A DNA stretch of 64,000 nt, taken from the NCBI GenBank assembly GCA_949287505.1, contig CASEGX010000106.1, forward strand, positions 1 through 64,000, read 5' to 3'. A model generated the notes under the pieces. That model searched no databases and was not told the origin of the DNA. It saw nothing but the letters and a program-made list of their open reading frames with translations. Source of the DNA: an uncultured Spirochaetales bacterium. Lineage in GTDB: Bacteria; Spirochaetota; Spirochaetia; Sphaerochaetales; Sphaerochaetaceae. This document shows, in pieces, positions 1 through 64,000 of the stretch (position 1 is its first letter; each line of letters begins with the position of its first letter). Both the position numbers and the translations under genes were made by a program.

Positions 1-178
1 CTACTGATTTGCTGACCATGGGCTTCTATGATTTTAGCAGAGTCTGCCGAAGTATCTGCAACTGCCCGGATCCTGGCTATTGTCATAGTTAGTGCACGCA
101 CTCTGCTCCCTTGTGATGCATTTACTTTGGCATTTGATACTGGAAAAACTTTGACGCCAGAGGACTTTACATGAAATT
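1..178 (-). pseudogene. possible fragment resembling a chemotaxis-receptor signalling helix
   Basis: One minus-strand frame stays open to the left window edge for about 55 codons. It contains a stretch (RAVADTSADSAKIIEAH) resembling the cytoplasmic helix of methyl-accepting chemotaxis proteins, where an Ala-Asp-x-(Ser/Ala)-x-x-Ser-Ala-Lys pattern is common. There is no convincing start codon with a ribosome-binding site, and the more N-terminal part of such a receptor is not encoded upstream, where the rplM promoter region lies. It may be a decayed remnant, the start of an unrelated gene cut by the window edge, or chance. The resemblance is by eye only. Confidence 0.2.
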
Positions 179-195
179 GCCTTCTTCGATATAAT
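166..195 (+). promoter_or_regulatory. sigma-70-type promoter for rplM-rpsI
   Basis: TTTACA at 166-171 and a perfect TATAAT at 190-195 are separated by 18 bp. Transcription would start near 202, giving an untranslated leader of about 258 nt before rplM. That leader contains the hairpin at 402-430. No promoter of similar quality was seen closer to the gene. Confidence 0.5.
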
Positions 196-401
196 GCAAT
201 TCCGTGCGTGTAAACGCATGCTCTCGCATGAGTGCATGATTCAGGATATTCTCATGAATACTGACGTTTTCCGGAGCCGAAGAGAAATCTTCAATGAAAC
301 TTCCTTTCCCCGGGAACTCTGTGAAAACGTATAAGAGCCTGAGGATTCGGTGACCTGTTCCATGCCGGTCCATATGCCGGACTGATGCGTCCCTGAAGGG
401 T

Positions 402-430
402 GCTTTGCCCCGAAAAGGGAGAGGCAGAGC
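402..430 (+). promoter_or_regulatory. leader hairpin upstream of rplM
   Basis: GCTTTGCC (402-409) pairs over 8 bp, with one G-U pair, with GGCAGAGC (423-430) around a 13-nt purine-rich loop. No T-tract follows, so it is not a simple terminator. It lies about 30 nt before the rplM start. L13 leaders that bind the ribosomal protein and give autoregulation are known in other bacteria; that this one does so is an inference from position and structure only. Confidence 0.4.
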
Positions 431-459
431 CTTAGAGAAAACGAATGAAGGTTGAGTTT

Positions 460-888
460 ATGAAGACTATTTTCATCAAACCGCAGTCGATTGAGAGAAA
501 GTGGTATCTCATCGATGCAGAAGGAAAACCTCTCGGAAGAGTAGCTGCAGAGGCTGCTTATATCCTCAGAGGCAAGAATAAAGCTGAGTACGTTCCTCAC
601 CAGGAAATTGGTGACTACGTTATCATCATCAACGCAGCCAAGGCTAAAGTCACCGGCAACAAGATGGCAGATAAGATGTATTATCGCCATTCGATGTATC
701 CAGGCGGACTCAAGGCTGAGCCGTATGGAAAGATGGTAGTGCGCAAGCCGACCTATCCGATGGAGCACGCTGTAAAGGGAATGCTTCCAAATAACAGACT
801 TGGAAGAAAGCTCTTCAACAACGTGAAGATCTATGCTGGTGCAGAGCACCCGCACATGGCACAGCAGCCAGTTGCTGTTGAGATTTAA
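460..888 (+). CDS. rplM: 50S ribosomal protein L13
   Basis: This is large-subunit ribosomal protein L13, 142 residues, the usual length. The N-terminal region has the typical Trp-Tyr-x-Ile-Asp-Ala segment followed by LGRVA, and the middle has the conserved KMYYRHSMYPGGLK and LP-NRLGRK segments. The ATG at 460 is chosen over an upstream in-frame ATG at 445 because it gives the standard N terminus and has AAGG 8-9 nt upstream; the earlier ATG lies within that Shine-Dalgarno region. It is followed after 11 nt by rpsI, the near-universal bacterial pairing, and both end at the terminator at 1335. Expression is probably controlled through the long leader and its hairpin. Confidence 0.97.
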   Translation: MKTIFIKPQSIERKWYLIDAEGKPLGRVAAEAAYILRGKNKAEYVPHQEIGDYVIIINAAKAKVTGNKMADKMYYRHSMYPGGLKAEPYGKMVVRKPTYPMEHAVKGMLPNNRLGRKLFNNVKIYAGAEHPHMAQQPVAVEI

Positions 889-899
889 GGAGAGGCAAG

Positions 900-1316
900 A
901 TGGCTACCAAGAAAGAAGATATCAAGTCAATCAACCTCGGTCACGGTGTAGGACGCCGCAAGACTTCTGTTGCTAGAGTCTACCTCAGAGAGGGAAATGG
1001 CCAGGTTAAGGTAAACGGAAAGAAGCTTGAGGAATATTTTGTTGATGCAATCAACGCAGCAAAGGTTCTCCAGCCTTTTGAGGTTACAGAGACAACAGGA
1101 AAGTATGATCTCGTAATCACAGTCGCTGGTGGTGGTATCTGCTCACAGGCAGAGGCTTGCAGACATGGCCTTGCAAGAGCTCTCGTCAACTACGATGCAG
1201 ATCTTCGCCCGGCGCTCCATGCTGCTGGCTTCATGACCAGAGATTCCAGAATGGTCGAGAGAAAGAAGTATGGTCAGAAGGGAGCAAGAAGACGCTTCCA
1301 GTTCTCCAAGAGATAA
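900..1316 (+). CDS. rpsI: 30S ribosomal protein S9
   Basis: Small-subunit ribosomal protein S9, 138 residues. The early GRRKTSVARVYLR-type segment and the basic C-terminal tail ending RRRFQFSKR, which in this family reaches toward P-site tRNA, are diagnostic. The ATG at 900 is preceded by AAGGAGA at optimal spacing. It is the second gene of the rplM-rpsI operon, which ends at a strong intrinsic terminator about 20 nt after the stop codon. Nothing unusual is seen. Confidence 0.97.
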   Translation: MATKKEDIKSINLGHGVGRRKTSVARVYLREGNGQVKVNGKKLEEYFVDAINAAKVLQPFEVTETTGKYDLVITVAGGGICSQAEACRHGLARALVNYDADLRPALHAAGFMTRDSRMVERKKYGQKGARRRFQFSKR

Positions 1317-1334
1317 AATCTCTTTCCGGAAAAG

Positions 1335-1363
1335 ATGGTCGGTGCAGAACCGGCCATTTTTTA
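1335..1363 (+). terminator. rho-independent terminator of rplM-rpsI
   Basis: A perfect 9-bp stem, ATGGTCGGT with ACCGGCCAT (1335-1357) around GCAGA, is followed by six T residues. An ATG within the stem is in frame with recX but cannot sensibly be its start. Confidence 0.9.
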
Positions 1364-1376
1364 TTATCATTCAGCT

Positions 1377-1820
1377 GTGAATGATGCATATGACAGAGCT
1401 CTGAAACTGCTCTCCATGAGAGAGCATACGGAGAAAGAAATCAGGAATAAGCTGAGGGATAAGGGGTTTTCATCTGCGGATGTGGACGAGGCCATTTCAG
1501 AACTCATAGCTGAGGGAAGCCTTTCCGAAAGACGGTTTGCAGAAAGCTATATCCGTTCAAGACTGCGTAAGAGTCCTGAAGGGAAATCTCTTTTGCGTAT
1601 GCGTCTTAAAGATAGGGGAACTCCGTCAGCTGTAGCTGATGAGGTTCTCTCTGAGGCCTGGGATAATGAGATCTACTTAAAGCCTCTCGCTCTTTATATG
1701 GAAAGCCTTGTACGGAAAAAAGGAGAGGAGGGTGCCAGAGCAGCCCTCCTCAGAAAGGGGTTCAGGGAAAGTGAGATCCGTAAAGCCCGGTCAGTCCTTG
1801 ATGGCGATATCTGTGAATGA
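1377..1820 (+). CDS. recX: RecX-family regulatory protein
   Basis: RecX binds RecA filaments and inhibits RecA activity. The product (147 residues from the GTG at 1377) is all-helical and has the RecX pattern: an early helix with a Leu-x-x-R-E-x-x-x-x-E-(I/L)-x-x-K-L motif, a G-(F/Y)-S-x-x-x-(V/I)-(D/E)-x-x-(I/L)-x-x-L segment, then LSERRFAESYIRSRL. A longer frame opens at 1335 inside the rpsI terminator and was rejected. The GTG has no Shine-Dalgarno sequence; a TATCAT 6 nt upstream could be a -10, but no -35 was found. No recA is in the window. The last 30 bp overlap the end of the convergent adenine deaminase gene. Confidence 0.85.
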   Translation: MNDAYDRALKLLSMREHTEKEIRNKLRDKGFSSADVDEAISELIAEGSLSERRFAESYIRSRLRKSPEGKSLLRMRLKDRGTPSAVADEVLSEAWDNEIYLKPLALYMESLVRKKGEEGARAALLRKGFRESEIRKARSVLDGDICE

Positions 1821-3533
1821 GAATGCATTCACATCAAACAGGCCGCAGTCTGTGAGCTTGAGCGATGGGATTACAGGAAGAGCCATGAAGCACAGTGTCA
1901 TGAAAGGATCTATTTCCTTGCTGACGCCAAGTTCCTGATAAGCCTTTTCATGCATTTGCGAGAGGCACTTGGTGACATCTTCAAGCGGAAGATCCGTCAT
2001 CAGACCGGCTATCTCAAGACGGTGTGTTCCAAGCTCTCTTCCGTCTTTATACATTGTTATCCCTCCGCCTATTGCTATCAGCTTCTCAACTGCTTTCACC
2101 ATGTCGCTGTTATTGTCGCCGATTACGATGATGTTATGGGAATCATGGGCTATGGAGACGGCAACAGCTCCATGTCTCATGCCGTATCCTCTTATAAGAG
2201 CTGTGGCTACATTTCCCGTTCCGTGATGACGTTCAATCACGGCAAGCTTGAGAATGTCCTTCTCGTCCTCATGTATCCATTCTCCTTTCTCATCCCGTTT
2301 TATCCATCCTTCACCATTGCCAGTGACTACTCCTCCTGGAATGATGTCGATGATCCTGACATGGTCCGAACCGGGTCTCAGGGAAAGCTTTTCTTCTGAG
2401 AAATCCTTTACATCCATTTTTCCGCTCACCCCGACAGGTTCTGTATGGGGAGCCTTCGCGATTATTCTCCCGTTCTCTGCTGCGAGTTTTCCGAGGATGA
2501 ATACCTCTTCAGGTTCTATGCCGTTGTCTATGGATGAGGTGAGAATGAAATCTGCGCGTTTTCCGGGAGCGATCATGCCCCGGTCACTGAGGCCATAGCA
2601 GATTGCTGCATTGAGTGTTGCCATTGATATTGCTGTCACAGGATCAAGCCCGTTCCGGATTGCAAGCGAGAGTCCGTAATTCACATGGCCGTCATTGACT
2701 ATTGACTGCGGCTGTCTGTCATCCGTGCAGAAGAGGATGCGGGATGCATTTCTCTCATTCACGCCAGGAAGAAGCTGAAGGACGTTGCGGCATGCTGTTC
2801 CTTCGCGGAGCATTACATACATTCCTTTCCGTACCTTGTCATGAAGTTCCTCAGGTGTCTCGCATTCATGGTCTGTGGTTATTCCGGCTGCGGCATACCC
2901 ATCTAATGAAGTGCCTGTTATGGATGGGGCATGTCCATCGATGTTTTTTCTTCTCTTGTAAGCAGTCTCGAGTTTCTCCATTACAACCGGGTCCTTCGAT
3001 ATGACACCGGGGTAATTCATCATCTCTCCAAGGCCCAGAACCCTTGGATTATCTATATACTTCTCTATGTCCGGCGCATTCAGTATAGCTCCTGCATGTT
3101 CGAAGGGCGTTGCAGGAACGCAGGACGGGAACATCAGAAACACTGATAGCGGAATATCCTCTGAAGCCTTCAGCATGTATGCCATGCCGTCAAGACCTGT
3201 GACATTGCAGATCTCATGGGGATCTGCAATCACTGTCGTCGTTCCGCAGGGAACGACTGCATCTGAGAATTCTGAAGGGGATAGATGTGATGATTCTATG
3301 TGGCAATGGGCATCGATAAGGCCCGGGATCAGAAACCGGCCTTTTGCATCATGCTCCGCTCTGGCTTTTCTCTTTCCATTGAAGCCCACAATCATTCCAG
3401 AGAGAATATAGACATCTGCCTCGAACACTTCCTTATTGCAGACATCGACAACCTTTGCATTGCGGATTACAAGATCGCATTCTCTTCTTCCTTCTGCGGC
3501 GTCTATGAGTCTTTCAGTTATTTCCCTAGTCAT
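1791..3533 (-). CDS. ade: adenine deaminase
   Basis: Adenine deaminase converts adenine to hypoxanthine and ammonia in purine salvage and belongs to the metal-dependent amidohydrolases. The 580-residue length fits the family. The metal-binding DAHCHIESS motif, the ADPHEICNV segment, GHAPSITG, a later TTDHE and the FCTDD motif are all visible. The ATG at 3533 is preceded by ACGGAGG; an upstream in-frame start at 3584 has no such site. A TATAAT at 3602-3597 could be its -10. No purine riboswitch aptamer was recognised in the leader. It is transcribed alone, and its 3' end overlaps recX tail to tail by 30 bp. Confidence 0.95.
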   Translation of the reverse strand: MTREITERLIDAAEGRRECDLVIRNAKVVDVCNKEVFEADVYILSGMIVGFNGKRKARAEHDAKGRFLIPGLIDAHCHIESSHLSPSEFSDAVVPCGTTTVIADPHEICNVTGLDGMAYMLKASEDIPLSVFLMFPSCVPATPFEHAGAILNAPDIEKYIDNPRVLGLGEMMNYPGVISKDPVVMEKLETAYKRRKNIDGHAPSITGTSLDGYAAAGITTDHECETPEELHDKVRKGMYVMLREGTACRNVLQLLPGVNERNASRILFCTDDRQPQSIVNDGHVNYGLSLAIRNGLDPVTAISMATLNAAICYGLSDRGMIAPGKRADFILTSSIDNGIEPEEVFILGKLAAENGRIIAKAPHTEPVGVSGKMDVKDFSEEKLSLRPGSDHVRIIDIIPGGVVTGNGEGWIKRDEKGEWIHEDEKDILKLAVIERHHGTGNVATALIRGYGMRHGAVAVSIAHDSHNIIVIGDNNSDMVKAVEKLIAIGGGITMYKDGRELGTHRLEIAGLMTDLPLEDVTKCLSQMHEKAYQELGVSKEIDPFMTLCFMALPVIPSLKLTDCGLFDVNAFSFTDIAIKD

Positions 3534-3639
3534 CTTTGCCTCCGTATTCAGTCTAAGGCAGTTTTCTGTATGTGGCAAATCCAAATAGGAAAATTGATTA
3601 TAAGCTTTGATTATTGAAACAAAATAAGAGAATCACGCA

Positions 3640-3667
3640 GAAAACAAAGACCCCGGTTTTGCCGGGG
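3640..3667 (-). terminator. terminator of the efflux operon
   Basis: A CCCCGG/CCGGGG stem (3651-3667) with a GCAAAA-type loop is followed on the minus strand by a T-rich tract. It lies just after the RND permease stop codon. Confidence 0.85.
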
Positions 3668-3674
3668 CCACGGA

Positions 3675-6600
3675 TCAGATCATATCATCAAGCTGCTTTA
3701 GACGTCTCATGTCATATTCTCTGAGCTGGTTTGTAAGCGTATCAGGATCATCATATTTCTTCTCTCTGTGCTTGTTGAATATGAGGTAAAGTGTCGGGGA
3801 GAGAAGGAGCGTGAGGAATGCACCTGTGATGATACCACCTGTGAATGTAACAGCCAGTGGCTGCATGAGTTCTGCACCTTCTCCAGGGAAGAATGCCATA
3901 GGAATCATTCCAAGGATTGTGGTGAGTGTTGTCATCAGAATAGGGCGCAGACGTCCGTACGCTGCCTGAAGACAGGCCTGTTTTACAGGAACCTTCTGGT
4001 CAACGAGACGGTTGATGCAGTCCACAAGAACAATACCGTTGTTTACGACCGTTCCGATAAGGGCAACGATACCGACGATACTGAAGAGTGAGAACTGCTG
4101 TCCCATCGCCACATGGATCCATATTACACCGATCATCAGAAGAGGGATGGTCGCGAATATGATAAGAGGATCGATCATTGACTCGAACTGAGCAGCCATT
4201 ACCGCGTAAACGAGGAAGAGGGCAAGTATGATGATCATTATCATTGTAGGCAGGTACTCTGCGAACATTGACATCTCTCCAGTCTGCTCAAGCGTGACAC
4301 CCTCAGGAAGGACAAGATGCTCTTCAAGCGCACGGTCAACAGCTGCCTGTACCTCGTTTGCGGCATATCCTTCGAGGATTGAGGCTGTTACGTGGTTGAT
4401 ACGTTCCTTATTCTCTCTCATGATGGACATCGGAGCCGTTCCTTCTACAAGATCTGCAACCGCATCGAGACGGACAGTGCCGCCTGTTGATGTAGGAATC
4501 ATGAGAGCTTCGAGGTCTTCCACGGACTGCATCTGATTCTCATCGATTCTGACAGTGAGGTCATATGTCGTATCATTGTCGAATGTTGAGATCTGCGTTG
4601 CTGTAACGCCTGTAAGAGCCGCCTGGACAGTCTGTGTGATACTGCTCATCGTGACTCCCAGATCCTGGGCTCTCTGCTGGTCAATCTCGATTGAGTACTT
4701 CGGAGCACCGTTGTCGAGGTCTGTCTGGATGTTCTCAACCTGCGGTACATATGTATGGAGGATATCCATAATCTGATCTGCAGTCTCAAGTGAGAGTTCT
4801 GTGTCATCCGAGTGTATTGTTACGGATATACCTGTGCCAGACATCGACCTCATGTTGGAAAAGAGCCATTCAGCTTCCGGATTCTCATTGAGGAGAGGAC
4901 GGAGCATGTTCTGGATGTCTGAGACGGTATAGGTCTGCTCCGTGATTGGAGGAAGACTTATCTCTATGGAACCGGAATTGCTGCCGATTTCCGTGAGAAT
5001 GGACTCATATGCTTCTTCAGGAAGCGTATTCAGAACCTTCCTTTCCATCTCAAAGACATACTCTTTCGTTATATCCTGCGTCGTACCCTGATCGAGCGTG
5101 AGATTGAGTGTCACAGAATCGTCAGTTGATGACATAGGTATAAGGGATATTCCCAGATCTCCGAACTTGATGAGTGAGACAATGAGAAGAAGGACGAGAA
5201 GGAGGATCAGGAGGAATTTCCTGTTGAGGAAGTAATTGAGAACTCTGACGTATGCGTTTCTCATATGCATTTCCCCTCTGACCATGGCATCGTCTATTGC
5301 CCTCAGCGGCTTCCATCTGAGCGGTTTCTGGGTTCTTGTGTTTATCTTGAGAATCGAGCCACAGAGTGCCGGAACGAGAGTCACAGCTACGAAGAGGGAG
5401 GCAAAGAGTGAGATACATACCGTGATTACGAGATCCTGGAACATGATTCCTATCATGCCGATGTCATACTTGTAGATGAGGATAGGCACGAATACACAGA
5501 TTGTGGTGAGTGTGGATGCACAGATTGCCGTGAACATGTTCTTGCTGCCAAGGATTGCAGCAACTGCGCTTCTTTCACCTCTCTGACGGAATGTATATGT
5601 ATTCTCGAGGATGATGATTGAGGCATCAACTGTCATACCGATACCGAGAATAAGGCCTGACATACTCATAGCGTTTACGGACATGCCTGTTATTGACATG
5701 AGCATGAGCGTGATGAGGATACAGATCGGCATCGAGAGCGAGATGATGATTGTTGTCTTTATTCCACGGAGGAATACGAAGATAATCGCTGCTGCGAGAA
5801 TGACACCCTGAATGGCGGAATTCACAACCTCATTCATCGTATCCGTGATCATCTCTGTGGAATCCCTCTGGATGGAGAGTGTGAGATCGGAGTCGAGCTC
5901 AGCCTGGATTTCAGGAAGCGTCTCGCGCACGGCTTTCGCAACCGTTGTCTCGTTGCTGTCGGATTCGTTTGAGATGTTTATTGTGATGATCTCATTGCCA
6001 TCGAGATATGACAGTCTTCCACCCGTTGCTGTCTCTTCCACGACATCTGCAACATCCTGGAGATAAATCGGGGTGCCTGCACCGGTGTATCCGACAATCG
6101 TCTCCTCGATGTCCTGAGTTGTCATGTAACGGGCATCTGCCGTTATCTGATAATCCATGCCGCGCTGGGTGATTTCTCCTCCAGTGCTCTGGATATTGCG
6201 GGCTGCAATCATTGAAGTGATCTGGGAAATCGAGAGATTGTATGCCTCAAGTCTGTTTGGATCAACTTCGACGGTATATTCAACAGGAGCACCGCCATAT
6301 ACATTGACCTGGGACACGCCCTCGATTCTTTCCAGAAGCGGCTGGATCGTGTTCTCTGCAATGTACTGCAGTTCATCTTCAGTCCTGTCTCCTGTGAGCG
6401 TGAGACGCATGATGGATCCGGAACCCATCGAGTCAAAACGCATGACTGTCGGGTTCTCTGCCCAGTCCGGAAGCCTTCGTGAAAGCATCGATGTGATGGT
6501 ATTCACATCTTCCGATGCCTCATCGAGGTCAGTTCCATAGTCAAACTCGAGTATGACCATAGCCATGCCTTCCTGAGACACGGATGTCATCGTATCCAGG

Positions 6601-6827
6601 TTCTGCAGAGACTGAAGTGAGTTCTCCATGATCTCAGTGACCTGGAGCTCTATCTCTTCCGGACCTGCATCGTTACAGCTCACCATTACGGAGATGACAG
6701 GCAGGTCGACTTCAGGATATAGCGCGATATCTAGGCGGGGTAGGAAGACAACACAGATGACGCAGATAAGAACATATATCATTGTCATCAATACAGGTCG
6801 TCTTACTGATAATTCTGACAGTGTCAT
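3675..6827 (-). CDS. RND-family efflux permease (inner-membrane pump)
   Basis: The proton-driven inner-membrane pump of a tripartite exporter, 1050 residues, the standard HAE1/AcrB-type length. The N terminus (LSVRRPVLMTMIYVL) is typical, followed by a periplasmic porter domain, a first TM bundle including GLILGIGMTVDASIIILEN, a second porter domain and a second bundle ending near residue 1010. The TM4-type motif has one Asp (VDAS) where AcrB has two adjacent Asp; single-Asp variants exist in the superfamily. The ATG at 6827 abuts the stop codon of the fusion-protein gene and has AGGAG. The substrate (drug, lipid or other) cannot be told from sequence; the absence of metal-pump features argues against a heavy-metal role. 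Confidence 0.93.
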   Translation of the reverse strand: MTLSELSVRRPVLMTMIYVLICVICVVFLPRLDIALYPEVDLPVISVMVSCNDAGPEEIELQVTEIMENSLQSLQNLDTMTSVSQEGMAMVILEFDYGTDLDEASEDVNTITSMLSRRLPDWAENPTVMRFDSMGSGSIMRLTLTGDRTEDELQYIAENTIQPLLERIEGVSQVNVYGGAPVEYTVEVDPNRLEAYNLSISQITSMIAARNIQSTGGEITQRGMDYQITADARYMTTQDIEETIVGYTGAGTPIYLQDVADVVEETATGGRLSYLDGNEIITINISNESDSNETTVAKAVRETLPEIQAELDSDLTLSIQRDSTEMITDTMNEVVNSAIQGVILAAAIIFVFLRGIKTTIIISLSMPICILITLMLMSITGMSVNAMSMSGLILGIGMTVDASIIILENTYTFRQRGERSAVAAILGSKNMFTAICASTLTTICVFVPILIYKYDIGMIGIMFQDLVITVCISLFASLFVAVTLVPALCGSILKINTRTQKPLRWKPLRAIDDAMVRGEMHMRNAYVRVLNYFLNRKFLLILLLVLLLIVSLIKFGDLGISLIPMSSTDDSVTLNLTLDQGTTQDITKEYVFEMERKVLNTLPEEAYESILTEIGSNSGSIEISLPPITEQTYTVSDIQNMLRPLLNENPEAEWLFSNMRSMSGTGISVTIHSDDTELSLETADQIMDILHTYVPQVENIQTDLDNGAPKYSIEIDQQRAQDLGVTMSSITQTVQAALTGVTATQISTFDNDTTYDLTVRIDENQMQSVEDLEALMIPTSTGGTVRLDAVADLVEGTAPMSIMRENKERINHVTASILEGYAANEVQAAVDRALEEHLVLPEGVTLEQTGEMSMFAEYLPTMIMIIILALFLVYAVMAAQFESMIDPLIIFATIPLLMIGVIWIHVAMGQQFSLFSIVGIVALIGTVVNNGIVLVDCINRLVDQKVPVKQACLQAAYGRLRPILMTTLTTILGMIPMAFFPGEGAELMQPLAVTFTGGIITGAFLTLLLSPTLYLIFNKHREKKYDDPDTLTNQLREYDMRRLKQLDDMI

Positions 6828-7820
6828 TTAGTTCTCCTGATTGACTACGTTGATGGTTGTTCCATCCATTACGTTTCCTGCTGTGATGACGAGATCTCCT
6901 TCAGAGAGGCCTGATGTGATTACGGTCTCTGTTCCATTGGAGCTTCCTGTTGTTACTGTTACGCGCTTTGCCGTGTTTCCATCTGCGACATAGACGATAT
7001 CTTCTCCAAGATATGTGTCGAGTGCGGCCTCAGGAACTACAAGGGCGTTGTCGATATGCTCGGTCTCGAGATTGAGACGGAGATACATACCTTCCTTGAG
7101 GCCATCGGTATCGCCGGTGAAACGTATCTCGATGTCAGAGGACCTTGTTGTTGTATCAACGGTGGGGGCGAGGTAGGTAAGTGTTCCTGTATAAATCCTT
7201 CCTGGATAAGCCACGCTTTCAAGCTCTGCACTCATGCCTTCACTGACAGTTCCGAGGAACTTCTCAGGTATGGCAGCTTCAACCACCAGCTCACTTTCTC
7301 CTGCGATTGTTATGACAGGCTGTGATGCCGTGATTGTCTGTCCGACAGCAACAGGGATGTCAGTCACGATGCCTGAAACCTTTGCCACAACCGGACTGAG
7401 CTTGTATGAAGCACCAGGGCGAGAAGGGTCGATGTATGTAACGGTGTCACCGGCAGATACTCTGTCACCTCTTTTTACGAGAATCTCCGTCACTGTTCCT
7501 GACTGCGTATCTGCATATACCGCGATACTGTCACCGGATCTTCTCACTTCTCCATTGAGTCTTGAAATCTTTGAGAATGTGTCGATCCTGGCAGGTTCTG
7601 CTGATACGTTTACCGCGGAGACAGTATTCTCTGCTACAGGAACCGCAAGCTGCTTTTCCGGGGCAGTGCTTACCATTCTGAAGATGATGAAGGCTGCAAG
7701 AATCACACAGATTGCTACGAGAATCAGGGTGATGATCTTGTTGAATTTGCTTGGAGCTGTTGTCTTTGCGAGCTTTTCGAAATCCGGCTCTCCAACTGTT
7801 TTCTTGTTTTCGTCGCTCAT
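6828..7820 (-). CDS. RND efflux membrane fusion (periplasmic adaptor) protein
   Basis: The adaptor that links the RND pump to the outer-membrane channel. It has 330 residues: a short cytosolic N terminus, one TM segment at about residues 29-50 (IITLILVAICVILAAFIIF), a lipoyl/barrel-sandwich domain (GTVTEILVKRGDRVSAGDTV) and C-terminal beta-barrel domains (VVPEAAL, VTVTTG). The alpha-hairpin expected between the two halves of the lipoyl domain is very short, as in some CusB/MdtA-like adaptors. The ATG at 7820 has AAGGAAA about 10 nt upstream. The gene lies between the tolC-like and RND genes with 1-bp or zero spacing, so the three are translated from one mRNA. Confidence 0.92.
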   Translation of the reverse strand: MSDENKKTVGEPDFEKLAKTTAPSKFNKIITLILVAICVILAAFIIFRMVSTAPEKQLAVPVAENTVSAVNVSAEPARIDTFSKISRLNGEVRRSGDSIAVYADTQSGTVTEILVKRGDRVSAGDTVTYIDPSRPGASYKLSPVVAKVSGIVTDIPVAVGQTITASQPVITIAGESELVVEAAIPEKFLGTVSEGMSAELESVAYPGRIYTGTLTYLAPTVDTTTRSSDIEIRFTGDTDGLKEGMYLRLNLETEHIDNALVVPEAALDTYLGEDIVYVADGNTAKRVTVTTGSSNGTETVITSGLSEGDLVITAGNVMDGTTINVVNQEN

Positions 7821-7821
7821 T

Positions 7822-9183
7822 TTATACTGTTTCCTTTTCCGTTATAGAATATGTCTCCTGCAGATCCTGCAGATTGATGCCAAGTGTTGTGGCAAGTTTA
7901 TTTGATGAAAGAAGATGATTCAGCCTTGCAGAGAGCAGGTTGTTCTGTGCGGAGAGCAGTGCGGATCTGCTGTCTGAAAGATCGGATGCAGATGAGAGGC
8001 CTGCATTGTATGACTCCTCCCTGAGCTTATATGTGCGTTCAGCTATCTCAAGGCTGGTCTCGAGCATATCAAGCTGTGCCTGCTGCTGCTCTATTGTCAG
8101 AATGCTGCTTCTGATATCTGAAAGAAGGCTGTTCTGCTTGTCCTGAAGAGAGAGGCTCTTTATCGTAACGTTGTCTGCGGTAGCCTGTCTCTGAACATCC
8201 ATGCTGCTTCCGGGAATATATGAGCTGATAGGAATGCTTACGGTGACAGAACCTGTAAGATTGTTAATGCTTGTATTGTAATCTCCTGCAGGAACTGCCG
8301 CACTGCCCTTGGATGAGATACTGCCACGATATGTGTATCCTACTGAAGCAGAGACTGTGGGCATGTACTGGTTGAGGGTCGCTTCCTTCTTTGAGTTTTC
8401 AGCGCTTGCAAGCTCATTCCGTGCGCTTCTGATAGTCGCAGTTGCCTCTGCGTATTCATTGAAAAGCACGCTTGCATCTGGCAGTGACAGCTGTACAGTA
8501 TCCGGAAGCGGCTCTGTCTGGAAATCTTCCTCTATCCCCGTAGATGCCTTGAAGGAAGCCATTGCAAGCTCTTTCGAATTCTCCGCCTCGACAAGGGTAA
8601 GCTCTCTGTTATTCAGTTCAAGTTCCATGTTTGAAAGCGTGAGCTCATCTACAAGGCCGGAGTTATACATCTCCAGGGTTGACTCATAGTTGGCCTGAGC
8701 ATCTGAGAGTGCTGTTCTTGCATTGTCGATGGCGATATCATAAGTTGCCAGTGTCCAGTAGGCCTGAGTGACTGCTTCCTCGATGGAATCATAAGCCGTC
8801 TCATAAGAAAGGGAGGCAGCTTCTTTCTCAAGGTTCCTTGTATTGTTTCCTGTTATCTTCGATCCATTGAGCGTATAGGAAAAATTCGCTGTTGCACCAA
8901 GCTCAAGACCGAAACCATCGAAATCGGTTTTCTCGACAGTAGCGCTTGGAAAGGATACGCCTGTATCTGCAGTTACTGAAATGCCGAATGTAGGAAGATA
9001 GTCCTTTACATAGTTGTTTGCGTTCCTGATTCTCTGGTTTGCTGAGATTGCAGCCTGCTTCAGCGTGAGATTGTTCTCAGATGCAGCGGCAATGGCCTCA
9101 TCAAGCGTGAGAATAGGAAGATTCTCTGCTCCAAGTGGCATCAAAAGGGCCATCAGAACCAGAAGCTTCGGTAGGATCTTCAT
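7822..9183 (-). CDS. TolC-family outer-membrane efflux protein
   Basis: Outer-membrane channel partner of the RND pump, 453 residues. A signal peptide (MKILPKLLVLMALLMPLGA) is followed by two repeats of long helices interrupted by beta segments, the outer-membrane-efflux-protein pattern: LTLDEAIAAASENN near the N terminus, and tail helices rich in Leu, Gln and Ser. The ATG at 9183 is chosen over an upstream in-frame start at 9240 because it follows AAGGAGA and begins the signal peptide. It is the first gene of the three-gene efflux operon. A stem-loop in its leader (9216-9240) and a 10-bp inverted repeat further upstream (9335-9365) are candidate control elements. Confidence 0.92.
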   Translation of the reverse strand: MKILPKLLVLMALLMPLGAENLPILTLDEAIAAASENNLTLKQAAISANQRIRNANNYVKDYLPTFGISVTADTGVSFPSATVEKTDFDGFGLELGATANFSYTLNGSKITGNNTRNLEKEAASLSYETAYDSIEEAVTQAYWTLATYDIAIDNARTALSDAQANYESTLEMYNSGLVDELTLSNMELELNNRELTLVEAENSKELAMASFKASTGIEEDFQTEPLPDTVQLSLPDASVLFNEYAEATATIRSARNELASAENSKKEATLNQYMPTVSASVGYTYRGSISSKGSAAVPAGDYNTSINNLTGSVTVSIPISSYIPGSSMDVQRQATADNVTIKSLSLQDKQNSLLSDIRSSILTIEQQQAQLDMLETSLEIAERTYKLREESYNAGLSSASDLSDSRSALLSAQNNLLSARLNHLLSSNKLATTLGINLQDLQETYSITEKETV

Positions 9184-9215
9184 TTTATCTGTCTCCTTAA
9201 TTGTTCCATTAGGGC

Positions 9216-9240
9216 ATGATGGGCCCCTTCGTCCCATCAT
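9216..9240 (-). promoter_or_regulatory. inverted repeat in the efflux-operon leader
   Basis: ATGATGGG and CCCATCAT form a perfect 8-bp inverted repeat around 9 nt, 33-57 nt before the tolC-like start codon. It could be a repressor operator or a leader stem-loop. No T-tract follows. Confidence 0.4.
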
Positions 9241-9334
9241 AGTAAGGATGCTAATGAATTTCCGGAGTTCTTGTCGCTATCTGAATCTGTTGCTTTTGTG
9301 AATTTTATGGATATATGGCACATTAAATGATACA

Positions 9335-9365
9335 ATTACCCCTGAGTATGTATCACAGGGGTAAT
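9335..9365 (-). terminator. 10-bp perfect inverted repeat after nagB
   Basis: ATTACCCCTG (9335-9344) and CAGGGGTAAT (9356-9365) pair perfectly around an 11-nt loop. It lies 19 bp past the nagB stop codon. On the minus strand the following tract is only moderately T-rich (TGTATCATTT), so it is either a modest terminator for nagB or an operator for the efflux operon downstream. Confidence 0.5.
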
Positions 9366-9383
9366 GGGGCATAAAACCTGGAA

Positions 9384-10133
9384 TTATCTTGTTCTGAAGT
9401 CCTCGAATACAAGACAGCTTGATTGTCTGTCAAGATACAGAGCGCATTCGGTCCTTCTTCTTATTGACGCTGCTGGTGAATTCGGCGAGATGTCATCGAA
9501 GATACAGGAAGCCACGGCTTTTGCCTTTCTCTGATCCGGGCATGCGCAGATTATATGGCGTGCTGTGAGGATCTCGAATACAGACATCGTTATGGCTCTT
9601 GCGGGAACCTCGTCGACTGTGTTGAACCATCCTTCTCCCACCTGCTGTCTTCTTGATCTTCTTTCAAGCTCTACGGCAATGTATGGATCTCTTGCATCGA
9701 AATCTGCAGGAGGATCATTGAAGGCCAGATGTCCATTTTCGCCGATACATATGAATGCGACATCAAGCGGATATTCCTTCATCAGTGCATTCATTTCCTT
9801 CAGCGTCTCTTTGTAGTTTGCCTTTCTGGAAATCGGATGGAATGATCCGATAGTCGGAAGATAGTCAAGGAAGTTCTCTTTCAGGAATGTCTCTGATGAT
9901 GCCTTGTGTCCGTCAGGAAGACCAACGAACTCATCGAGAAGAAATACATTGACTTTATCCCACTGAAGATCTTTTGTTCTGAGTGAGGAAAGCAGCTCAA
10001 GCTGGCTTGTTCCTGTGACGAAGGCGATATTTGCTCTTCCCAGTTTCTCTATAGATGACTTGATGCAGTGCCTTCCCAGGGAAGCAGCCTGCTGTCCGAG
10101 CTCTACTTTATTCTCGCAGATGGTAATACGCAT
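9384..10133 (-). CDS. nagB: glucosamine-6-phosphate deaminase (NagB-like)
   Basis: Converts glucosamine 6-phosphate to fructose 6-phosphate and ammonia, feeding amino sugars into glycolysis. The 249-residue protein has the LDEFVGLP motif (Asp67), which carries the proton-transfer acid, and IGENGHLAFNDPP with His135, the ring-opening histidine region; an Asn at the position of the E. coli Asp141 is common in Gram-positive-type NagB. The ATG at 10133 has AGGAGA. No nagA or PTS gene is adjacent. It is divergent from the hexuronate operon and shares a 131-bp promoter region with it. The close relative 6-phosphogluconolactonase is less likely given the deaminase motifs. Confidence 0.9.
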   Translation of the reverse strand: MRITICENKVELGQQAASLGRHCIKSSIEKLGRANIAFVTGTSQLELLSSLRTKDLQWDKVNVFLLDEFVGLPDGHKASSETFLKENFLDYLPTIGSFHPISRKANYKETLKEMNALMKEYPLDVAFICIGENGHLAFNDPPADFDARDPYIAVELERRSRRQQVGEGWFNTVDEVPARAITMSVFEILTARHIICACPDQRKAKAVASCIFDDISPNSPAASIRRRTECALYLDRQSSCLVFEDFRTR

Positions 10134-10152
10134 CGGTTTTCTCCTGTTTGTG

Positions 10153-10181
10153 AATATATAGGCTTTGAAGATTTAGCGCAA
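10153..10181 (-). promoter_or_regulatory. promoter of nagB
   Basis: On the minus strand TTGCGC (10181-10176) and TATATT (10158-10153) are spaced by 17 bp, about 20 nt before the nagB start. Confidence 0.45.
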
Positions 10182-10196
10182 TGATTCATTTTCTTC

Positions 10197-10225
10197 TTTA
10201 CTTATGAATGGGCTTCGTCTAAAAT
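10197..10225 (+). promoter_or_regulatory. promoter of the hexuronate operon
   Basis: TTTACT (10197-10202) and TAAAAT (10220-10225) are spaced by exactly 17 bp, predicting a start near 10232. The palindrome at 10224-10233 covers the -10 end and start site. Confidence 0.55.
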
Positions 10226-10233
10226 ACTAGTAT
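10224..10233. promoter_or_regulatory. candidate operator for the GntR regulator
   Basis: ATACTAGTAT is a perfect 10-bp palindrome over the predicted -10/+1 of the uxuA promoter. FadR/UxuR-type GntR proteins bind short palindromes at such positions, and a GntR gene is second in this operon, so autoregulated repression is a reasonable inference. Confidence 0.45.
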
Positions 10234-10264
10234 ATCACAAAAGCGGCAAAGGAGTGGAATAGCT

Positions 10265-11344
10265 ATGCAGATGACAATGAGATGGTTTGGCGATAAGTTC
10301 GATTCCGTCAAACTCTGGCAGATAAGACAGGTACCAGGTGTAACAGGAGTTATCACTACACTTTATGATATCCCGGCAGGGGAGCTTTGGCCTGTTGAGC
10401 GCATCCAGGCACTGAAGAAGGAAGTTGAGGATGCCGGTCTCACCATCGCAGGTATTGAGAGCGTAAACATCCATGATGATATAAAGATCGGAAAACCGAG
10501 CAGGGATAAATACATTGAGAATTACATCCAGACACTTGAGAATCTTGCAAAGTGCGATATCAAGCTTGTCTGTTATAATTTCATGCCGGTTTTCGACTGG
10601 ACAAGGACCGATCTTGCGAAGATGCGCCCTGATGGAGCGACTGTACTGGCCTACGACCAGAAAGTCGTGGATTCAATTGATCCTCAGAAGTTCTTTGACC
10701 AGACAAACAGCAATTCAAACGGCTTCGTGATGCCGGGCTGGGAGCCGGAGAGGCTTTCAAAGGTGAAGGAGCTCTTTGAAGCATACAAGGATGTTGATGA
10801 GGAAACGCTTTTCAATAATCTTGTCTATTTCCTCAAGGCCATTCAGCCTGTATGTGAGAAGTATGGAATCAAGATGGCAATCCATCCGGACGATCCGGCA
10901 TGGCCAGTCTTTGGTCTTCCGAGAATCATCACATCCAAGGAAAAGATCCTCCGTGTCATGAAGGCTGTCGATTCTCCTTTCAACGGACTCACATTCTGTG
11001 CAGGATCATTCGGAACGAATCCGAAGAATGATCTGCCAGGAATCATACGCGCTCTTCCTGGCCGTGTTCATTTCGCACATGTCAGGAACCTGCACCATTT
11101 TGCTCCTGGCGTATTCGAGGAAGCCGCACATCTTTCTTCTGATGGATCTTTTGATCTGTATGAGATTGTCCGTGCGCTTTATGAGACAGGTTTTGACGGA
11201 CCTATCAGACCAGATCATGGAAGAGCAATCTGGGGTGAGGTCTCGATGCCTGGCTACGGTCTTTATGACAGGGCCCTTGGAGCTGAGTATATCCTTGGTC
11301 TCTGGGAGGCTGTCGAGAAAAGCGAGAAGAGGCTTGGTAAATGA
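10265..11344 (+). CDS. uxuA: mannonate dehydratase
   Basis: Dehydrates D-mannonate to 2-keto-3-deoxygluconate in hexuronate (glucuronate) degradation. The 359-residue product begins with the MRWFGDKFDSV signature of UxuA and carries CYNFMPVFDWTRTDL, AIHPDDPAWPVFGLPRI and the C-terminal RPDHGRAIWGE segment, which supply the metal and active-site residues of this TIM-barrel family. The ATG at 10265 has AAAGGAG about 10 nt upstream. The gene overlaps the GntR regulator by 4 bp (ATGA), and the oxidoreductase follows, so the three form one operon. The next pathway enzymes, KDG kinase and aldolase, and UxaC are not in the window. Confidence 0.95.
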   Translation: MQMTMRWFGDKFDSVKLWQIRQVPGVTGVITTLYDIPAGELWPVERIQALKKEVEDAGLTIAGIESVNIHDDIKIGKPSRDKYIENYIQTLENLAKCDIKLVCYNFMPVFDWTRTDLAKMRPDGATVLAYDQKVVDSIDPQKFFDQTNSNSNGFVMPGWEPERLSKVKELFEAYKDVDEETLFNNLVYFLKAIQPVCEKYGIKMAIHPDDPAWPVFGLPRIITSKEKILRVMKAVDSPFNGLTFCAGSFGTNPKNDLPGIIRALPGRVHFAHVRNLHHFAPGVFEEAAHLSSDGSFDLYEIVRALYETGFDGPIRPDHGRAIWGEVSMPGYGLYDRALGAEYILGLWEAVEKSEKRLGK

Positions 11345-12015
11345 GACGTACGTCCAGCGAAACAATTTATGACGATTTGAAGGACGATATCATCTTCCTG
11401 CGGCTCAAGCCGGGGGAAGAGATATCCCAGGATGTGATATCCGAGAAATTCGATGTATCCCGTTCGCCAGTGCGCGATGCCCTGATGCGTCTCCGCTCCG
11501 AAGGTCTTGTAGTTATGCGCCCACAGCGCGGTTGCTGGGTTTCCAAGATCGATATTTCAAGAGTCGATGATGAGTGCTTCTTCCGCCTGGCGCTGGAGAA
11601 GAGCGTAATTGACAGATATCGTGAGTACATGAAGACGTCGGATCTGACAAGGCTTGAATACTTCATTGCGCTTCAGAAAGAGGCCGCAGCCGCTTCGGAT
11701 GCTGTCGCTTTTTACAATGCTGACGATGATATGCATTCGATTTTCTTCGAAGCAACAGGCCTGACACGGATCTGGCAGCTGATATTAAGGGAAACAGGCA
11801 ATCACAGAAGAATGAGAATTCTGAGTATGGGTTCAAAAGATGTGCTTGAGAAAAACATCGCGCAGCATGAGGAGCTCGTGCAGGCTCTCCGTCTCAAGGA
11901 TTTCCCGCTTGCTGTGACTCTGGAGACAGAACACCTGTCGAAGCTTAAGTACGAGGCAGATGGGATCATTGAGGCACATCCTGAGTATTTCTCGAACAGA
12001 AAAGCAGACGTTTGA
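11341..12015 (+). CDS. GntR-family (FadR/FCD subfamily) transcriptional regulator
   Basis: DNA-binding regulator of 224 residues with an N-terminal winged helix-turn-helix (LKPGEEISQDVISEKFDVSRSPVRDALMRL, about residues 20-50) and a C-terminal helical FCD ligand-binding domain (residues 80-215) that in this family binds small carboxylates. Its position between uxuA and the fructuronate-reductase-type gene suggests a UxuR/ExuR-like role sensing a hexuronate intermediate. The likely operator is the palindrome at 10224. The start overlaps the uxuA stop codon by 4 bp and therefore depends on translational coupling; no separate promoter was seen. Confidence 0.9.
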   Translation: MRRTSSETIYDDLKDDIIFLRLKPGEEISQDVISEKFDVSRSPVRDALMRLRSEGLVVMRPQRGCWVSKIDISRVDDECFFRLALEKSVIDRYREYMKTSDLTRLEYFIALQKEAAAASDAVAFYNADDDMHSIFFEATGLTRIWQLILRETGNHRRMRILSMGSKDVLEKNIAQHEELVQALRLKDFPLAVTLETEHLSKLKYEADGIIEAHPEYFSNRKADV

Positions 12016-12026
12016 TTGGAGGAAAA

Positions 12027-13631
12027 ATGAAACTGAGCAATAAAGGGCTTGGATGCTCATGCTGGAAAGAGAAGGGCTATAAGCTCTTTGACTATGACCG
12101 TGAGACGCTTATCAAGCGTACTCATGACAATCCTGTATGGGTGCATTTCGGGGCTGGAAACATATTCCGCGGCTTCCCTGCAAGACTTCAGCAGGAGCTT
12201 GTGGAGAAGGGCCTTGCCGACAAGGGTATCATTGTAGGAGAGGGCTTTGATTATGAGATCATTAGTGATATTTATGACAAATATGATGATCTGACACTTC
12301 TTGTCACCCTCAAGGCAGACGGATCGATTGACAAGGAAGTTGTGGGTACGGTAACAGAAGCCTATCCATGTGATTATTCCCCTGCAGAGGCATGGGCAAG
12401 GTTCGAGGAGATTTTCCGTTCACCATCACTTCAGATGATTTCGTTCACCATCACGGAGAAGGGATACGCTCTGAAGACTCCTGACGGCGAGTATTTCCCT
12501 GGATATATCAAGGACTTTGAGGCCGGCCCTGGCAAGGGTTCAATGTTCCTCTCGCGTCTTACAGAGCTTCTCCTCTGCCGCTACAACGCCGGTTCTCTTC
12601 CGCTTGCTGTTGTTTCAATGGATAACTGCTCCCACAATGGAGAGAAGATTGAGGCCGCTGTTACTGCAATCGCTGCAGAGTGGGTGAAGAGAGGTTATGC
12701 AGAGCAGGGCTTTGCAGATTATCTAGCGTCTGACAAAGTCTCGTTCCCCTGGTCCATGATTGACAAAATCACTCCGCGTCCTGATTCGAGTGTCGCTGAA
12801 ATGCTCAAGGCAGACGGATATGAGGATACTGATGTCGTCGTGACATCCAAGCATACCTATATCGCTTCGTTCGTGAATGCAGAGGAGTGTGAATACCTTG
12901 TCATTGAGGATGATTTCCCGAACGGTCGTCCTGCCCTTGAGAATGCAGGCGTCTATTTCACAGACCGGGAGACTGTGAACAAGGTCGAGAAGATGAAGGT
13001 CTGTACATGCCTCAATCCTCTGCATACGGCACTGGCTGTCTTCGGCTGCCTTCTGGGGTATACTCTTATATCAAAGGAAATGAAGGACGAGGATCTTGTC
13101 AAGCTTGTGAAGACCATCGGATACACTGAAGGACTTCCTGTGGTAATCAACCCGGGAATCATCGATCCGAAGAAATTCATAGATGAGGTTGTCAATATCC
13201 GTATTCCTAATCCATTCATGCCGGATACCCCTCAGCGTATCGCGACAGATACATCCCAGAAGCTGTCAATCCGCTTCGGTGAGACCATAAAGGCATATAT
13301 GGCATCTCCGGACCTTGATGTGAAGAGTCTGAAGTGCATTCCTCTTGTATTCGCAGCATGGCTGCGTTATGTGATGGGAGTGGATGATGAAGGCAAGGCT
13401 TTTGAGCCTTCCTCCGATCCTCTTCTCGGTTATGCACAGGAAGCTCTGAAGGGTATAACGCTCGGATACTCCGGAAGCTTTAATCAGCTTCATGAGATAC
13501 TCTCAAATCAGAAGATTTTCGGTGTTGATCTTTACGAAGTGGGTCTTGCAGATCTCGTTCTTGAGTATTTCAAGAGCATGATTGCAGGTCCGGGTGCAGT
13601 AAGGGCAACGCTCAGGAAGACCGTAGGATGA
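12027..13631 (+). CDS. uxuB: fructuronate reductase / mannitol-dehydrogenase family oxidoreductase
   Basis: NAD-dependent long-chain polyol dehydrogenase, 534 residues. The N-terminal HFGAGNIFRGFPARLQ motif binds NAD, and CLNPLHTALAVFG contains the catalytic Asn-x-x-His pattern of the mannitol dehydrogenase family. Next to uxuA it most likely reduces D-fructuronate to D-mannonate, the preceding pathway step; tagaturonate or mannitol activity cannot be excluded from sequence. It is somewhat longer than E. coli UxuB. The ATG at 12027 has TTGGAGGAAAA directly upstream; the preceding regulator ends 11 bp before. Transcription ends at the hairpin at 13636. Confidence 0.87.
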   Translation: MKLSNKGLGCSCWKEKGYKLFDYDRETLIKRTHDNPVWVHFGAGNIFRGFPARLQQELVEKGLADKGIIVGEGFDYEIISDIYDKYDDLTLLVTLKADGSIDKEVVGTVTEAYPCDYSPAEAWARFEEIFRSPSLQMISFTITEKGYALKTPDGEYFPGYIKDFEAGPGKGSMFLSRLTELLLCRYNAGSLPLAVVSMDNCSHNGEKIEAAVTAIAAEWVKRGYAEQGFADYLASDKVSFPWSMIDKITPRPDSSVAEMLKADGYEDTDVVVTSKHTYIASFVNAEECEYLVIEDDFPNGRPALENAGVYFTDRETVNKVEKMKVCTCLNPLHTALAVFGCLLGYTLISKEMKDEDLVKLVKTIGYTEGLPVVINPGIIDPKKFIDEVVNIRIPNPFMPDTPQRIATDTSQKLSIRFGETIKAYMASPDLDVKSLKCIPLVFAAWLRYVMGVDDEGKAFEPSSDPLLGYAQEALKGITLGYSGSFNQLHEILSNQKIFGVDLYEVGLADLVLEYFKSMIAGPGAVRATLRKTVG

Positions 13632-13635
13632 TCAT

Positions 13636-13665
13636 TTTCCCCTCGCTGAGGGGAAATATCTTTTG
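13636..13665 (+). terminator. terminator of the hexuronate operon
   Basis: TTTCCCCTC pairs with GAGGGGAAA around GCT, followed by TATCTTTT. The tail ends almost at the start codon of the next gene. Confidence 0.7.
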
Positions 13666-13667
13666 GT

Positions 13668-14570
13668 ATGAATAAGAAGAATTTGCTTTTCGGCAGGGTA
13701 AGTGACTACATTTACCTTGCTGTCGGTCCTGTCATTGCTGCAACAGCTGCCGCTTTGTTCTACACTCCTGCCAAGATAACAGGAGGCGGCGCTACCGGTA
13801 TCGGTACGATATTCTATTATCTTTTCGGTCTGGATCAGGGTGTGATCATGATGTGTGTGAACATTCCTCTGATCCTTCTTGGCATGAAGGTATTCGGCTG
13901 GCGCTATGGTATAAAGACGCTCATAGGCTCTACGCTCCTGTCGATATGGACAACCGTAATCGGCCGTCTTACGGATTATCAGGGGATACTGGATACCAGT
14001 GATGATATCAACATACTTCTTTCCGCAATCTATGGCGGTGTCCTGATGGGAGTCGGTATAGGCCTTACGATGAAGAGCGGGTGCAATACAGGCGGTACGG
14101 ATATCGTTGCTCAGGTCATCTCCCACTATTTCCCGATTTCAGTGGGCAGTGTCGAGTTCATATTCAATGCAGTCGTTGTGTCCTGCGGTGGTATCTTCCT
14201 CGGTCTGCAGCCGATGCTGTTTGCCATAATTGCTATGTATCTGTCATCACAGCTTGTCAATTTCGTGGTGATGAGTTTCGGCACAAAGCTTGCAAAATCC
14301 GTCTATATCTTCTCCGCAGAACATACGCCGGAGATATCAAGAAGGGTTATTGCAGAGCTGCATCATGGCGGGACAGTGTTCCATGGGACGGGAATCTATA
14401 CATCCAAGACACGCACGATGCTGCTTGTCATTGTGCCGAATAATCAGATGAACACCATCATGAAGATCATACATGATGAGGATCCGACGGCGTTCGTATT
14501 TGTTACGGAAGCATATGAGGTACTTGGCCGGGGCTTTGTACCTCTGAAGAAGGTGGCTGATCAGGACTGA
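13668..14570 (+). CDS. YitT-family membrane protein
   Basis: Integral membrane protein of 300 residues. About five TM segments (residues 15-200) contain the ITGGGATGIG and GCNTGGTDIVAQ motifs of the YitT/DUF161 fold, followed by a soluble DUF2179 domain ending in FVTEAYEVLGRGF. Members are widespread and may be transporters, but the substrate is unknown. The ATG is 3 nt after the T-tract of the upstream terminator and has no Shine-Dalgarno sequence; TATCTT 5 nt before it might serve as a -10, but no convincing -35 was found. The stop codon abuts the stop codon of convergent trpB with no spacer and no terminator. Confidence 0.88.
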   Translation: MNKKNLLFGRVSDYIYLAVGPVIAATAAALFYTPAKITGGGATGIGTIFYYLFGLDQGVIMMCVNIPLILLGMKVFGWRYGIKTLIGSTLLSIWTTVIGRLTDYQGILDTSDDINILLSAIYGGVLMGVGIGLTMKSGCNTGGTDIVAQVISHYFPISVGSVEFIFNAVVVSCGGIFLGLQPMLFAIIAMYLSSQLVNFVVMSFGTKLAKSVYIFSAEHTPEISRRVIAELHHGGTVFHGTGIYTSKTRTMLLVIVPNNQMNTIMKIIHDEDPTAFVFVTEAYEVLGRGFVPLKKVADQD

Positions 14571-15860
14571 TCAGCTCTTCTCTCCACCGATGTGCTTAAG
14601 GAACTCATCGTATCCGTCCTTGAGATTCTCCTCAGGCTCATATTCCTCGAGAGGATAATGCTCCATGACGAAATCTATGTCCTTGTCTCCTCTTCCTGAG
14701 AGATTGACAAGGATTTTCTTTCCCTTGCCAAGCTGCTTTGCAAGCTTCACGGCATATGCTACAGCATGGGATGATTCAAGGGCCGGAATGATTCCTTCCA
14801 TGCGGGAGAGGGCATAGAAAGCCTCCACAGCCTCCCTGTCCGTTGCAGTTGTGTAGTTAACACGTCCTATCGAATGGAGGTAGCTGTGCTGTGGGCCGAC
14901 TCCCGGGTAGTCAAGGCCGGATGCAATAGAGTATACAGGGAGAGGCTCTCCATCCTTGTCCTGCAGGACGAGGGACTTGAAGCCATGAAGTATGCCCACC
15001 GTTCCTTTCTGGATTGTCGCTGCATGCTTTCCTGTCTCGAGGCCTTTTCCCGCCGGTTCAACTCCATAAAGAGCGACATCCTTATCATCGAGGAATGCGG
15101 AGAACATGCCCATTGCGTTTGATCCACCACCAACGCAGGCAACGACGGCTTCTGGAAGGGATCCAGCATACGTGAGCATCTGCCCTCTTGCTTCACGGCC
15201 TATGATTGACTGGAAGTCACGGACCATCATCGGGAATGGGTGCGGGCCAACAACAGATCCGATGCAGTAAATCTGTGTAACAGGATCCTTCAGATACGCT
15301 TCAAATGCGGCATCCACGGCATCTTTGAGAGTCTTTGTACCTCTTGTGACGGATACGACCTTTGCTCCGAGCACTCTCATTCTGGATACATTCGGTGCCT
15401 CTTTCTTAACATCTATTTCTCCCATGTAGATGTCACACTCAAGGCCGAGAAGGGCTGCCGCTGTGGCAAGGGCAACACCATGCTGTCCTGCACCTGTTTC
15501 GGCGATTACCTTCTTCTTTCCCATGTGCTTTGCAAGAAGCACCTCACCAAGACAGTGATTTATCTTGTGAGCTCCCGTGTGATTGAGATCCTCTCTCTTG
15601 AGATATATCTCAGCTCCTCCGGCAGCTTCTGAAAGCCTCTTTGCATGATACACAGGGCTTGGACGGCCTGTGAAATGCTCATTCAGATCCTGAAGCTCCT
15701 TAATGAATCCTGGATCCTTTGATATCTCCTCATATGCCTTCTCAACTTCCTTCATGACCTTCTCAAGCTCTGGAGGAAGATAAGAGCCACCATATTCGCC
15801 GAAATATCCGTTTCCATCGGGAAGATTCGTTGTATTGATACCTGCTGTTACGAGATTCAT
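14571..15860 (-). CDS. trpB: tryptophan synthase beta chain (orphan)
   Basis: PLP enzyme joining indole and serine to give tryptophan. In its 429 residues it has the PLP lysine in [13 protein letters not shown] (Lys99), the catalytic glutamate in [10 protein letters not shown] (Glu121), the phosphate-binding GGGSNAMG loop and the [10 protein letters not shown]-terminal motif. It begins with [15 protein letters not shown], as in canonical TrpB. No trpA or other trp gene is nearby, so it may salvage free indole or act with a TrpA encoded elsewhere. The ATG at 15860 has AAAGGAG. Its promoter carries a near-perfect 22-bp palindrome, suggesting control by a dedicated repressor. Confidence 0.93.
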
Positions 15861-15879
15861 ATAAACTCCTTTGTTTCTA

Positions 15880-15901
15880 TTTACAATAACATTACTGTAA
15901 A
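15880..15901. promoter_or_regulatory. 22-bp operator-like palindrome at the trpB promoter
   Basis: TTTACAATAA, two bases, then TTACTGTAAA: the half-sites match at 9 of 10 positions as an inverted repeat. It covers the predicted -10 and start site of trpB and lies about 20 bp before the start codon. The regulator is unknown; the motif did not match an operator I could name with confidence. Confidence 0.65.
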
Positions 15902-15918
15902 AAGAAACAGTTTGTCAA
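15889..15918 (-). promoter_or_regulatory. promoter of trpB
   Basis: A perfect -35 TTGACA (15918-15913) is followed after 18 bp by TAATGT (15894-15889) inside the palindrome. The promoter starts only 7 bp after the stop codon of the upstream AlkD-like gene. Confidence 0.6.
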
Positions 15919-15924
15919 TCCCTT

Positions 15925-16536
15925 TCAGCATCTTCTTGAATCACGTATTTTCTGCCATGTGCGTTTTGCTGTTTCCGGAGACACTCTTTCAATCCAGCTC
16001 TCAGTACTTCTGTCATCGATATAGAAGAAGGACAGGGACCAGGCAACTGCCATTGAGATATAATATTCAGAGCTGTCTGCCATCACAGTTGCCTCAAGTA
16101 TTTCCTCGCGTTTTTCCGGATAAAGCTTTCTGAGGGACATCAAGGTGACTATGCCAAGCCTTCTTGGCATTACCCTGTTGTCACTGATAAGCGTATAGAA
16201 GTAATCATAGACATCGGAAAGATCGGTCTTGCCAGGTTTTATCGAAGAGGACAGCGTGTCGACTTCATCCCATGTGGAGAGATTTTCAAGGTGACTTTCT
16301 ATAAGCTCCTTTTTCTCTGCAAAGGGGATCTTTCTTGAAGCTATCCAGAATCCTCTAAGCAGCACATCCTCATGATATCTGATCTCATATGGAAAAGATT
16401 CCAGTTCTTTTGCAAGCTTTCTGAGAACAGGGATGCGTACGCCTTTATATGGAAGATCATGGTTTTTGGTCAGCCTGGAGGAGAAAGCAGCATACTTTTC
16501 ATCCGCATAGGGCGCATATAATGATTCAGTATCCAT
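15925..16536 (-). CDS. AlkD-like DNA alkylation repair protein
   Basis: HEAT-like-repeat protein of 203 residues related to DNA glycosylases AlkC/AlkD that remove alkylated bases. Family marks include GVRIPVLRKLAKEL near the N terminus, RGFWIASRKIPF, a TWDEVDTLSSSI segment, RRLGIVTLM and the diagnostic YYISMAVAWSLSFFYI. The start at 16536 has GGAGAGGAG immediately upstream and overlaps the LUD gene by 11 bp, so both come from the LUD transcript. Some members of the family have no glycosylase activity, so the activity is inferred. Confidence 0.85.
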   Translation of the reverse strand: MDTESLYAPYADEKYAAFSSRLTKNHDLPYKGVRIPVLRKLAKELESFPYEIRYHEDVLLRGFWIASRKIPFAEKKELIESHLENLSTWDEVDTLSSSIKPGKTDLSDVYDYFYTLISDNRVMPRRLGIVTLMSLRKLYPEKREEILEATVMADSSEYYISMAVAWSLSFFYIDDRSTESWIERVSPETAKRTWQKIRDSRRC

Positions 16537-17161
16537 ACTCCTCTCCGACGATTATCACGGTTATGCGGTCTTTGGCAGTCTGGCGTGAGAATATGACTGT
16601 ATTGGCACATATCCTTCCTGCAGCTGTGCATCCGAGGGCAGAGAAGTGTTTCTCGTCGAAGTACGGTGATACGCAGTGTCCGAGCTTTGTACAGGGCGTG
16701 TCCTTTTCAAGACGCAGGCAGTTTGGAGGAGCGGCTTTTGTCTTCACTCTCTCTACAGCTTCGTGGATATCCAGCACAAGCTTGTTGATTCCTGCAATTA
16801 CAATGACGTTATCAGGGCCGAACAGCATCGCGGAAACCCTGTTTCCTCGTCCATCCACCTCATAGAGCTCTCCGTGCATTGTCACGGCATTCGCTGAGGC
16901 TAGATAGTACTGGACTCCGTATGCTTCCTTCCTTTCTGCATGGTATTCCGTCTTTTCTTTCAGATAGGCAAGAACCCCTGTCTCTGCAAGAGTCTCGGAG
17001 CCTCCTGTTGCAGTTGCCGAGCCTTCCGGTACCAATGTCCTTATGAGATTCATAAGTTCTGCCTTGTCGTTGACGAAAGCTGCTTTGAATCCGTTTTCCT
17101 CAAGATTTTTCAGTGTTTCCTTTATTATGCCGTTCAAGGCTTTCTTCTGATTTGCATCCAT
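16526..17161 (-). CDS. LUD-domain (DUF162) protein
   Basis: A 211-residue single LUD (lactate-utilisation) domain: a GSATATGGSETLAETGVLAYL motif region, then VTMHGELYEVDGRGNRVSAMLFGP and VIVIAGINKLV. LutC and its relatives are involved in lactate oxidation, but stand-alone DUF162 proteins in anaerobes have no proven function. A Cys-containing C-terminal part (CLRLEKDTPC, LGC) is present. The ATG at 17161 lacks a Shine-Dalgarno sequence, and an extended -10 (TGG-TATTAT) ends 6 nt before it, predicting a leaderless mRNA. The divergent HAD gene starts only 14 bp away. It forms an operon with the AlkD-like gene. Confidence 0.82.
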   Translation of the reverse strand: MDANQKKALNGIIKETLKNLEENGFKAAFVNDKAELMNLIRTLVPEGSATATGGSETLAETGVLAYLKEKTEYHAERKEAYGVQYYLASANAVTMHGELYEVDGRGNRVSAMLFGPDNVIVIAGINKLVLDIHEAVERVKTKAAPPNCLRLEKDTPCTKLGHCVSPYFDEKHFSALGCTAAGRICANTVIFSRQTAKDRITVIIVGEEYGY

Positions 17162-17167
17162 GTCATC

Positions 17168-17176
17168 ATAATACCA
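17168..17176 (-). promoter_or_regulatory. extended -10 promoter of the LUD gene
   Basis: TATTAT (17173-17168) preceded by TGG (17176-17174) ends 6 nt upstream of the LUD start codon. No -35 was recognised. The TG element coincides with the start codon of the divergent HAD gene. Confidence 0.45.
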
Positions 17177-17844
17177 TGGAACTGAAGGACCTGCTCGAAG
17201 GAAAAGATGTATTCCTGTTTGATTTTGATGGTGTTGTGACAGATAGCGAGGTATATGCATTCTCCACATTAAGGGCACTCGTTAAGGATAATTTCGGCAT
17301 TCTGATTGATGACAGCGATATAGAGTTCACGATCGGGCTCGATACATATGGAACAGCCGAAGCCGTTAGCAGGAAATACTCCATTGATCTTTCAGGAGAG
17401 AGGCTTCTGTCGCTTCTGCAGAGCTATCCTGTATATTATACGGAATATGAAGGTATTACAGCTTTCCCATACCTTGAGGAGTTTTTCAGATGCCTCAAAG
17501 ACAAGGGATACATAATCGGAATAGTCTCCTCGACAATAAGGCCGCATCTCGATGCTGCACTCTCCCGTCTTCACCTTTCTTCCTATCCTGAGATAGTCAT
17601 AGGGGGAGATATGGTAAAACAGCATAAGCCGGATCCCGAGCCGTATATCATGGCTCTGCGCATGCTTGGAAAAGATGCCGCAGAGGCAGTTGTCATAGAG
17701 GACTCTCCTGTGGGGATTCTCTCTGCAAAGAGGGCAGGCCTTGATGTGATAGCTTTCTGTGGTTCTGCCGTGAAGCAGGATATAGAAGCTGCAGATATCC
17801 CGGTAAATGGATATGATGAGCTGATTCAGGTGCTCGGCAGATGA
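17176..17844 (+). CDS. HAD-superfamily hydrolase (beta-phosphoglucomutase-like)
   Basis: A 222-residue haloacid-dehalogenase phosphatase of subfamily IA. Motif I is DFDGVVTDSE (nucleophile Asp), motif II Ser-Ser-Thr (IVSSTIRPH), motif III the Lys in KQHKPDPEPY, and motif IV VIEDSPVGI. A helical cap lies between motifs I and II. The substrate is unknown; sugar phosphates are usual. The ATG at 17176 fits the family N terminus; a longer frame from 17113 would run antisense through the LUD start. No Shine-Dalgarno sequence is visible, and a CATAAT ends 3 nt before the ATG. Confidence 0.87.
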   Translation: MELKDLLEGKDVFLFDFDGVVTDSEVYAFSTLRALVKDNFGILIDDSDIEFTIGLDTYGTAEAVSRKYSIDLSGERLLSLLQSYPVYYTEYEGITAFPYLEEFFRCLKDKGYIIGIVSSTIRPHLDAALSRLHLSSYPEIVIGGDMVKQHKPDPEPYIMALRMLGKDAAEAVVIEDSPVGILSAKRAGLDVIAFCGSAVKQDIEAADIPVNGYDELIQVLGR

Positions 17845-17870
17845 AAGAAAATCCGGAGACAAGCTCCGGA
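17842..17870 (-). terminator. terminator of the TRAP operon
   Basis: TCCGGAG and CTCCGGA (17852-17870) form a 7-bp stem with a 5-nt loop. On the minus strand it is followed by TTTTCTTTC, just after the TRAP permease stop codon. It may also slow transcription from the HAD gene. Confidence 0.75.
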
Positions 17871-17876
17871 AATCCT

Positions 17877-19841
17877 TCAGGCAACTGAAATGCTCTGTTC
17901 CTTCTTCTCCATCAGATGCTGGTACACTGCTATGAGTGCTATCATCACAAGTCCTGCGATATCCGTGACGGTGCCAGGGATTATCATGCAGAGACCTCCG
18001 ATGAAGAGAACTATGCGAAGCGGGACTGGAATCTTCCTGATGAAAAATCCGTTGAGAGCAGCAGCGACACCGAAAAGTCCGCAGAGTGCGCTTATGCAGA
18101 TCTGGATGACCTCAAGCGGGCCTGAGACATCGATGAAAAGCATCTGGGGTGAGAATGCGAAAACATAGGGGACTATGAACGCTGCAATGGCAAGTTTCGT
18201 AGCCGTGAGCCCTGTCTTCATCGGGTTTGATTTCGCGATAGCCGCACCTGCATATGCCGCAAGTGCCACAGGAGGGGTTATATCTGCGACGATTCCGAAG
18301 TAGAAGACGAAGAAGTGGGCTGCCATTTTCGATACTCCGAGTGATGGATCCATAAGGATCGGAGCGCATGTTGCTGCCATGATGCAGTAGTTGGCTGTTG
18401 TCGGTACACCCATTCCGAGGATGATACAGCATACCATGGTAAGGAAGAGGGCAACGATCACATGGCCTGCTGACAGTGCTACAATTGCTCCTAAAAGCTT
18501 TGAGGCAAGACCTGTTACAGTAATACATCCTGCAATCACGCCGGCGATGCCACAGGCAACGACAACGGTAATCGATGATCTTGCTCCGTTTTCCAGTGCA
18601 TCGAGAAACCTTGTGAATGTGAGTCTTTCCCTTCTGTTAAGTGCTCCTACGATTATCGCAGCTACGATTGCTATTGTTGCAGAGTAGGCCATTGTGAATG
18701 TGTTGGAACCTACAAGATATATAAGCACGATCAGAGGTATGAGAAGGTATATTTCCTTCGCAAGTTCCTTTGCTTTCGGAAGCTCTTCCTTTGGAATTCC
18801 CTTCATGCCGAGCTTCTTGGCTTCGAGATGTACAGCGATGAATATTCCTGTGAAATAGAGAATGGCAGGAAGAATTGCTCTGACGGCAATTGTTCCATAA
18901 GGCTCACCGGTGAATTCAGCCATAAGGAATGCGGCCGCTCCCATGATAGGAGGCATTATCTGTCCTCCTGTGGATGCGGCTGCCTCAACAGCGGCTGCGA
19001 ATTCCGGTTTGTATCCCATCCTCTTCATCATCGGAATCGTGATGGATCCTGAACCGACTGTATTTGCAACCGATGATCCCGAGGCCATTCCTTCAAGCGC
19101 GCTGGCAACAACTGCGACCTTTGCAGGTCCGCCGGAGAATCTGCCGACAGCGGCATTTGCGAAGCGGATGAAGAAATCCGCGACTCCTGTGCGTTCAAGA
19201 AATGCTCCGAATATGATGAAGATTACAATGAATTTGACACAGACCTGAATAGGTGCGCTGAAGATGCCGTTTGTAGTATAGAAGAGCGTTCTTACCACCT
19301 GCAGTACATCGAGACCTGTAGAGAATGTATATATAAGAAGTGCAGCGGCTACGAAGAGGATAGGAAGTCCGACACATCGTCTGCAGAGTTCTGCAAGTGC
19401 GATGATTCCTATGACTCCGGCAACCATGAATACAGGTTCCCTGATTATCCGTGCCGATAACCTGATCGCTTCCATCGCATTGGCGGCATAGAAAAAGAAT
19501 GCGCCTGAGCCAAGTACGAGAAGAACGATATCATACCAAGGCATGTGATTAGGTCTCTCCACGCCCTTCTTTACAGGAAATGTAAGAAAGCCCAGGAGGA
19601 TTATCATGCCCATGAATACAGAGAGTCTTATCTCTGGAAGTGTGGTCAGAAATACCGCGTCGATGATGCAGTACAGGGAGAATGCAACCATTATGAAGCG
19701 TATGATCAGCTTAGGGACTCCTGTCCATATGCGGACATTCGATTCCCTGTCATATTTCTTCATTACAGCTTCGACGTCTGCTGCTGTTCCTACATCTGCA
19801 TCGTGAAGATGAAGTCCGTGATGTTTATGATCTTTTTCCAA
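17877..19841 (-). CDS. TRAP transporter fused permease (TAXI type, DctQM)
   Basis: Membrane component of a secondary TRAP importer, 654 residues and about 16 TM segments, with the small (Q, about residues 45-130) and large (M) subunits fused as is typical of TAXI systems. Motifs include FSGGPAKVAVVASALEGMASGSS, TGGQIMPPIMGAAAFLMAE and GMGVPTTANY. It starts with TTG at 19841 after an AAGGGGG sequence; the His-rich cytosolic N terminus would be lost at the next ATG. A stem-loop lies between it and the binding-protein gene. The substrate is unknown; characterised TAXI systems take up glutamate or similar carboxylates. Confidence 0.93.
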   Translation of the reverse strand: MEKDHKHHGLHLHDADVGTAADVEAVMKKYDRESNVRIWTGVPKLIIRFIMVAFSLYCIIDAVFLTTLPEIRLSVFMGMIILLGFLTFPVKKGVERPNHMPWYDIVLLVLGSGAFFFYAANAMEAIRLSARIIREPVFMVAGVIGIIALAELCRRCVGLPILFVAAALLIYTFSTGLDVLQVVRTLFYTTNGIFSAPIQVCVKFIVIFIIFGAFLERTGVADFFIRFANAAVGRFSGGPAKVAVVASALEGMASGSSVANTVGSGSITIPMMKRMGYKPEFAAAVEAAASTGGQIMPPIMGAAAFLMAEFTGEPYGTIAVRAILPAILYFTGIFIAVHLEAKKLGMKGIPKEELPKAKELAKEIYLLIPLIVLIYLVGSNTFTMAYSATIAIVAAIIVGALNRRERLTFTRFLDALENGARSSITVVVACGIAGVIAGCITVTGLASKLLGAIVALSAGHVIVALFLTMVCCIILGMGVPTTANYCIMAATCAPILMDPSLGVSKMAAHFFVFYFGIVADITPPVALAAYAGAAIAKSNPMKTGLTATKLAIAAFIVPYVFAFSPQMLFIDVSGPLEVIQICISALCGLFGVAAALNGFFIRKIPVPLRIVLFIGGLCMIIPGTVTDIAGLVMIALIAVYQHLMEKKEQSISVA

Positions 19842-19860
19842 ATCGACCCCCTTGGATAAT

Positions 19861-19881
19861 GTGAGGGGGCAGCCCCCTCAC
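19861..19881 (-). promoter_or_regulatory. intercistronic stem-loop between binding protein and permease
   Basis: GTGAGGGGG and CCCCCTCAC form a perfect 9-bp GC-rich stem with a 3-nt loop in the 47-bp gap. No T-tract follows on the minus strand, so it probably protects the 3' end of the binding-protein mRNA or only partly attenuates, giving more binding protein than permease. Confidence 0.6.
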
Positions 19882-19888
19882 GGAGATT

Positions 19889-20839
19889 TTATTTTACAGG
19901 TACTGTGAGCCCGTTTTCCTCATAATATTTCGCAGCGCCAGGATGATAAGGGACATTGGTTATCGAAGCAGCGAATTCAAGGTCAAGTTCCTCTCCCTTG
20001 TTGTGGCTGGCTGCGATGGAATCCTTGTCATTGAAGATTGTCGAGATGATGTTGTATGCATCCTCGTCAGCCACATCATCATTTGCGATGATGACAGCTG
20101 CAATGGCTACTGTCTGGCAATCCTCATCGGTTCCATATACGGAAGCATCGATTATGTTCTTGCTGTAGTATGGTGATGATGCAATGAGATTGTCGATGTG
20201 CTCATCATCTATTGATACAAGGTATACATCCCTTGTGCTTGCCAGTGTTGATACAGCCACTGTCGGTGCACCTGCAACCACGAAAGCTGCATCAATCTTT
20301 CCATCCTGGAGGGCATCGACGCTGTCTCCGAAGCTCTGGTATGTAGGTGTGATGTCCTCTTCCGTAAGGCCGTAGGCCCCAAGAACATCTATTGCATTAT
20401 AATATACTCCAGATCCGGATGATCCGATTGATACCGTCTTCCCTTCAAGATCAGCGACTGTCTTTATGGAAGGATCGAGAGTCACAATCTGCACCTGTTC
20501 CATATAAAGAGCACCGATTGTCGAGAAATTGGTTATGGCGTTTCCTTCAAAGAGATTCGTTCCTTCATATGCGTAGCTCATGACATCTGACTGGACAAAT
20601 CCAAGCTGGTTGTAGCCCATGTCCATCATCTCGATATTGTCCTGGGAACCGTTGCTGACAACAGCTGTGACCTTTGTGTCAGTTTCGGCCGAGATGCGCT
20701 GTGCAAGAACGCTTCCAAAACCATAGTATGTTCCCTGATCTCCGCCGGTTCCAAAGCTGAGTTCTTCTGATGATCCTCCTGCAAAAAGCATGGATGCGAC
20801 GAGAATAAGCGCTGCCACCATGGCAATTGACTTTTTCAT
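19889..20839 (-). CDS. TAXI-family TRAP substrate-binding protein
   Basis: Periplasmic binding protein of 316 residues for the adjacent fused permease. The signal peptide (MKKSIAMVAALILVASMLFA) is followed by GGSSEE without a lipobox cysteine, a style frequent in Sphaerochaeta-like spirochaetes. The TAXI hallmark region (FGTGGDQGTYYGFGSVLAQRIS) and VSIGSSGSGVYYNAIDVL are visible. It starts at an ATG after a full AAGGAGGT Shine-Dalgarno sequence, fitting strong expression. A TTGACA promoter and an upstream 16-bp palindrome lie in the gap to the initiator tRNA. Confidence 0.93.
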   Translation of the reverse strand: MKKSIAMVAALILVASMLFAGGSSEELSFGTGGDQGTYYGFGSVLAQRISAETDTKVTAVVSNGSQDNIEMMDMGYNQLGFVQSDVMSYAYEGTNLFEGNAITNFSTIGALYMEQVQIVTLDPSIKTVADLEGKTVSIGSSGSGVYYNAIDVLGAYGLTEEDITPTYQSFGDSVDALQDGKIDAAFVVAGAPTVAVSTLASTRDVYLVSIDDEHIDNLIASSPYYSKNIIDASVYGTDEDCQTVAIAAVIIANDDVADEDAYNIISTIFNDKDSIAASHNKGEELDLEFAASITNVPYHPGAAKYYEENGLTVPVK

Positions 20840-20908
20840 CTGATACCTCCTTATGTATACCGGCTTTACATGTTTCTATTATGAGAAAATGATAAGTGGT
20901 ATTACTTC

Positions 20909-20937
20909 ATCTTTTCAGGTTGGAAAGGAGTTGTCAA
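20909..20937 (-). promoter_or_regulatory. promoter of the TRAP operon
   Basis: A perfect TTGACA (20937-20932) is followed at 17 bp by AAAGAT (20914-20909), about 70 nt before the start codon. Confidence 0.5.
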
Positions 20938-20965
20938 GCAATTGTGTATTAAGAATGCAAGAATA

Positions 20966-20981
20966 TTGTATATTTATACAA
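20966..20981. promoter_or_regulatory. 16-bp perfect palindrome between the TRAP operon and the tRNA
   Basis: TTGTATA, TT, TATACAA is a perfect inverted repeat about 30 bp upstream of the TRAP -35, a position typical of an activator site. It is AT-rich, so chance formation is more likely than for a mixed sequence. Confidence 0.4.
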
Positions 20982-21015
20982 AGATTTATTTTGTTTAAAA
21001 ATGATGTTTTTCTAC

Positions 21016-21044
21016 TTGACACAGACTTCCATAATGCTTATTTT
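21016..21044 (+). promoter_or_regulatory. promoter of the initiator tRNA gene
   Basis: TTGACA (21016-21021) and TATTTT (21039-21044) are spaced by 17 bp. Transcription would start about 8 nt before the tRNA. The tRNA-Phe promoter at 35644 has the same -10 sequence and spacing. Confidence 0.65.
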
Positions 21045-21058
21045 ATGATAGCAATCGA

Positions 21059-21131
21059 CGTAGGGTAGAGCAGTTGGCAGCTCGTCGGGCTCATAACCCG
21101 GAGGTCGCAGGTTCGAGTCCTGCCCCTGCTA
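21059..21131 (+). tRNA. initiator tRNA-fMet (CAT)
   Basis: A 73-nt cloverleaf with anticodon CAT and no encoded CCA. Three initiator hallmarks are present: no Watson-Crick pair at 1-72 (here C1 opposite U72), three G-C pairs at the base of the anticodon loop (GGG/CCC), and an A11-U24 pair in the D stem. The T arm is GCAGG-TTCGAGT-CCTGC. Most bacterial initiators have A72 opposite C1, so U72 is a variant. A structured RNA with its own terminator follows directly and is probably co-transcribed. Confidence 0.95.
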
Positions 21132-21259
21132 AATAGATGTAATCTGGACCGTTGGAAGCAAAGGCTGAAAACGGACGAGGGTCTCCAGACCATCATGAAA
21201 CGTGGCAATCTGCTTGGCTGAGCAATGGCTCAGAGGTAGGTTGCCTTTGTTTTTCTTTT
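21132..21259 (+). ncRNA. structured RNA downstream of tRNA-fMet, ended by a terminator
   Basis: About 70 nt directly after the tRNA fold into a nested hairpin. An outer TCTGG/CCAGA stem near 21143-21190 encloses CCGTT/AACGG, which encloses AGC-AAAG-GCT with an internal loop of GGA facing GAA that could form sheared G-A pairs. A long second hairpin (21204-21245) with a T-tract follows. No open reading frame with a start fits. It did not match SRP RNA, tmRNA, RNase P RNA, 6S RNA or a riboswitch I could recognise. It may be a separate small RNA processed from the tRNA transcript, or only a 3' trailer. Confidence 0.4.
21204..21259 (+). terminator. terminator of the tRNA-fMet transcript
   Basis: An 8-bp lower stem (GGCAATCT with AGGTTGCC) and a 6-bp upper stem (CTGAGC with GCTCAG) are followed by TTTGTTTTTCTTTT. 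Confidence 0.85.
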
Positions 21260-21288
21260 ACCAAGACACTGATTTTTCATTCAGTTTC

Positions 21289-21317
21289 TTGCACAATTGT
21301 CTGATAAACATTATAAA
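21289..21317 (+). promoter_or_regulatory. promoter of the YkgJ-type gene
   Basis: TTGCAC (21289-21294) and TATAAA (21312-21317) are spaced by 17 bp. The -10 ends 7 nt before the GTG at 21325, so the mRNA would be leaderless if that codon is used. Confidence 0.45.
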
Positions 21318-21324
21318 ACGCCTT

Positions 21325-21963
21325 GTGAAATATCTTGAGACAGCAATTGAGATGCTTGGGGATACTGGAATATCCGCCGAGCTGAAAGCAATTTATGATT
21401 TTTACAATACAGTTCAGTCTGATTTCGATTATTTCAAAGATGAATTCAGCCTTTCGTGTCCCGATGGATGCGGTGAATGCTGTGCCCACTTCATTCCTGA
21501 TGTGACTCAGTCCGAAGCTCTGCTTCTTGCTGCAAGGGTTCTTTTCGGAGAGAAGAAGAGCCTGCTGCAGGAAAGACTGAAGGCTAGTTATCCTTCAAAG
21601 ATCGTATGTCCGTTCTTTGATCTCTGGAGTGATCATCACTGCATGGTCTATTCATCCAGACCGCTTATTTGCCGGATGTTCTATTCATGTGCTTCTTCGG
21701 GAAAGGATGGTTCTCTGGCATTCGGAGGCTGCCGTTTCTGCAAGGAATCACGCTCTATTTCCTCCGAAGAGCTGTCATCTTCAGATTGCAATATTCATCC
21801 TATGGGAGATTATGGCGAGATGCTTGAAGTCCTTCCTGGAAACTCCCCTGCAACGGAGCTTCTACCTGAAGCAGTTACAAAAGCCATTAACAGAATAGGG
21901 TATGCCCTGAATCTTCTTTTCCCGGAAAACAGCTCTCTTATAGCTGAGGATCAGGGAGCTTAG
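21325..21963 (+). CDS. YkgJ-family cysteine-cluster protein
   Basis: A small cytosolic protein of 212 residues from the GTG at 21325 (203 from the ATG at 21352). It has the CPDGCGECCAHF motif and further cysteines (VCPFF, HHCMVYSSRPLICRMF, CRFCKES), the pattern of the YkgJ/UPF0153 family thought to bind Zn or an Fe-S cluster. The function is unknown. An in-frame ATG at 21202 lies in the terminator of the tRNA transcript and is not the start. No Shine-Dalgarno sequence precedes either candidate; the promoter spacing favours the GTG as the first transcribed codon. Its end overlaps convergent ybaK by 26 bp. Confidence 0.8.
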   Translation: MKYLETAIEMLGDTGISAELKAIYDFYNTVQSDFDYFKDEFSLSCPDGCGECCAHFIPDVTQSEALLLAARVLFGEKKSLLQERLKASYPSKIVCPFFDLWSDHHCMVYSSRPLICRMFYSCASSGKDGSLAFGGCRFCKESRSISSEELSSSDCNIHPMGDYGEMLEVLPGNSPATELLPEAVTKAINRIGYALNLLFPENSSLIAEDQGA

Positions 21964-22417
21964 TAACGTCAACCCATCCAGTGCATTCTGATGTCTTCTC
22001 CAGTTCAGGAATTGTCAGCTTGATTGCGCTGTTTGGGGTACCTGCTGCAGGGTAGACAAAATCAAAGCGCTTGAGAGATTCATCAAGGTATACCTTTACT
22101 CCATCATTGAGAGCAAACGGGCAAACGCCTCCGACCGGATGACCTGTGAGTGACTCTACGTCTTCGGCTCCTATCATTCTGGCTTTCTCATGGAATGTAT
22201 CCTTGAATTTTCTGTTGTCAATCTTGCCATCACCGGCAGCTACGATGACTATCGGGCCGGAAGAGAGGATAAAAGACATTGTCTTTGCAATTCTTCCTTC
22301 TTCTGTGCCTAAATCAGCAGCTGCTTCGCGCACTGTCGCGCTGGACTGATCAAAAAGGATGATGTCATTATCCTTGCCGTATTTACCCAGATATTCCCTT
22401 ACTTTCTCGAGTGACAT
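21938..22417 (-). CDS. ybaK: YbaK/EbsC-family aminoacyl-tRNA deacylase
   Basis: Trans-editing protein of 159 residues that hydrolyses mischarged tRNA, typically Cys-tRNA(Pro) or another mischarged tRNA. It has the YbaK fold marks: RIAKTMSFIL with the conserved Lys, IVIVAAGDGKIDNRKFK, HPVGGVCPFAL (the substrate-pocket Gly-Gly-x-x-P-F segment) and a C-terminal GTPNSAIKL. Which amino acid it edits cannot be read from sequence. The ATG at 22417 has no Shine-Dalgarno sequence; a TAGAAT ends exactly 6 nt upstream with TGGAAA 17 bp further, predicting a leaderless transcript. It is divergent from hsp20. Confidence 0.88.
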   Translation of the reverse strand: MSLEKVREYLGKYGKDNDIILFDQSSATVREAAADLGTEEGRIAKTMSFILSSGPIVIVAAGDGKIDNRKFKDTFHEKARMIGAEDVESLTGHPVGGVCPFALNDGVKVYLDESLKRFDFVYPAAGTPNSAIKLTIPELEKTSECTGWVDVTKLPDPQL

Positions 22418-22423
22418 GGCCGG

Positions 22424-22452
22424 ATTCTACCTCTTTGACCCTGTTTTTTCCA
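22424..22452 (-). promoter_or_regulatory. promoter of ybaK (leaderless)
   Basis: TGGAAA (22452-22447), 17 bp, TAGAAT (22429-22424), then 6 nt to the ATG. A TTTGACCC half-site (22434-22441) resembling the hsp20 upstream palindrome lies in the spacer. Confidence 0.5.
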
Positions 22453-22467
22453 TAGTTTGCGGTTGGG

Positions 22468-22484
22468 TGGGTCATTTTGACCCA
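22468..22484. promoter_or_regulatory. palindromic enhancer-like site upstream of hsp20
   Basis: TGGGTCA, TTT, TGACCCA is a perfect 7-3-7 inverted repeat centred about 140 bp upstream of the predicted sigma-54 start site. That is a normal distance for the upstream activating sequence of a sigma-54 activator. A second half-site (TTTGACCC) lies at 22434-22441. Confidence 0.55.
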
Positions 22485-22590
22485 TCTTGGTGCTTTGGTA
22501 CGAACAGATGGTCACAATGATTCTTTTCCGATATCTGATAAAATATAATCAGAATTTATAATTATTTGTATTATATAGAAATGACAAAGT

Positions 22591-22606
22591 TGGCACGCCT
22601 TCTGCA
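22591..22606 (+). promoter_or_regulatory. sigma-54-type promoter of hsp20
   Basis: TGGCACG-CCTTC-TGCA has the -24 GG and -12 GC elements at exactly the spacing of the RpoN consensus (TGGCACG-N4-TTGCW), mismatching only at the purine and the first T of TTGCW. Transcription would start near 22617, leaving a leader of about 48 nt. No better sigma-70 promoter was seen next to the gene, although a TATAAT without a -35 lies at 22544. Confidence 0.65.
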
Positions 22607-22616
22607 TAATTGTTTG

Positions 22617-22632
22617 TGTTCCAGTTGGAACA
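22617..22632 (+). promoter_or_regulatory. palindrome / 5' hairpin at the hsp20 start site
   Basis: TGTTCCA, GT, TGGAACA is a perfect 7-2-7 inverted repeat beginning at the predicted transcription start. In RNA it can form a 6-bp stem with an AGUU loop at the very 5' end. It could be an operator or an mRNA-stabilising or temperature-sensing hairpin. Confidence 0.45.
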
Positions 22633-22664
22633 TGAAAAAAAAGATAATACAAGGAGGCCTTAAG

Positions 22665-23105
22665 ATGGCAAACGATGTAACTAGATATAATGACAGGAAC
22701 GGAAGAAGGGATGTATCGCTTTTCGATGATTTCTTCGATTCGATGCTTGGAGCATGGGATAACTACTCATCAAGAGTTCCTGCAGTAGATGTCGAGGAGA
22801 CAGACGGAGAGTTCATCATCAAGGCTGAGATGCCTGGATATGATGAAAAGAACGTGAAGATCACTGTTGATAAGCATGTTCTCCATATATCAGGAGAGGT
22901 GGATGAGTTGGAGAAGGATAAGGATGGCAGAAAGTACCTGATTAAGGAACGCCGCCATACTTCATTTGAAAGGTCATTCAGTCTTCCTGAGGGACTTGAT
23001 GAATCCAAGATCAGTGCATCTTTCGAGAACGGTATTCTTACCGTGACACTGCCGAAGACACCAGAGGAACAGCCGAAGAGGATCGAGGTTAAGATCGGCA
23101 AGTAA
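22665..23105 (+). CDS. Hsp20/alpha-crystallin small heat-shock protein (first copy)
   Basis: ATP-independent holdase chaperone of 146 residues. The alpha-crystallin domain spans about residues 40-140 (VPAVDVEETDGEFIIKAEMPG to GILTVTLPK), with the classic ISGE strand, ERSFSLPEGLD and the final A-x-x-x-N-G-(I/V)-L motif (ASFENGILTV). The ATG at 22665 follows AAGGAGG. Longer in-frame starts upstream would span the promoter. It is driven by a sigma-54-type promoter. A second, diverged Hsp20 gene lies 60 bp downstream behind a hairpin, and the two may form hetero-oligomers. Confidence 0.95.
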   Translation: MANDVTRYNDRNGRRDVSLFDDFFDSMLGAWDNYSSRVPAVDVEETDGEFIIKAEMPGYDEKNVKITVDKHVLHISGEVDELEKDKDGRKYLIKERRHTSFERSFSLPEGLDESKISASFENGILTVTLPKTPEEQPKRIEVKIGK

Positions 23106-23111
23106 ATCATA

Positions 23112-23144
23112 GGGCAGAGCCCTTCGGGACCCTGCCGTATTTTT
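23112..23144 (+). terminator. hairpin with T-tract between the two hsp20 genes
   Basis: GGCAG/CTGCC with an inner CCC-TTC-GGG stem is followed by GTATTTTTG. It is probably a leaky terminator that lets some transcription into the second gene. Confidence 0.6.
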
Positions 23145-23165
23145 GACAGTTTGGAGGGATTTGAG

Positions 23166-23597
23166 ATGAGATACGTTATAACAAGGACAGCAGCACCAAG
23201 ACTTTCGGGATTTGATACATTCTTCAGTGATTTGTTCGGAGATACAGCAACGAGAAAGATTCCACCTGTGGACATCTATGAGACAGAAGGTGGATATGTT
23301 ATAGAAGCAGAGATTGCGGGTTACAGCGAGAAAGATGTTGAGGTTATCCTCAAGGATGGCATTCTCACCATTTCTTCGGAAGAGACATGGAAGGAGAGGA
23401 AAGCAAGAGAAAGAGAGGAGAAGCATATGATAGTCTCAGAAATCCATCTTCCTGAGTTCTCCAGATCGTTCAAACTTCCAGATGACGCAGATGGAGAGAG
23501 GGTTGAGGCTGAGAGCCATGATGGCATTCTTACTATCAGGATTCCTCGTATCCGCAAAGTAGACCCCGGAAAGATTGAGATAAAAATCGGCAGATAA
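23166..23597 (+). CDS. Hsp20/alpha-crystallin small heat-shock protein (second copy)
   Basis: A second small heat-shock protein of 143 residues, clearly diverged from the first. The domain runs from IPPVDIYETEGGYVIEAEIAGYSEKDV through LPEFSRSFKLPDDAD to AESHDGILTIRIPR. A charged insertion (ETWKERKAREREEKHM) sits in the loop between beta strands where dimer contacts form. The ATG at 23166 has TTGGAGGG. It probably depends mainly on read-through from the hsp20 promoter, since no clear promoter was found in the 60-bp gap. It ends at the terminator at 23609. Confidence 0.94.
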   Translation: MRYVITRTAAPRLSGFDTFFSDLFGDTATRKIPPVDIYETEGGYVIEAEIAGYSEKDVEVILKDGILTISSEETWKERKAREREEKHMIVSEIHLPEFSRSFKLPDDADGERVEAESHDGILTIRIPRIRKVDPGKIEIKIGR

Positions 23598-23608
23598 TTA
23601 ATTGTTGT

Positions 23609-23640
23609 AAGGGAATCATTGGTTTGGTTCCCTTTTTTCT
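23609..23640 (+). terminator. terminator of the hsp20 pair
   Basis: AAGGGAA and TTCCCTT form a 7-bp stem with a 12-nt loop, followed by a run of T residues. Confidence 0.8.
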
Positions 23641-23695
23641 TGCATTTTATATGTACAGGGATTCGTCAGGATTGTAACTGCGGCAGAGTGTTACC

Positions 23696-23725
23696 TTGAG
23701 CGCTTTGTCTTATTTTCGCTATACT
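23696..23725 (+). promoter_or_regulatory. promoter of nfnA-nfnB
   Basis: TTGAGC (23696-23701), 18 bp, TATACT (23720-23725). The start would be near 23732, giving a short leader containing the GAGAGG ribosome-binding site. Confidence 0.5.
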
Positions 23726-23743
23726 CTCGCTTGAGAGGTAGCT

Positions 23744-24592
23744 ATGTACAGGATAGTCAGGAAAGAGCAGCTCTCCCAGGAAGTCTTCCTGATGGAGATT
23801 GAAGCTCCTATGATTGCCCATGAGCGCAAAGCCGGGCAGTTTGTCATCGTCCAGAAAGGCGGAGACTTCAATGAGCGTATACCGCTTACCATTGCGGATG
23901 CTGATGAGAATAAGGGAACCATAACGATTGTTTTCCAGCGTGTCGGTGCATCGACATTCCTGCTTGCAGAGCTGGAAGTCGGCGATGTGATTGAGAATGT
24001 GCTGGGCCCGCTTGGCACTCCCACTCATATTGAGAATTATGGCCGTGTTGTCTGTGTCGGGGGAGGCATCGGTGTTGCTCCTCTTTATCCTATTGCGCAG
24101 GCTATGAAGGCTGCAGGAAATGATGTGAAGATCATAATCGGTGCCCGCAATAAGGATCTCATAATCGAAGAAGACAAGATGAGAGCGCTTGATCCGGATC
24201 TCACGATTGTCACCGATGATGGCTCTTATGGTGAGAAGGGCGTTGTGACTGTTCCTCTTGAACGCATGCTTGCAGAAGGCAACGTTCAGCATGTCGTCGC
24301 CATCGGTCCTGCTATTATGATGAAGTTCTGCACCAAGACAGCAGAGAAATACAATACTCCGATAACAGTTTCCCTGAATTCAATAATGATTGATGGAACC
24401 GGTATGTGCGGTGGTTGCCGTGTGGATATCGGGGGAGAGCGGAAGTTCGTATGCGTGGATGGTCCTGAATTCGATGGTCATCTTGTCAACTGGGATAATC
24501 TGATGATGCGACAGAGAACATACAAGGCGCAGGAATCTGAGGACAATGATAAATGCCGCGGTGGAATCTGCGGAAAGCTGGGGCTCAAATGA
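23744..24592 (+). CDS. nfnA: NfnA-like ferredoxin:NADP oxidoreductase small subunit
   Basis: FAD/NAD-binding reductase of 282 residues with one [2Fe-2S] cluster, the small subunit of the NAD-dependent reduced ferredoxin:NADP oxidoreductase (also annotated SudB or PyrK-like). It has an N-terminal FAD barrel (KAGQFVIV, ERIPLTIAD), the nucleotide motif VGGGIGVAPLYP (about residue 103) and a cluster formed by GMCGGCRV (Cys222, Cys225), FVCVDGPEFDG and probably an Asp. The tail adds a KCRGGICG pair. The ATG at 23744 has GAGAGG. It overlaps nfnB by 4 bp. In Nfn the pair carries out flavin-based electron bifurcation among NADH, NADPH and ferredoxin. Confidence 0.85.
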   Translation: MYRIVRKEQLSQEVFLMEIEAPMIAHERKAGQFVIVQKGGDFNERIPLTIADADENKGTITIVFQRVGASTFLLAELEVGDVIENVLGPLGTPTHIENYGRVVCVGGGIGVAPLYPIAQAMKAAGNDVKIIIGARNKDLIIEEDKMRALDPDLTIVTDDGSYGEKGVVTVPLERMLAEGNVQHVVAIGPAIMMKFCTKTAEKYNTPITVSLNSIMIDGTGMCGGCRVDIGGERKFVCVDGPEFDGHLVNWDNLMMRQRTYKAQESEDNDKCRGGICGKLGLK

Positions 24593-26067
24593 AAACACCG
24601 GAGATGATTGAAAAAGAAGCAAAGGAAGTGCTTGCATCGCTTCCTTCAGCACTTACTCCTAAAGATAGGGCTTCTATCCCTCACATGGATATGCCTGTGC
24701 AGGATCCGAAAGAGAGAATCCATAATATGAATGAGGTTGCTCTTGGATACACGGAAGATGAAGCCATTGTGGAGGCAAACCGTTGTCTCCAGTGCAAGAA
24801 CAAGCCATGTGTCAATGGCTGCCCTGTAGGAATAGACATTCCTGCTTTCATTCATAAGATAACTGAAAAGGATTATAGCGGGGCTCTTTCCGTGATACAG
24901 GAATCCAGCCTCCTTCCATCTATCTGCGGTCGTGTCTGCCCTCAGGAGAATCAGTGCCAGAAATTCTGTACAGTCGGCAAGATGCTCAAAGATGTGGATC
25001 AGGCTGTGGGCATCGGACGTCTGGAGCGTTTTGTGGCAGACCATGAAGCTGATAAATCCTCTGTTCCTTCTATTGCTCCTGATACTGGAAAGAAGGTGGC
25101 TGTAGTCGGTTCAGGTCCTGCATCGATAGCCTGTGCCGCTGATGTCCGCCGTGCCGGACACAGTGTGACGGTTTTCGAGGCTCTCCATAAAATGGGAGGA
25201 GTCCTCAGTTATGGCATCCCTGAGTTCAGGCTTCCAAAGCGTCTTGTGGATAAGGAAGTCTCAAAGCTCAAGGAGATGGGAATCGGTTTTGAGAAGAACG
25301 TCCTTGTAGGACGTACAAGGACCATCAAGGAACTGATGGAAGAAGATGGCTACGATGCCGTTTTTGTTGGAACTGGTGCAGGCCTGCCCAAGTTCATGGG
25401 AATTCCAGGGGAAGATCTTGTCTCCGTCTTCTCTGCAAACGAATACCTTACGCGTTCGAATCTGATGAAAGCTTATGATGAGAAGCATTCATTGACACCT
25501 TTCTTCCACTCCCGCCGTGTTGCTGTTTTCGGAGGCGGAAACGTTGCAATGGATGCTGCCCGCACAGCTCTCCGCCTAGGAGCAGAGACTGTTGATATCA
25601 TCTACAGGCGCTCAAGAGAGGAGATGCCGGCAAGGAAGGAGGAGATTGAACATGCAGTAGAAGAAGGCTGTAATCTTCGTCTCCTTTCCCAGCCTGTCGA
25701 GATACTTGGCGATGAGAATGGTATTGTGAAGGGTGTCGTGATCAGAAAGTGTGAGCTGGGAGAGCCGGATGCATCAGGCCGCCGTTCTCCAGTAGAGATT
25801 CCAGGTTCTGATTATACTGTTGAATATGATACTGTGATTGTCTCTATCGGAAATGCTTCGAATCCTCTCATCAAGAAGACTACTCCTGAAATTGAGACAA
25901 ACAGGAGAGGAAACTTCATAGTCAATGAAGAGACCTGCGAGACATCGATGAAGGGTGTATATGCAGGTGGGGATATCGTTCTTGGAGCTGCGACGGTCAT
26001 TCTTGCCATGGGACAGGGGAGAAAAGCTGCGGCCGCCATCAATGAGTATCTGAAGGAGAAGAAGTGA
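24589..26067 (+). CDS. nfnB: NfnB-like / glutamate-synthase-small-subunit-like oxidoreductase
   Basis: Flavoprotein of 492 residues often annotated as homotetrameric NADPH glutamate synthase (GltA). Two [4Fe-4S] clusters come from CLQCKNKPCVNGCPVG (Cys66-78) and the ICGRVCPQENQCQKFC region. FAD binding is at VVGSGPASIACAADVR (about residue 168) and NADPH binding at AVFGGGNVAMDAARTALRLGA. Since nfnA is directly upstream with a 4-bp overlap, an Nfn complex is more likely than glutamate synthase. The ATG at 24589 is chosen because of the overlap; an earlier in-frame start lies inside nfnA. Confidence 0.87.
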   Translation: MKTPEMIEKEAKEVLASLPSALTPKDRASIPHMDMPVQDPKERIHNMNEVALGYTEDEAIVEANRCLQCKNKPCVNGCPVGIDIPAFIHKITEKDYSGALSVIQESSLLPSICGRVCPQENQCQKFCTVGKMLKDVDQAVGIGRLERFVADHEADKSSVPSIAPDTGKKVAVVGSGPASIACAADVRRAGHSVTVFEALHKMGGVLSYGIPEFRLPKRLVDKEVSKLKEMGIGFEKNVLVGRTRTIKELMEEDGYDAVFVGTGAGLPKFMGIPGEDLVSVFSANEYLTRSNLMKAYDEKHSLTPFFHSRRVAVFGGGNVAMDAARTALRLGAETVDIIYRRSREEMPARKEEIEHAVEEGCNLRLLSQPVEILGDENGIVKGVVIRKCELGEPDASGRRSPVEIPGSDYTVEYDTVIVSIGNASNPLIKKTTPEIETNRRGNFIVNEETCETSMKGVYAGGDIVLGAATVILAMGQGRKAAAAINEYLKEKK

Positions 26068-26531
26068 ACCAGGCCATTCCACGTGTATTCTGCCTGGTTT
26101 CCTCAAAGGATAAGTTCCTGGCGATTGATGAGATCATCGCCAGGTGTACTGTTTTTTCTGAGCTTCCTGATAAAAACAGGTTTATCAGGGCCGTTCATAG
26201 AAGAGAGAGGCAGCAGTCCACCGGAATAGGTCATGGTGTTGCTATTGCGCATGGCAAGCTTCCTGATATACAGAAGCCTGTCATAGCGCTGGGTTTCTCG
26301 GACGAGGGTATCATCTTTGATGACAGGTATCCGGATCCTGTGAAGCTTATTTTCGTAATAGCGTCATCCCTGCATCGCGATTCCGATTATCTGAAAGCCG
26401 TAGCATCGATTCTCACATGGGTTCATGATCCTGATTTCCGCCGGATCCTGGTAGAGAAGAGATGGGATGATGAGAAGGCCCAGATGTTCTTCTCAATGCT
26501 CGAGAGCCAGGATTTCAGACCTCAGTACTGA
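26064..26531 (+). CDS. PTS EIIA-type (PtsN/fructose-like) domain protein
   Basis: A 155-residue single EIIA domain of the fructose/mannitol (PtsN) family. The phosphorylatable histidine is in STGIGHGVAIAHGK (His63), and the C terminus has the LTWVHDPDFRRIL pattern. It starts with GTG overlapping the nfnB stop codon by 4 bp, so it is co-translated with nfnAB. No EIIB or EIIC is near, so a regulatory PtsN-like role is more likely than transport. Its link to the redox enzymes is unexplained. The 3' end overlaps convergent fthC by 17 bp. Confidence 0.85.
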   Translation: MNQAIPRVFCLVSSKDKFLAIDEIIARCTVFSELPDKNRFIRAVHRRERQQSTGIGHGVAIAHGKLPDIQKPVIALGFSDEGIIFDDRYPDPVKLIFVIASSLHRDSDYLKAVASILTWVHDPDFRRILVEKRWDDEKAQMFFSMLESQDFRPQY

Positions 26532-27024
26532 AAATCATCTGCAGCTCTTCATCCCTTTCCTCCGGTACGAATTCTGGGCAATAGGAGACAGAGAATGCCA
26601 CCCCTGCAGTATAGAGGCTGTATTTCCTCTTTCTTATATATCTGTCGTAGAAACCTCCGCCTCGCCCAAGTCTGTATAGTCCATTGAAGCCGAGAAGCGG
26701 AACAAGCATGAATGCTTTCTCGTATTCCGCCTCAGTATGCTCCGGTTCAAGAAACCCGAGTCTGGAACGTGTGAGATTCCGTGAAGAAGAGAATTTCATC
26801 TCTCCATTCTCTATATATGGCAGCAGTACCCGGTCATCTTCCAGAAGCGGGGAGATGTCAGGTTCAGTTTGAAGCGGACAGAAGGCAAGAACCGTTTCAG
26901 CCGTTTTCCACTCGTCACTTTCTGCGATGCTTTTTATAATCATCCGGCTTTCTTCCTTCTTAAAGGGAAAATTCCGTATTCTTTCCAGAAGGGTCTTTCT
27001 CAGTGCGTTTCTATCCATATTCAT
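26515..27024 (-). CDS. fthC: 5-formyltetrahydrofolate cyclo-ligase
   Basis: ATP-dependent enzyme turning 5-formyl-THF into 5,10-methenyl-THF in folate metabolism. It has 169 residues, slightly short for the family. The diagnostic motifs are the P-loop-like GRGGGFYDRYI and FVPLLGFNxxxxRLGRG-type segment, plus VLLPYIENGEMKF and a final VPEERDEELQMI. The ATG at 27024 has AAGGAAA 12 nt upstream; the nearby ATG at 27018 is an alternative. Longer frames upstream run into the nrdA promoter. It is divergent from nrdA and overlaps the EIIA-like gene at its 3' end. Confidence 0.87.
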   Translation of the reverse strand: MNMDRNALRKTLLERIRNFPFKKEESRMIIKSIAESDEWKTAETVLAFCPLQTEPDISPLLEDDRVLLPYIENGEMKFSSSRNLTRSRLGFLEPEHTEAEYEKAFMLVPLLGFNGLYRLGRGGGFYDRYIRKRKYSLYTAGVAFSVSYCPEFVPEERDEELQMIFSTEV

Positions 27025-27061
27025 ATGATTGTGCTTTCCTTCTTTCTCTTCAATATCATGA

Positions 27062-27090
27062 TTGCAGAAGTTAATGAGAATCATTATCAT
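27062..27090 (+). promoter_or_regulatory. promoter of nrdAB
   Basis: TTGCAG (27062-27067), 17 bp, TATCAT (27085-27090), with a predicted start near 27097 and the AGGAG site just before the ATG at 27114. The Fur box at 27070-27088 fills the spacer and covers part of the -10. Confidence 0.5.
27070..27088. promoter_or_regulatory. Fur-box-like operator at the nrdAB promoter
   Basis: GTTAATGAGAATCATTATC matches the classical 19-bp Fur box GATAATGATAATCATTATC at 17 of 19 positions, and AATCATTATCATTAA continues the repeat. Binding here would block the promoter. Other Fur-superfamily proteins have related sites, so the exact regulator is an inference. No NrdR box was recognised. Confidence 0.6.
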
Positions 27091-27113
27091 TAATAAACCG
27101 TTCAGGAGATTCA

Positions 27114-29630
27114 ATGTACATAAAGAAACGTGATGGCAGAGAAGAAATATTCGATATTTCCAAGATTGAGAATGCAATAAGGAAATCCCTGCTCAGTACT
27201 GGCAAGGAGTTCCCGGAAACACTTCCATTTTCCCTTGCAGAGACCGTCGCATCCTCCCTTTCCCATGACAGGACATGGAGCGTGGAGGAAATACAGGATG
27301 CAGCAGAGAAGACGCTGATGGCAGCAGGGGAGTTTGAAGCTGCCAAGAATTACATCCTTTTCCGCAGCAGGAGAACAGAGCTGAGAAAGGAGAGGCAGCG
27401 TATTCTCGAACACTTCCCCGACGTCGCACTCGATTCCGTGCTTTCAGGAATACAGAAGGATTTTCCGGATGAGAAGTACTCATTATCAATCCTTGCGGAT
27501 AAGTTTCTTTCATTCTCAAAATCGGGAATGGGAGAGGAGGAAGAGGCTTCTGCACTCATAAGGGCTGCCGTTGAGCTTACAAGCCCGCAGTCTCCGCTCT
27601 GGGAATTCATAGCAGCCCGTTTCCTGCTCTTTTCATTCAGGGAAAAGCTTGCATCTTCCATTATGTCCAGAGGCATAAAGAGTTTTTCTGACAAGGTTCA
27701 TTTCCTTGTTTCTGAGGGGCTTTATGGTGCGTACATAACAGAGAACTACAGCAGGGAAGAGCTGGATGCTGCCGCTTCTTTCATTGATGACAGCAGGGAT
27801 AAACTCTTCACATACTCGGGTCTGGATCTTCTTATTAAGCGTTACGTGATCCATTCGCATAGTCATGAAGCGCTGGAGACACCTCAGGAGATGTTCCTCG
27901 GTATCGCCCTTCATCTTGCAATGCCAGAGACCAAGGATCGCATGAAATGGGTCAAATCCTTCTATGACATGCTTTCCACGATGAAGGTCACCATGGCCAC
28001 TCCGACTCTTGCGAATGCCAGGAAACCGATTCATCAGCTCTCTTCCTGTTTCATAGATACGGTACCGGATTCACTGAGCGGAATTTACCGTTCCATAGAT
28101 AATTTTGCAAAAGTGTCGAAATTCGGCGGTGGAATGGGCATGTATTTCGGCAAGGTGAGGGCAAATGGTTCCTCGATAAGAGGCTTCGAAGGAGCTGCTG
28201 GCGGTATCATAAGATGGATAAAGCTTGTAAATGATACGGCAGTTGCTGTTGACCAGCTTGGAGTACGAGCCGGTGCAGTCGCTGTCTATCTCGATGTCTG
28301 GCATCGTGACCTTCCGGAATTCCTGAACCTCAGAACAAACAATGGCGATGACAGGATGAAGGCTCATGATGTATTCCCTGCAGTCTGTTACCCCGATTAT
28401 TTCTGGCGCCTTGCATCAGAGAATCTTGATCAGGCCTGGTACATGATGTGTCCGCATGAGATCTGGACCGTGAAGGGCTATCATCTTGAGGATTTCTATG
28501 GGGACGAATGGACGGAACGATATCTTGACTGTGTCCACGATGCAAGGATCCGCAAGCGTCAGATACTTCTGAAGGATCTTATCCGTCTTATACTGAAGAG
28601 CGCTGTAGAGACTGGAACTCCGTTCGTCTTCAACCGCGATGAAGTGAACAGGATGAATCCGAATAAGCATTGCGGTATGATCTATTCTTCAAATCTCTGT
28701 ACCGAGATTGCTCAGAACATGTCGGAGATAGAGGACGTCTCTATCACTACAGAAACGGAGGATGGAGATACGATTGTCGTCACGAAAACAAAACCCGGCA
28801 GTTTCGTAGTCTGCAATCTTGCCTCTCTCTGTCTTGGAAATATCGATGTCAAAAACAAGGAAGAGCTTTCATCTCTGGTTAAGACAGTCATCAGAGCCCT
28901 TGATAACGTCATTTCGCTTAACTTCTATCCTGTGCCATATGCAAAGCTTACAAATGATGAGTACAGATCAGTAGGCCTTGGTGTATCAGGGTATCATCAC
29001 ATGCTGGCAAAGAATGGTATTAAGTGGGAGAGCGAGGAGCATCTTGCATTCGTTGATGACGTTTTCGAGACCATCAGCTATGCTGCGATTGAGGCATCAA
29101 TGGAGCTTGGAAAAGAGAAGGGTGTATATAGGTATTTCCATGGAAGCGAATGGGACACAGGTGCATTCTTTGAGAGAAGGGGATATACATCGCCAGAATG
29201 GAATGATCTGCGTCTCCGTGTTCATGAGAGCGGAATGAGAAACGCATACCTTCTTGCCATTGCACCGACTTCCTCGACAAGCATCCTCTCGGGAACGACA
29301 GCGGGAGTGGATCCTGTTATGAAGAGATTCTTCTATGAGGAGAAGAAAGGAAGCATGCTCCCGCGCACAGCTCCTGAGCTTTCAGGAAAGACATGGTGGT
29401 ACTACAAAGCTGCCCATGAGATTGATCAGAGCTGGTCAGTAAGAGCTGCCGGTATCAGGCAGCGGCATATTGATCAGGCTCAGAGTGTCAATCTCTATAT
29501 AACGAATGACTACACGATGAGAGAGGTTCTGAATCTGCTCATCCTTGCATGGAAAAGCCATGTAAAGACTCTGTATTATGTCCGCTCCAAAAGCCTTGAG
29601 GTGGAGGAGTGTGAGAGCTGTTCAAGTTAG
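27114..29630 (+). CDS. nrdA: class I ribonucleoside-diphosphate reductase, alpha subunit
   Basis: The large subunit reduces ribonucleotides to deoxyribonucleotides. It has 838 residues. An ATP-cone allosteric domain occupies about residues 1-90. Catalytic residues are visible: Cys312 in LSSCF, Cys529 in SNLCTEI (thiyl radical, with the following Glu), Cys567 in VVCNLAS, the radical-transfer tyrosines 821-822 in TLYYVRS, and the C-terminal redox pair Cys833/Cys836 (CESC). The ATG at 27114 has AGGAG. nrdB follows after 8 bp, and no nrdH or nrdI is present, pointing to a class Ia-like system. The promoter carries a strong Fur box. Confidence 0.96.
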   Translation: MYIKKRDGREEIFDISKIENAIRKSLLSTGKEFPETLPFSLAETVASSLSHDRTWSVEEIQDAAEKTLMAAGEFEAAKNYILFRSRRTELRKERQRILEHFPDVALDSVLSGIQKDFPDEKYSLSILADKFLSFSKSGMGEEEEASALIRAAVELTSPQSPLWEFIAARFLLFSFREKLASSIMSRGIKSFSDKVHFLVSEGLYGAYITENYSREELDAAASFIDDSRDKLFTYSGLDLLIKRYVIHSHSHEALETPQEMFLGIALHLAMPETKDRMKWVKSFYDMLSTMKVTMATPTLANARKPIHQLSSCFIDTVPDSLSGIYRSIDNFAKVSKFGGGMGMYFGKVRANGSSIRGFEGAAGGIIRWIKLVNDTAVAVDQLGVRAGAVAVYLDVWHRDLPEFLNLRTNNGDDRMKAHDVFPAVCYPDYFWRLASENLDQAWYMMCPHEIWTVKGYHLEDFYGDEWTERYLDCVHDARIRKRQILLKDLIRLILKSAVETGTPFVFNRDEVNRMNPNKHCGMIYSSNLCTEIAQNMSEIEDVSITTETEDGDTIVVTKTKPGSFVVCNLASLCLGNIDVKNKEELSSLVKTVIRALDNVISLNFYPVPYAKLTNDEYRSVGLGVSGYHHMLAKNGIKWESEEHLAFVDDVFETISYAAIEASMELGKEKGVYRYFHGSEWDTGAFFERRGYTSPEWNDLRLRVHESGMRNAYLLAIAPTSSTSILSGTTAGVDPVMKRFFYEEKKGSMLPRTAPELSGKTWWYYKAAHEIDQSWSVRAAGIRQRHIDQAQSVNLYITNDYTMREVLNLLILAWKSHVKTLYYVRSKSLEVEECESCSS

Positions 29631-29638
29631 GAGAAAAT

Positions 29639-30682
29639 ATGCAGGAACTGAAGAGAAAACCGCTTTTCAATCCGGATGGGGACATCGAGGTTGAGAAGAG
29701 GAGAATGGTTGGAGGAAATACCACCAACCTCAATGATTTCAACAACATGAAATACAACTGGGTGTCGGACTGGTACAGACAGGCAATGAACAATTTCTGG
29801 ATTCCTGAGGAGATAAACCTTTCCCAGGATCTCAAGGGTTACCATAAGCTCCTTCCTTCAGAAAGGAAGGCCTATGACAAGATCCTGTCATTCCTTGTCT
29901 TCCTTGATAGCCTTCAGACAGCGAATCTTCCGAATGTCACGGATTATATAACGGCCAATGAGGTAGGACTCTGTCTTCATATACAGACATTCCAGGAGTG
30001 TCTTCATAGTCAGGCTTATTCATATATGCTGGACACAATCTGTTCCCCTGATGAGAGAAATGACATTCTTTTCCAGTGGAGAACTGATGAGCATCTGCTG
30101 AGGCGCAATACATTCATTGGAAACTGCTATAATGATTTCGTGGAGAATCGTGATCTGAAACACCTCATGAAGGTGCTTTTTGCGAACTACATTCTTGAGG
30201 GAATCTATTTCTATTCCGGATTCATGTTCTTCTACAACCTCTCCAGAAATGGAAAGATGCCGGGTTCGGCACAGGAGATAAGATACATAAACAGGGATGA
30301 GAATACGCACCTCTGGCTTTTCAGGAACATCATACTGGAACTGAAGAAGGAAGAGCCTGAGATGTTTGCCCAGGAGCTTGTAGAAGAGTATAAGGCCATG
30401 ATGATGGAAGGGGTCAGGCAGGAAGCTGAATGGGGAGAGTATGTCATCGGCGATGATATCCCGGGCCTTACACGTAAGATGGTCTCAGATTACATCCACT
30501 ACCTTGGCAATCTCAGATGGCGTTCTCTCGGGTTCGATGATCTTTATCCGGATTTCCAGGATGAGCCTGAGGATATGGCATGGGTTTCCCAGTATTCAAA
30601 TGCGAATATGGTGAAGACTGATTTCTTCGAGGCCCGCAGCACAGCCTATGCGAAATCCACAGCGCTTGTAGATGATCTTTGA
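29639..30682 (+). CDS. nrdB: class I ribonucleoside-diphosphate reductase, beta subunit
   Basis: The small, metal-radical subunit, 347 residues. Ligands appear in order: Asp90 (FLDSLQ), Glu120 and His123 (QECLHSQAY), then Glu in NYILEGIYF and Glu/His in RDENTHLW. Tyr127 follows His123 by four residues, as the radical Tyr122 does in E. coli, so this is a tyrosyl-radical enzyme and not the Phe-bearing Mn/Fe type of Chlamydia. Metal preference (Fe or Mn) cannot be read. AGGAG precedes the ATG. It ends at the terminator at 30709. Confidence 0.96.
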   Translation: MQELKRKPLFNPDGDIEVEKRRMVGGNTTNLNDFNNMKYNWVSDWYRQAMNNFWIPEEINLSQDLKGYHKLLPSERKAYDKILSFLVFLDSLQTANLPNVTDYITANEVGLCLHIQTFQECLHSQAYSYMLDTICSPDERNDILFQWRTDEHLLRRNTFIGNCYNDFVENRDLKHLMKVLFANYILEGIYFYSGFMFFYNLSRNGKMPGSAQEIRYINRDENTHLWLFRNIILELKKEEPEMFAQELVEEYKAMMMEGVRQEAEWGEYVIGDDIPGLTRKMVSDYIHYLGNLRWRSLGFDDLYPDFQDEPEDMAWVSQYSNANMVKTDFFEARSTAYAKSTALVDDL

Positions 30683-30708
30683 TGCTATAAGAGCGGAATG
30701 ATAAAAAA

Positions 30709-30759
30709 GGGCTGTTCAAAAAGTCAGCATAAGACTTTGGAGCAGCCTCTTCCTTTTCC
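30709..30759 (+). terminator. terminator of nrdAB
   Basis: A long imperfect stem (GGCTGTTC...AAAGTC with GACTTT...GAGCAGCC), preceded by six A and followed by TCTTCCTTTTCC. Its 5' arm (GGGCTGTTCAAAAAGTC) matches the arm of the hairpin at 31131 in inverted orientation at 14 of 17 bases. Confidence 0.75.
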
Positions 30760-31011
30760 ATATGAACTTAACATCTTATTTTATCTTTTATATTTGTACG
30801 AATCTAAAAGAATTATAATCAGACCATAGTCTTTAGCTTCTTTGCGTTCTATTCTGCACAAGGTCTTCAAAGCACTGCCCTCGATTAGCTGGATCTTTCA
30901 TTTCTTAGTGATTCCTCTCTTGTAATAGTGAAGAAAGCAATCAGAAAAAGTTCTTATGTGATAAACTTGTTCATGGTAGATGTGTCCTCAAACATCATTC
31001 TATACCATATA

Positions 31012-31042
31012 GCACTCAGAGGGTTCGATTCCCAATGGGTGC
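31012..31042 (+). other. tRNA-like mini-hairpin
   Basis: GCACTCA (31012-31018) pairs over 7 bp with TGGGTGC (31036-31042) like an acceptor stem. Between them is GAGGG-TTCGATT-CCCAA, which looks like a T arm but pairs over only 3 bp. A D arm and anticodon arm are absent. TTTTATT follows, so it could equally work as an intrinsic terminator. It may be the relic of a tRNA gene that lost its middle. Confidence 0.35.
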
Positions 31043-31084
31043 TTTTATTATAAGGATTTAGGCCCTTCGGCCGTTCTTAATAAG

Positions 31085-31131
31085 GGAAAACAATAGGGCT
31101 GTCCTTAAAGCCTAGACTTTCTTAACAGCCC
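31085..31131 (-). terminator. terminator of the symporter gene
   Basis: GGGCTGT and ACAGCCC (31096-31131) close a long stem with inner A/T pairs. On the minus strand TATTGTTTTCC follows. It lies 10 bp after the symporter stop codon. Confidence 0.7.
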
Positions 31132-31140
31132 CATTTTTTG

Positions 31141-32697
31141 TCAGCAGTTCTTTGCTTCTTCGAATTCTTTCTGTATCACCTCATCCGGTTCTCCGGATAT
31201 CAGGGATACCACCACTATGAATATGGATGATACGATGAATGCAGGAAGCAGCTCGTAGATTCCCCATATTCCGCCCATCGGCTTTATGAGGAAGTTCCAG
31301 ACAAACACCATCACACCGCCTGATAGCATACCTGCAACCGCTCCGGCTCTTGTGGTTCTCTTCCAGAACAGGGAGAAGAGCATAAGAGGTCCGAATGTCG
31401 CACCGAATCCTGCCCATGCAAAGCTTACAATCGTGAAGATTATACTATCCTCATCCAGAGCGATGATAGCACCGAGGAAAGCTATGATAAGAAGCGCTGC
31501 ACGTCCGACATGCATTATTTCCTTATCAGAGGCATTCTTCCTGAAGACCCTCTGCCAGAGATTCTTTGAGAATGCGGAGGCCGCAATAAGCAGATATGAG
31601 TCAGAACTCGAGATGGTTGCTGCAAGTATTCCAGCACTTACAAGGCCTGCGAAAAGCGGGTGCAGAAGTATCGATGCAAGGTGGGAGAAGATGTTCTCTG
31701 CATCGGAGTTCGTGACGAACTCTGTAGGAATGAAAGCCCTTCCGATAAGACCGATGAGGATGGCTGAGGCGAGAGAGATTATTACCCATACAGTTGCAAT
31801 ACGGCGGCTCTTCGTCAGTTCATCCTTGTGCCTGATAGCCATGAAGCGTAACAGAACCTGTGGCATTCCGAAGTATCCAAGGCCCCAGGCAAGCATTGAG
31901 AGTGCGGATATGATGCTGTATGTGGAAGCTTCCCCGAAAAGCGGTGTTCCATTCTGTATGATCTGTTCTCCGGCTTCATTGAGCACAGGTGTTGAGATGT
32001 TGAAGAACTCCAGGAAGCCCGGGATTGCGTTCAGATTCTCGAATACAGCTCCGAGTCCTCCTGCTGCTATCGTTCCAAGTGTCAGTATGATGACAAGCGC
32101 AAGCACCATGACAACCGCCTGCATGAAATCACTGGCGCTCTCTGCAAGGAAGCCACCCAGGAATGTATAGATCACGACAAACAGGGCTCCTATTATCATC
32201 ATGGTCTTGTAGTCGACACCGAAAAGCGATGAGAAGAGCTTGCCGCATGTGACAAAGCAGCTTGCAGCGTATACACAGAAGAAGATAAGGATAAAGAGAG
32301 AGGAGATGGTCATGATAACTTTCTTCTTCTCGTGGAAACGGTTACTGAAGAAATCTGGCAATGTTATGGCGTTGCCGGCTATCTCGGAGTAGTGTCTGAG
32401 CCTTCTTGCGACAATAAGCCAGTTGACGTATGTTCCCACTGCCAGTCCGGCAGCAGTCCAGAAAGCATCTGCAAGTCCTGTCCAGTATGCAAGTCCTGGC
32501 AATCCCATCAGCAGCCATCCGCTCATATCAGATGCTTCTGCACTGAAAGCGGCAACCCATGGTCCCAGTGATCTTCCTCCAAGATAATAGTTTTCTGAAT
32601 TCTCATTTGCGCGTTTTGCGAAGTAAACACCTATACCTATAACAACTCCGATATAGAGAATCATGGTAATCAGTGTCTGTATCTGACTTGAGTCCAT
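31141..32697 (-). CDS. putP: sodium/solute symporter (PutP-like, SSS family)
   Basis: Sodium-coupled uptake protein of 518 residues with about 13 TM segments. The NSENYYLGGRSLGPWVAAFSAEASDMSGWLLMGLPG region is characteristic of sodium/proline symporter PutP, including the Asp in SDMSGW that corresponds to the sodium-site Asp55. A Ser-rich TM8 segment (GILAATISSSDSYLLIAASA) supplies the conserved SSSD. The ATG at 32697 follows GGAGG. It stands alone; proline is the likely but unproven substrate. Confidence 0.88.
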   Translation of the reverse strand: MDSSQIQTLITMILYIGVVIGIGVYFAKRANENSENYYLGGRSLGPWVAAFSAEASDMSGWLLMGLPGLAYWTGLADAFWTAAGLAVGTYVNWLIVARRLRHYSEIAGNAITLPDFFSNRFHEKKKVIMTISSLFILIFFCVYAASCFVTCGKLFSSLFGVDYKTMMIIGALFVVIYTFLGGFLAESASDFMQAVVMVLALVIILTLGTIAAGGLGAVFENLNAIPGFLEFFNISTPVLNEAGEQIIQNGTPLFGEASTYSIISALSMLAWGLGYFGMPQVLLRFMAIRHKDELTKSRRIATVWVIISLASAILIGLIGRAFIPTEFVTNSDAENIFSHLASILLHPLFAGLVSAGILAATISSSDSYLLIAASAFSKNLWQRVFRKNASDKEIMHVGRAALLIIAFLGAIIALDEDSIIFTIVSFAWAGFGATFGPLMLFSLFWKRTTRAGAVAGMLSGGVMVFVWNFLIKPMGGIWGIYELLPAFIVSSIFIVVVSLISGEPDEVIQKEFEEAKNC

Positions 32698-32950
32698 CAG
32701 AACCTCCAAACGTGGATTTTTAGGTCAATATTATATGAAATAGCAAAGAGATGATAGAGTTAATCTGTTTTTTATGAGATTCTGCCGGTATATTCACAGA
32801 ATAATGCGTGTATCAGCTCTGCGTTGCATGGAATTAACAATCAGCATAATCAATTTTCATTGATTTAAACCAAGTCTAACACATAGCTGCAGGATGGAGC
32901 GAAGTCATTCTGATAGCTTTTAGCTGTAAATCCCTTCTATGGAGGATCAA

Positions 32951-34414
32951 ATGAAAAGGATTACAGCAGTATTGATGTCTCTTATCCTTCTTGCTTCTTT
33001 CGTTTCAGCTAATGGAGGCACGGAAGCAGAGCGTGTTATCAGAGAGAGCGTGGAGAATGCATCTCCTAAGTATGTATTCATGTTCATAGGCGATGGAATG
33101 AGCTCTCCGCAGACAAACTCTGCTCAGGTTTATAATGGCAGAAACGAGTCAGGCCTTGTTGAGCTTAAGGAGCTTACATTCACTCAGTTCCCTGTTGTTG
33201 GCCTGCAGTACACCCAGGATTCGACATCCTTCTGCCCTGACTCAGCTTCCACTGCAACTTCTCTTTCGTCCGGTTACAAGACTCACAGTGGAGTCATCGG
33301 AATGGGAGTGGACAGAGTCACACCGGGTACTACCATTGCAGAGATGCTTCATGACAAGGGCTGGAAAATCGGTATTGTCTCTACTGTCACCATCAACCAT
33401 GCAACTCCTGCCGCATTCTATGCCCATATAGCTTCCAGAAACGATTACTATGATATCGGACTTCAGATGGCGGATTCCGGATTTGAGTATTTTGCAGGTG
33501 GCAGCATCAATCAGGCAGAGAATGGAGACAAGTCCGTTTATGAAGTCCTTGAAGACAATGGATACCTTGTGACAAATGACAAGGATACCATCCTCAGCCT
33601 CAACGGAGACAGCGGTAAGGTCTATGCTTACAGCCCGGTTTTGCAGGATGACGGTGCAATGCCTTATGACATCGATGCTCCTGCTGATTCTCTCAGGCTT
33701 AAGGATTTCGTCAGGAAGGGCATAGATGTTCTCTACAATGAAACAGGCTTTTTCATGATGGTCGAGGGTGGCAAGATCGACTGGGCTGGGCACGCAAATG
33801 ATGCAGTTGCAAACATGAGTGACACACTTGCACTCGATGAGGCTGTCGAGGTTGCCGTAGAGTTTGCGAAGGACCATCCGGATGAGACGCTGATTATAGT
33901 CACAGGCGATCATGAGACAGGTGGTATGACAATCGGGTATGCTGCAACAGGATATAACACAGCTTTCGATATCCTCCGCGCCCAGAAGTGTTCCTATATC
34001 CAGTTCGACAGCTATGTAGAGGACGCAAAGGCTGATGGTTCATTCTCCTTTGATGACATGATGGCAATGGTGGAGGAGTACTTTGGTCTTGTTGCTCCTG
34101 GTAAGACAGCTGCAAATGAAGCTCTTGTGATGAATGATTATGAGTATGCAAAGCTTCAGAAAGCATATGCCGATGACCAGAGCGGAAACACTGATGGATA
34201 TGAGGAGTCTCTTCTCTATGGCGGATACAGCCCGATAAGCGTGACACTCACACATATCTTGAATAACAAGGCTGGTATTGGCTGGACAAGCTATGCACAC
34301 ACAGGACTTCCAGTACCGGTATATGCATATGGTGAGGGTGCAGAGTTCTTTATCGGAGCATATGACAACACGGAAGTTGCACACAAGCTTATGGATCTTA
34401 CAGACGCAAGGTAA
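32951..34414 (+). CDS. alkaline phosphatase (PhoA family)
   Basis: Secreted phosphomonoesterase of 487 residues. A signal peptide (MKRITAVLMSLILLASFVSA) is followed by NGGTEAE without a lipobox cysteine. Metal and active-site motifs are present: FIGDGMS (Asp48), the nucleophile in CPDSASTATSLSSG (Ser98), VEGGKIDWAGHAND, VTGDHETGG and a late His in YAHTGLPVPVYA. The ATG at 32951 follows GGAGGATCAA. Gene-free DNA of about 250 bp upstream has no Pho box I could recognise. It ends at the terminator at 34433. Confidence 0.93.
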   Translation: MKRITAVLMSLILLASFVSANGGTEAERVIRESVENASPKYVFMFIGDGMSSPQTNSAQVYNGRNESGLVELKELTFTQFPVVGLQYTQDSTSFCPDSASTATSLSSGYKTHSGVIGMGVDRVTPGTTIAEMLHDKGWKIGIVSTVTINHATPAAFYAHIASRNDYYDIGLQMADSGFEYFAGGSINQAENGDKSVYEVLEDNGYLVTNDKDTILSLNGDSGKVYAYSPVLQDDGAMPYDIDAPADSLRLKDFVRKGIDVLYNETGFFMMVEGGKIDWAGHANDAVANMSDTLALDEAVEVAVEFAKDHPDETLIIVTGDHETGGMTIGYAATGYNTAFDILRAQKCSYIQFDSYVEDAKADGSFSFDDMMAMVEEYFGLVAPGKTAANEALVMNDYEYAKLQKAYADDQSGNTDGYEESLLYGGYSPISVTLTHILNNKAGIGWTSYAHTGLPVPVYAYGEGAEFFIGAYDNTEVAHKLMDLTDAR

Positions 34415-34432
34415 GATTGATCTCTGAATCAA

Positions 34433-34460
34433 GGGGAGACTTCGGCCTCCCCATTTTGTC
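34433..34460 (+). terminator. terminator of the alkaline phosphatase gene
   Basis: GGGGAG and CTCCCC pair around ACTTCGGC, followed by ATTTTGTCTT. The T-tract ends at the start codon of the next gene. Confidence 0.8.
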
Positions 34461-34462
34461 TT

Positions 34463-35599
34463 ATGAAAACTGCAGATAGAAAGAAGAATATTGCATTCAT
34501 AGTAGCTTTTGCACTCGCATCCCTTGTTCTTATACTCATTCCTACAGGATTTGAGAGAAGTATCTATGTGAATGCTGAAGGAGCTAGGGCAGAGGTGCTG
34601 TCAACGGATGACAGTACAATCATTCAGACCGGTCTTTTCCGTACCGGTGACCAGCGTTGCAGAGTCCGGATACTTTCAGGAGAACACAAGGGTCTTGAGA
34701 TGGACGGTATAAACCTGCTTTCCGGGAGCCTCAAGGATGATAAGGTTTTTGTTCCTGGAGATATTGCATGGGTTCTGATTGAGAGGGATTCGGATGATAA
34801 TCCCATATTCATAAACATGATTGATTACTACCGTATGGATAAGGAAGTTATTCTGATTGCTCTTTTTGTCTTAGCTCTTGTTGCTTTCAGCGGTTTACGC
34901 GGTGTCAGGATGGTGCTTTCCTTTGTCTTTGCTTTCCTTTCGATCTGGAAACTTCTGATACCCGCAATTCTCAATGGTATGAATCCTCTTTTCATGTGCG
35001 TTGCAGTGCTCATTCTCCTTACTCTTGTCACGCTGCCAATGGTTTCCGGCATGAACAGAAGATCCCTTGCGGCAATTCTCGGTTCAATAAGTGCCATTCT
35101 TCTTACTGTAATGATTTCGGTATTCATGACGCATTATCTGCGCATTCATGGATCTGTTCTCGAAATGAGTGAGTCCTTGCTTTATAGCGGCTTCATGGAC
35201 CTTGACCTCACTTCTCTTTTCTCGGGAGTAGTGTGTCTTTCGGCAGGTGGAGCGATCATGGATCTGTCGATAGATGTATCTGCTGCGATGTGGGAAGTCC
35301 GGGAACATTCTCCTGAAACATCCGGCGCGGCTCTGTTCAAGTCCGCCATGGAAGTGGGAAAAGCTGGAGTGGGGACACAGATCACAACACTTCTGCTTGC
35401 ATATATGGGCAGTTATCTTACCCTTATGATGGTGTATATGGCACAGGCAACGCCGAAAGGAAACATATTCACTTCGAAATCCATCGCTGCTGAAATCCTG
35501 CAGACCCTGGTGGGTTCTTTTGGTATAGTGCTTGTAACACCTCTGACAGCTCTGATTGGTATGCTGCTTTTCAGAATAAAGAAGACTCCCGTGAGATGA
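34463..35599 (+). CDS. YibE/F-family membrane protein
   Basis: Membrane protein of 378 residues with an N-terminal TM segment, an extracytoplasmic beta-rich domain (about residues 35-120) and some seven C-terminal TM segments with the YibE/F motifs LSAGGAIMDLSIDVSAAMWEV and KAGVGTQITTLLLAYMGSY. The function of the family is unknown; transport has been suggested. The ATG follows the upstream terminator directly and has no Shine-Dalgarno sequence, so how it is expressed is unclear (read-through or an overlapping promoter). It is terminated at 35618. Confidence 0.85.
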   Translation: MKTADRKKNIAFIVAFALASLVLILIPTGFERSIYVNAEGARAEVLSTDDSTIIQTGLFRTGDQRCRVRILSGEHKGLEMDGINLLSGSLKDDKVFVPGDIAWVLIERDSDDNPIFINMIDYYRMDKEVILIALFVLALVAFSGLRGVRMVLSFVFAFLSIWKLLIPAILNGMNPLFMCVAVLILLTLVTLPMVSGMNRRSLAAILGSISAILLTVMISVFMTHYLRIHGSVLEMSESLLYSGFMDLDLTSLFSGVVCLSAGGAIMDLSIDVSAAMWEVREHSPETSGAALFKSAMEVGKAGVGTQITTLLLAYMGSYLTLMMVYMAQATPKGNIFTSKSIAAEILQTLVGSFGIVLVTPLTALIGMLLFRIKKTPVR

Positions 35600-35617
35600 A
35601 AAATTCTTTGTTTAAGA

Positions 35618-35640
35618 AAAAACGACAAGAATCGTTTTTC
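35618..35640 (+). terminator. terminator of the YibE/F gene
   Basis: AAAAACGA and TCGTTTTT form a perfect 8-bp stem around a 6-nt loop with A and T tracts built in, so it can act in both directions. Confidence 0.7.
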
Positions 35641-35643
35641 CTA

Positions 35644-35672
35644 TTGCAATAATTTCTGGAAACTGCTATTTT
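35644..35672 (+). promoter_or_regulatory. promoter of tRNA-Phe
   Basis: TTGCAA (35644-35649), 17 bp, TATTTT (35667-35672), with the tRNA beginning 22 nt further on. Confidence 0.6.
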
Positions 35673-35694
35673 TCCCTTGTTGCTCAAATGCAAT

Positions 35695-35767
35695 GCCGCT
35701 TTAGCTCAGTTGGTAGAGCAAAGGACTGAAAATCCTTGTGTCCCTGGTTCGATTCCTGGAGGCGGCA
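35695..35767 (+). tRNA. tRNA-Phe (GAA)
   Basis: A 73-nt cloverleaf with acceptor GCCGCTT/AGGCGGC, D stem GCTC/GAGC, anticodon stem AAGGA/TCCTT and loop CTGAAAA (anticodon GAA). CCA is not encoded. The T stem reads CCTGG on both sides, which leaves a U51-U63 mismatch at its centre; the rest is regular. It is followed by its own terminator. Confidence 0.95.
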
Positions 35768-35770
35768 GAA

Positions 35771-35796
35771 AGGCTCCTGAAAGGGAGCTTTTTTAT
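35771..35796 (+). terminator. terminator of tRNA-Phe
   Basis: GGCTCC and GGGAGC pair around TGAAA, followed by a run of six or more T. Confidence 0.85.
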
Positions 35797-36051
35797 ATTA
35801 TGGCATCCCCACTCTTTATGGATAATGGAGTATTTGCCTCGATTCACTTCTTTTCTTCCCCATCTGTCAGATCCTAATCCTTCAAGAAAACAAGCAGATT
35901 GCAATTTGTACGAAGGCTCTGTCTTCCTGTCTCTATATTGATTTTCAATTATGGTACTTACCATCAAGAAAACATTGCTTACCAATTCCTCGTGTTTATT
36001 AGCTGAGAACCAAACTTTCTTTCATGTGGTGCATCATTGATTGTGATTTGA
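35797..36051. other. gene-free stretch after tRNA-Phe
   Basis: About 250 bp without a credible gene, repeat or strong hairpin. Frames through it on either strand lack ribosome-binding sites and run into the tRNA. Confidence 0.5.
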
Positions 36052-36057
36052 TAGAAT
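36049..36057 (+). promoter_or_regulatory. extended -10 promoter of the small membrane protein gene
   Basis: TGA-TAGAAT (36049-36057) ends 6 nt before the ATG at 36064. No clear -35 was seen, as is usual for extended -10 promoters. It would make a leaderless mRNA. Confidence 0.45.
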
Positions 36058-36063
36058 GCATGT

Positions 36064-36468
36064 ATGTTTGGAACTGGTAAAGGCTTCTTCGGAGGGCTTA
36101 TAGGGCTCTTCTTTTTCTCAATCATCGTATTCTTCGTCATCTATTTGCTTGTGCCTGATGTATCAATCAGATTCTTCGGTATTTCCGTTAATTCCGATGA
36201 ATATGTCGATGAGACAATAAACCAGTCCCTTTCCGAGATGAACCTGCCTGAAGGAATTCTTTCAGATCTGCAGGCATATTTCACTTCAGATGAGGGCAAG
36301 GCATATCTTGAGAATGCAACAGATGCTGTAGGGAACGGTGCTGATAAAATCATTTCATTTGTGAAATCAGACAGCTTCAGAGGCGTCGTTAACAGCGCGG
36401 GCAATGCGATTGCCTCCGGCGCTCAGAGTGTCTCTGACTTCTTTTCATCGTCTGGTGAAGCTCAATGA
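36064..36468 (+). CDS. small single-TM protein of unknown function
   Basis: A 134-residue protein not recognised. It has a Gly-rich start (MFGTGKGFFGGLIGL), one TM segment at about residues 11-32, then an acidic soluble domain and a Ser/Ala/Gly-rich helical tail (VNSAGNAIASGAQSVSDFF). No Shine-Dalgarno sequence is present. Its stop codon overlaps the start of the MBL hydrolase gene by 4 bp, and polA and coaE follow, so it heads a housekeeping operon. Coding is supported by the overlap, codon use and an extended -10 at the right distance. Confidence 0.7.
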   Translation: MFGTGKGFFGGLIGLFFFSIIVFFVIYLLVPDVSIRFFGISVNSDEYVDETINQSLSEMNLPEGILSDLQAYFTSDEGKAYLENATDAVGNGADKIISFVKSDSFRGVVNSAGNAIASGAQSVSDFFSSSGEAQ

Positions 36469-37235
36469 CGCGTATTGAGTTCCTTGGCACGGGGACAAGC
36501 CATGGTGTTCCTGTCATAGGCTGCCATTGTCCTGTATGCTCATCATCCGATCCCCGGGATAAACGCTGGAGATCCTCTGTCTGGATAACCCGTGGCAACA
36601 CCTCAGTTGTCATCGACACAGGCTATGAGTTCAGGCTTCAGGCTCTGCGTGCAGGTCTTGAACGGCTCGATGCAGTCCTGTATACGCATCAGCACTCGGA
36701 TCATCTGATGGGACTGGATGACCTGAGGGTTTTCACGGATGACGAGAAACTCCCTGTCTATGGTTTTTCCTCGACGCTTTCCGCAATTGAGAGAATATTT
36801 CCATATGCCTTTACCGATATGCCTTATAAAGGCGTCCCGAGACTATTGAAGCATGAGGTCGGGGAAGGTGAGACTTTCCGTATCGGGGAGATTGAGTTTA
36901 CAGCCATTCCTGTAATGCATGGCTGTATGCGGATCTCTGGTTACCGTTTTGGAAGCGCCGCTTATATCACTGATGCTTCAGATATCCTCTATGAGGAGAA
37001 CAGGAAATATCTTGATGGAATAAAAACATTGATAATAGGTGCTCTCCGTGACAAACCGCACTGGAGCCATTCCACTTTTGCCCAGGCAATTGAGAATGCA
37101 GAGCGTATAGGAGCTGAGAATGTCTATTTTACTCATATAAACCATGCAACATCTGCATCTGAGATTGAAAGACGTTTCTATCCGCGGGCCAGAGGGGCAT
37201 ATGATACACTTGTTTTGGAGGTAGATGATGAGTGA
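36465..37235 (+). CDS. MBL-fold metallohydrolase (PhnP-like)
   Basis: A 256-residue metallo-beta-lactamase-fold phosphodiesterase of the PhnP group. The GTGTSHGVPVIGCHCPVC start is diagnostic, including the Cys-x-Cys-x-x-Cys structural zinc site of PhnP. The dinuclear metal motif is THQHSDH, with later metal ligands in VMHGCM, ITDAS and THINH. PhnP cleaves cyclic phosphates, but without other phn genes here the substrate is unknown. It overlaps the preceding gene by 4 bp and polA by 8 bp. Confidence 0.9.
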   Translation: MTRIEFLGTGTSHGVPVIGCHCPVCSSSDPRDKRWRSSVWITRGNTSVVIDTGYEFRLQALRAGLERLDAVLYTHQHSDHLMGLDDLRVFTDDEKLPVYGFSSTLSAIERIFPYAFTDMPYKGVPRLLKHEVGEGETFRIGEIEFTAIPVMHGCMRISGYRFGSAAYITDASDILYEENRKYLDGIKTLIIGALRDKPHWSHSTFAQAIENAERIGAENVYFTHINHATSASEIERRFYPRARGAYDTLVLEVDDE

Positions 37236-40071
37236 CGAGCTTTTTTCCGCTTCTGATCTGGATCCTGAGGTCATTGCAAAAGAACGTGAGATGAGAAGCA
37301 TGAAAAAGACCACAGAGAAGAAAGAGGAAACCGTCGCGGCGGTTTCTTTTGATAAGAGGCTCTATATAATCGATGGATATTCAGTGATTTACCGCAATTA
37401 TTTCGCTCATCTGTCAAATCCTCTGACTGACAAGAACGGTGCGAATATAAGCGCGTATTTCGGATTCTTCTCAACGCTTTTCTCGCTCATGTCCGGCTAT
37501 AAGATGGATTATCTTGCCGTTGTCATGGATGAGAAGGCTCCTACGTTCCGCAAGGAAATGTATCCTGATTACAAGGCAAACCGCGATAAGGCCCCGGAGG
37601 ATCTTCATGCACAGGTGCCGATGATAAAAGACACACTTGGCAAGATGCACATTCCATGTCTCTCAAACCCGGGATTTGAAGCTGATGATGTAATTGCAAC
37701 TCTTTCTTCCATTGCTACAAAAGCAGGTATCGAGACTGTCATGGTTACCGGCGATAAGGATCTTTTGCAGCTTGTTTCAGATCATGTCTTTGCGCTCCGT
37801 CCCCCGAGAAAAGGAGAATCCCAGTACAGGTTCTTCCGTTCAGAGGAAGTCCGTGAGGAGTTCGGTATAGGACCTGAGCAGATTGTCGATTACCTTTCCA
37901 TCATCGGCGATAAGGCTGACAACGTTCCGGGAATCAAAGGGCTTGGAGAGAAGGGGGCAATCAAGCTTCTCTCAGAATATGTGACGCTCGATGGTATCTA
38001 TCGTCATGCTGACATGCTTCAGAAAGGCATCAGGAAAAAACTTGAGGAGGGAAAGGCGGATGCAGAGCTTTCCAGGGCTCTCATTGTTCTCCGTAAAGAT
38101 GCGCTTCCCCCTGATTTCGATATAAGTGCGCTTGATACTTCGCTTATTGATCTTACTGCAGGTGCTGGAGACTTTGAGGAGAAGAACTGTCGTTCGCTTC
38201 TCAGGAGAATAGGAAGCAAGCCTCAGAATGCTGCAGAGATAAGGGAAGATAGGAAAGAGAGCGAGAAGATAATTTCAGAGGAAAGGGGTGTTTACAGCGG
38301 CATCACTGATCTTCATGACGTCAGGAAGCATTTTGACAGAGCCGTGCATGATTTTGATGGCATTATAGCAATCGATACAGAAACCACCGGTCTTGAGGAG
38401 GACTCGGAGATAGTCGGTTTCTCTTTTTCCTATGAGAAGGGAAGGGCATATTACGTGCCTCTGGTTGCTGAAGGAAAGGAATATAATTCAAAGGAGAGCG
38501 TGAAGGCGCTTTTCGATGAATATCTTGCAAATGGAAAGCTCAAGGTCATAAATCAGAATATTAAATATGACCTGAAAGCCGTGTGGAGGCTGGGTTCCGA
38601 TATCCACACAATCCTCTTTGATACCATGGTTGCAGCATGGCTCCTTGATTCCAATGCCAATGTATACAACCTTGATGATCTCTCTGCACGGTATCTGGGG
38701 CTTACAACTACTCATTATGAGGATATCGTAGCTAAGGATGAGATATTCTCGGACATTCCTCTTGAGAAAGCTGTTCCATATGGAGCTGAAGACAGTGACA
38801 TGGCTTACCGTCTGTATCTTCTTTTCTCTTCAGAGCTGCGGAAGAAAGGACTTGAGGAAGTCTTCCAGCGTTTTGAGCTGCCACTTATACGTATCCTCGC
38901 GAAGATGGAGGATTATGGAATCCATCTGTCATTTGAACGTATAAATGCTCTGAAGGAGGATATCGATGGTAAGGTCGCAGATCTTGTCAGGAGAATATAT
39001 GATGAAGCTGGGCATGAATTCAATTTGAACAGTACCATGCAGCTTTCAAAAGTCCTTTTCGAGGAAATGGGAATGAAGGCGGGGAAGAAGACGCAGAAAG
39101 GCTATTCTACTGATACTGCGACGCTTGAAGGGCTCAGAGCCGAGGGCGGGGCAATCATCTCCGATATCCTCGATTACAGGCAGCTGTCGAAGCTCAAGAG
39201 CACATATATAGATGTCCTTCCAGCCCTTGCCGATAAAGAAGGCCGCATTCACACTTCATTCCTGCAGACTGGAACTGCAACAGGCAGGCTTTCATCCAGA
39301 AACCCGAATCTTCAGAACATTCCGGTAAGGACGGATGAGGGACGTCTTATCAGGAGCGCGTTCACTCCTGAAACAGGCACTGTGTTCCTTTCTGCCGATT
39401 ACTCACAGATTGAGCTTGTGGTCCTTGCCGATGCCTCGCAGGACCCAGGTCTTATGGAGGCTTTCAATACAGGAACCGATGTACATAGGTATACTGCTTC
39501 AATGATATTCTCCCGTCCGGTTGATGAGATAACCGATCATGAGAGACGCATTGCGAAGACAATCAATTTCGGCATTATGTATGGAATGTCCGCGTTCCGT
39601 CTCTCGAATGAGCTTGGGATATCCCGTAAGGATGCTGCGGCTTTCATAGAGATGTATTTCAACCGCTATTCCGGCGTTAAGAGTTTCGTTGAGCGCATGG
39701 AAGAAGAGGCAAGGAAGAACGGATATGTCAGGACGCGGTTCGGGCATATAAGGGAAGTCTTTGGAATAAACAGCTCAAACAAGGTTGAGAGGGCTGGGGC
39801 GGAGAGAGTTGCTGTAAATACCGTCATACAGGGAACAGCTGCAGAGATAATGAAGCTTGCCATGATATCCATAGACAAGGCGCTTTCCGAAGGCGGATTC
39901 AAGACAAAAACATTGCTGCAGGTCCATGATGAGCTTATATTCGAGGTTCCGGAAAAGGAAAAGGAAGAGATTGCAGCTCTGGTACGGAACCGGATGGAGA
40001 ATGCTGTCAGGCTTTCCGTTCCACTCCGCGCCTCCCTTGAGTTCGGTACTTCCTGGGGAGATATGCACTGA
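37228..40071 (+). CDS. polA: DNA polymerase I
   Basis: Repair and Okazaki-fragment polymerase, 947 residues, with all three activities apparently intact. After a 45-residue Lys/Glu-rich N-terminal extension the 5'-nuclease domain begins with LYIIDGYSVIYRNYF (to about residue 300). The 3'-5' exonuclease has IDTETTG (about residue 381) and later Asp residues in NIKYDLKAV and GAEDSDMAYRLY, so proofreading is likely. The polymerase domain has SADYSQIELVVLA (about 724) and VHDELIF (about 898). The second of two adjacent ATGs is chosen because GGAGG then has a 6-nt spacing. It overlaps both neighbours. Confidence 0.95.
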   Translation: MSDELFSASDLDPEVIAKEREMRSMKKTTEKKEETVAAVSFDKRLYIIDGYSVIYRNYFAHLSNPLTDKNGANISAYFGFFSTLFSLMSGYKMDYLAVVMDEKAPTFRKEMYPDYKANRDKAPEDLHAQVPMIKDTLGKMHIPCLSNPGFEADDVIATLSSIATKAGIETVMVTGDKDLLQLVSDHVFALRPPRKGESQYRFFRSEEVREEFGIGPEQIVDYLSIIGDKADNVPGIKGLGEKGAIKLLSEYVTLDGIYRHADMLQKGIRKKLEEGKADAELSRALIVLRKDALPPDFDISALDTSLIDLTAGAGDFEEKNCRSLLRRIGSKPQNAAEIREDRKESEKIISEERGVYSGITDLHDVRKHFDRAVHDFDGIIAIDTETTGLEEDSEIVGFSFSYEKGRAYYVPLVAEGKEYNSKESVKALFDEYLANGKLKVINQNIKYDLKAVWRLGSDIHTILFDTMVAAWLLDSNANVYNLDDLSARYLGLTTTHYEDIVAKDEIFSDIPLEKAVPYGAEDSDMAYRLYLLFSSELRKKGLEEVFQRFELPLIRILAKMEDYGIHLSFERINALKEDIDGKVADLVRRIYDEAGHEFNLNSTMQLSKVLFEEMGMKAGKKTQKGYSTDTATLEGLRAEGGAIISDILDYRQLSKLKSTYIDVLPALADKEGRIHTSFLQTGTATGRLSSRNPNLQNIPVRTDEGRLIRSAFTPETGTVFLSADYSQIELVVLADASQDPGLMEAFNTGTDVHRYTASMIFSRPVDEITDHERRIAKTINFGIMYGMSAFRLSNELGISRKDAAAFIEMYFNRYSGVKSFVERMEEEARKNGYVRTRFGHIREVFGINSSNKVERAGAERVAVNTVIQGTAAEIMKLAMISIDKALSEGGFKTKTLLQVHDELIFEVPEKEKEEIAALVRNRMENAVRLSVPLRASLEFGTSWGDMH

Positions 40072-40652
40072 TGATCATAGGGCTTACAGGTAAAAGCTGT
40101 GCAGGAAAGGACACTGTCGCAGCACTTCTTCCCAAGGACAGGTTTTATGTCATTGATGTCGATGCATTGGGACATCAGGCGCTTGAATCCAATCATGAAG
40201 CTCTTGAAAAGGCTTTCGGGGCAGAGATATTCCGACAGGATGGCACTGTGGACCGGCATGTGCTTGGTCCCATTGTCTTCTCAGACACTCATAAGCTTGA
40301 GATTCTTAATTCCATCACGCATCCATGGATGAGGGAAGAGGCTTTGCGGGAGGCCCGGGAAGCCGAGAAAAATGGAAAGATTGCTGTCATCAATGCTGCT
40401 CTTCTTGAATCAATGGGTTTTGTGAATGAGTGTGATATGATAATCCTTGTAGTTGCGCCCTACAGCGTTAGGGAAGAGCGGGCACTTAAGAGGGATGGTA
40501 TGACAAAAGAGAAATTCCATGATAGGGCAATGGCTCAGAAGAACATAGGTCTTTCCCTTCTTGAATCCGGGCGTAATATAATTACGATTATCAATGATGC
40601 CGACAAGGAGACAATTTCTCGACAAGTATCATTTCTATGTGCTAAAATTTAG
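40071..40652 (+). CDS. coaE: dephospho-CoA kinase
   Basis: Last step of coenzyme A synthesis, phosphorylating the 3'-OH of dephospho-CoA. It has 193 residues. The Walker A reads GKSCAGKDT, with Asp after GK where Ser/Thr is normal; similar changes occur in other spirochaete CoaE proteins. Other motifs are present: the DVDALGH acid, VDRHVLGPIVFSD, ITHPWMREEA, and LLESG. The start overlaps the polA stop codon (TGATG). It is part of the operon from 36064 to 42275. Confidence 0.88.
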   Translation: MIIGLTGKSCAGKDTVAALLPKDRFYVIDVDALGHQALESNHEALEKAFGAEIFRQDGTVDRHVLGPIVFSDTHKLEILNSITHPWMREEALREAREAEKNGKIAVINAALLESMGFVNECDMIILVVAPYSVREERALKRDGMTKEKFHDRAMAQKNIGLSLLESGRNIITIINDADKETISRQVSFLCAKI

Positions 40653-40667
40653 AAGAAGAGGCTTTTT

Positions 40668-42275
40668 ATGGGAAAGAAGACAAGAATCGTCTTGCTGTCG
40701 ATAACAGTAGCTATAGCGGTGTTCACTTTCGTTGTGATGTGGACTGTAAGGCCTGATTCTCAGAGTTCTGTGCTTGATGCAGCTAGGGAAAGGCAGAATG
40801 AGCCTCTTCTTCAGGTCTCTGAGCCTCTGGAGACAGATGTTCAGACATTGAGTGATGAAGAGGAAATGGCTGAAAAGGTTGCAGCAATCCTTTCGTCCGA
40901 TGAAGATTTCATTTCCGCGCTTTCTCAGGCTATCGCGGGCCGTATTTCCCTCGATGATTATATCCCTGAGATTACAGAGGCCGTATATAACAGGATTTCT
41001 GAAGACTATGATGAGATCGCTGCTGAGATTGCATCAATGGTTGATGCATCCTTTGAGGATGATGTCATAGCACTTTACAATAAGTATAAGAAAGATCTCA
41101 CTGCAGATCTGGTGCTTGCAATTCTCGATGAATATGACAGTCTCTCAACAGAAGAGAAGAGCGATGTTCTCGAACTTGAGGCTCAGCTCAGGGAGCTGTA
41201 TGCGAAGTATCGCGACGAGATTGTATCGGATCTCTCGCTTGAGGCAGCCGATGGCATTTCAAAGGAAGAGCTTGAGTCGATGATTCTTGCATTCTATGAA
41301 AGCCATAAAGATATGCTTGCTTCAGAGCTTGGAGAGGCACTTCTTGCAGAATACAATTCTCTTGATGCTGCAGGAAAGGCAGAGCTTCTCGGTCTTTATG
41401 ACATCTTCATGTATTATCGCAACGCCATAATCGCGGATGTCCTCAGTTCTGAAGAGAAAGTCGATGTTGAAGCAGAGGTAACCGCTCTTTATGCGGAATA
41501 CAAAGACAGTATCGTCAGCGATATTGAGAATGCGATAATCGAAGACTATTCAGCACTCTCGGGAGATGAGAAGACTGAGCTTCTCAGCCTTGAGAGTCAG
41601 GCTGTTTCACTTTATGAGAAGTACCGCGATGCAATAATTGCTGATATAATCGCAGCTCTCGGCTCAGAACCTGAAGTCACTGCAGTTGAGCCGGTACAGG
41701 AACCGGAACCTGTGGAAGAACCAGAAGTGGTAGAGGTACCGGAACCTGCTGATGAGCCAATAGTCCGCGAATATTCATATGCAGGTTATACGCTCACTGC
41801 AACTATTGATGAGGGGAATACAGTCCTTGAGTATCCTGGAATCGTAAGTAAAGATGATGTAATTGCGTTCTTTGCTTATGAGAATGAGAAATATGATCTT
41901 TCATCGCTTGGTGTTGCATATTCCTTCTCGGGTTCTGACAGTGTAAGGCTCACTTACCCGGAATCATATACAAAGGAAAGTGTGGCAGATGAGCTTGATA
42001 AGCTTGTCGAAGACCTTATTGAATATATCTCTGCGCCTGTTGAGACCCCAGAGCCTGCAGTCGTTGCAGAGCCAGAACCGGAGCCGGAACCAGAACCAGT
42101 TGTGGCCCCTGAACCTGCAGAGGAGGTCAAGCCTTCGAAGAGGGCAATCGCAGCTCCATCATTTGCAGAGGGTGGAATCATAGCTCCGGATGCTTCTGCT
42201 GAGGAGTATGAGAAAGCTCGTACCGATCTGCGGAAAGCAGAGATAGATAAAGCTCTTGCGTTCATTGCAGAGTAA
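40668..42275 (+). CDS. membrane-anchored acidic repeat protein of unknown function
   Basis: A 535-residue protein, not recognised. One TM segment (residues 7-26) leaves a long, strongly acidic exterior part. Three related units start near residues 135, 208 and 273; each follows a (A)-(L/F)-Y-x-x-(Y/H)-K-x-x-(I/L)-x-(S/A)-(D/E)-(L/I) pattern, then E-Y-x-x-L and usually a Y-(E/A)-K-Y-R-D-x-I end. Two Pro-Glu-rich linkers (339-363 and 459-485) flank a globular beta-rich segment (368-430). The C terminus (KARTDLRKAEIDKALAFIAE) is a charged helix. AAGAGG precedes the ATG. It could span the periplasm as a scaffold, but that is only an inference. Confidence 0.8.
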   Translation: MGKKTRIVLLSITVAIAVFTFVVMWTVRPDSQSSVLDAARERQNEPLLQVSEPLETDVQTLSDEEEMAEKVAAILSSDEDFISALSQAIAGRISLDDYIPEITEAVYNRISEDYDEIAAEIASMVDASFEDDVIALYNKYKKDLTADLVLAILDEYDSLSTEEKSDVLELEAQLRELYAKYRDEIVSDLSLEAADGISKEELESMILAFYESHKDMLASELGEALLAEYNSLDAAGKAELLGLYDIFMYYRNAIIADVLSSEEKVDVEAEVTALYAEYKDSIVSDIENAIIEDYSALSGDEKTELLSLESQAVSLYEKYRDAIIADIIAALGSEPEVTAVEPVQEPEPVEEPEVVEVPEPADEPIVREYSYAGYTLTATIDEGNTVLEYPGIVSKDDVIAFFAYENEKYDLSSLGVAYSFSGSDSVRLTYPESYTKESVADELDKLVEDLIEYISAPVETPEPAVVAEPEPEPEPEPVVAPEPAEEVKPSKRAIAAPSFAEGGIIAPDASAEEYEKARTDLRKAEIDKALAFIAE

Positions 42276-42280
42276 TGATG

Positions 42281-42307
42281 TGGCTACCATCTGGTAGCCA
42301 TTTTTAT
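42281..42307 (+). terminator. terminator of the polA-coaE operon
   Basis: TGGCTACCA, TC, TGGTAGCCA is a perfect inverted repeat followed by TTTTTATT, and it overlaps the stop codon of convergent epmB. Confidence 0.85.
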
Positions 42308-43338
42308 TCAGGGTAATATCTTGTCTCTCCATCCGGGGTGTCGAAAAGATAGCGGTCCTTGCCGTTTTCGATGGTATGCCCTCTGTAATAGGTGTGTGTA
42401 AGTATCACCTTTCCTCCGCCTTGAGGAAGATCTGCCGTGTATTGAGGCATACCAAGGCCTGAGAGTTCCTTGCGGATGTTCTTCTCGATTTCCAGACCTC
42501 TTTCGATGCTTACGCGGAGATGCTCTGTACCTCGTACCGGGTCGCCCTGAAAAAGATAGTATGGCTTGATTCTTGCCATGAGAAGCCTGTCAGAGAGTTC
42601 TATCAACGTTTTCTCATCATCATTCACGCCTTTTAGGAGTACGCTCTGATTGTATGCCGGGATGCCTGAATCTATGAAAAGAGAGACGGCGTGTACAGCT
42701 TTCTCTGTCAGTTCTGCACCGTGGTTGAATTGCGTCATGAGGAAGAATGGCGCGCCTGTCATATGCTTCTTTATTATTTCGATAAGGTTTTCTGTTATCC
42801 GCTCAGGGTATACTGCGACGGAGCGTGTGCAAAGACGCAGGATGACAGCAGGACATTCCTTTTTGAAAATGGAGAGCATCTGATCTATTTTCTCATCTGA
42901 CAGAGTGAAGAGATCTCCGCCTGTAAGAAGGACTTCCCGTATTTCATCATGCTCTCTGATATATGCTGCGGCTTCTTCTATCTCTCTTGTTGTCGCAGGT
43001 CCTGAAAGATGCCCTGTGAATCTTCTTCTGAAACAATGACGGCAGTAGGCGAAGCACCTGTCTGTCGTGAAGAATGCTGCCCTGTTTCTGTATCTGTGAA
43101 CAAGGCGTTCAGTCCCTTGATGCTCTTTCTCTTCCTGCGGATCGAGTGAGCAGGTCGTATCATCATTCTCTTTTCCGGAAGGTACGAACTGGCGTCTGAT
43201 TGCTGGAATATCAAGTAATTCTTCAACATCATCTGAGATAAGCAATGGCAGGGTATTTGCCCCATCTGGATTCCATGCTTTTTCTTCATCTGTAAGTTTC
43301 AGTATTGCAGAAAGCTCTGCCATCTCCGTGATTGCCAT
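42304..43338 (-). CDS. epmB: EF-P beta-lysylation radical-SAM aminomutase (EpmB / KamA-like)
   Basis: Radical SAM lysine 2,3-aminomutase of 344 residues. The [4Fe-4S] motif is CFAYCRHC (Cys-x3-Cys-x2-Cys), followed by the family segments RRRFTGHLSG, EVLLTGGDLF, LRLCTRS and YYLFQGDPVRGTEHLRV. It is the short EpmB length. With EF-P and EpmA nearby, the expected role is making (R)-beta-lysine for EF-P modification; catabolic lysine aminomutase is less likely. The ATG at 43338 has no Shine-Dalgarno sequence, and TTGTCT-17-TATAAA ends 6 nt before it, predicting a leaderless mRNA. An ATG at 43323 is the alternative. Confidence 0.88.
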   Translation of the reverse strand: MAITEMAELSAILKLTDEEKAWNPDGANTLPLLISDDVEELLDIPAIRRQFVPSGKENDDTTCSLDPQEEKEHQGTERLVHRYRNRAAFFTTDRCFAYCRHCFRRRFTGHLSGPATTREIEEAAAYIREHDEIREVLLTGGDLFTLSDEKIDQMLSIFKKECPAVILRLCTRSVAVYPERITENLIEIIKKHMTGAPFFLMTQFNHGAELTEKAVHAVSLFIDSGIPAYNQSVLLKGVNDDEKTLIELSDRLLMARIKPYYLFQGDPVRGTEHLRVSIERGLEIEKNIRKELSGLGMPQYTADLPQGGGKVILTHTYYRGHTIENGKDRYLFDTPDGETRYYPE

Positions 43339-43344
43339 GCCGAT

Positions 43345-43373
43345 TTTATAGCACCAGTTCAATACTCAGACAA
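43345..43373 (-). promoter_or_regulatory. promoter of epmB (leaderless)
   Basis: TTGTCT (43373-43368), 17 bp, TATAAA (43350-43345), then 6 nt to the ATG at 43338. Confidence 0.5.
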
Positions 43374-43419
43374 TAGAGTAAGTCGAGATAATGCTGTATG
43401 GTAGATTCCGGAGGGAATT

Positions 43420-44712
43420 ATGACAGAAAAGAAAGGTCTTTCCGGTTATTGGAAGACTACATTCCTGATTGGTCTTGGATTCTTCACGATGGGGTTGATG
43501 GATCCGCTTTATGATACATATGTGCCAATGTTCCTTGGTAATTACATTGAATCGCAGGCGCTTGTAGGCTCTGTGATGACTCTGGACAATATTCTTGCGA
43601 TATTCCTCATTCCTGCTTTCTCTGCATTGTCAGACAGAACAATGACAAGGATAGGGCGACGTATGCCGTTCATAATAACGCTTCTTCCGCTTGCGGCTGT
43701 ATTTTTTGCCCTTGTGCCGTTTTCAGCTTTGGAGTCTCTCGTATTCCTGTTTGTCACGATTTTCTTCCTGAACATATTCAAACAGGCTGTAAGAGGACCT
43801 GTAGTTGCTCTGATGCCCGATATGGTTCCATCGGATCTCAGAAGTGAGGCGAACGGGGTCATTAACACAATGGGAGGACTTGCCACTATTCTGGGGACTG
43901 TTCTTCTCGCGCGACTGATGGATGTTACGGTTAACGTTCCTGGTTATGGTGAACGTGACATGATTCTTGCTTTCCCTGTCGCATCGCTGTTTGTGCTCAT
44001 CGCAGTTGTTCTTCTCTTTGTGTTCGTAAAGGAACGGAAGAGCTCCGTTGCTGCCGGAGACAGAAACGATAAAGAAGAGAAAGAGCCTCTTCTGAAGAGT
44101 CTCAAGGGGATATTCTCAGAGAAGGAGAAGAGTGCGCTTTTCATACTTCTTTCCCTCCTTTGCTGGTTTATCGCGTATCAGGGGATACTTCCATTCGTCG
44201 GCGACTATACGGCAACTGAGCTTGGAGCCAGTTCCGGTACTGCCGCGCTTTCTGCCGGCATGGTCGGAATCGCATACGCTATCTTTGCAGTCCCTTCAGG
44301 AAAGTTCGCACATCGCTTCGGACGCAAAAAGACCATCAGAGGTGCACTTCTTGCAATTGTGATTGTTCTTTTCCTTGTATTCATGCACGGAACATTCACA
44401 TCAGGAATGAATTCCTCTTTCAGGCTCTATTCTTTCTGGGTTCTTCTCTTCCTTTTTGGAATATTCTGGGTCACGGTCGTGACAAATTCATTCCCGATGC
44501 TGTGGCAGATGGCAGATTACCAGACTATAGGTATCTACACAGGTGCGTATTATTTCTTCTCCCAGCTTGCATCAATCATTGCACCTCCGCTTGCAGGCGG
44601 AAGCATAGACCTCTTCGGGTATCCTGCACTCTTCCTGTTCGGCCTTGTCTTCATGCTTGCAGCACTTGTTCTCATGCGCTTCGTTCATAGGGGAGAGCCC
44701 GAGGATGACTGA
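43420..44712 (+). CDS. MFS transporter (GPH/sugar-cation symporter-like)
   Basis: A 430-residue, 12-TM permease. The N terminus (GFFTMGLMDPLYDTYVPMFL) and the first cytoplasmic loop (SDRTMTRIGRRMPFI) resemble the glycoside/SLC45-type MFS branch; ALMPDMVPSDLRSEANGVINTMGG is another family mark. The substrate, probably a sugar, is unknown. The ATG at 43420 follows GGAGGG. It is transcribed between epmB and efp in the opposite direction and has no obvious functional link to them. Two hairpins (44718 and 44750) follow. Confidence 0.87.
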   Translation: MTEKKGLSGYWKTTFLIGLGFFTMGLMDPLYDTYVPMFLGNYIESQALVGSVMTLDNILAIFLIPAFSALSDRTMTRIGRRMPFIITLLPLAAVFFALVPFSALESLVFLFVTIFFLNIFKQAVRGPVVALMPDMVPSDLRSEANGVINTMGGLATILGTVLLARLMDVTVNVPGYGERDMILAFPVASLFVLIAVVLLFVFVKERKSSVAAGDRNDKEEKEPLLKSLKGIFSEKEKSALFILLSLLCWFIAYQGILPFVGDYTATELGASSGTAALSAGMVGIAYAIFAVPSGKFAHRFGRKKTIRGALLAIVIVLFLVFMHGTFTSGMNSSFRLYSFWVLLFLFGIFWVTVVTNSFPMLWQMADYQTIGIYTGAYYFFSQLASIIAPPLAGGSIDLFGYPALFLFGLVFMLAALVLMRFVHRGEPEDD

Positions 44713-44717
44713 AAGAA

Positions 44718-44782
44718 AATGACCTCATCAGAGGTCATTGTGATATAAGAAAAGCAGGGGATTACCCTGCTTTTGCTTTTTC
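44718..44782 (+). terminator. two hairpins between the convergent MFS and efp genes
   Basis: AATGACCTC/GAGGTCATT (44718-44739) and AAAAGCAGGG/CCCTGCTTTT (44750-44774) form perfect 9- and 10-bp stems. The second has A and T tracts on both sides and can end transcription from either direction. Confidence 0.8.
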
Positions 44783-44789
44783 TGAGATC

Positions 44790-45353
44790 TCAGCCGTTGA
44801 CTCTTTCGAGATACTCTTTTGTCTCTGTGTTTACTCTGATCTTCTCACCCTGCTTGATGAAGATAGGAACGCGGACGCGGAGACCTGTCTCTGTGGTTAC
44901 ATACTTTGTTGCACCCTGGACTGTATCACCCTTTACTGCTTCCTCTGCCTCGGCAACGGTGAAGACAATCTTTGAAGGAATTGTGATGTCGAGAACCTGA
45001 TCCTCCCAGAATGTTGCACGGTATGTCTCGCCCTCTTTCATGAAATACTCATAATCAGGGAAGGATTTCATAGGAACATCAATCTGATCGAATGTCTCTG
45101 TGTTCTGGAAATAGAAGTTCTCACCATCGTTGTACAGATACTGGAGATCCCTATCCTCCACAGTGATGTCCTCTGCGTTGTCCTGGCTCTTCATTGTCTC
45201 TGAGAGAACCTGTCCTGTTGCCGGGCTCTTGAGCTTGAGACGAACAAAAGCCGATCCCTTTCCAGGGTTGACGAATTCGCGTTCGATGCAGACAAACGGC
45301 TGTCCCTTGATAAGGAGAGCTGTTCCCTTGTCAATCTGACCTGCTTTAATCAT
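44790..45353 (-). CDS. efp: translation elongation factor P
   Basis: EF-P relieves ribosomes stalled at polyproline. The 187-residue product has three beta-barrel domains. The modification loop reads NPGKGSAFVR, with Lys32 at the position of the E. coli lysine that receives beta-lysine. Later marks are YLYNDGENFYFQNTETFDQ and the C-terminal VPIFIKQGEKIRVNT. Retention of the lysine fits the presence of EpmA directly upstream (36-bp gap, same strand) and EpmB nearby. The ATG at 45353 has AGAGG. Confidence 0.96.
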   Translation of the reverse strand: MIKAGQIDKGTALLIKGQPFVCIEREFVNPGKGSAFVRLKLKSPATGQVLSETMKSQDNAEDITVEDRDLQYLYNDGENFYFQNTETFDQIDVPMKSFPDYEYFMKEGETYRATFWEDQVLDITIPSKIVFTVAEAEEAVKGDTVQGATKYVTTETGLRVRVPIFIKQGEKIRVNTETKEYLERVNG

Positions 45354-45389
45354 ATTTTTACCTCTGCTTGAATAGTCTGTTTCCGTTTT

Positions 45390-46370
45390 TTACTGCCGTA
45401 GCATATCAGAAAGAGGAAATAAAAGTAAAGGCTCTATGCAATTAAGCCCAAGATGAACGGCGAGAAGACGGTCCAGTCCCATCGCTCCTCCTGAAGATTG
45501 CGGGATATCAAGATCGGGGAAGGAAGGATCTGCGGGAGGAATGGCATCTTCCGTACCGCGTCTCTCATTTTCCATTCTGTTGTATTCCTCTGTGAAGTAT
45601 CTCCGGCTTTCCTCCTTGTCAGTCTCCTCGTCGTAGCAGTTTGCGATTTCTATTCCGGCTATGTACATTTCCCAGCGTTTCTTGGTCGGTTTTCCTTCCG
45701 AATGCCTTGCAAGACATGCGATTTTATCAGGATAGTCAGTGAGATATACTTCTCTGTCCTTTGGCAGGCTGGGTTCTGTATAGGTGAGGAATATCCTGTT
45801 GAATGTATCATCCCAGTTTTCATTGTCATTTGGATTGAGGCCGAGTCTTATGGCTTCTTTCCGGAGATAATCAATATCCTCGGCCTTGTCCATGTCGACT
45901 CCCGCATACTTCATCATCGCCTCATGCATGGTTATTATCAGGGGTTTCTCTCTAAGCCATGGCGCTTCGATGCCCTTTAGCTTTGTCCTCTCGATCATCT
46001 CGATTGTTATATCGATGGAGTCTCTGTCATCTGCACCCACTGTGTAGTATTCGAGCATCGTGAACTCCGGGTTATGCACATCCCCGAGTTGCTCTGCGTT
46101 CCTGAAGCATTGTGAAATCTGGAAAATCGAACCTGAACCGGCAGCGAGGAGACGTTTCATGAAGATCTCCGGAGATGGAATCATATACAGTTCCCTGGAT
46201 CCTGTGAATTCATTGATGAACTTCGTTTCGAAAGTCTTTATTGTCGGTTCTGGAATCAGATAGGGCGATAGAGTAGGTGTCGAGACCTCAAGGTAACCTT
46301 TCTCTATGAAATAAGTCCTTATGTTCATAAGAAGCTCAGAGCGCTTCCTTGCTGCTTGGAAATCGTACAT
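45390..46370 (-). CDS. epmA: EF-P--lysine ligase EpmA (GenX/PoxA)
   Basis: A lysyl-tRNA-synthetase-like enzyme that lacks the anticodon-binding domain and attaches (beta-)lysine to EF-P. It has 326 residues, starts with the first class II region (RTYFIEKGYLEVSTPTLSP) and has motif 2 (FQISQCFRNAEQLGDVHNPEFTMLEYY) and motif 3 (GGAMGLDRLLAVHLG). It is upstream of efp on the same strand. The ATG at 46370 has no Shine-Dalgarno sequence. TTGAAA-17-TACAAT ends exactly 6 nt upstream, strongly predicting a leaderless transcript, and this promoter interleaves with that of divergent mnmE. Confidence 0.94.
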   Translation of the reverse strand: MYDFQAARKRSELLMNIRTYFIEKGYLEVSTPTLSPYLIPEPTIKTFETKFINEFTGSRELYMIPSPEIFMKRLLAAGSGSIFQISQCFRNAEQLGDVHNPEFTMLEYYTVGADDRDSIDITIEMIERTKLKGIEAPWLREKPLIITMHEAMMKYAGVDMDKAEDIDYLRKEAIRLGLNPNDNENWDDTFNRIFLTYTEPSLPKDREVYLTDYPDKIACLARHSEGKPTKKRWEMYIAGIEIANCYDEETDKEESRRYFTEEYNRMENERRGTEDAIPPADPSFPDLDIPQSSGGAMGLDRLLAVHLGLNCIEPLLLFPLSDMLRQ

Positions 46371-46376
46371 GCTGCG

Positions 46377-46405
46377 ATTGTATTGCCCTCATCCCTCAGT
46401 TTCAA
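46377..46405 (-). promoter_or_regulatory. promoter of epmA-efp (leaderless)
   Basis: TTGAAA (46405-46400), 17 bp, TACAAT (46382-46377), then 6 nt to the ATG. The -35 lies in the spacer of the mnmE promoter. Confidence 0.65.
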
Positions 46406-46411
46406 TACTAT
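46383..46411 (+). promoter_or_regulatory. promoter of mnmE operon (leaderless)
   Basis: TTGCCC (46383-46388), 17 bp, TACTAT (46406-46411), then 7 nt to the ATG at 46419. It interleaves with the divergent epmA promoter in the 48-bp gap. Confidence 0.6.
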
Positions 46412-46418
46412 TCAGGGC

Positions 46419-47723
46419 ATGGCACATTACGCTACACAGGAGCCTATCTACGCACTTGCAACTCCATTCTATCCATCTGCCATTGCCGTAATCAGGGCAT
46501 CCGGGGATGGCTGCATTTCCATGTTCCAGCCTTTCTTCTCAGGAAATCTCAGGAAAACCGCATCATCTGTTCATGGCTACATATCCGGCGAGGATGGTCA
46601 TCGTATCGATGAGGTTGTCGTGCTTAAATACGAGAAAGGACATGGGTATACTTCGGAGGAGGCTTTCGAAATCATGTGTCATGGCTCCCTTCCTGTGATA
46701 CGATCCATTCTCCTTCTTCTTGAAAGCATTGGCATGCGTGAGGCATTGAAGGGAGAGTTCACATACAGGGCATTCATGCATGGAAGGATGGATCTGACAG
46801 AAGCTGAAGCAGTGGAAGAAATAGTACGGTCCAAGACAGCAAAGGGGTCGGAGAAAGCCCTTGAGAGACTTTCCGGCTCGATTCTTGCAGAAGCGGACAA
46901 TGCAAAGAACCGCATTCTCGATATCCTTGCATCTCTGGAGGTCCAGCTGGATTACGGAGAGGATGAGATTCCTGAGGACTGGATATTCCCGTCAGGGGAA
47001 ATCGAGGCAATCCGTTCACGGCTTCTTGCAATAGCATCAACATTCCGTTCTTCCAGACTTTGGACTGAAGGTGCTGTTGTCGTGATAGCTGGCCGGACAA
47101 ATGCCGGAAAGAGTTCCCTTTACAATGCAATACTGAAAGAAAACAGAGCAATAGTCTCTCCTGTAGAGGGAACCACAAGGGATTATATAGAGACGGATGC
47201 CGCGATTGCCGGTATCCCGGTACGTCTTTTCGATACTGCAGGACTCAGAGCAACGGATGAAAGCGTCGAAGCTGAAGGAATCAGGCGTACAGAAGCCCTT
47301 ATGGAGAAGGCGGATCTCATTGTCTATGTAATGGATCCTTCCTCTGATGACAGCGCTCCTTCCGGAAAGAACATCCTTCCTGTATATTCCCGCCTGGATC
47401 TTACAGGAAAACATGAGGGACTGTCATTTTCTTCCATAACAGGGGAAGGCCTTGATTCGGTTCTGGAAGCAATTGCTGCCCATCTTACAGATGGTCTTGA
47501 AGTGCTGGAAGGAGTGCCGCAGATAGATTCTGAGCGCCAGATGCGAAAACTCAAGGAAGCAGCCTCAGCCCTTTTTGATGCAGAGAAGAGTCAGAGCTTC
47601 GGTTATGATGTCATAGCGATGTATCTGCAGAGTGCTCTTACATCTCTTGGTGAGCTGACAGGGGAAGTGACGGGTGAGGATGTTCTTGAGAGATTGTTCT
47701 CATCTTTCTGTCTAGGTAAATGA
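46419..47723 (+). CDS. mnmE: tRNA modification GTPase MnmE
   Basis: With MnmG it makes the 5-(carboxymethyl)aminomethyl modification at wobble uridine 34 of certain tRNAs. It has 434 residues: an N-terminal tetrahydrofolate-binding domain (IYALATPFYPSAIAVIRASG), helical regions, and an inserted G domain with GRTNAGKSS (about residue 225), GTTRDYIE and FDTAGLR. The C terminus is FCLGK, the conserved Cys-x-Gly-Lys. The ATG at 46419 fits the family start; a longer in-frame start at 46356 would overlap epmA and its promoter. No Shine-Dalgarno sequence is present. mnmG follows after 1 bp. Confidence 0.96.
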   Translation: MAHYATQEPIYALATPFYPSAIAVIRASGDGCISMFQPFFSGNLRKTASSVHGYISGEDGHRIDEVVVLKYEKGHGYTSEEAFEIMCHGSLPVIRSILLLLESIGMREALKGEFTYRAFMHGRMDLTEAEAVEEIVRSKTAKGSEKALERLSGSILAEADNAKNRILDILASLEVQLDYGEDEIPEDWIFPSGEIEAIRSRLLAIASTFRSSRLWTEGAVVVIAGRTNAGKSSLYNAILKENRAIVSPVEGTTRDYIETDAAIAGIPVRLFDTAGLRATDESVEAEGIRRTEALMEKADLIVYVMDPSSDDSAPSGKNILPVYSRLDLTGKHEGLSFSSITGEGLDSVLEAIAAHLTDGLEVLEGVPQIDSERQMRKLKEAASALFDAEKSQSFGYDVIAMYLQSALTSLGELTGEVTGEDVLERLFSSFCLGK

Positions 47724-47724
47724 T

Positions 47725-49530
47725 ATGCGTGATTATGATGCGATAGTAATAGGTGGCGGACATGCCGGAATCGAAGCCTCTCTGGCACTTTCAAGAGAAG
47801 GATTCAACACACTTTTGATAACCCAGTCGCTGGATGCGATAGGACGCATGAGCTGCAATCCTTCAATAGGAGGACTTGCTAAGGGAAATCTTGTCAGAGA
47901 GATCGATGCCCTTGGCGGTGAGATGGGGCATCTTATCGACAGCACGATGATACAGATGCGCATGCTTAACAAACGAAGGGGGCCTGCGGTACAGGCTCCT
48001 CGTGCACAGGCTGACAAATTCAGCTATTCAAGGCTTGCAAAGGAAACGCTTGAGCGTGAATCCCATCTTTCCCTTTTCATGGATACAGTGACAGATCTCA
48101 TTGTCGATGAAAGCACAAGGAAAGTGTGCGGAGTGGTCACTGAAAGGGGCTGGAAGATAGGATCCTCCGTAGTTGTCCTTACCACCGGTACATTCATGGA
48201 TGGAAAGATCTTCATAGGTGAGTACGATGCGCCGTGCGGACGTCTTTCAGAAAGTGCCGCAATCGGTCTTGGCGACAGCCTCAGGCGTCTTGGGTTCCAT
48301 ACAGGGCGCATGAAGACGGGAACGCCCGCACGCGTACGTTTGAGCTCACTTGACCTTGACGAGATGGAGGTTCAGGACGGAGACAGCCCGATGCTCCCGT
48401 TCTCATTCGACACGGAATCCATCAACCGGCCATCCTTGCCATGCTATGTGACTTATACTAACGATGAGACTCACAGGATAATCCGCGAAAACATCTCACG
48501 TTCTCCTCTCTATGGTGGAAAGATCATCGGCAAAGGTCCCCGCTATTGTCCTTCAATTGAGGATAAGGTTGTGCGTTTTCCGGACAGGGAGAGGCATCAG
48601 ATCTTTGTGGAACCTGAGGGTATTGGAACAGAGGAAATGTATCTTAATGGACTTTCTTCATCGCTTCCTGAGGATGTGCAGCATGCATTCATACATTCGA
48701 TTCCAGGGCTTCGTCATGCTGAAATCATGAGACCTGCGTATGCAGTCGAATATGATTACCTTGATCCGCTTGATCTCTATCCATCTCTGGAAAGCAAGAT
48801 ACTTGCCAATCTTTTCATAGCAGGTCAGACGAACGGCACCTCCGGCTATGAGGAAGCTGCTGCACAGGGCCTTGTTGCCGGAATCAATGCAGCAGAGCGT
48901 CTAAAGGGTGAGAAGCCGCTGATCCTCTCACGTACAGAGTCATATATAGGAGTTCTCATCGATGACCTTGTGACAAAGGGGACAAAAGAGCCTTACAGGA
49001 TGTTCACATCAAGGGCAGAATACAGGCTATCACTCCGCCATGATACGGCGGACCAGAGACTGACTGCCAAGGGCTATTCCGTCGGACTTGTGAAGAAAGA
49101 CAAGATGGACAGGCTTGAAAGAAAGAGCGAGGATATCCGGCGTGTGAAGGAAATACTCCAGCATACGAAAGCCGGAGACAAGAGTGCCTATGATGCCCTG
49201 AAAGAGCCTGAAAAAGATATAATGACGCTCTCAATTCCCGCTCTCTCCTCATATCCTGAGAGCATTCTGCGAGAGGCTGAGCTGGATATAAGGTATTCCG
49301 GATACATCGACAGGCAGGAACGGGAACTGGAAAAAGCAAGGAAAGCGGAGAATATGGAGATTCCTGAGGATTTCGATTATGATTCAGTTGATGGCATCTC
49401 CAGCGAGTCCAGAGAAAAACTGAAGACAATCCGTCCGGTTTCCATAGGACAGGCAGGAAGGATTTCCGGTGTCAGAGTCTCTGATATAGCTATACTGGCA
49501 GTTGCCGTAAGGAGCATGAAGCGTGGATAA
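47725..49530 (+). CDS. mnmG: tRNA uridine-5-carboxymethylaminomethyl modification enzyme MnmG
   Basis: FAD-dependent partner of MnmE, 601 residues. It opens with the dinucleotide motif VIGGGHAGIEASLA, followed by GRMSCNPSIGGLAKGNLVREIDALGG, the typical MnmG block. Later segments include GTFMDGKIFIGE, GRMKTGTPARV, the FAD motif NLFIAGQTNGTSGYEEAAAQGL, and the C-terminal helical region for tRNA binding. It follows mnmE after 1 bp and overlaps rsmG by 8 bp, so translation is coupled. Confidence 0.96.
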   Translation: MRDYDAIVIGGGHAGIEASLALSREGFNTLLITQSLDAIGRMSCNPSIGGLAKGNLVREIDALGGEMGHLIDSTMIQMRMLNKRRGPAVQAPRAQADKFSYSRLAKETLERESHLSLFMDTVTDLIVDESTRKVCGVVTERGWKIGSSVVVLTTGTFMDGKIFIGEYDAPCGRLSESAAIGLGDSLRRLGFHTGRMKTGTPARVRLSSLDLDEMEVQDGDSPMLPFSFDTESINRPSLPCYVTYTNDETHRIIRENISRSPLYGGKIIGKGPRYCPSIEDKVVRFPDRERHQIFVEPEGIGTEEMYLNGLSSSLPEDVQHAFIHSIPGLRHAEIMRPAYAVEYDYLDPLDLYPSLESKILANLFIAGQTNGTSGYEEAAAQGLVAGINAAERLKGEKPLILSRTESYIGVLIDDLVTKGTKEPYRMFTSRAEYRLSLRHDTADQRLTAKGYSVGLVKKDKMDRLERKSEDIRRVKEILQHTKAGDKSAYDALKEPEKDIMTLSIPALSSYPESILREAELDIRYSGYIDRQERELEKARKAENMEIPEDFDYDSVDGISSESREKLKTIRPVSIGQAGRISGVRVSDIAILAVAVRSMKRG

Positions 49531-50173
49531 GGAGCTTTTGATTTCAGGACTGGAACGGATTGGTGTGGATGCTGATGACAGTGTGATTGACTGTCTTTCC
49601 CGTTTCGTCAGTGAGATCATGCTTTTCAATCCTGCACTTAAACTTGTCGGGGACAAAATACCTGATGAGATTATAATAAGACATGTACTGGATTCAGCTG
49701 CCGCTTATCCAGTATTCAAGAAGGAGACCAGGGCAGGGAGTACGATTGCGGATCTTGGTTCAGGGGCAGGCTTTCCTGGTGTTGTGCTTGCATCCCTTTT
49801 CCCGGATAGGCATTTTGTACTGATTGAACGTATGCAAAGGCGTTCTCAGTTCCTGAAGGGAGTCCTTATCAGGACGGGACTGAAGAATGCAGAGGTTGAA
49901 GAGAGAGACCTCAGGACGGTCAAAAGCGCATTTGATGCTGTCACTTGCAGGGCGTTTCATCCCATTTTCTCCATTGCAGAGGATGTTTCAAGGATCCTCT
50001 CTCCGGGGGCGCCGCTTCTTCTTTATAAAGGGCAGAGGAATAATGTATTGTCGGAGCTCGATGTGCTCAGGGGAGAGAACTACAGCTTCGACGAACAGTT
50101 AGTGGATCTTCGCGTCCCCTATCTCGATGAGACCAGGACCATGGTGGTCCTCAGGAATCTGATTAAGAAATGA
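49523..50173 (+). CDS. rsmG: 16S rRNA (guanine527-N7)-methyltransferase RsmG
   Basis: SAM-dependent methyltransferase (formerly GidB) of 216 residues that methylates G527 of 16S rRNA. It has NPALKLVGDK, the HVLDSAA segment, the SAM motif IADLGSGAGFPGVVLA, ERMQRRSQFL and the TCRAFHPI region. It starts with GTG at 49523 inside the end of mnmG, with AAGGAG at good spacing. The start of ftsK overlaps its stop by 4 bp. The mnmE-mnmG-rsmG order is widespread; loss of rsmG gives low-level streptomycin resistance in other bacteria. Confidence 0.94.
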   Translation: MDKELLISGLERIGVDADDSVIDCLSRFVSEIMLFNPALKLVGDKIPDEIIIRHVLDSAAAYPVFKKETRAGSTIADLGSGAGFPGVVLASLFPDRHFVLIERMQRRSQFLKGVLIRTGLKNAEVEERDLRTVKSAFDAVTCRAFHPIFSIAEDVSRILSPGAPLLLYKGQRNNVLSELDVLRGENYSFDEQLVDLRVPYLDETRTMVVLRNLIKK

Positions 50174-53100
50174 AGATAAGAAAACACAGGCTTTCCCTGG
50201 CGGTGGGTATTCTGACAACGGTAACCGGGGGATTGCTCTCTCTCTTTTTCGCATTAAGAAGCAGGCTTCCGGAGCTGCCGGATACATTCAATGATTTACT
50301 TCTCACTGTTTCCGAATATGTAGGAATACGAAGCGGTAATCTTTCATTGCTTCCTGTTTCGATTGTCATATTCATCTGCGGTGCAGCCATTCTCCTTTTC
50401 AGGCGCAAGAAACGCTTCTCGATGTATCTTTCGGTTCCTTTCCTCGCCATAATCTATTTAACTGTGATGGTGTTCTTCCATCTTGCAGATGGTAACATTC
50501 ATCCAGAGCCGGTCACTTCGCTTATAGATTCTGAGAAATCATGGCTTCTTGTTGTGTGTGCCATCCTTGAAATCCTTCTTTTCCTTATCCTCATGTCTGT
50601 TGCCGGCAAGGTCGACAAGCTGATAGCTGAGCGTGAGGCAAAGCGCAACAAGAGGATAATGCTCCAGAATGAGAGAAAGGAGGCAGAAGCTGCAGACGAG
50701 GCCTCTGATGATGAAAGTGACATTCTTCCTGAGCAGTCTGATGATGAGAAGAAGAATGATAAGCGCTATATGAAAATGAAGGAGCGCATGGACAGAAAGA
50801 CTGCGAAGAAGGAAGCGCGTCTCGCTGCCAAGGACGAGAAGAAGTTCAGGAAATTCCAGAAGAAAGAAGAGAAGAAAGCCCAGAAGGAAGCTGAGGCTGT
50901 TGCAGAAAAAGAAGCAAAAGAGGCCAGGAAACAAGCCAGAAAAGATAAGAAGAATGCAGCAGAGGAGGAAAGCGAGGATGTTTTCCTTGCCAAGGGAGCT
51001 CCTGCTGAGAAACCAAGATATATAGATCCTGCAGCGCGTGTGGATATTCCGGAAGTAGGGGAGATGCCGCATATGAAGAGGCTGAAAACTCCAGAAGTCT
51101 CTTCGTCAAGGAAAGTCAGGGTGAAGGAGTCAGTAGCTCCACAGCCTGAGATGCCTCTTGAGTCCGATGTCTTTTCACAGATAAAGGATGAGATTGAGAG
51201 GGAAGAGAGCGAGGATAGGAAAAAGGAAGAGGAGCATATCTCCTATGATTTCAACAATCCTTCATCTTTCTCAAAGGGCGGAATGCTGGAAGCTACTCTT
51301 GAAACACTTCAGGAGATGAACAAGAGCATTAGCGACACAGACAGGAAACGCAACACGCGCCCGATCATAGGATATGATGACAAGAAGACAGAGTCTGGGG
51401 TGAAGAAGAATAATTCTTCCTTTGCTCCATCGAACCTTTCGCCTTCGCATCCGCGTTATAAGCTTTTCGAATCACTTGCACAGCAGAAGAATGTGTCATC
51501 TTTTCCTTCCAAGAGCTTTGAGGCGGAGATTCCGGATTCAGCTCCTGTCGAGAAAACGGACAGCGGCAGCATGATGAAGGAGGAAAAAAGGCCTGAGAGA
51601 AAGATTCCCGGCCTTTCCGGATTCATGAAGAACACGGAGAAGAAAGAAGAGAATATAGCTCCATTAAAGCCATCAGAGCCCGTCGAGGCAGAAGAGGATG
51701 ATGGTCCTGACCCGTTTGAGGAAATACAGAGACAGGAAGCTGAGAAAAAGGCCCTTAGACAGGCGGCTGCGAAGAAAGCCATGGAGAATTCAGAGAGCGT
51801 TGAGATTGATGAGGCCGGCCGCGAGATGCCGGATCAGGAAAATGAGCTTATGCTCAGCGTCGGTATAGGAGGCTTGCAGAGCAATGACCTTGGATATGCT
51901 GGGATATCTCAGCGCTCAAAAAAGAAGTACATTGCACCTCCTGCAAACATCCTTGTTGATTACCCTAAATCATCGAGTGAGATTGATGATTTTACAAAGC
52001 GTCAGGGAGAGATAATCCTCGAGACATTCAATGATTTCCATGTCAATGTCTCATTGGATGAGATCATCAAAGGACCTACTGTCACGATGTACCAGCTGAA
52101 GCTTGGTGAAGGTGTGATGGTTCAGAAAGTGAAGCAGAGAGAAGATGAGCTTTCATATAACCTTGGTGGTGTGCGCATAAGAATCCTTGCACCTGTTCCA
52201 GGCCGTCAGGCAGTAGGAATCGAAGTTCCTAACAAGCACAGGGCAATCATAGGATTCAAAGATATGCTTCAGGCTCTGAAGCGTAATCCGGATTCAGAGA
52301 AGCTGCGTGTGCCGATGATTCTTGGCCGTACCATAACCGGTGAGCCTGTTACGATTGATGTTGCGAAGATGCCTCATATGCTCATTGCGGGTACTACGGG
52401 ATCAGGCAAGTCGGTCTGTATCAATTCATTCATCTGTACGCTCATATACACCAGAAGCCCTCAGGATGTAAGGCTCATAATGGTCGATCCGAAGGTCGTC
52501 GAGCTTACCGTATATAATGACATACCGCATCTGGTCACACCTGTGATCACGGAGCCTAAGAAAGTCGTCAAGGCGCTTGGATGGCTCTGCGATGAGATGG
52601 AAAGAAGATATCAGATGATATCCAAATTCGGAGTAAGGAATATCGAGGGACTCAATGCGAAGATCCGCAATGAGAATATTCCTGCTGAGAAGCTTCCATA
52701 TATCGTCCTCATCATGGATGAGTTTGCTGATCTCATGTCAACGGTAGGAAAGGATATTGAGACGTATGTCGCACGTCTTGCTGCCAAGGCAAGAGCTGCG
52801 GGTATTCATCTTATCCTTGCAACACAGCGCCCTTCTGCAGATGTCATCACGGGAACGATCAAGAACAATTTCCCGGCTCGTATCGCATTTGCAGTCTCTT
52901 CAGGAACCAATTCAAGAATCATATTGGATGAAGGCGGCGCCGAGAATCTTCTTGGTAGAGGAGACATGCTTCTTATGGAACCTTCTTCAATGGGCTTCCA
53001 GAGAATCCAGGGTGCATTCCTTTCCGATGATGAGGTTTACTCCATTGTCGGATTTGCCAAGAAACATGGATCTCCGGATTATCTTTCAGAGGATATCTTT

Positions 53101-53352
53101 GAAGAGCCGCCGGAGCCATCTGCAGAAGATGATGACGATGATCCTGTCTCGGATGCGGACAGTGATGAGGTCCTTTATGAAAGGGCAAAGCAGATTGTCT
53201 ATGAGCGGAAGTGTGCTTCTGCCTCCTTCTTGCAGCGCAGGATGAAGATTGGATACAACAGAGCTGCAAGATTGATAGAGATGATGGAGGAGAATGGTAT
53301 CATAGGACCTCAGAACGGTTCGAAGCCAAGAGAGATTCTCCGGTATGAATGA
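50170..53352 (+). CDS. ftsK: DNA translocase FtsK/SpoIIIE
   Basis: Septum-located DNA pump for chromosome segregation, 1060 residues. About four TM segments occupy residues 8-150. Then comes a very long charged linker (about 155-600) rich in Lys, Glu and Ala, including dense KKE/EAK runs that should form coiled or extended helix. The motor domain has GTTGSGKSVCINSFI (about residue 740), LIMVDPKVVELTVYNDIPHLV, IVLIMDEFADLM and LATQRPSADVITGTIKNN. The last 60 residues are the winged-helix gamma domain (KQIVYERKCASASFLQRRMKIGYNRAARL) that reads KOPS-type sequences. It overlaps both neighbours. Confidence 0.95.
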   Translation: MKIRKHRLSLAVGILTTVTGGLLSLFFALRSRLPELPDTFNDLLLTVSEYVGIRSGNLSLLPVSIVIFICGAAILLFRRKKRFSMYLSVPFLAIIYLTVMVFFHLADGNIHPEPVTSLIDSEKSWLLVVCAILEILLFLILMSVAGKVDKLIAEREAKRNKRIMLQNERKEAEAADEASDDESDILPEQSDDEKKNDKRYMKMKERMDRKTAKKEARLAAKDEKKFRKFQKKEEKKAQKEAEAVAEKEAKEARKQARKDKKNAAEEESEDVFLAKGAPAEKPRYIDPAARVDIPEVGEMPHMKRLKTPEVSSSRKVRVKESVAPQPEMPLESDVFSQIKDEIEREESEDRKKEEEHISYDFNNPSSFSKGGMLEATLETLQEMNKSISDTDRKRNTRPIIGYDDKKTESGVKKNNSSFAPSNLSPSHPRYKLFESLAQQKNVSSFPSKSFEAEIPDSAPVEKTDSGSMMKEEKRPERKIPGLSGFMKNTEKKEENIAPLKPSEPVEAEEDDGPDPFEEIQRQEAEKKALRQAAAKKAMENSESVEIDEAGREMPDQENELMLSVGIGGLQSNDLGYAGISQRSKKKYIAPPANILVDYPKSSSEIDDFTKRQGEIILETFNDFHVNVSLDEIIKGPTVTMYQLKLGEGVMVQKVKQREDELSYNLGGVRIRILAPVPGRQAVGIEVPNKHRAIIGFKDMLQALKRNPDSEKLRVPMILGRTITGEPVTIDVAKMPHMLIAGTTGSGKSVCINSFICTLIYTRSPQDVRLIMVDPKVVELTVYNDIPHLVTPVITEPKKVVKALGWLCDEMERRYQMISKFGVRNIEGLNAKIRNENIPAEKLPYIVLIMDEFADLMSTVGKDIETYVARLAAKARAAGIHLILATQRPSADVITGTIKNNFPARIAFAVSSGTNSRIILDEGGAENLLGRGDMLLMEPSSMGFQRIQGAFLSDDEVYSIVGFAKKHGSPDYLSEDIFEEPPEPSAEDDDDDPVSDADSDEVLYERAKQIVYERKCASASFLQRRMKIGYNRAARLIEMMEENGIIGPQNGSKPREILRYE

Positions 53353-54163
53353 TGTGGAGGCATGTGCAATGAGAAGCGCAATCAGAAATGGAGAGCTGGT
53401 GAGAGAGGATCAGGCTGTACTTCCCGTAACATACAGGGAAGTGCAGTATTCATATTCGGTTTATGAGGCTCTACGTATAACGGATAGCCATGTTGTGCAT
53501 CTTGATGATCACCTGAAGCGTCTGAAGGAGTCATGCCGCGCAATTCTCCTCTCGCATCCTTTCTCCGATGATCTGATTGCATCCTCCCTGCACGCTTTGA
53601 TTGAGAAGGATGGCATAGCCAATGCTACTGCCCGCATTCTCATAGTCGGAGGAAAGTCTCCTCTCTTTTTCATCACATATACTGATCTGCTGACATATCC
53701 TGAGAGCTATTACAGCGAAGGAGTCGGAGTCACTCTGTATTATGGAGAGAGATTCCTTCCTCAGGCCAAGACCTCGAACCTCCTGATGCAGTACCTGGCG
53801 CTTAAGGAAGCAGAATCCAAGGGAGCATTTGAAGCGCTTCTTGTTGACAGGAAAGGTCAGGTTCTTGAGGGAACCAGAAGCAATTTCTATGGGATTTCCG
53901 GTACCCGGATATATACAGCCCCTGATGAGTTCGTGCTTTCTGGCATTACGAGAATCAGTGTTCTGAAAGCTGCAGAGGAACTTGGCTTTGAGATTGTCTA
54001 CACTCCACCGACAGCAACGAACCTCCATATGTTCGATTCTCTGTTTCTCTCATCCACCTCGATGGGTGCGCTTCCTGTTGCTTCTGTAAATGGAAATCCC
54101 GTGAAGAAGGACAAGTGGGATGCCATACATTCCATCTGTGCGCTTGAGCGCAAATGGGAATGA
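53345..54163 (+). CDS. class IV aminotransferase (D-amino acid / branched-chain / ADC-lyase family)
   Basis: PLP fold-type IV enzyme of 272 residues. The PLP lysine is in the QAKTSNLLMQYLALKEA segment, followed by EALLVDRKGQVLEGTRSNFYGI, which carries the family Glu, and later SGITRISVLKAAEELG. The family covers D-alanine aminotransferase, branched-chain aminotransferase and aminodeoxychorismate lyase (PabC), and I cannot separate these by eye; the BCAT-specific motifs are not obvious. It overlaps the 3' end of ftsK by 8 bp and ends the mnmE operon. Confidence 0.85.
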   Translation: MNDVEACAMRSAIRNGELVREDQAVLPVTYREVQYSYSVYEALRITDSHVVHLDDHLKRLKESCRAILLSHPFSDDLIASSLHALIEKDGIANATARILIVGGKSPLFFITYTDLLTYPESYYSEGVGVTLYYGERFLPQAKTSNLLMQYLALKEAESKGAFEALLVDRKGQVLEGTRSNFYGISGTRIYTAPDEFVLSGITRISVLKAAEELGFEIVYTPPTATNLHMFDSLFLSSTSMGALPVASVNGNPVKKDKWDAIHSICALERKWE

Positions 54164-54247
54164 AGGTGTTTGTAGACAAAAGAGGTTATTAACTATATTG
54201 TCATTCCTGTTGAATCATTCGAAACATTACCATTGAGGATAGAATAG

Positions 54248-55819
54248 ATGAAATTCACAGAACTGCCTCTTTCTGAAGAGGTTCTGGCCGGGATTGAGAG
54301 AGCTGGTTATACAGATTGCACACCGGTACAGGAAACGGTATTGCCCGTGTCGCTCTCTGGCCGGGATGTAATGGTGCAGTCCAAGACAGGCAGCGGGAAA
54401 ACCGCAGTATATCTCCTGACGATATTAGAGAAATATAGCCGTAATAAGGCAAGTGCTGCTCTGATAGTCTCTCCAACAAGGGAGCTTGCAGTACAGATAG
54501 AGGAAGATGCGAGGATTCTTTCCGCAGGTTTCCCTGATTACCGCATAGGCTGCTTTTATGGCGGGGTAGGATACAAGGAACAGAATGAGGAGCTCTCTTC
54601 AGGATTGAATCTTTATGTCGGAACACCTGGGCGCCTTCTTGATTTTGCAAAATCCAACAAGCTCGATTTCCGCTGTTTCGACACTGTCGTGCTGGATGAG
54701 GCGGACCGTATGTTCGATATGGGTTTCTATCCGGATGTGCAATCGATGTTCGCACAGATGGTGAAACCATCGGAAAGACAGACCATGCTTTTCTCCGCAA
54801 CTCTTTCCACAAAGGTCAGAAACCTTGCCTGGCAGTATATGTCGGAACCTGAGGAGATTGCCGTACAGCCTGAGGAGATAACCGTAAAGAAGATAACACA
54901 GGAGCTTTTCCATGTTACCAAGGCAGAGAAATTCGGTCTTCTCCTCTCGATTCTGAAGAAGATTGAACCATCATCATGCCTGATCTTCACGAATACGAAG
55001 GATATGGCTGTTGAAGTCGCAAAGCGCCTTGTGATGAATGGTTATAAAGCTGAGTATCTTATGGGCGATATGCCACAGTCCAAGCGTCTCAGGACTCTTG
55101 ATAGAATGAAGGAAGGCAAGCTTCCTTATCTTGTGGCAACCGATGTTGCAGCGAGAGGCCTGCAGATTGATGATCTTGAGCTTGTCGTGAATTATGATAT
55201 ACCTGAGGATTTTGAGAGTTATGTCCACAGAATCGGACGTACTGCAAGAGCCGGAAAATCAGGGAAGGCGATAACCCTCGCCTGTGAGGAGTATATCTAT
55301 GGACTTGAGCCTATCGAGAATTACATCCAGATGAAGATTCCTGTAGTCTGGCCTGATGAGGTAGGGCTTGAGAGTGTAGAGGATAAGAGCGCGGGATATC
55401 ATTATCATTCACGTCGTCCGCAGCAGAAACGTGCTGAAAGAAGCGGAGAAAGACGAAGAAATGACAGGAAGCAGGGCAAAGGTCCTAAGAAAGCTGCTCA
55501 TAGCGAGAGAAAAGCCCAGAGTTCAGAGAACAAGGCTTATGACAAGCTTTCTTCCATGACGCTTGAAGAACGCATGGCTTATTACAAGAACGAGTTCGGC
55601 GGTGCGGATCAGAAGAAGCCAGCAGAGAAAAAAGCTGCTCAGCCACAGCGTCCGCCTGTAAAGAAGACTCAGGATAAGAAAAAACCTCAGCCATCGAAGC
55701 CTCAGAGCGAAGCGGTAAAGAAGACACCTGTAAAACCGCAGGAAGGTCAGAAAGCAGAAGTGAAGAGTGCAAGAAAGGGACTTTTTGCAAGGATAAAGGC
55801 AAAATTCTTCGGAGAGTGA
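54248..55819 (+). CDS. DEAD-box ATP-dependent RNA helicase
   Basis: RNA helicase of 523 residues. Q-motif (TDCTPVQ), Walker A (SKTGSGKTAVY), PTRELAVQ, GTPGRLLD, DEAD box (LDEADRMFD), SATL, IFTNTK, ATDVAARGLQIDD and HRIGRTARAGK appear in order in residues 1-360. A basic, low-complexity tail (about 385-523, Lys/Pro/Gln-rich) ends in GLFARIKAKFFGE and probably binds RNA. Such RhlE/CsdA-type helicases act in ribosome assembly or RNA decay. GAGGA precedes the ATG. The ABC exporter follows after 1 bp. Confidence 0.94.
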   Translation: MKFTELPLSEEVLAGIERAGYTDCTPVQETVLPVSLSGRDVMVQSKTGSGKTAVYLLTILEKYSRNKASAALIVSPTRELAVQIEEDARILSAGFPDYRIGCFYGGVGYKEQNEELSSGLNLYVGTPGRLLDFAKSNKLDFRCFDTVVLDEADRMFDMGFYPDVQSMFAQMVKPSERQTMLFSATLSTKVRNLAWQYMSEPEEIAVQPEEITVKKITQELFHVTKAEKFGLLLSILKKIEPSSCLIFTNTKDMAVEVAKRLVMNGYKAEYLMGDMPQSKRLRTLDRMKEGKLPYLVATDVAARGLQIDDLELVVNYDIPEDFESYVHRIGRTARAGKSGKAITLACEEYIYGLEPIENYIQMKIPVVWPDEVGLESVEDKSAGYHYHSRRPQQKRAERSGERRRNDRKQGKGPKKAAHSERKAQSSENKAYDKLSSMTLEERMAYYKNEFGGADQKKPAEKKAAQPQRPPVKKTQDKKKPQPSKPQSEAVKKTPVKPQEGQKAEVKSARKGLFARIKAKFFGE

Positions 55820-55820
55820 G

Positions 55821-57536
55821 ATGCTTCGTCGTTTCTGTTCTTATTATCGTTATTACAAAGGGCTTTTCGCCCTGGATATGACAGCAGCGCTTATTTCCTC
55901 GCTGCTGTCACTTCTCTCTCCTGCAATTGTTCGTTACATCCTTTCCACAGCACTTCCCGCAGGGCTTTTCATCGAGATTCTCTGGCTTCTGATAGCTATC
56001 ATCGTGGTCTATATGATTCAGGCCGGTGCGACGTTCATCAGGATCAAATGGGGACATTATCTTGGGGTATGGATGGAGAACAGGATGCGGCTTGAGCTTT
56101 TCCAGCATCTGCAGTGTCTTTCTTTCTCGTATTTTGATAAGACAAAGACCGGAACGATCATGAGCCGCATCACAAATGACCTCTTTAACATCGCAGAGGT
56201 CGCGCATCATTGTCCTGAAGACTTCCTCATCTCCATCGCCACGATTGCTGGAGCATATGCATTCATGTTCGCATTCTCCTGGCCGCTTGCGCTTGTTTCC
56301 ATTATTCCGCTTCCTCTGATGCTTGTTTATGGAATCGTATTCAATCATCGCCTCAAAGAGAGAAACAGAGCGATAAGACAGACAATTGCAGAGGTTAACG
56401 TAGCTGCGGAGAATTCGATCCAGGGAATAAGGGAAGTAAAGAGCTATTCGAAGGAGAAGCTCCAGGAGAGTAAATTCGACGAATCGAATGTCCGTCTGAA
56501 GACATCTAGGGAGAAGATGTACCAGACGATGGCTCAGTATCAGACCGGGATAAGCTTCATGAGGGATTTCTATTACTTCATGACAATCGCAGGAGGAATT
56601 ATCCTCATAGCCCTTGGAAAGGTCGAGGTCTATGATCTCGTGACATTCCTTCTCTATGTATCCGTTGTCCTTCCACCGATTGACCGTCTTATCAATTTCA
56701 CCGAACAGTTTACGCAAGGCATGGCGTCATTCGAGCGTTTTACGGAGATTCTGGATATAAAACCGCAGATTGAGGATAAACCGGATGCCGTACCGCTTTC
56801 CGTCAAGGATGGCACCATTGATTTCTCTTCCGTCAATTTCTCCTATGAGACCGAGGATGGAAGCGTGGTGATAGACGACCTCAACCTCCATATTCCAGGA
56901 GGTGTGAAAGCAGCTCTTGTCGGTGAGTCAGGAGCCGGCAAATCCACGATAGTCTCCCTTCTTGGCAGATTCTATGAGCGTGGTAGCGGGAGTATCACGA
57001 TTGACGGGATGGATATCGATGATGTCACACAGAAATCGCTCCATGAGGCAATAGGTTTTGTTCAGCAGAATGTCTTTCTCTTCGATGCTTCCATCAGGGA
57101 GAACCTGCACTATGGAAAGGCTGATGCAACGGACGAGGAAATGTGGGAGGCTCTCAAGAATGCCAATCTCTATTCCTTTGTCTCCTCCCTTCCAGATGGT
57201 CTTGATACAGAAGTTGGAGAGAGGGGTACAAGACTTTCCGGTGGTCAGAAACAGCGTCTGTCAATTGCCCGTATTTTCCTTAAAAATCCGAAGATCCTGG
57301 TCTTTGATGAGGCTACAAGCTCCCTCGATACAGAGAGTGAGCGGCTTATACAGGAGGCCTTTGACAGGCTTGCAGAAGGCCGCACTTCGATAGTCATTGC
57401 ACACAGGTTATCAACAGTTCTGGATTCGGATATAATCTTCGTCATAGATAATGGCAGGGTGAAAGAGAGGGGTACACATGAGGAGCTTCTTGCCCAGAAG
57501 GGTCTTTATTACCGGCTTTATTCGCTCAAGGGATGA
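55821..57536 (+). CDS. ABC-type exporter half-transporter (TM-NBD fusion)
   Basis: A 571-residue half-transporter that must dimerise. Six TM segments (residues 15-310) include the ABC exporter type-1 mark SFSYFDKTKTGTIMSRITNDL. The nucleotide-binding domain has Walker A GESGAGKST, Q-loop FVQQNVFLFDAS, signature LSGGQKQR, Walker B ILVFDEATSSLD and the switch in AHRLST. It resembles MsbA/multidrug or lipid exporters. The substrate is unknown; adjacency to plsC hints at lipids but is weak evidence. It has 1-bp and 3-bp gaps to its neighbours. Confidence 0.92.
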   Translation: MLRRFCSYYRYYKGLFALDMTAALISSLLSLLSPAIVRYILSTALPAGLFIEILWLLIAIIVVYMIQAGATFIRIKWGHYLGVWMENRMRLELFQHLQCLSFSYFDKTKTGTIMSRITNDLFNIAEVAHHCPEDFLISIATIAGAYAFMFAFSWPLALVSIIPLPLMLVYGIVFNHRLKERNRAIRQTIAEVNVAAENSIQGIREVKSYSKEKLQESKFDESNVRLKTSREKMYQTMAQYQTGISFMRDFYYFMTIAGGIILIALGKVEVYDLVTFLLYVSVVLPPIDRLINFTEQFTQGMASFERFTEILDIKPQIEDKPDAVPLSVKDGTIDFSSVNFSYETEDGSVVIDDLNLHIPGGVKAALVGESGAGKSTIVSLLGRFYERGSGSITIDGMDIDDVTQKSLHEAIGFVQQNVFLFDASIRENLHYGKADATDEEMWEALKNANLYSFVSSLPDGLDTEVGERGTRLSGGQKQRLSIARIFLKNPKILVFDEATSSLDTESERLIQEAFDRLAEGRTSIVIAHRLSTVLDSDIIFVIDNGRVKERGTHEELLAQKGLYYRLYSLKG

Positions 57537-57539
57537 TTT

Positions 57540-58292
57540 ATGAAGAAAAGAATCAGAGTAACAATAGCAATTATTTTCATTGCGCCGCTTTTTCTTGTGC
57601 TTTCGCTTCTTGCAATGCTCCTGGGGCATCTACTTCTTCTGCTGCATCTTGAGAGAGCCAGTGAGAAGACCGTTCATTTCCTTCTCGATATACTCATTGC
57701 CTGGATATTCCTCTGTCTTGGTGTAAGACTGCATGTATCCGGAAAAGAGAACATCCAAGCATGGGGAACCAGGGTCTGCTATATCGCGAATCACCAGTCC
57801 ATGATGGACATACCGGTTCTGTATGGTGCTGGAATGTGGTGTGGCCTTGTCGCGAAGAAGGAGCTTTTCCGCATTCCTCTGCTTCATGGTCTTCTGAGTA
57901 TCCTTCGATGTGTTGCGATTGACCGTTCATCATTGCGTGCAAGCCTGAAATCCATAATGAAAGGTGTGGAACAGATTGAATCCGGTTATCCTATGGGAAT
58001 ATTCCCGGAAGGTACAAGAAGCAAGACCGGGGAGATTGCTGAGATGAAGGCAGGTGCGTTCAAGATGGCAACACGGCCAAAGGCTCTTGTGGTTCCTGTT
58101 GCCCTCAAGAATACAAGGTGCACGCTGGAGGCTGTGGACAGTTTCCGCATCGTCCATGTCTACGTTAAGATACTGAAACCTATCGATACATCAGCTCTTT
58201 CAGAAGAGGAGATGAAGACTCTTCACTCGGATGTTGAGAATGCGATAAGGGAGGCATATGCAGCGCTTCCCGGCCCATATGCTAAGTGCTGA
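57540..58292 (+). CDS. plsC: 1-acyl-sn-glycerol-3-phosphate acyltransferase (PlsC family)
   Basis: Membrane-associated acyltransferase of 250 residues that makes phosphatidic acid. One or two N-terminal TM segments (8-30 and 40-60) precede the catalytic NHQSMMD (His-x4-Asp) motif near residue 83 and the glycerol-phosphate-binding FPEGTRSKTG motif; a VPVALKNT segment follows. The ATG lies 3 bp after the ABC exporter stop. Its last 35 bp overlap the start of the ECF ATPase gene. Confidence 0.92.
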   Translation: MKKRIRVTIAIIFIAPLFLVLSLLAMLLGHLLLLLHLERASEKTVHFLLDILIAWIFLCLGVRLHVSGKENIQAWGTRVCYIANHQSMMDIPVLYGAGMWCGLVAKKELFRIPLLHGLLSILRCVAIDRSSLRASLKSIMKGVEQIESGYPMGIFPEGTRSKTGEIAEMKAGAFKMATRPKALVVPVALKNTRCTLEAVDSFRIVHVYVKILKPIDTSALSEEEMKTLHSDVENAIREAYAALPGPYAKC

Positions 58293-59604
58293 TATCTCGT
58301 TCTCATATCCGGACGGTACTGAAGTATTCTCGCATTTCAGATTCACGGTACCAGATGGAGGTTGCATTAAGATAATAGCTCCTCCAGGGTCTGGGAAGAC
58401 AACGCTTGCAAAGATTCTCACAGGATCTGTTCCCGTTTATAGCGGAGGAAAGTTATCCGGTACATTCAAGCTTGGGAATTCTGATATCTTCCAGAAGTCC
58501 ATTCCTGACCGACTGGAGAATGTGGGCAGAGTAAGCCAGAACACTGATGAGATGATGCTTTTCTCATCAATCGAGGAGGAAGTTGCTTTTCCTCTTGCCA
58601 ACGCAGGGTTTTCAGATGATGAGATTGAAAGGCGTACCGGCAATGTTCTCTCCCTTTTTGATCTCGAGAGATTCCGAGGTGTTCCTGCTTCAGAGCTTTC
58701 AGGAGGCGAGAAGCGGCGTCTGATGCTCGCCGTTCTGTTTGCCGTTGATCCTGAAGTATATATCCTTGATGAGTCATTTGATGAGCTTTCTCCTGAATGG
58801 AGAAGAAAGCTTGTGCGTCTTGTTAATGAGTCCTCGCGCATTTTCATCATTCTGGGGTCTCATGAGCTTCATGATTACACCATGATCGAAGGTGAGACAA
58901 TCTCCATAGAAAATGGCGGTGCCGCTGTATACCAGAGGGAAAGAATACCAAGCTTCTCTTATGTTCCGAAGTTCTCTTTCGATACATTGGAGGTCTCATC
59001 TCTTTCTATCCGCAGAAAGCATCGGAGCATAGCAGATAGTGATAGCTTCAATCTGCTTGTTCCATCCTTTTCGATAAGGGGTGGAGAGTGTGTCGTGCTC
59101 ACTGGCGAGAATGGTACTGGTAAGAGTTCTTTTGCCAGAGTCCTTTCAGGACTTGTTGAAGAGGAGCATGGATCTGTTCTCTTCAACGGCAGGGAGATTG
59201 CTTTCAGGGAAAGAAAGAGGAGGGTTGCATATCTGATGCAAAATCCTTATGAGGAGCTTTTCCTTCCTACAGTCAATGATGAGGTGAGGAGCACCGGAGC
59301 CGGTGATGAGGATACGGAGAAAGTCCTGTCATTATTTCACCTTAAAGCAGAATGGTACTCTGCAGAGATTTCATATGGAAAGGCAAAACTGCTTCAGGCT
59401 GCTGTGTTCTTCCTTCTGAAACGGCCATTTGCTGTCTTTGATGAATTCGATAGCGCGCTCTCCTATGAGGAGAGTCTGGGAGCTGTGAAGGCTTATCTTG
59501 AGAATGGGGCAGGTGTCATTGTAATAACGCATGATACGGTTTTTGCCTCTCTCCTTCCTGGAAGACATCTGCACATAGAGGATGGTGTACTCCATGAATG
59601 TTGA
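58258..59604 (+). CDS. ECF transporter tandem ATPase (fused EcfA-EcfA')
   Basis: Two ABC ATPase domains in one 448-residue chain, replacing the separate EcfA1/EcfA2 of most energy-coupling-factor vitamin importers. Domain 1 has APPGSGKTT, signature LSGGEKRR and Walker B VYILDESFDEL. Domain 2 has GENGTGKSS, LMQNPYEELFLPTV (the Q-loop typical of ECF ATPases), a degenerate signature ISYGKAKLLQ in place of LSGGQ, and FAVFDEFDSAL. The ATG at 58258 follows GGGAGG although it lies within plsC. EcfT and an S component follow. Confidence 0.88.
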   Translation: MQRFPAHMLSADISFSYPDGTEVFSHFRFTVPDGGCIKIIAPPGSGKTTLAKILTGSVPVYSGGKLSGTFKLGNSDIFQKSIPDRLENVGRVSQNTDEMMLFSSIEEEVAFPLANAGFSDDEIERRTGNVLSLFDLERFRGVPASELSGGEKRRLMLAVLFAVDPEVYILDESFDELSPEWRRKLVRLVNESSRIFIILGSHELHDYTMIEGETISIENGGAAVYQRERIPSFSYVPKFSFDTLEVSSLSIRRKHRSIADSDSFNLLVPSFSIRGGECVVLTGENGTGKSSFARVLSGLVEEEHGSVLFNGREIAFRERKRRVAYLMQNPYEELFLPTVNDEVRSTGAGDEDTEKVLSLFHLKAEWYSAEISYGKAKLLQAAVFFLLKRPFAVFDEFDSALSYEESLGAVKAYLENGAGVIVITHDTVFASLLPGRHLHIEDGVLHEC

Positions 59605-60334
59605 CAGCTATATTTATGGGACAGGGTTCTATCACAGGTATGATATAAGGGCTAAGCTTCTGTTTACGCTCGTCTATTGCATCATGGTATTCTTCGTCCA
59701 CTCATGGTATGGCCTGTTGCTTTCTGCCTTGATACCTGCTGCCCTTTATCTATACTCACTTGGCGTTAAGGAGTTGCTCCGTTCAATAAAGAAGATACTT
59801 CCCGTTGTCGTGCTGCTTTTCATATTCCTTCCTCTTCAGGACAGGTCGGGTCACGCACTTCTTTCCCTTGGCAGCACTGTCCTAATCACCTCTGAAGGAC
59901 TTTACAGGGTATCAAGGCTTGCATCCAGGTTCATGTCGCTTTCAATGATTCTGATGCTTTTGATTGCCACAGAGCGGAGTGAGAACATCATAAAGGGGCT
60001 GAGGTACTATCATCTGCCATATACGGTATCTCTTCTTTTTTCTCTGATACTCCGTTTCATTCCCTATCTGGGATCTGTCTTTGAGGCTATAAGGGATTCC
60101 ATGTCACTCCGTCTTACTGAAGGAAAAAGAGGTATTCCCATAATGCCTTCCATCACGGCGTTTGCTGTTTCTGCAGTGAAGATGATTCCAGAAACAGCTG
60201 CAGCTCTTGAGGAGAGGGGATTCGGAAGGAAAGAACACAGAGATTATGCAAAACTGGAAAATAAACCCTTCTTATTCCCAGAACTCCTCTTAAGTGCTAT
60301 CCTCCCCGTCATATTATTCATCATTGTGAGGTAA
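59594..60334 (+). CDS. ecfT: ECF transporter transmembrane protein EcfT
   Basis: The scaffold membrane subunit coupling the ATPases to the substrate-binding S component, 246 residues with about five TM segments. It has the N-terminal DIRAKLLFTLVY segment, the LRFIPYLGSVFEAIRDSMSLR coupling helix and a C-terminal AAALEERGFGRK, matching the x-R-G coupling motif of EcfT. The ATG at 59594 overlaps the end of the ATPase gene by 11 bp; an ATG at 59582 is an alternative. The S component follows after 3 bp. Confidence 0.88.
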   Translation: MNVDSYIYGTGFYHRYDIRAKLLFTLVYCIMVFFVHSWYGLLLSALIPAALYLYSLGVKELLRSIKKILPVVVLLFIFLPLQDRSGHALLSLGSTVLITSEGLYRVSRLASRFMSLSMILMLLIATERSENIIKGLRYYHLPYTVSLLFSLILRFIPYLGSVFEAIRDSMSLRLTEGKRGIPIMPSITAFAVSAVKMIPETAAALEERGFGRKEHRDYAKLENKPFLFPELLLSAILPVILFIIVR

Positions 60335-60337
60335 AAA

Positions 60338-60856
60338 ATGTCTGAGAACAGAAGAGCTCTTCATCTGAGTCTTACTGCAGTATCAGCTGCGCTTGTTGCA
60401 GTCTTCACGATTGCTGTACGCATTCCAGTACCAGCTACAGCGGGGTATATATCGCTCTGTGATGCAGCCGTTGTCTTTGTGTCATATGCCTTCGGACCGA
60501 TTACAGGCTTTCTTGCAGGAGGTCTTGGTTCTGCTGCTGCAGATCTCCTTGGTGGCTATCCACAGTTTGCATTGATTTCCTTCTTCGTGCATGGTGCTGA
60601 GGCTCTTTTCGCAGGCCTTCTCGTACGTAAGAACAGCCAGAGCATTATGACGATGATCATCGGTGCGCTCATCTCCGTTGTCACTGTGTGTGGTGGCTAT
60701 CTTCTTCTTGAGGTCCTTTTCATCACCACATTCAGCTCGGCACTTGTGGAGGTGCCTATGAATGCATTGCAGAGCGGGGTGGGTGCCGTTATAGGTCTTC
60801 TCCTTTATTCAGCAGTGAACAAGGCTTACAGAAACCTCTCATCATTAAGGTGGTAG
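60338..60856 (+). CDS. ECF transporter S component (vitamin-type binding protein)
   Basis: Substrate-binding membrane subunit of 172 residues with about six TM segments. Family marks are the early A-L-x-x-x-x-T-x-x-x-R-I-P-V-P segment, GYISLCDAAVVFVSYAFGPITGFLAGGLGSAAADLLGG and the FFVHGAEALFAGLL helix. This pattern fits S components of the riboflavin/HMP/thiamine-precursor type, but the vitamin cannot be named from sequence. It completes a full ECF importer with the two genes before it. No riboswitch was seen, since the genes sit inside a longer operon. Confidence 0.85.
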   Translation: MSENRRALHLSLTAVSAALVAVFTIAVRIPVPATAGYISLCDAAVVFVSYAFGPITGFLAGGLGSAAADLLGGYPQFALISFFVHGAEALFAGLLVRKNSQSIMTMIIGALISVVTVCGGYLLLEVLFITTFSSALVEVPMNALQSGVGAVIGLLLYSAVNKAYRNLSSLRW

Positions 60857-60901
60857 TAACCATCATTCTTCTTTGATATATTTCCGGAAGGAGGAAGAGA
60901 C

Positions 60902-62449
60902 ATGGACAATCATGATATGATTATCGTTCTTGACTTCGGTGCTCAGTACAGTCAGCTTATAGCGCGGAGAGTCAGAGAGTGTGGTGTGTACAGCCAGATC
61001 TACCCATTTACAGTCAGTGCAGATGAGATACGACGGCTCGGACCGAAGGGAATCATATTCTCCGGTGGGCCTGCGAGTGTGAAAACGCCGGGTTCTCCTC
61101 GTCCTGATAAGGAAATCTTCTCATTGGGAATTCCTATTCTCGGAATCTGCTACGGACTCCAGGTGATGTCTGAGATGCTTGGAGGAAATGTCACATGTCC
61201 AGAGAAGAAGGAATATGGCCTGCAGAATATAGATATCACGGACAGAACAACAGAGCTTCTAAAGGATGTCTCTGACAAGAGTCAGGTGTGGATGAGCCAT
61301 GGCGACTCTGTGGACATTATACCGTCTGGCTTCAGGATAACTGCCACGACGCCGACATGTCCTGTCACTGCCATTGAGGACAGCAGCAGGAAGTTCTATG
61401 GTGTTCAGTTCCATCCAGAGGTTGTTCACTCTGTAGAGGGAGAAAAGATGATCCGTTCCTTTGTCCTGGACATCTGCAAGGCCAAAGCAGACTGGAATAT
61501 GGGATCATTTGTAAATGATGCGATAGAGTCAATCAGAAAGACAGTGGGGGACAAACGCGTTCTTTGCGGGCTTTCAGGAGGAGTCGACTCATCCGTCGCA
61601 GCTGTTCTCATTCACAAAGCCATTGGTGATCAGCTTGTATGTGTTTTTGTGAACAATGGCATGCTGAGAAAGAATGAGGCAGAATCCGTACTCGATCTTT
61701 TTGGCAAGCATTTCAATATGAATCTGCAGTACGCAGATGCTACCGAGGCATTCCTCTCCGCACTCAAAGGTGTCACAGAACCTGAAGCGAAAAGAAAGAT
61801 AATCGGTAGGGTATTTGTCGATACTTTCTATGCTGAGGCAAGAAAGTGCGGTGATATATCATTCCTTGCTCAAGGTACTTTATACCCTGATGTCATTGAG
61901 TCCCGTTCTCCTTCCGGAGGTCCTTCATCTACAATAAAGTCTCATCATAATGTAGGCGGACTCCCAGAGGATCTCAAATGGCAGCTTCTTGAACCTCTGA
62001 GAGACCTCTTCAAGGATGAGGTTAGAGCTCTTGGAAAAGAGCTTGGTCTTCCCGATGAACTTGTATACCGTCATCCATTCCCCGGACCGGGGCTTGGCGT
62101 GAGATGTATCGGAGAAGTTACAAAGGAACGCCTTGATACACTCAGAGATGTTGATGCGATTTTCATTGAGGAAATAAGAAAAGCCGGACTTTATGACAAG
62201 ATATGGCAGGCACTTGCAGATCTTCTGCCTGTGAAGAGTGTCGGAGTCCAGGGCGATGAGAGAACATATAGGGAAGTATGCACTCTTCGTGCAGTGACAA
62301 GTGAAGATGCGATGACTGCAGACTGGTACAGAATGCCATATGACGTCCTGCAGAAAGCAGCTCTGAGGATCTGCAATGAGGTTCCCGGCGTTAATCGTGT
62401 TCTCTATGATATCTCATCAAAACCACCTGCAACTATTGAATGGGAGTGA
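60902..62449 (+). CDS. guaA: GMP synthase (glutamine-hydrolysing)
   Basis: Converts XMP to GMP with glutamine. In 515 residues it has an N-terminal class I glutaminase (QYSQLIARRVRE, nucleophile in GICYGLQ at about residue 83, HGDSVD, FHPE) and a C-terminal synthetase with the PP-loop SGGVDSSVAAVL (about 224-235), ESRSPSGGPSSTIKSHHNVGGLP and the terminal KPPATIEWE. AAGGAGG precedes the ATG at 60902. It is probably the last gene of the operon and ends at the strong hairpin at 62469. Confidence 0.97.
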   Translation: MDNHDMIIVLDFGAQYSQLIARRVRECGVYSQIYPFTVSADEIRRLGPKGIIFSGGPASVKTPGSPRPDKEIFSLGIPILGICYGLQVMSEMLGGNVTCPEKKEYGLQNIDITDRTTELLKDVSDKSQVWMSHGDSVDIIPSGFRITATTPTCPVTAIEDSSRKFYGVQFHPEVVHSVEGEKMIRSFVLDICKAKADWNMGSFVNDAIESIRKTVGDKRVLCGLSGGVDSSVAAVLIHKAIGDQLVCVFVNNGMLRKNEAESVLDLFGKHFNMNLQYADATEAFLSALKGVTEPEAKRKIIGRVFVDTFYAEARKCGDISFLAQGTLYPDVIESRSPSGGPSSTIKSHHNVGGLPEDLKWQLLEPLRDLFKDEVRALGKELGLPDELVYRHPFPGPGLGVRCIGEVTKERLDTLRDVDAIFIEEIRKAGLYDKIWQALADLLPVKSVGVQGDERTYREVCTLRAVTSEDAMTADWYRMPYDVLQKAALRICNEVPGVNRVLYDISSKPPATIEWE

Positions 62450-62468
62450 TTCATAATTTCTCATAATT

Positions 62469-62518
62469 AGCAAATCGTTGTGAAACAATAACTTGTTTTG
62501 CAACGATTTGCTTTTGTG
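62469..62518 (+). terminator. terminator of guaA
   Basis: A perfect 12-bp stem (AGCAAATCGTTG with CAACGATTTGCT) with further AAACAA/TTGTTT pairing inside is followed by TTTTGTG. It also marks where the base composition shifts to AT-rich. Confidence 0.85.
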
Positions 62519-62716
62519 TCAATTATCGCTATTATCCAAGATTGTTCGTGCCAAATTCTTGCCAGTTGAAAATCTTTAAATCTGGTATATTTATTATCTT
62601 GTATTATCATGAACAAATGACTATTTGTTTTCTTAAAAGAAAATATAAAAACCATATGTCAACAAAGAATTATTTTGTTTAGTTTTGTGCATAGAGATGG
62701 TAATGAATTTCGTCAT
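62519..62716. other. AT-rich gap between guaA and the SIR2-like gene
   Basis: About 200 bp of AT-rich DNA downstream of both flanking convergent genes. No gene, tRNA, direct repeat or clear second terminator was recognised. Confidence 0.4.
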
Positions 62717-63802
62717 TTAGTTCATTATTCCCTTTAAATTTCTCCCGAACCTATTTACTAGGGCTGCTTTAGACGTAATTGGATTCTGTTTGTAGCAATC
62801 TCTAAATACATCTTCTCCTTCTATTTGTTCCATTTTCTTTATTATTGAAAATAAATCATCTTTCTCCTGAATTGTTATTCGTTTTTCATTTTCATCAACA
62901 ACTGATGATGGTGTGCAGAGCATTGTGTTTTCAAACAGGCAATCGCATGATCGTCTTGGGTTGTTGGCTATTTCTGATTGGTAGAAACTCTCTACGAAAG
63001 AGACACGTGTGGGTTTATATATGAATCCCTTATATGCCTCTTTAAGAAGACTTTCCTCTGCTATATTGATAATCTCAAACTGTTTAAATTTTTTACTTGC
63101 TGAATTATTAAAAGCTTCATTCATCATTGCTAATGCTGCTGTATCTGATTTTGGCGCTGAGTATCCCCAAAATGTAATCATCAAGGAATCATTGATTATA
63201 TTTTTCAAAGTTTCCCAAGAATTCTTGATATATGGGTTTTGTTCATAATTCTTTTCTTTTACTGGGTAAAGTAATGGTACTGGAGTAAATTGCTGCTTGC
63301 AGTTTTGACATATATCCCATATATATCCAACAATATGACATTTTCCACAGTAGCCCATAGCAACATTTCCATGAAGAAATAATATTGTGGGTAAATCCGA
63401 TGTGATATATGACATATAGAAATATGATTGAGCAAGAAATGGATCCCAGTTAAAAGTCGCGATATAATCCCGGCTTGTTAGGGATAGCATCAATTTGTCG
63501 TATAAGTTTATTTGTTGGCCACAATGAAGAGATGCCATATACTCTCGAATATCCAAATCTAGCCGTTCCAATAAGTTCTGATGTTTTGGCTCTTTTGATA
63601 ATACTGAGTATAAGTCCTCCAAATTTGGATACTCAGCAACCAAGTCTTTTAGCTCGGGAAAATTGTCCAAGATTCCCGTTTTTTCTAGAAATCCATTCAT
63701 TGCAGGGATTAGCCGTCCGCGATAATCTCCAGATGGGAATGAAGCACATGTTGCGCCTGCACCAATTATTACAAGATGCGATGTATTGTACCTATTTATC
63801 AT
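62717..63802 (-). CDS. SIR2-like domain protein (possible defence NADase)
   Basis: A 361-residue protein with a divergent SIR2 fold. The NAD-binding GAGA loop is IIGAGATCASFPSG (residues 12-25), the Asn/Asp motif is ATFNWDP (Asn118), and the candidate catalytic histidine is in FLHGNV (His144). A zinc ribbon follows: Cys152, Cys155, Cys165, Cys168. TFWGYSAPKSD (about residue 212) fits the late NAD-site G-x-S/D region. The C-terminal 120 residues are unrecognised. SIR2-like proteins with extra domains often act as NAD-depleting anti-phage effectors. GAGGGG precedes the ATG. Its visibly lower GC than the neighbours suggests transfer. Confidence 0.75.
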   Translation of the reverse strand: MINRYNTSHLVIIGAGATCASFPSGDYRGRLIPAMNGFLEKTGILDNFPELKDLVAEYPNLEDLYSVLSKEPKHQNLLERLDLDIREYMASLHCGQQINLYDKLMLSLTSRDYIATFNWDPFLAQSYFYMSYITSDLPTILFLHGNVAMGYCGKCHIVGYIWDICQNCKQQFTPVPLLYPVKEKNYEQNPYIKNSWETLKNIINDSLMITFWGYSAPKSDTAALAMMNEAFNNSASKKFKQFEIINIAEESLLKEAYKGFIYKPTRVSFVESFYQSEIANNPRRSCDCLFENTMLCTPSSVVDENEKRITIQEKDDLFSIIKKMEQIEGEDVFRDCYKQNPITSKAALVNRFGRNLKGIMN

Positions 63803-63845
63803 ATCCCCTCGTGCTTAAACTTTCTGTTTCTATATTAATTGTATT

Positions 63846-64000
63846 TTACAATCTCTTGTTATGGATAGCATTTATTCCGGCAAAAGGATGATTTTTTCTT
63901 TTCTTCTCAGAGCTTTCGGCGATTAGCACGCAAATGCTATACCTGTATCGAATATTGCTTTGCGAGATGGTGGTTATACATGGCATTGTAAATTTCTGGT
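63846..64000 (-). CDS. partial open frame at the right window edge
   Basis: A minus-strand frame enters from the right edge and stays open for about 51 codons, ending with a TAA at 63848-63846, 43 bp upstream of the SIR2-like start. It ends in a Lys/Arg-rich stretch (ESSEKKRKNHPFAG). It could be the tail of a gene co-transcribed with the SIR2-like gene or a chance frame in AT-rich DNA. No family was recognised. Confidence 0.2.
   Translation of the reverse strand, partial: QKFTMPCITTISQSNIRYRYSICVLIAESSEKKRKNHPFAGINAIHNKRL

Follow-up and report, generated by a model that had tools for sequence, protein, structure and literature searches.

The window analysed here is a stretch of 64,000 nucleotides from a MAG of 2.29 Mb, whose close relatives, where named, are MAGs of uncultured Spirochaetaceae and of Candidatus Ornithospirochaeta, the latter known from the chicken gut (PMC8035907). 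Two sets of genes diverge from a very short region of this window. On the minus strand, a gene for an EF-P beta-lysine ligase-like protein of the EpmA/GenX type (epmA, 45,390–46,370; TIGR00462, E = 4.8e-74, 249.5 bits, under the curated cutoff of 286.9) is followed by efp, encoding elongation factor P (44,790–45,353; TIGR00038, E = 1.8e-63, over the cutoff), and a gene for a KamA/EpmB-like aminomutase lies past an oppositely oriented MFS gene. The aminomutase-like product (42,304–43,362), a KamA-family radical SAM protein, matches the models of glutamate and lysine 2,3-aminomutase better than that of EpmB and stays under each of the three curated cutoffs, so that its role as EpmB is unsure. 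The plus strand carries, in this order, the tRNA U34 modification GTPase gene mnmE (46,419–47,723; TIGR00450, E = 8.8e-94, over the cutoff), the tRNA U34 modification enzyme gene mnmG (47,725–49,530, 1 nt past the mnmE stop; TIGR00136, E = 4.1e-249, over the cutoff), rsmG and an ftsK-like gene. The start codons of epmA and mnmE are backed by conserved N-termini (MYDFxAARKRSELLMN and MAHYxTxEPIYALATP, respectively). An MnmE query was matched in 100 of the 100 relatives searched, and epmA was found divergent and upstream of mnmE in every same-genus locus retrieved.

Geometry and conservation of the two promoters

Just 48 bp separate the ATG of epmA (46,368–46,370, minus strand) from that of mnmE (46,419–46,421, plus strand). 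Reading towards epmA, there is a -35 hexamer TTGAAA (46,400–46,405, minus strand), a 17-bp spacer and a -10 hexamer TACAAT (46,377–46,382, minus strand) ending 6 nt before the ATG, whereas the mnmE side presents TTGCCC (46,383–46,388, plus strand), again a 17-bp spacer, and TACTAT (46,406–46,411, plus strand) 7 nt before the ATG. Both promoters fit into 35 bp (46,377–46,411), their core elements occupy the same DNA, and each -35 lies inside the spacer of the other promoter, flush with the other's -10, which leaves a central 11 bp common to both spacers (46,389–46,399, no strand assigned). This arrangement had been described in a first-pass annotation of the sequence and is exact to the base. 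The same annotation reported both genes to lack a Shine-Dalgarno sequence, in agreement with a score of 0 for each of them; an AGGG 1 nt upstream of the mnmE start codon lies too near to serve as one and is not conserved. The distance between the boxes is that of sigma70-type promoters (16–18 bp), although taken alone the mnmE promoter is weak, with 8 of 12 matches to the E. coli consensus (4 of 6 in each hexamer), which is why a consensus scan lists only the epmA promoter.

None of 400,000 shuffles of the 48-mer yielded both promoters at these distances, and the single-side rates were 0.0036 and 0.0007, with a product of 2.5e-6. Chance origin is excluded by the fact that both promoters are held in place across a clade of 15 species, hereafter the 48-bp clade. 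The interlocked pattern has a single copy in the whole source genome, at epmA-mnmE. A search of 47 genomes for it as a regulon operator motif returned this one copy in the source genome without any further loci recurring as a set, and this candidate was rejected.

The 15 species have intergenic regions of 47–50 bp and keep ATTGTATTGCCC-N11-TT[TG]CAATA[CG]TAT, one of them (L009) with one inserted base. Conservation of the hexamers in relatives that keep the gene pair was a check proposed beforehand, and the clade indeed retains both promoters: the epmA -10 and the mnmE -35 are identical in 15/15, the mnmE -10 is TACTAT in 13 and TAGTAT in 2, and the epmA -35 is TTGCAA in about half of the clade, with an epmA spacer of 17 bp in all and spacers of 17–18 bp overall. 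Mean pairwise difference, averaged over 91 pairs from 14 of the 15 species, was 0.033 for the 24 hexamer columns, compared with 0.570 for the 11 central columns, which are mostly unconstrained, and 0.647 for the fourfold-degenerate sites of both genes, so the constraint sits on the hexamers. In L009 the extra base is taken up on the mnmE side (spacer 18 rather than 17, gap 6 rather than 7), suggesting that indels within the clade preserve promoter function. Positions 46,386–46,388, which close the mnmE -35, are invariant in the 15 species with just one consensus match among them, which is more than a -35 needs, and this CCC may reflect a further constraint such as a bound regulator. An AG beside the epmA -35 is nearly invariant as well.

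Leaderless transcription of epmA and mnmE

A -10 box 6–8 nt before the start codon, one of the marks of leaderless genes, is present in front of both genes. Among the 45 genus and family loci with an unshifted start, a TANNNT ends at that distance from the ATG in 45/45 cases for epmA and 42/45 for mnmE, against ~8% in shuffles; these loci are related, and thus not independent samples, with the intergenic sequence around the boxes almost wholly diverged among them. When the 51 loci with an assignable -10 on both sides are considered, the epmA gap is 6 in 41, 7 in 7 and 8 in 3, under an assignment rule that favours gaps near 6.5, so that the 45 unconditioned loci offer the fairer test. In other families of the class, mnmE often shows the TANNNT signal before its ATG too. 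Altogether, leaderless transcription of both epmA and mnmE, which had been predicted in the first-pass annotation, is strongly supported by these comparisons. Transcription would begin at the ATG of epmA and within one base of that of mnmE, and both mRNAs would be translated without a Shine-Dalgarno sequence. From mnmE to the ftsK-like gene (47,720–50,173), neighbouring genes lie 1 nt apart or share 4–8 nt, so a leaderless first cistron probably heads a translationally coupled operon.

Genome-wide figures come from a 270-kb sample, made up of the window and 20 other stretches of the source genome, with simple ORF calling. Of the 179 genes in this sample, 14 have a TANNNT whose end lies 6 nt ahead of the first ATG and 9 have one ending at 7 nt, against about 3 for other positions, and the ATG-proximal signal occurs in roughly a tenth of the sampled genes. 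Moreover, a TTG at spacer 17 is the enrichment peak upstream of these boxes, and 5 of 27 divergent pairs carry ATG-proximal boxes on both sides. In the source genome, leaderless mRNAs are thus probably a normal form of expression. Further divergent pairs of this genome in which each gene has a candidate leaderless -10 box, 62–163 bp apart, are L080:17,590–17,653, L075:10,160–10,241, L073:12,024–12,112 and positions 22,417–22,581 of the window.

In the parts of the published reports considered here, leaderless genes with a -10 adjoining the ORF are known across many phyla (PMC3160421; PMC12340547), they were predicted in 6 of 18 spirochete genomes (PMC3160421), and leaderless mRNAs were found to be common in Leptospira by dRNA-seq (PMC5243855). 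The present genes resemble those of PMC3160421, of Deinococcus-Thermus (PMC12340547) and of Leptospira (PMC5243855) in the TANNNT some 12 bp ahead of the start codon and in the commonness of leaderless mRNAs; in those same parts the signal is described gene by gene, whereas here both divergent partners are leaderless and interlocked. For Sphaerochaeta, the literature searched held nothing directly matching on leaderless transcription.

Promoter layouts among relatives

Loci of the same genus and family were classed by the offset of one -35 box from the other, and in the relatives these boxes were picked by a scoring rule. The interleaved class comprises the window's clade and L046, the latter with weak boxes, at an offset of -17, together with L042 and L043 at -11. 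In L017 and L020–L022 the two -35s overlap by three bases, and in L015, L018, L019, L023, L024, L026, L036, L039 and L048, this last from another genus, they are identical: one palindromic TTGCAA (within 2,809–2,872 of L018) is the apparent -35 of both divergent leaderless promoters, with spacers of 17–18 bp each way. The remaining loci have separate promoters, with offsets from +7 to +65. The distance between start codons ranges from 47–54 bp in interleaved loci to 64–71 bp with a shared -35 and up to 131 bp with fully separate promoters. The interlock itself is therefore not conserved, given that sister species share a -35 and others have separate promoters. When the shared TTGCAA with its exact 17/17 spacing was tried as a general motif, it gave scattered single matches, and nothing directly matching divergent promoters that share a -35 turned up in the literature searched.

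The rooted protein tree gives the window's clade a sister group of shared-35 species, at a node with support of 92/89, short of full support, and places it within a larger group of shared and overlapping forms. Most likely, the window's form derived from the shared-35 form by a deletion of 16–17 bp between TTGCAATA and the mnmE -10, which would have converted TTGCAATA...CATACAAT into TTGCAATACAAT and brought the mnmE -10 beside the epmA -35. The mnmE promoter would then have adopted a new -35, TTGCCC, 17 bp further upstream, at a position that reads TTACTC in the sister clade. The distance of 17 bp between the new and the old -35 fits a deletion of that size, and the nesting of the clade beside shared-35 species also speaks for this derivation.

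Several known systems come close to this layout. The Pr and Pc promoters of the Bacillus plasmid pLS20 are also divergent and of sigma-A type, with the -10 and -35 of one at the -35 and -10 of the other, but their hexamers coincide, whereas those of epmA-mnmE abut; of the pLS20 pair, one is weak and depends on the regulator RcoLS20, there is DNA looping, and a long distance separates Pc from its first gene (PMC4207663). In the EcoRV and CfrBI restriction-modification systems the divergent cores overlap and polymerase at one excludes the other, an exclusion suggested here by the geometry; unlike the present case, EcoRV is regulated by a dedicated C protein, and its C transcript is not leaderless (PMC5333194). 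The bidirectional promoters of E. coli, as is predicted for our locus, drive transcription both ways from one short sequence and compete sterically, but they have a common -10 and starts mostly 10–23 bp apart (PMC12825309), whereas the epmA and mnmE starts are predicted ~48 bp apart, there is no shared -10, and in the sister species the shared element is the -35. The locus falls outside the definition of Warman et al. (shared -10, starts ~10–23 bp apart), its -10s being 29 bp apart start to start, and belongs instead, with core elements on the same DNA, to the overlapping divergent promoters of the pLS20 and EcoRV kind. Although confirmed in the sequence and kept by relatives, the layout joins two known arrangements rather than being a new one. 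In the limited literature searched, we found no description of the leaderless and interlocked combination or of a series from shared -35 to interleaved forms.

Exclusion, regulation and compaction

The footprint of RNA polymerase should rule out the presence of two holoenzymes together on such a short site. From the geometry, only one polymerase at a time would occupy the epmA-mnmE site, so that the promoters would take turns, and initiation rates would decide how much this matters. The first-pass annotation went further and proposed that the two operons may be mutually exclusive or balanced by competition, which finds no support in the spacing among relatives, running from interleaved to separate (131 bp), or in the E. 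coli case, where basal activity is too low: each of the five bidirectional promoters tested lacked the strength for competition until one side was activated (PMC12825309). With layouts in the genus and family that are interleaved, share a -35 or are fully separate, exclusion is not a maintained feature. Relatives keep ATG-adjacent promoters while losing the overlap, and the simplest reading is that selection holds two promoters and not exclusion.

A selected regulatory device, in which polymerase competition balances EF-P modification with that of tRNA U34 or reduces noise in the two, would account for a layout held in 15 species with fourfold sites near saturation, for two operons that both act in translation, and would have precedents in the competition modelled for EcoRV (PMC5333194) and in the E. 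coli promoters once one side is strongly activated (PMC12825309). Such conservation is equally expected from the fact that any shift breaks one promoter, though, and the same gene pair in relatives has shared-35, back-to-back or fully separate promoters; with the lack of basal competition at the five E. coli promoters, we regard this device as unlikely, even if regulation might balance EF-P against tRNA modification within the 48-bp clade. A broader version, with genus-wide 'zero-leader' divergent pairs in spirochetes whose sole intergenic DNA is two interlocked core promoters, switching between shared-35 and interleaved forms, and polymerase alternation fixing the ratio of EF-P to U34 modification, seems to us quite unlikely.

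The inverted repeat GTATTG-N17-CAATAC might also be read as the operator of a transcription factor controlling both genes. Its dyad is near-perfect, and the invariant CCC and nearly invariant AG would agree with a bound protein; yet the two TA|TTG junctions of interlocked promoters produce such a dyad by themselves, the interlocked pattern is present once in the genome, and sister clades drop the spacing and keep the promoters, making an operator very improbable. Finally, each single promoter is unremarkable in a consensus scan, as would be expected if an unrecognised promoter further upstream gave one or both mRNAs a longer leader, with the boxes near the ATG being chance or minor. Boxes conserved at a fixed distance from the ATG, the lack of Shine-Dalgarno sequences and the 6–7 nt peak in the genome sample make this reading extremely improbable.

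In summary, the 48-bp region is very probably a minimal interlocked divergent double promoter for the housekeeping sigma factor, giving two leaderless mRNAs and likely derived by deletion, with exclusion as a probable by-product of compaction, since turn-taking at ordinary initiation rates probably costs little. As such, it illustrates the small size to which the control region of a divergent bacterial gene pair can shrink when both mRNAs are leaderless. The genus offers a natural series of shared-35, interleaved and separate forms for probing the regulatory effect of promoter overlap. Moreover, an uncultured clade of gut spirochetes is added to the apparent wide users of leaderless mRNAs, which is relevant to the annotation of their start codons.
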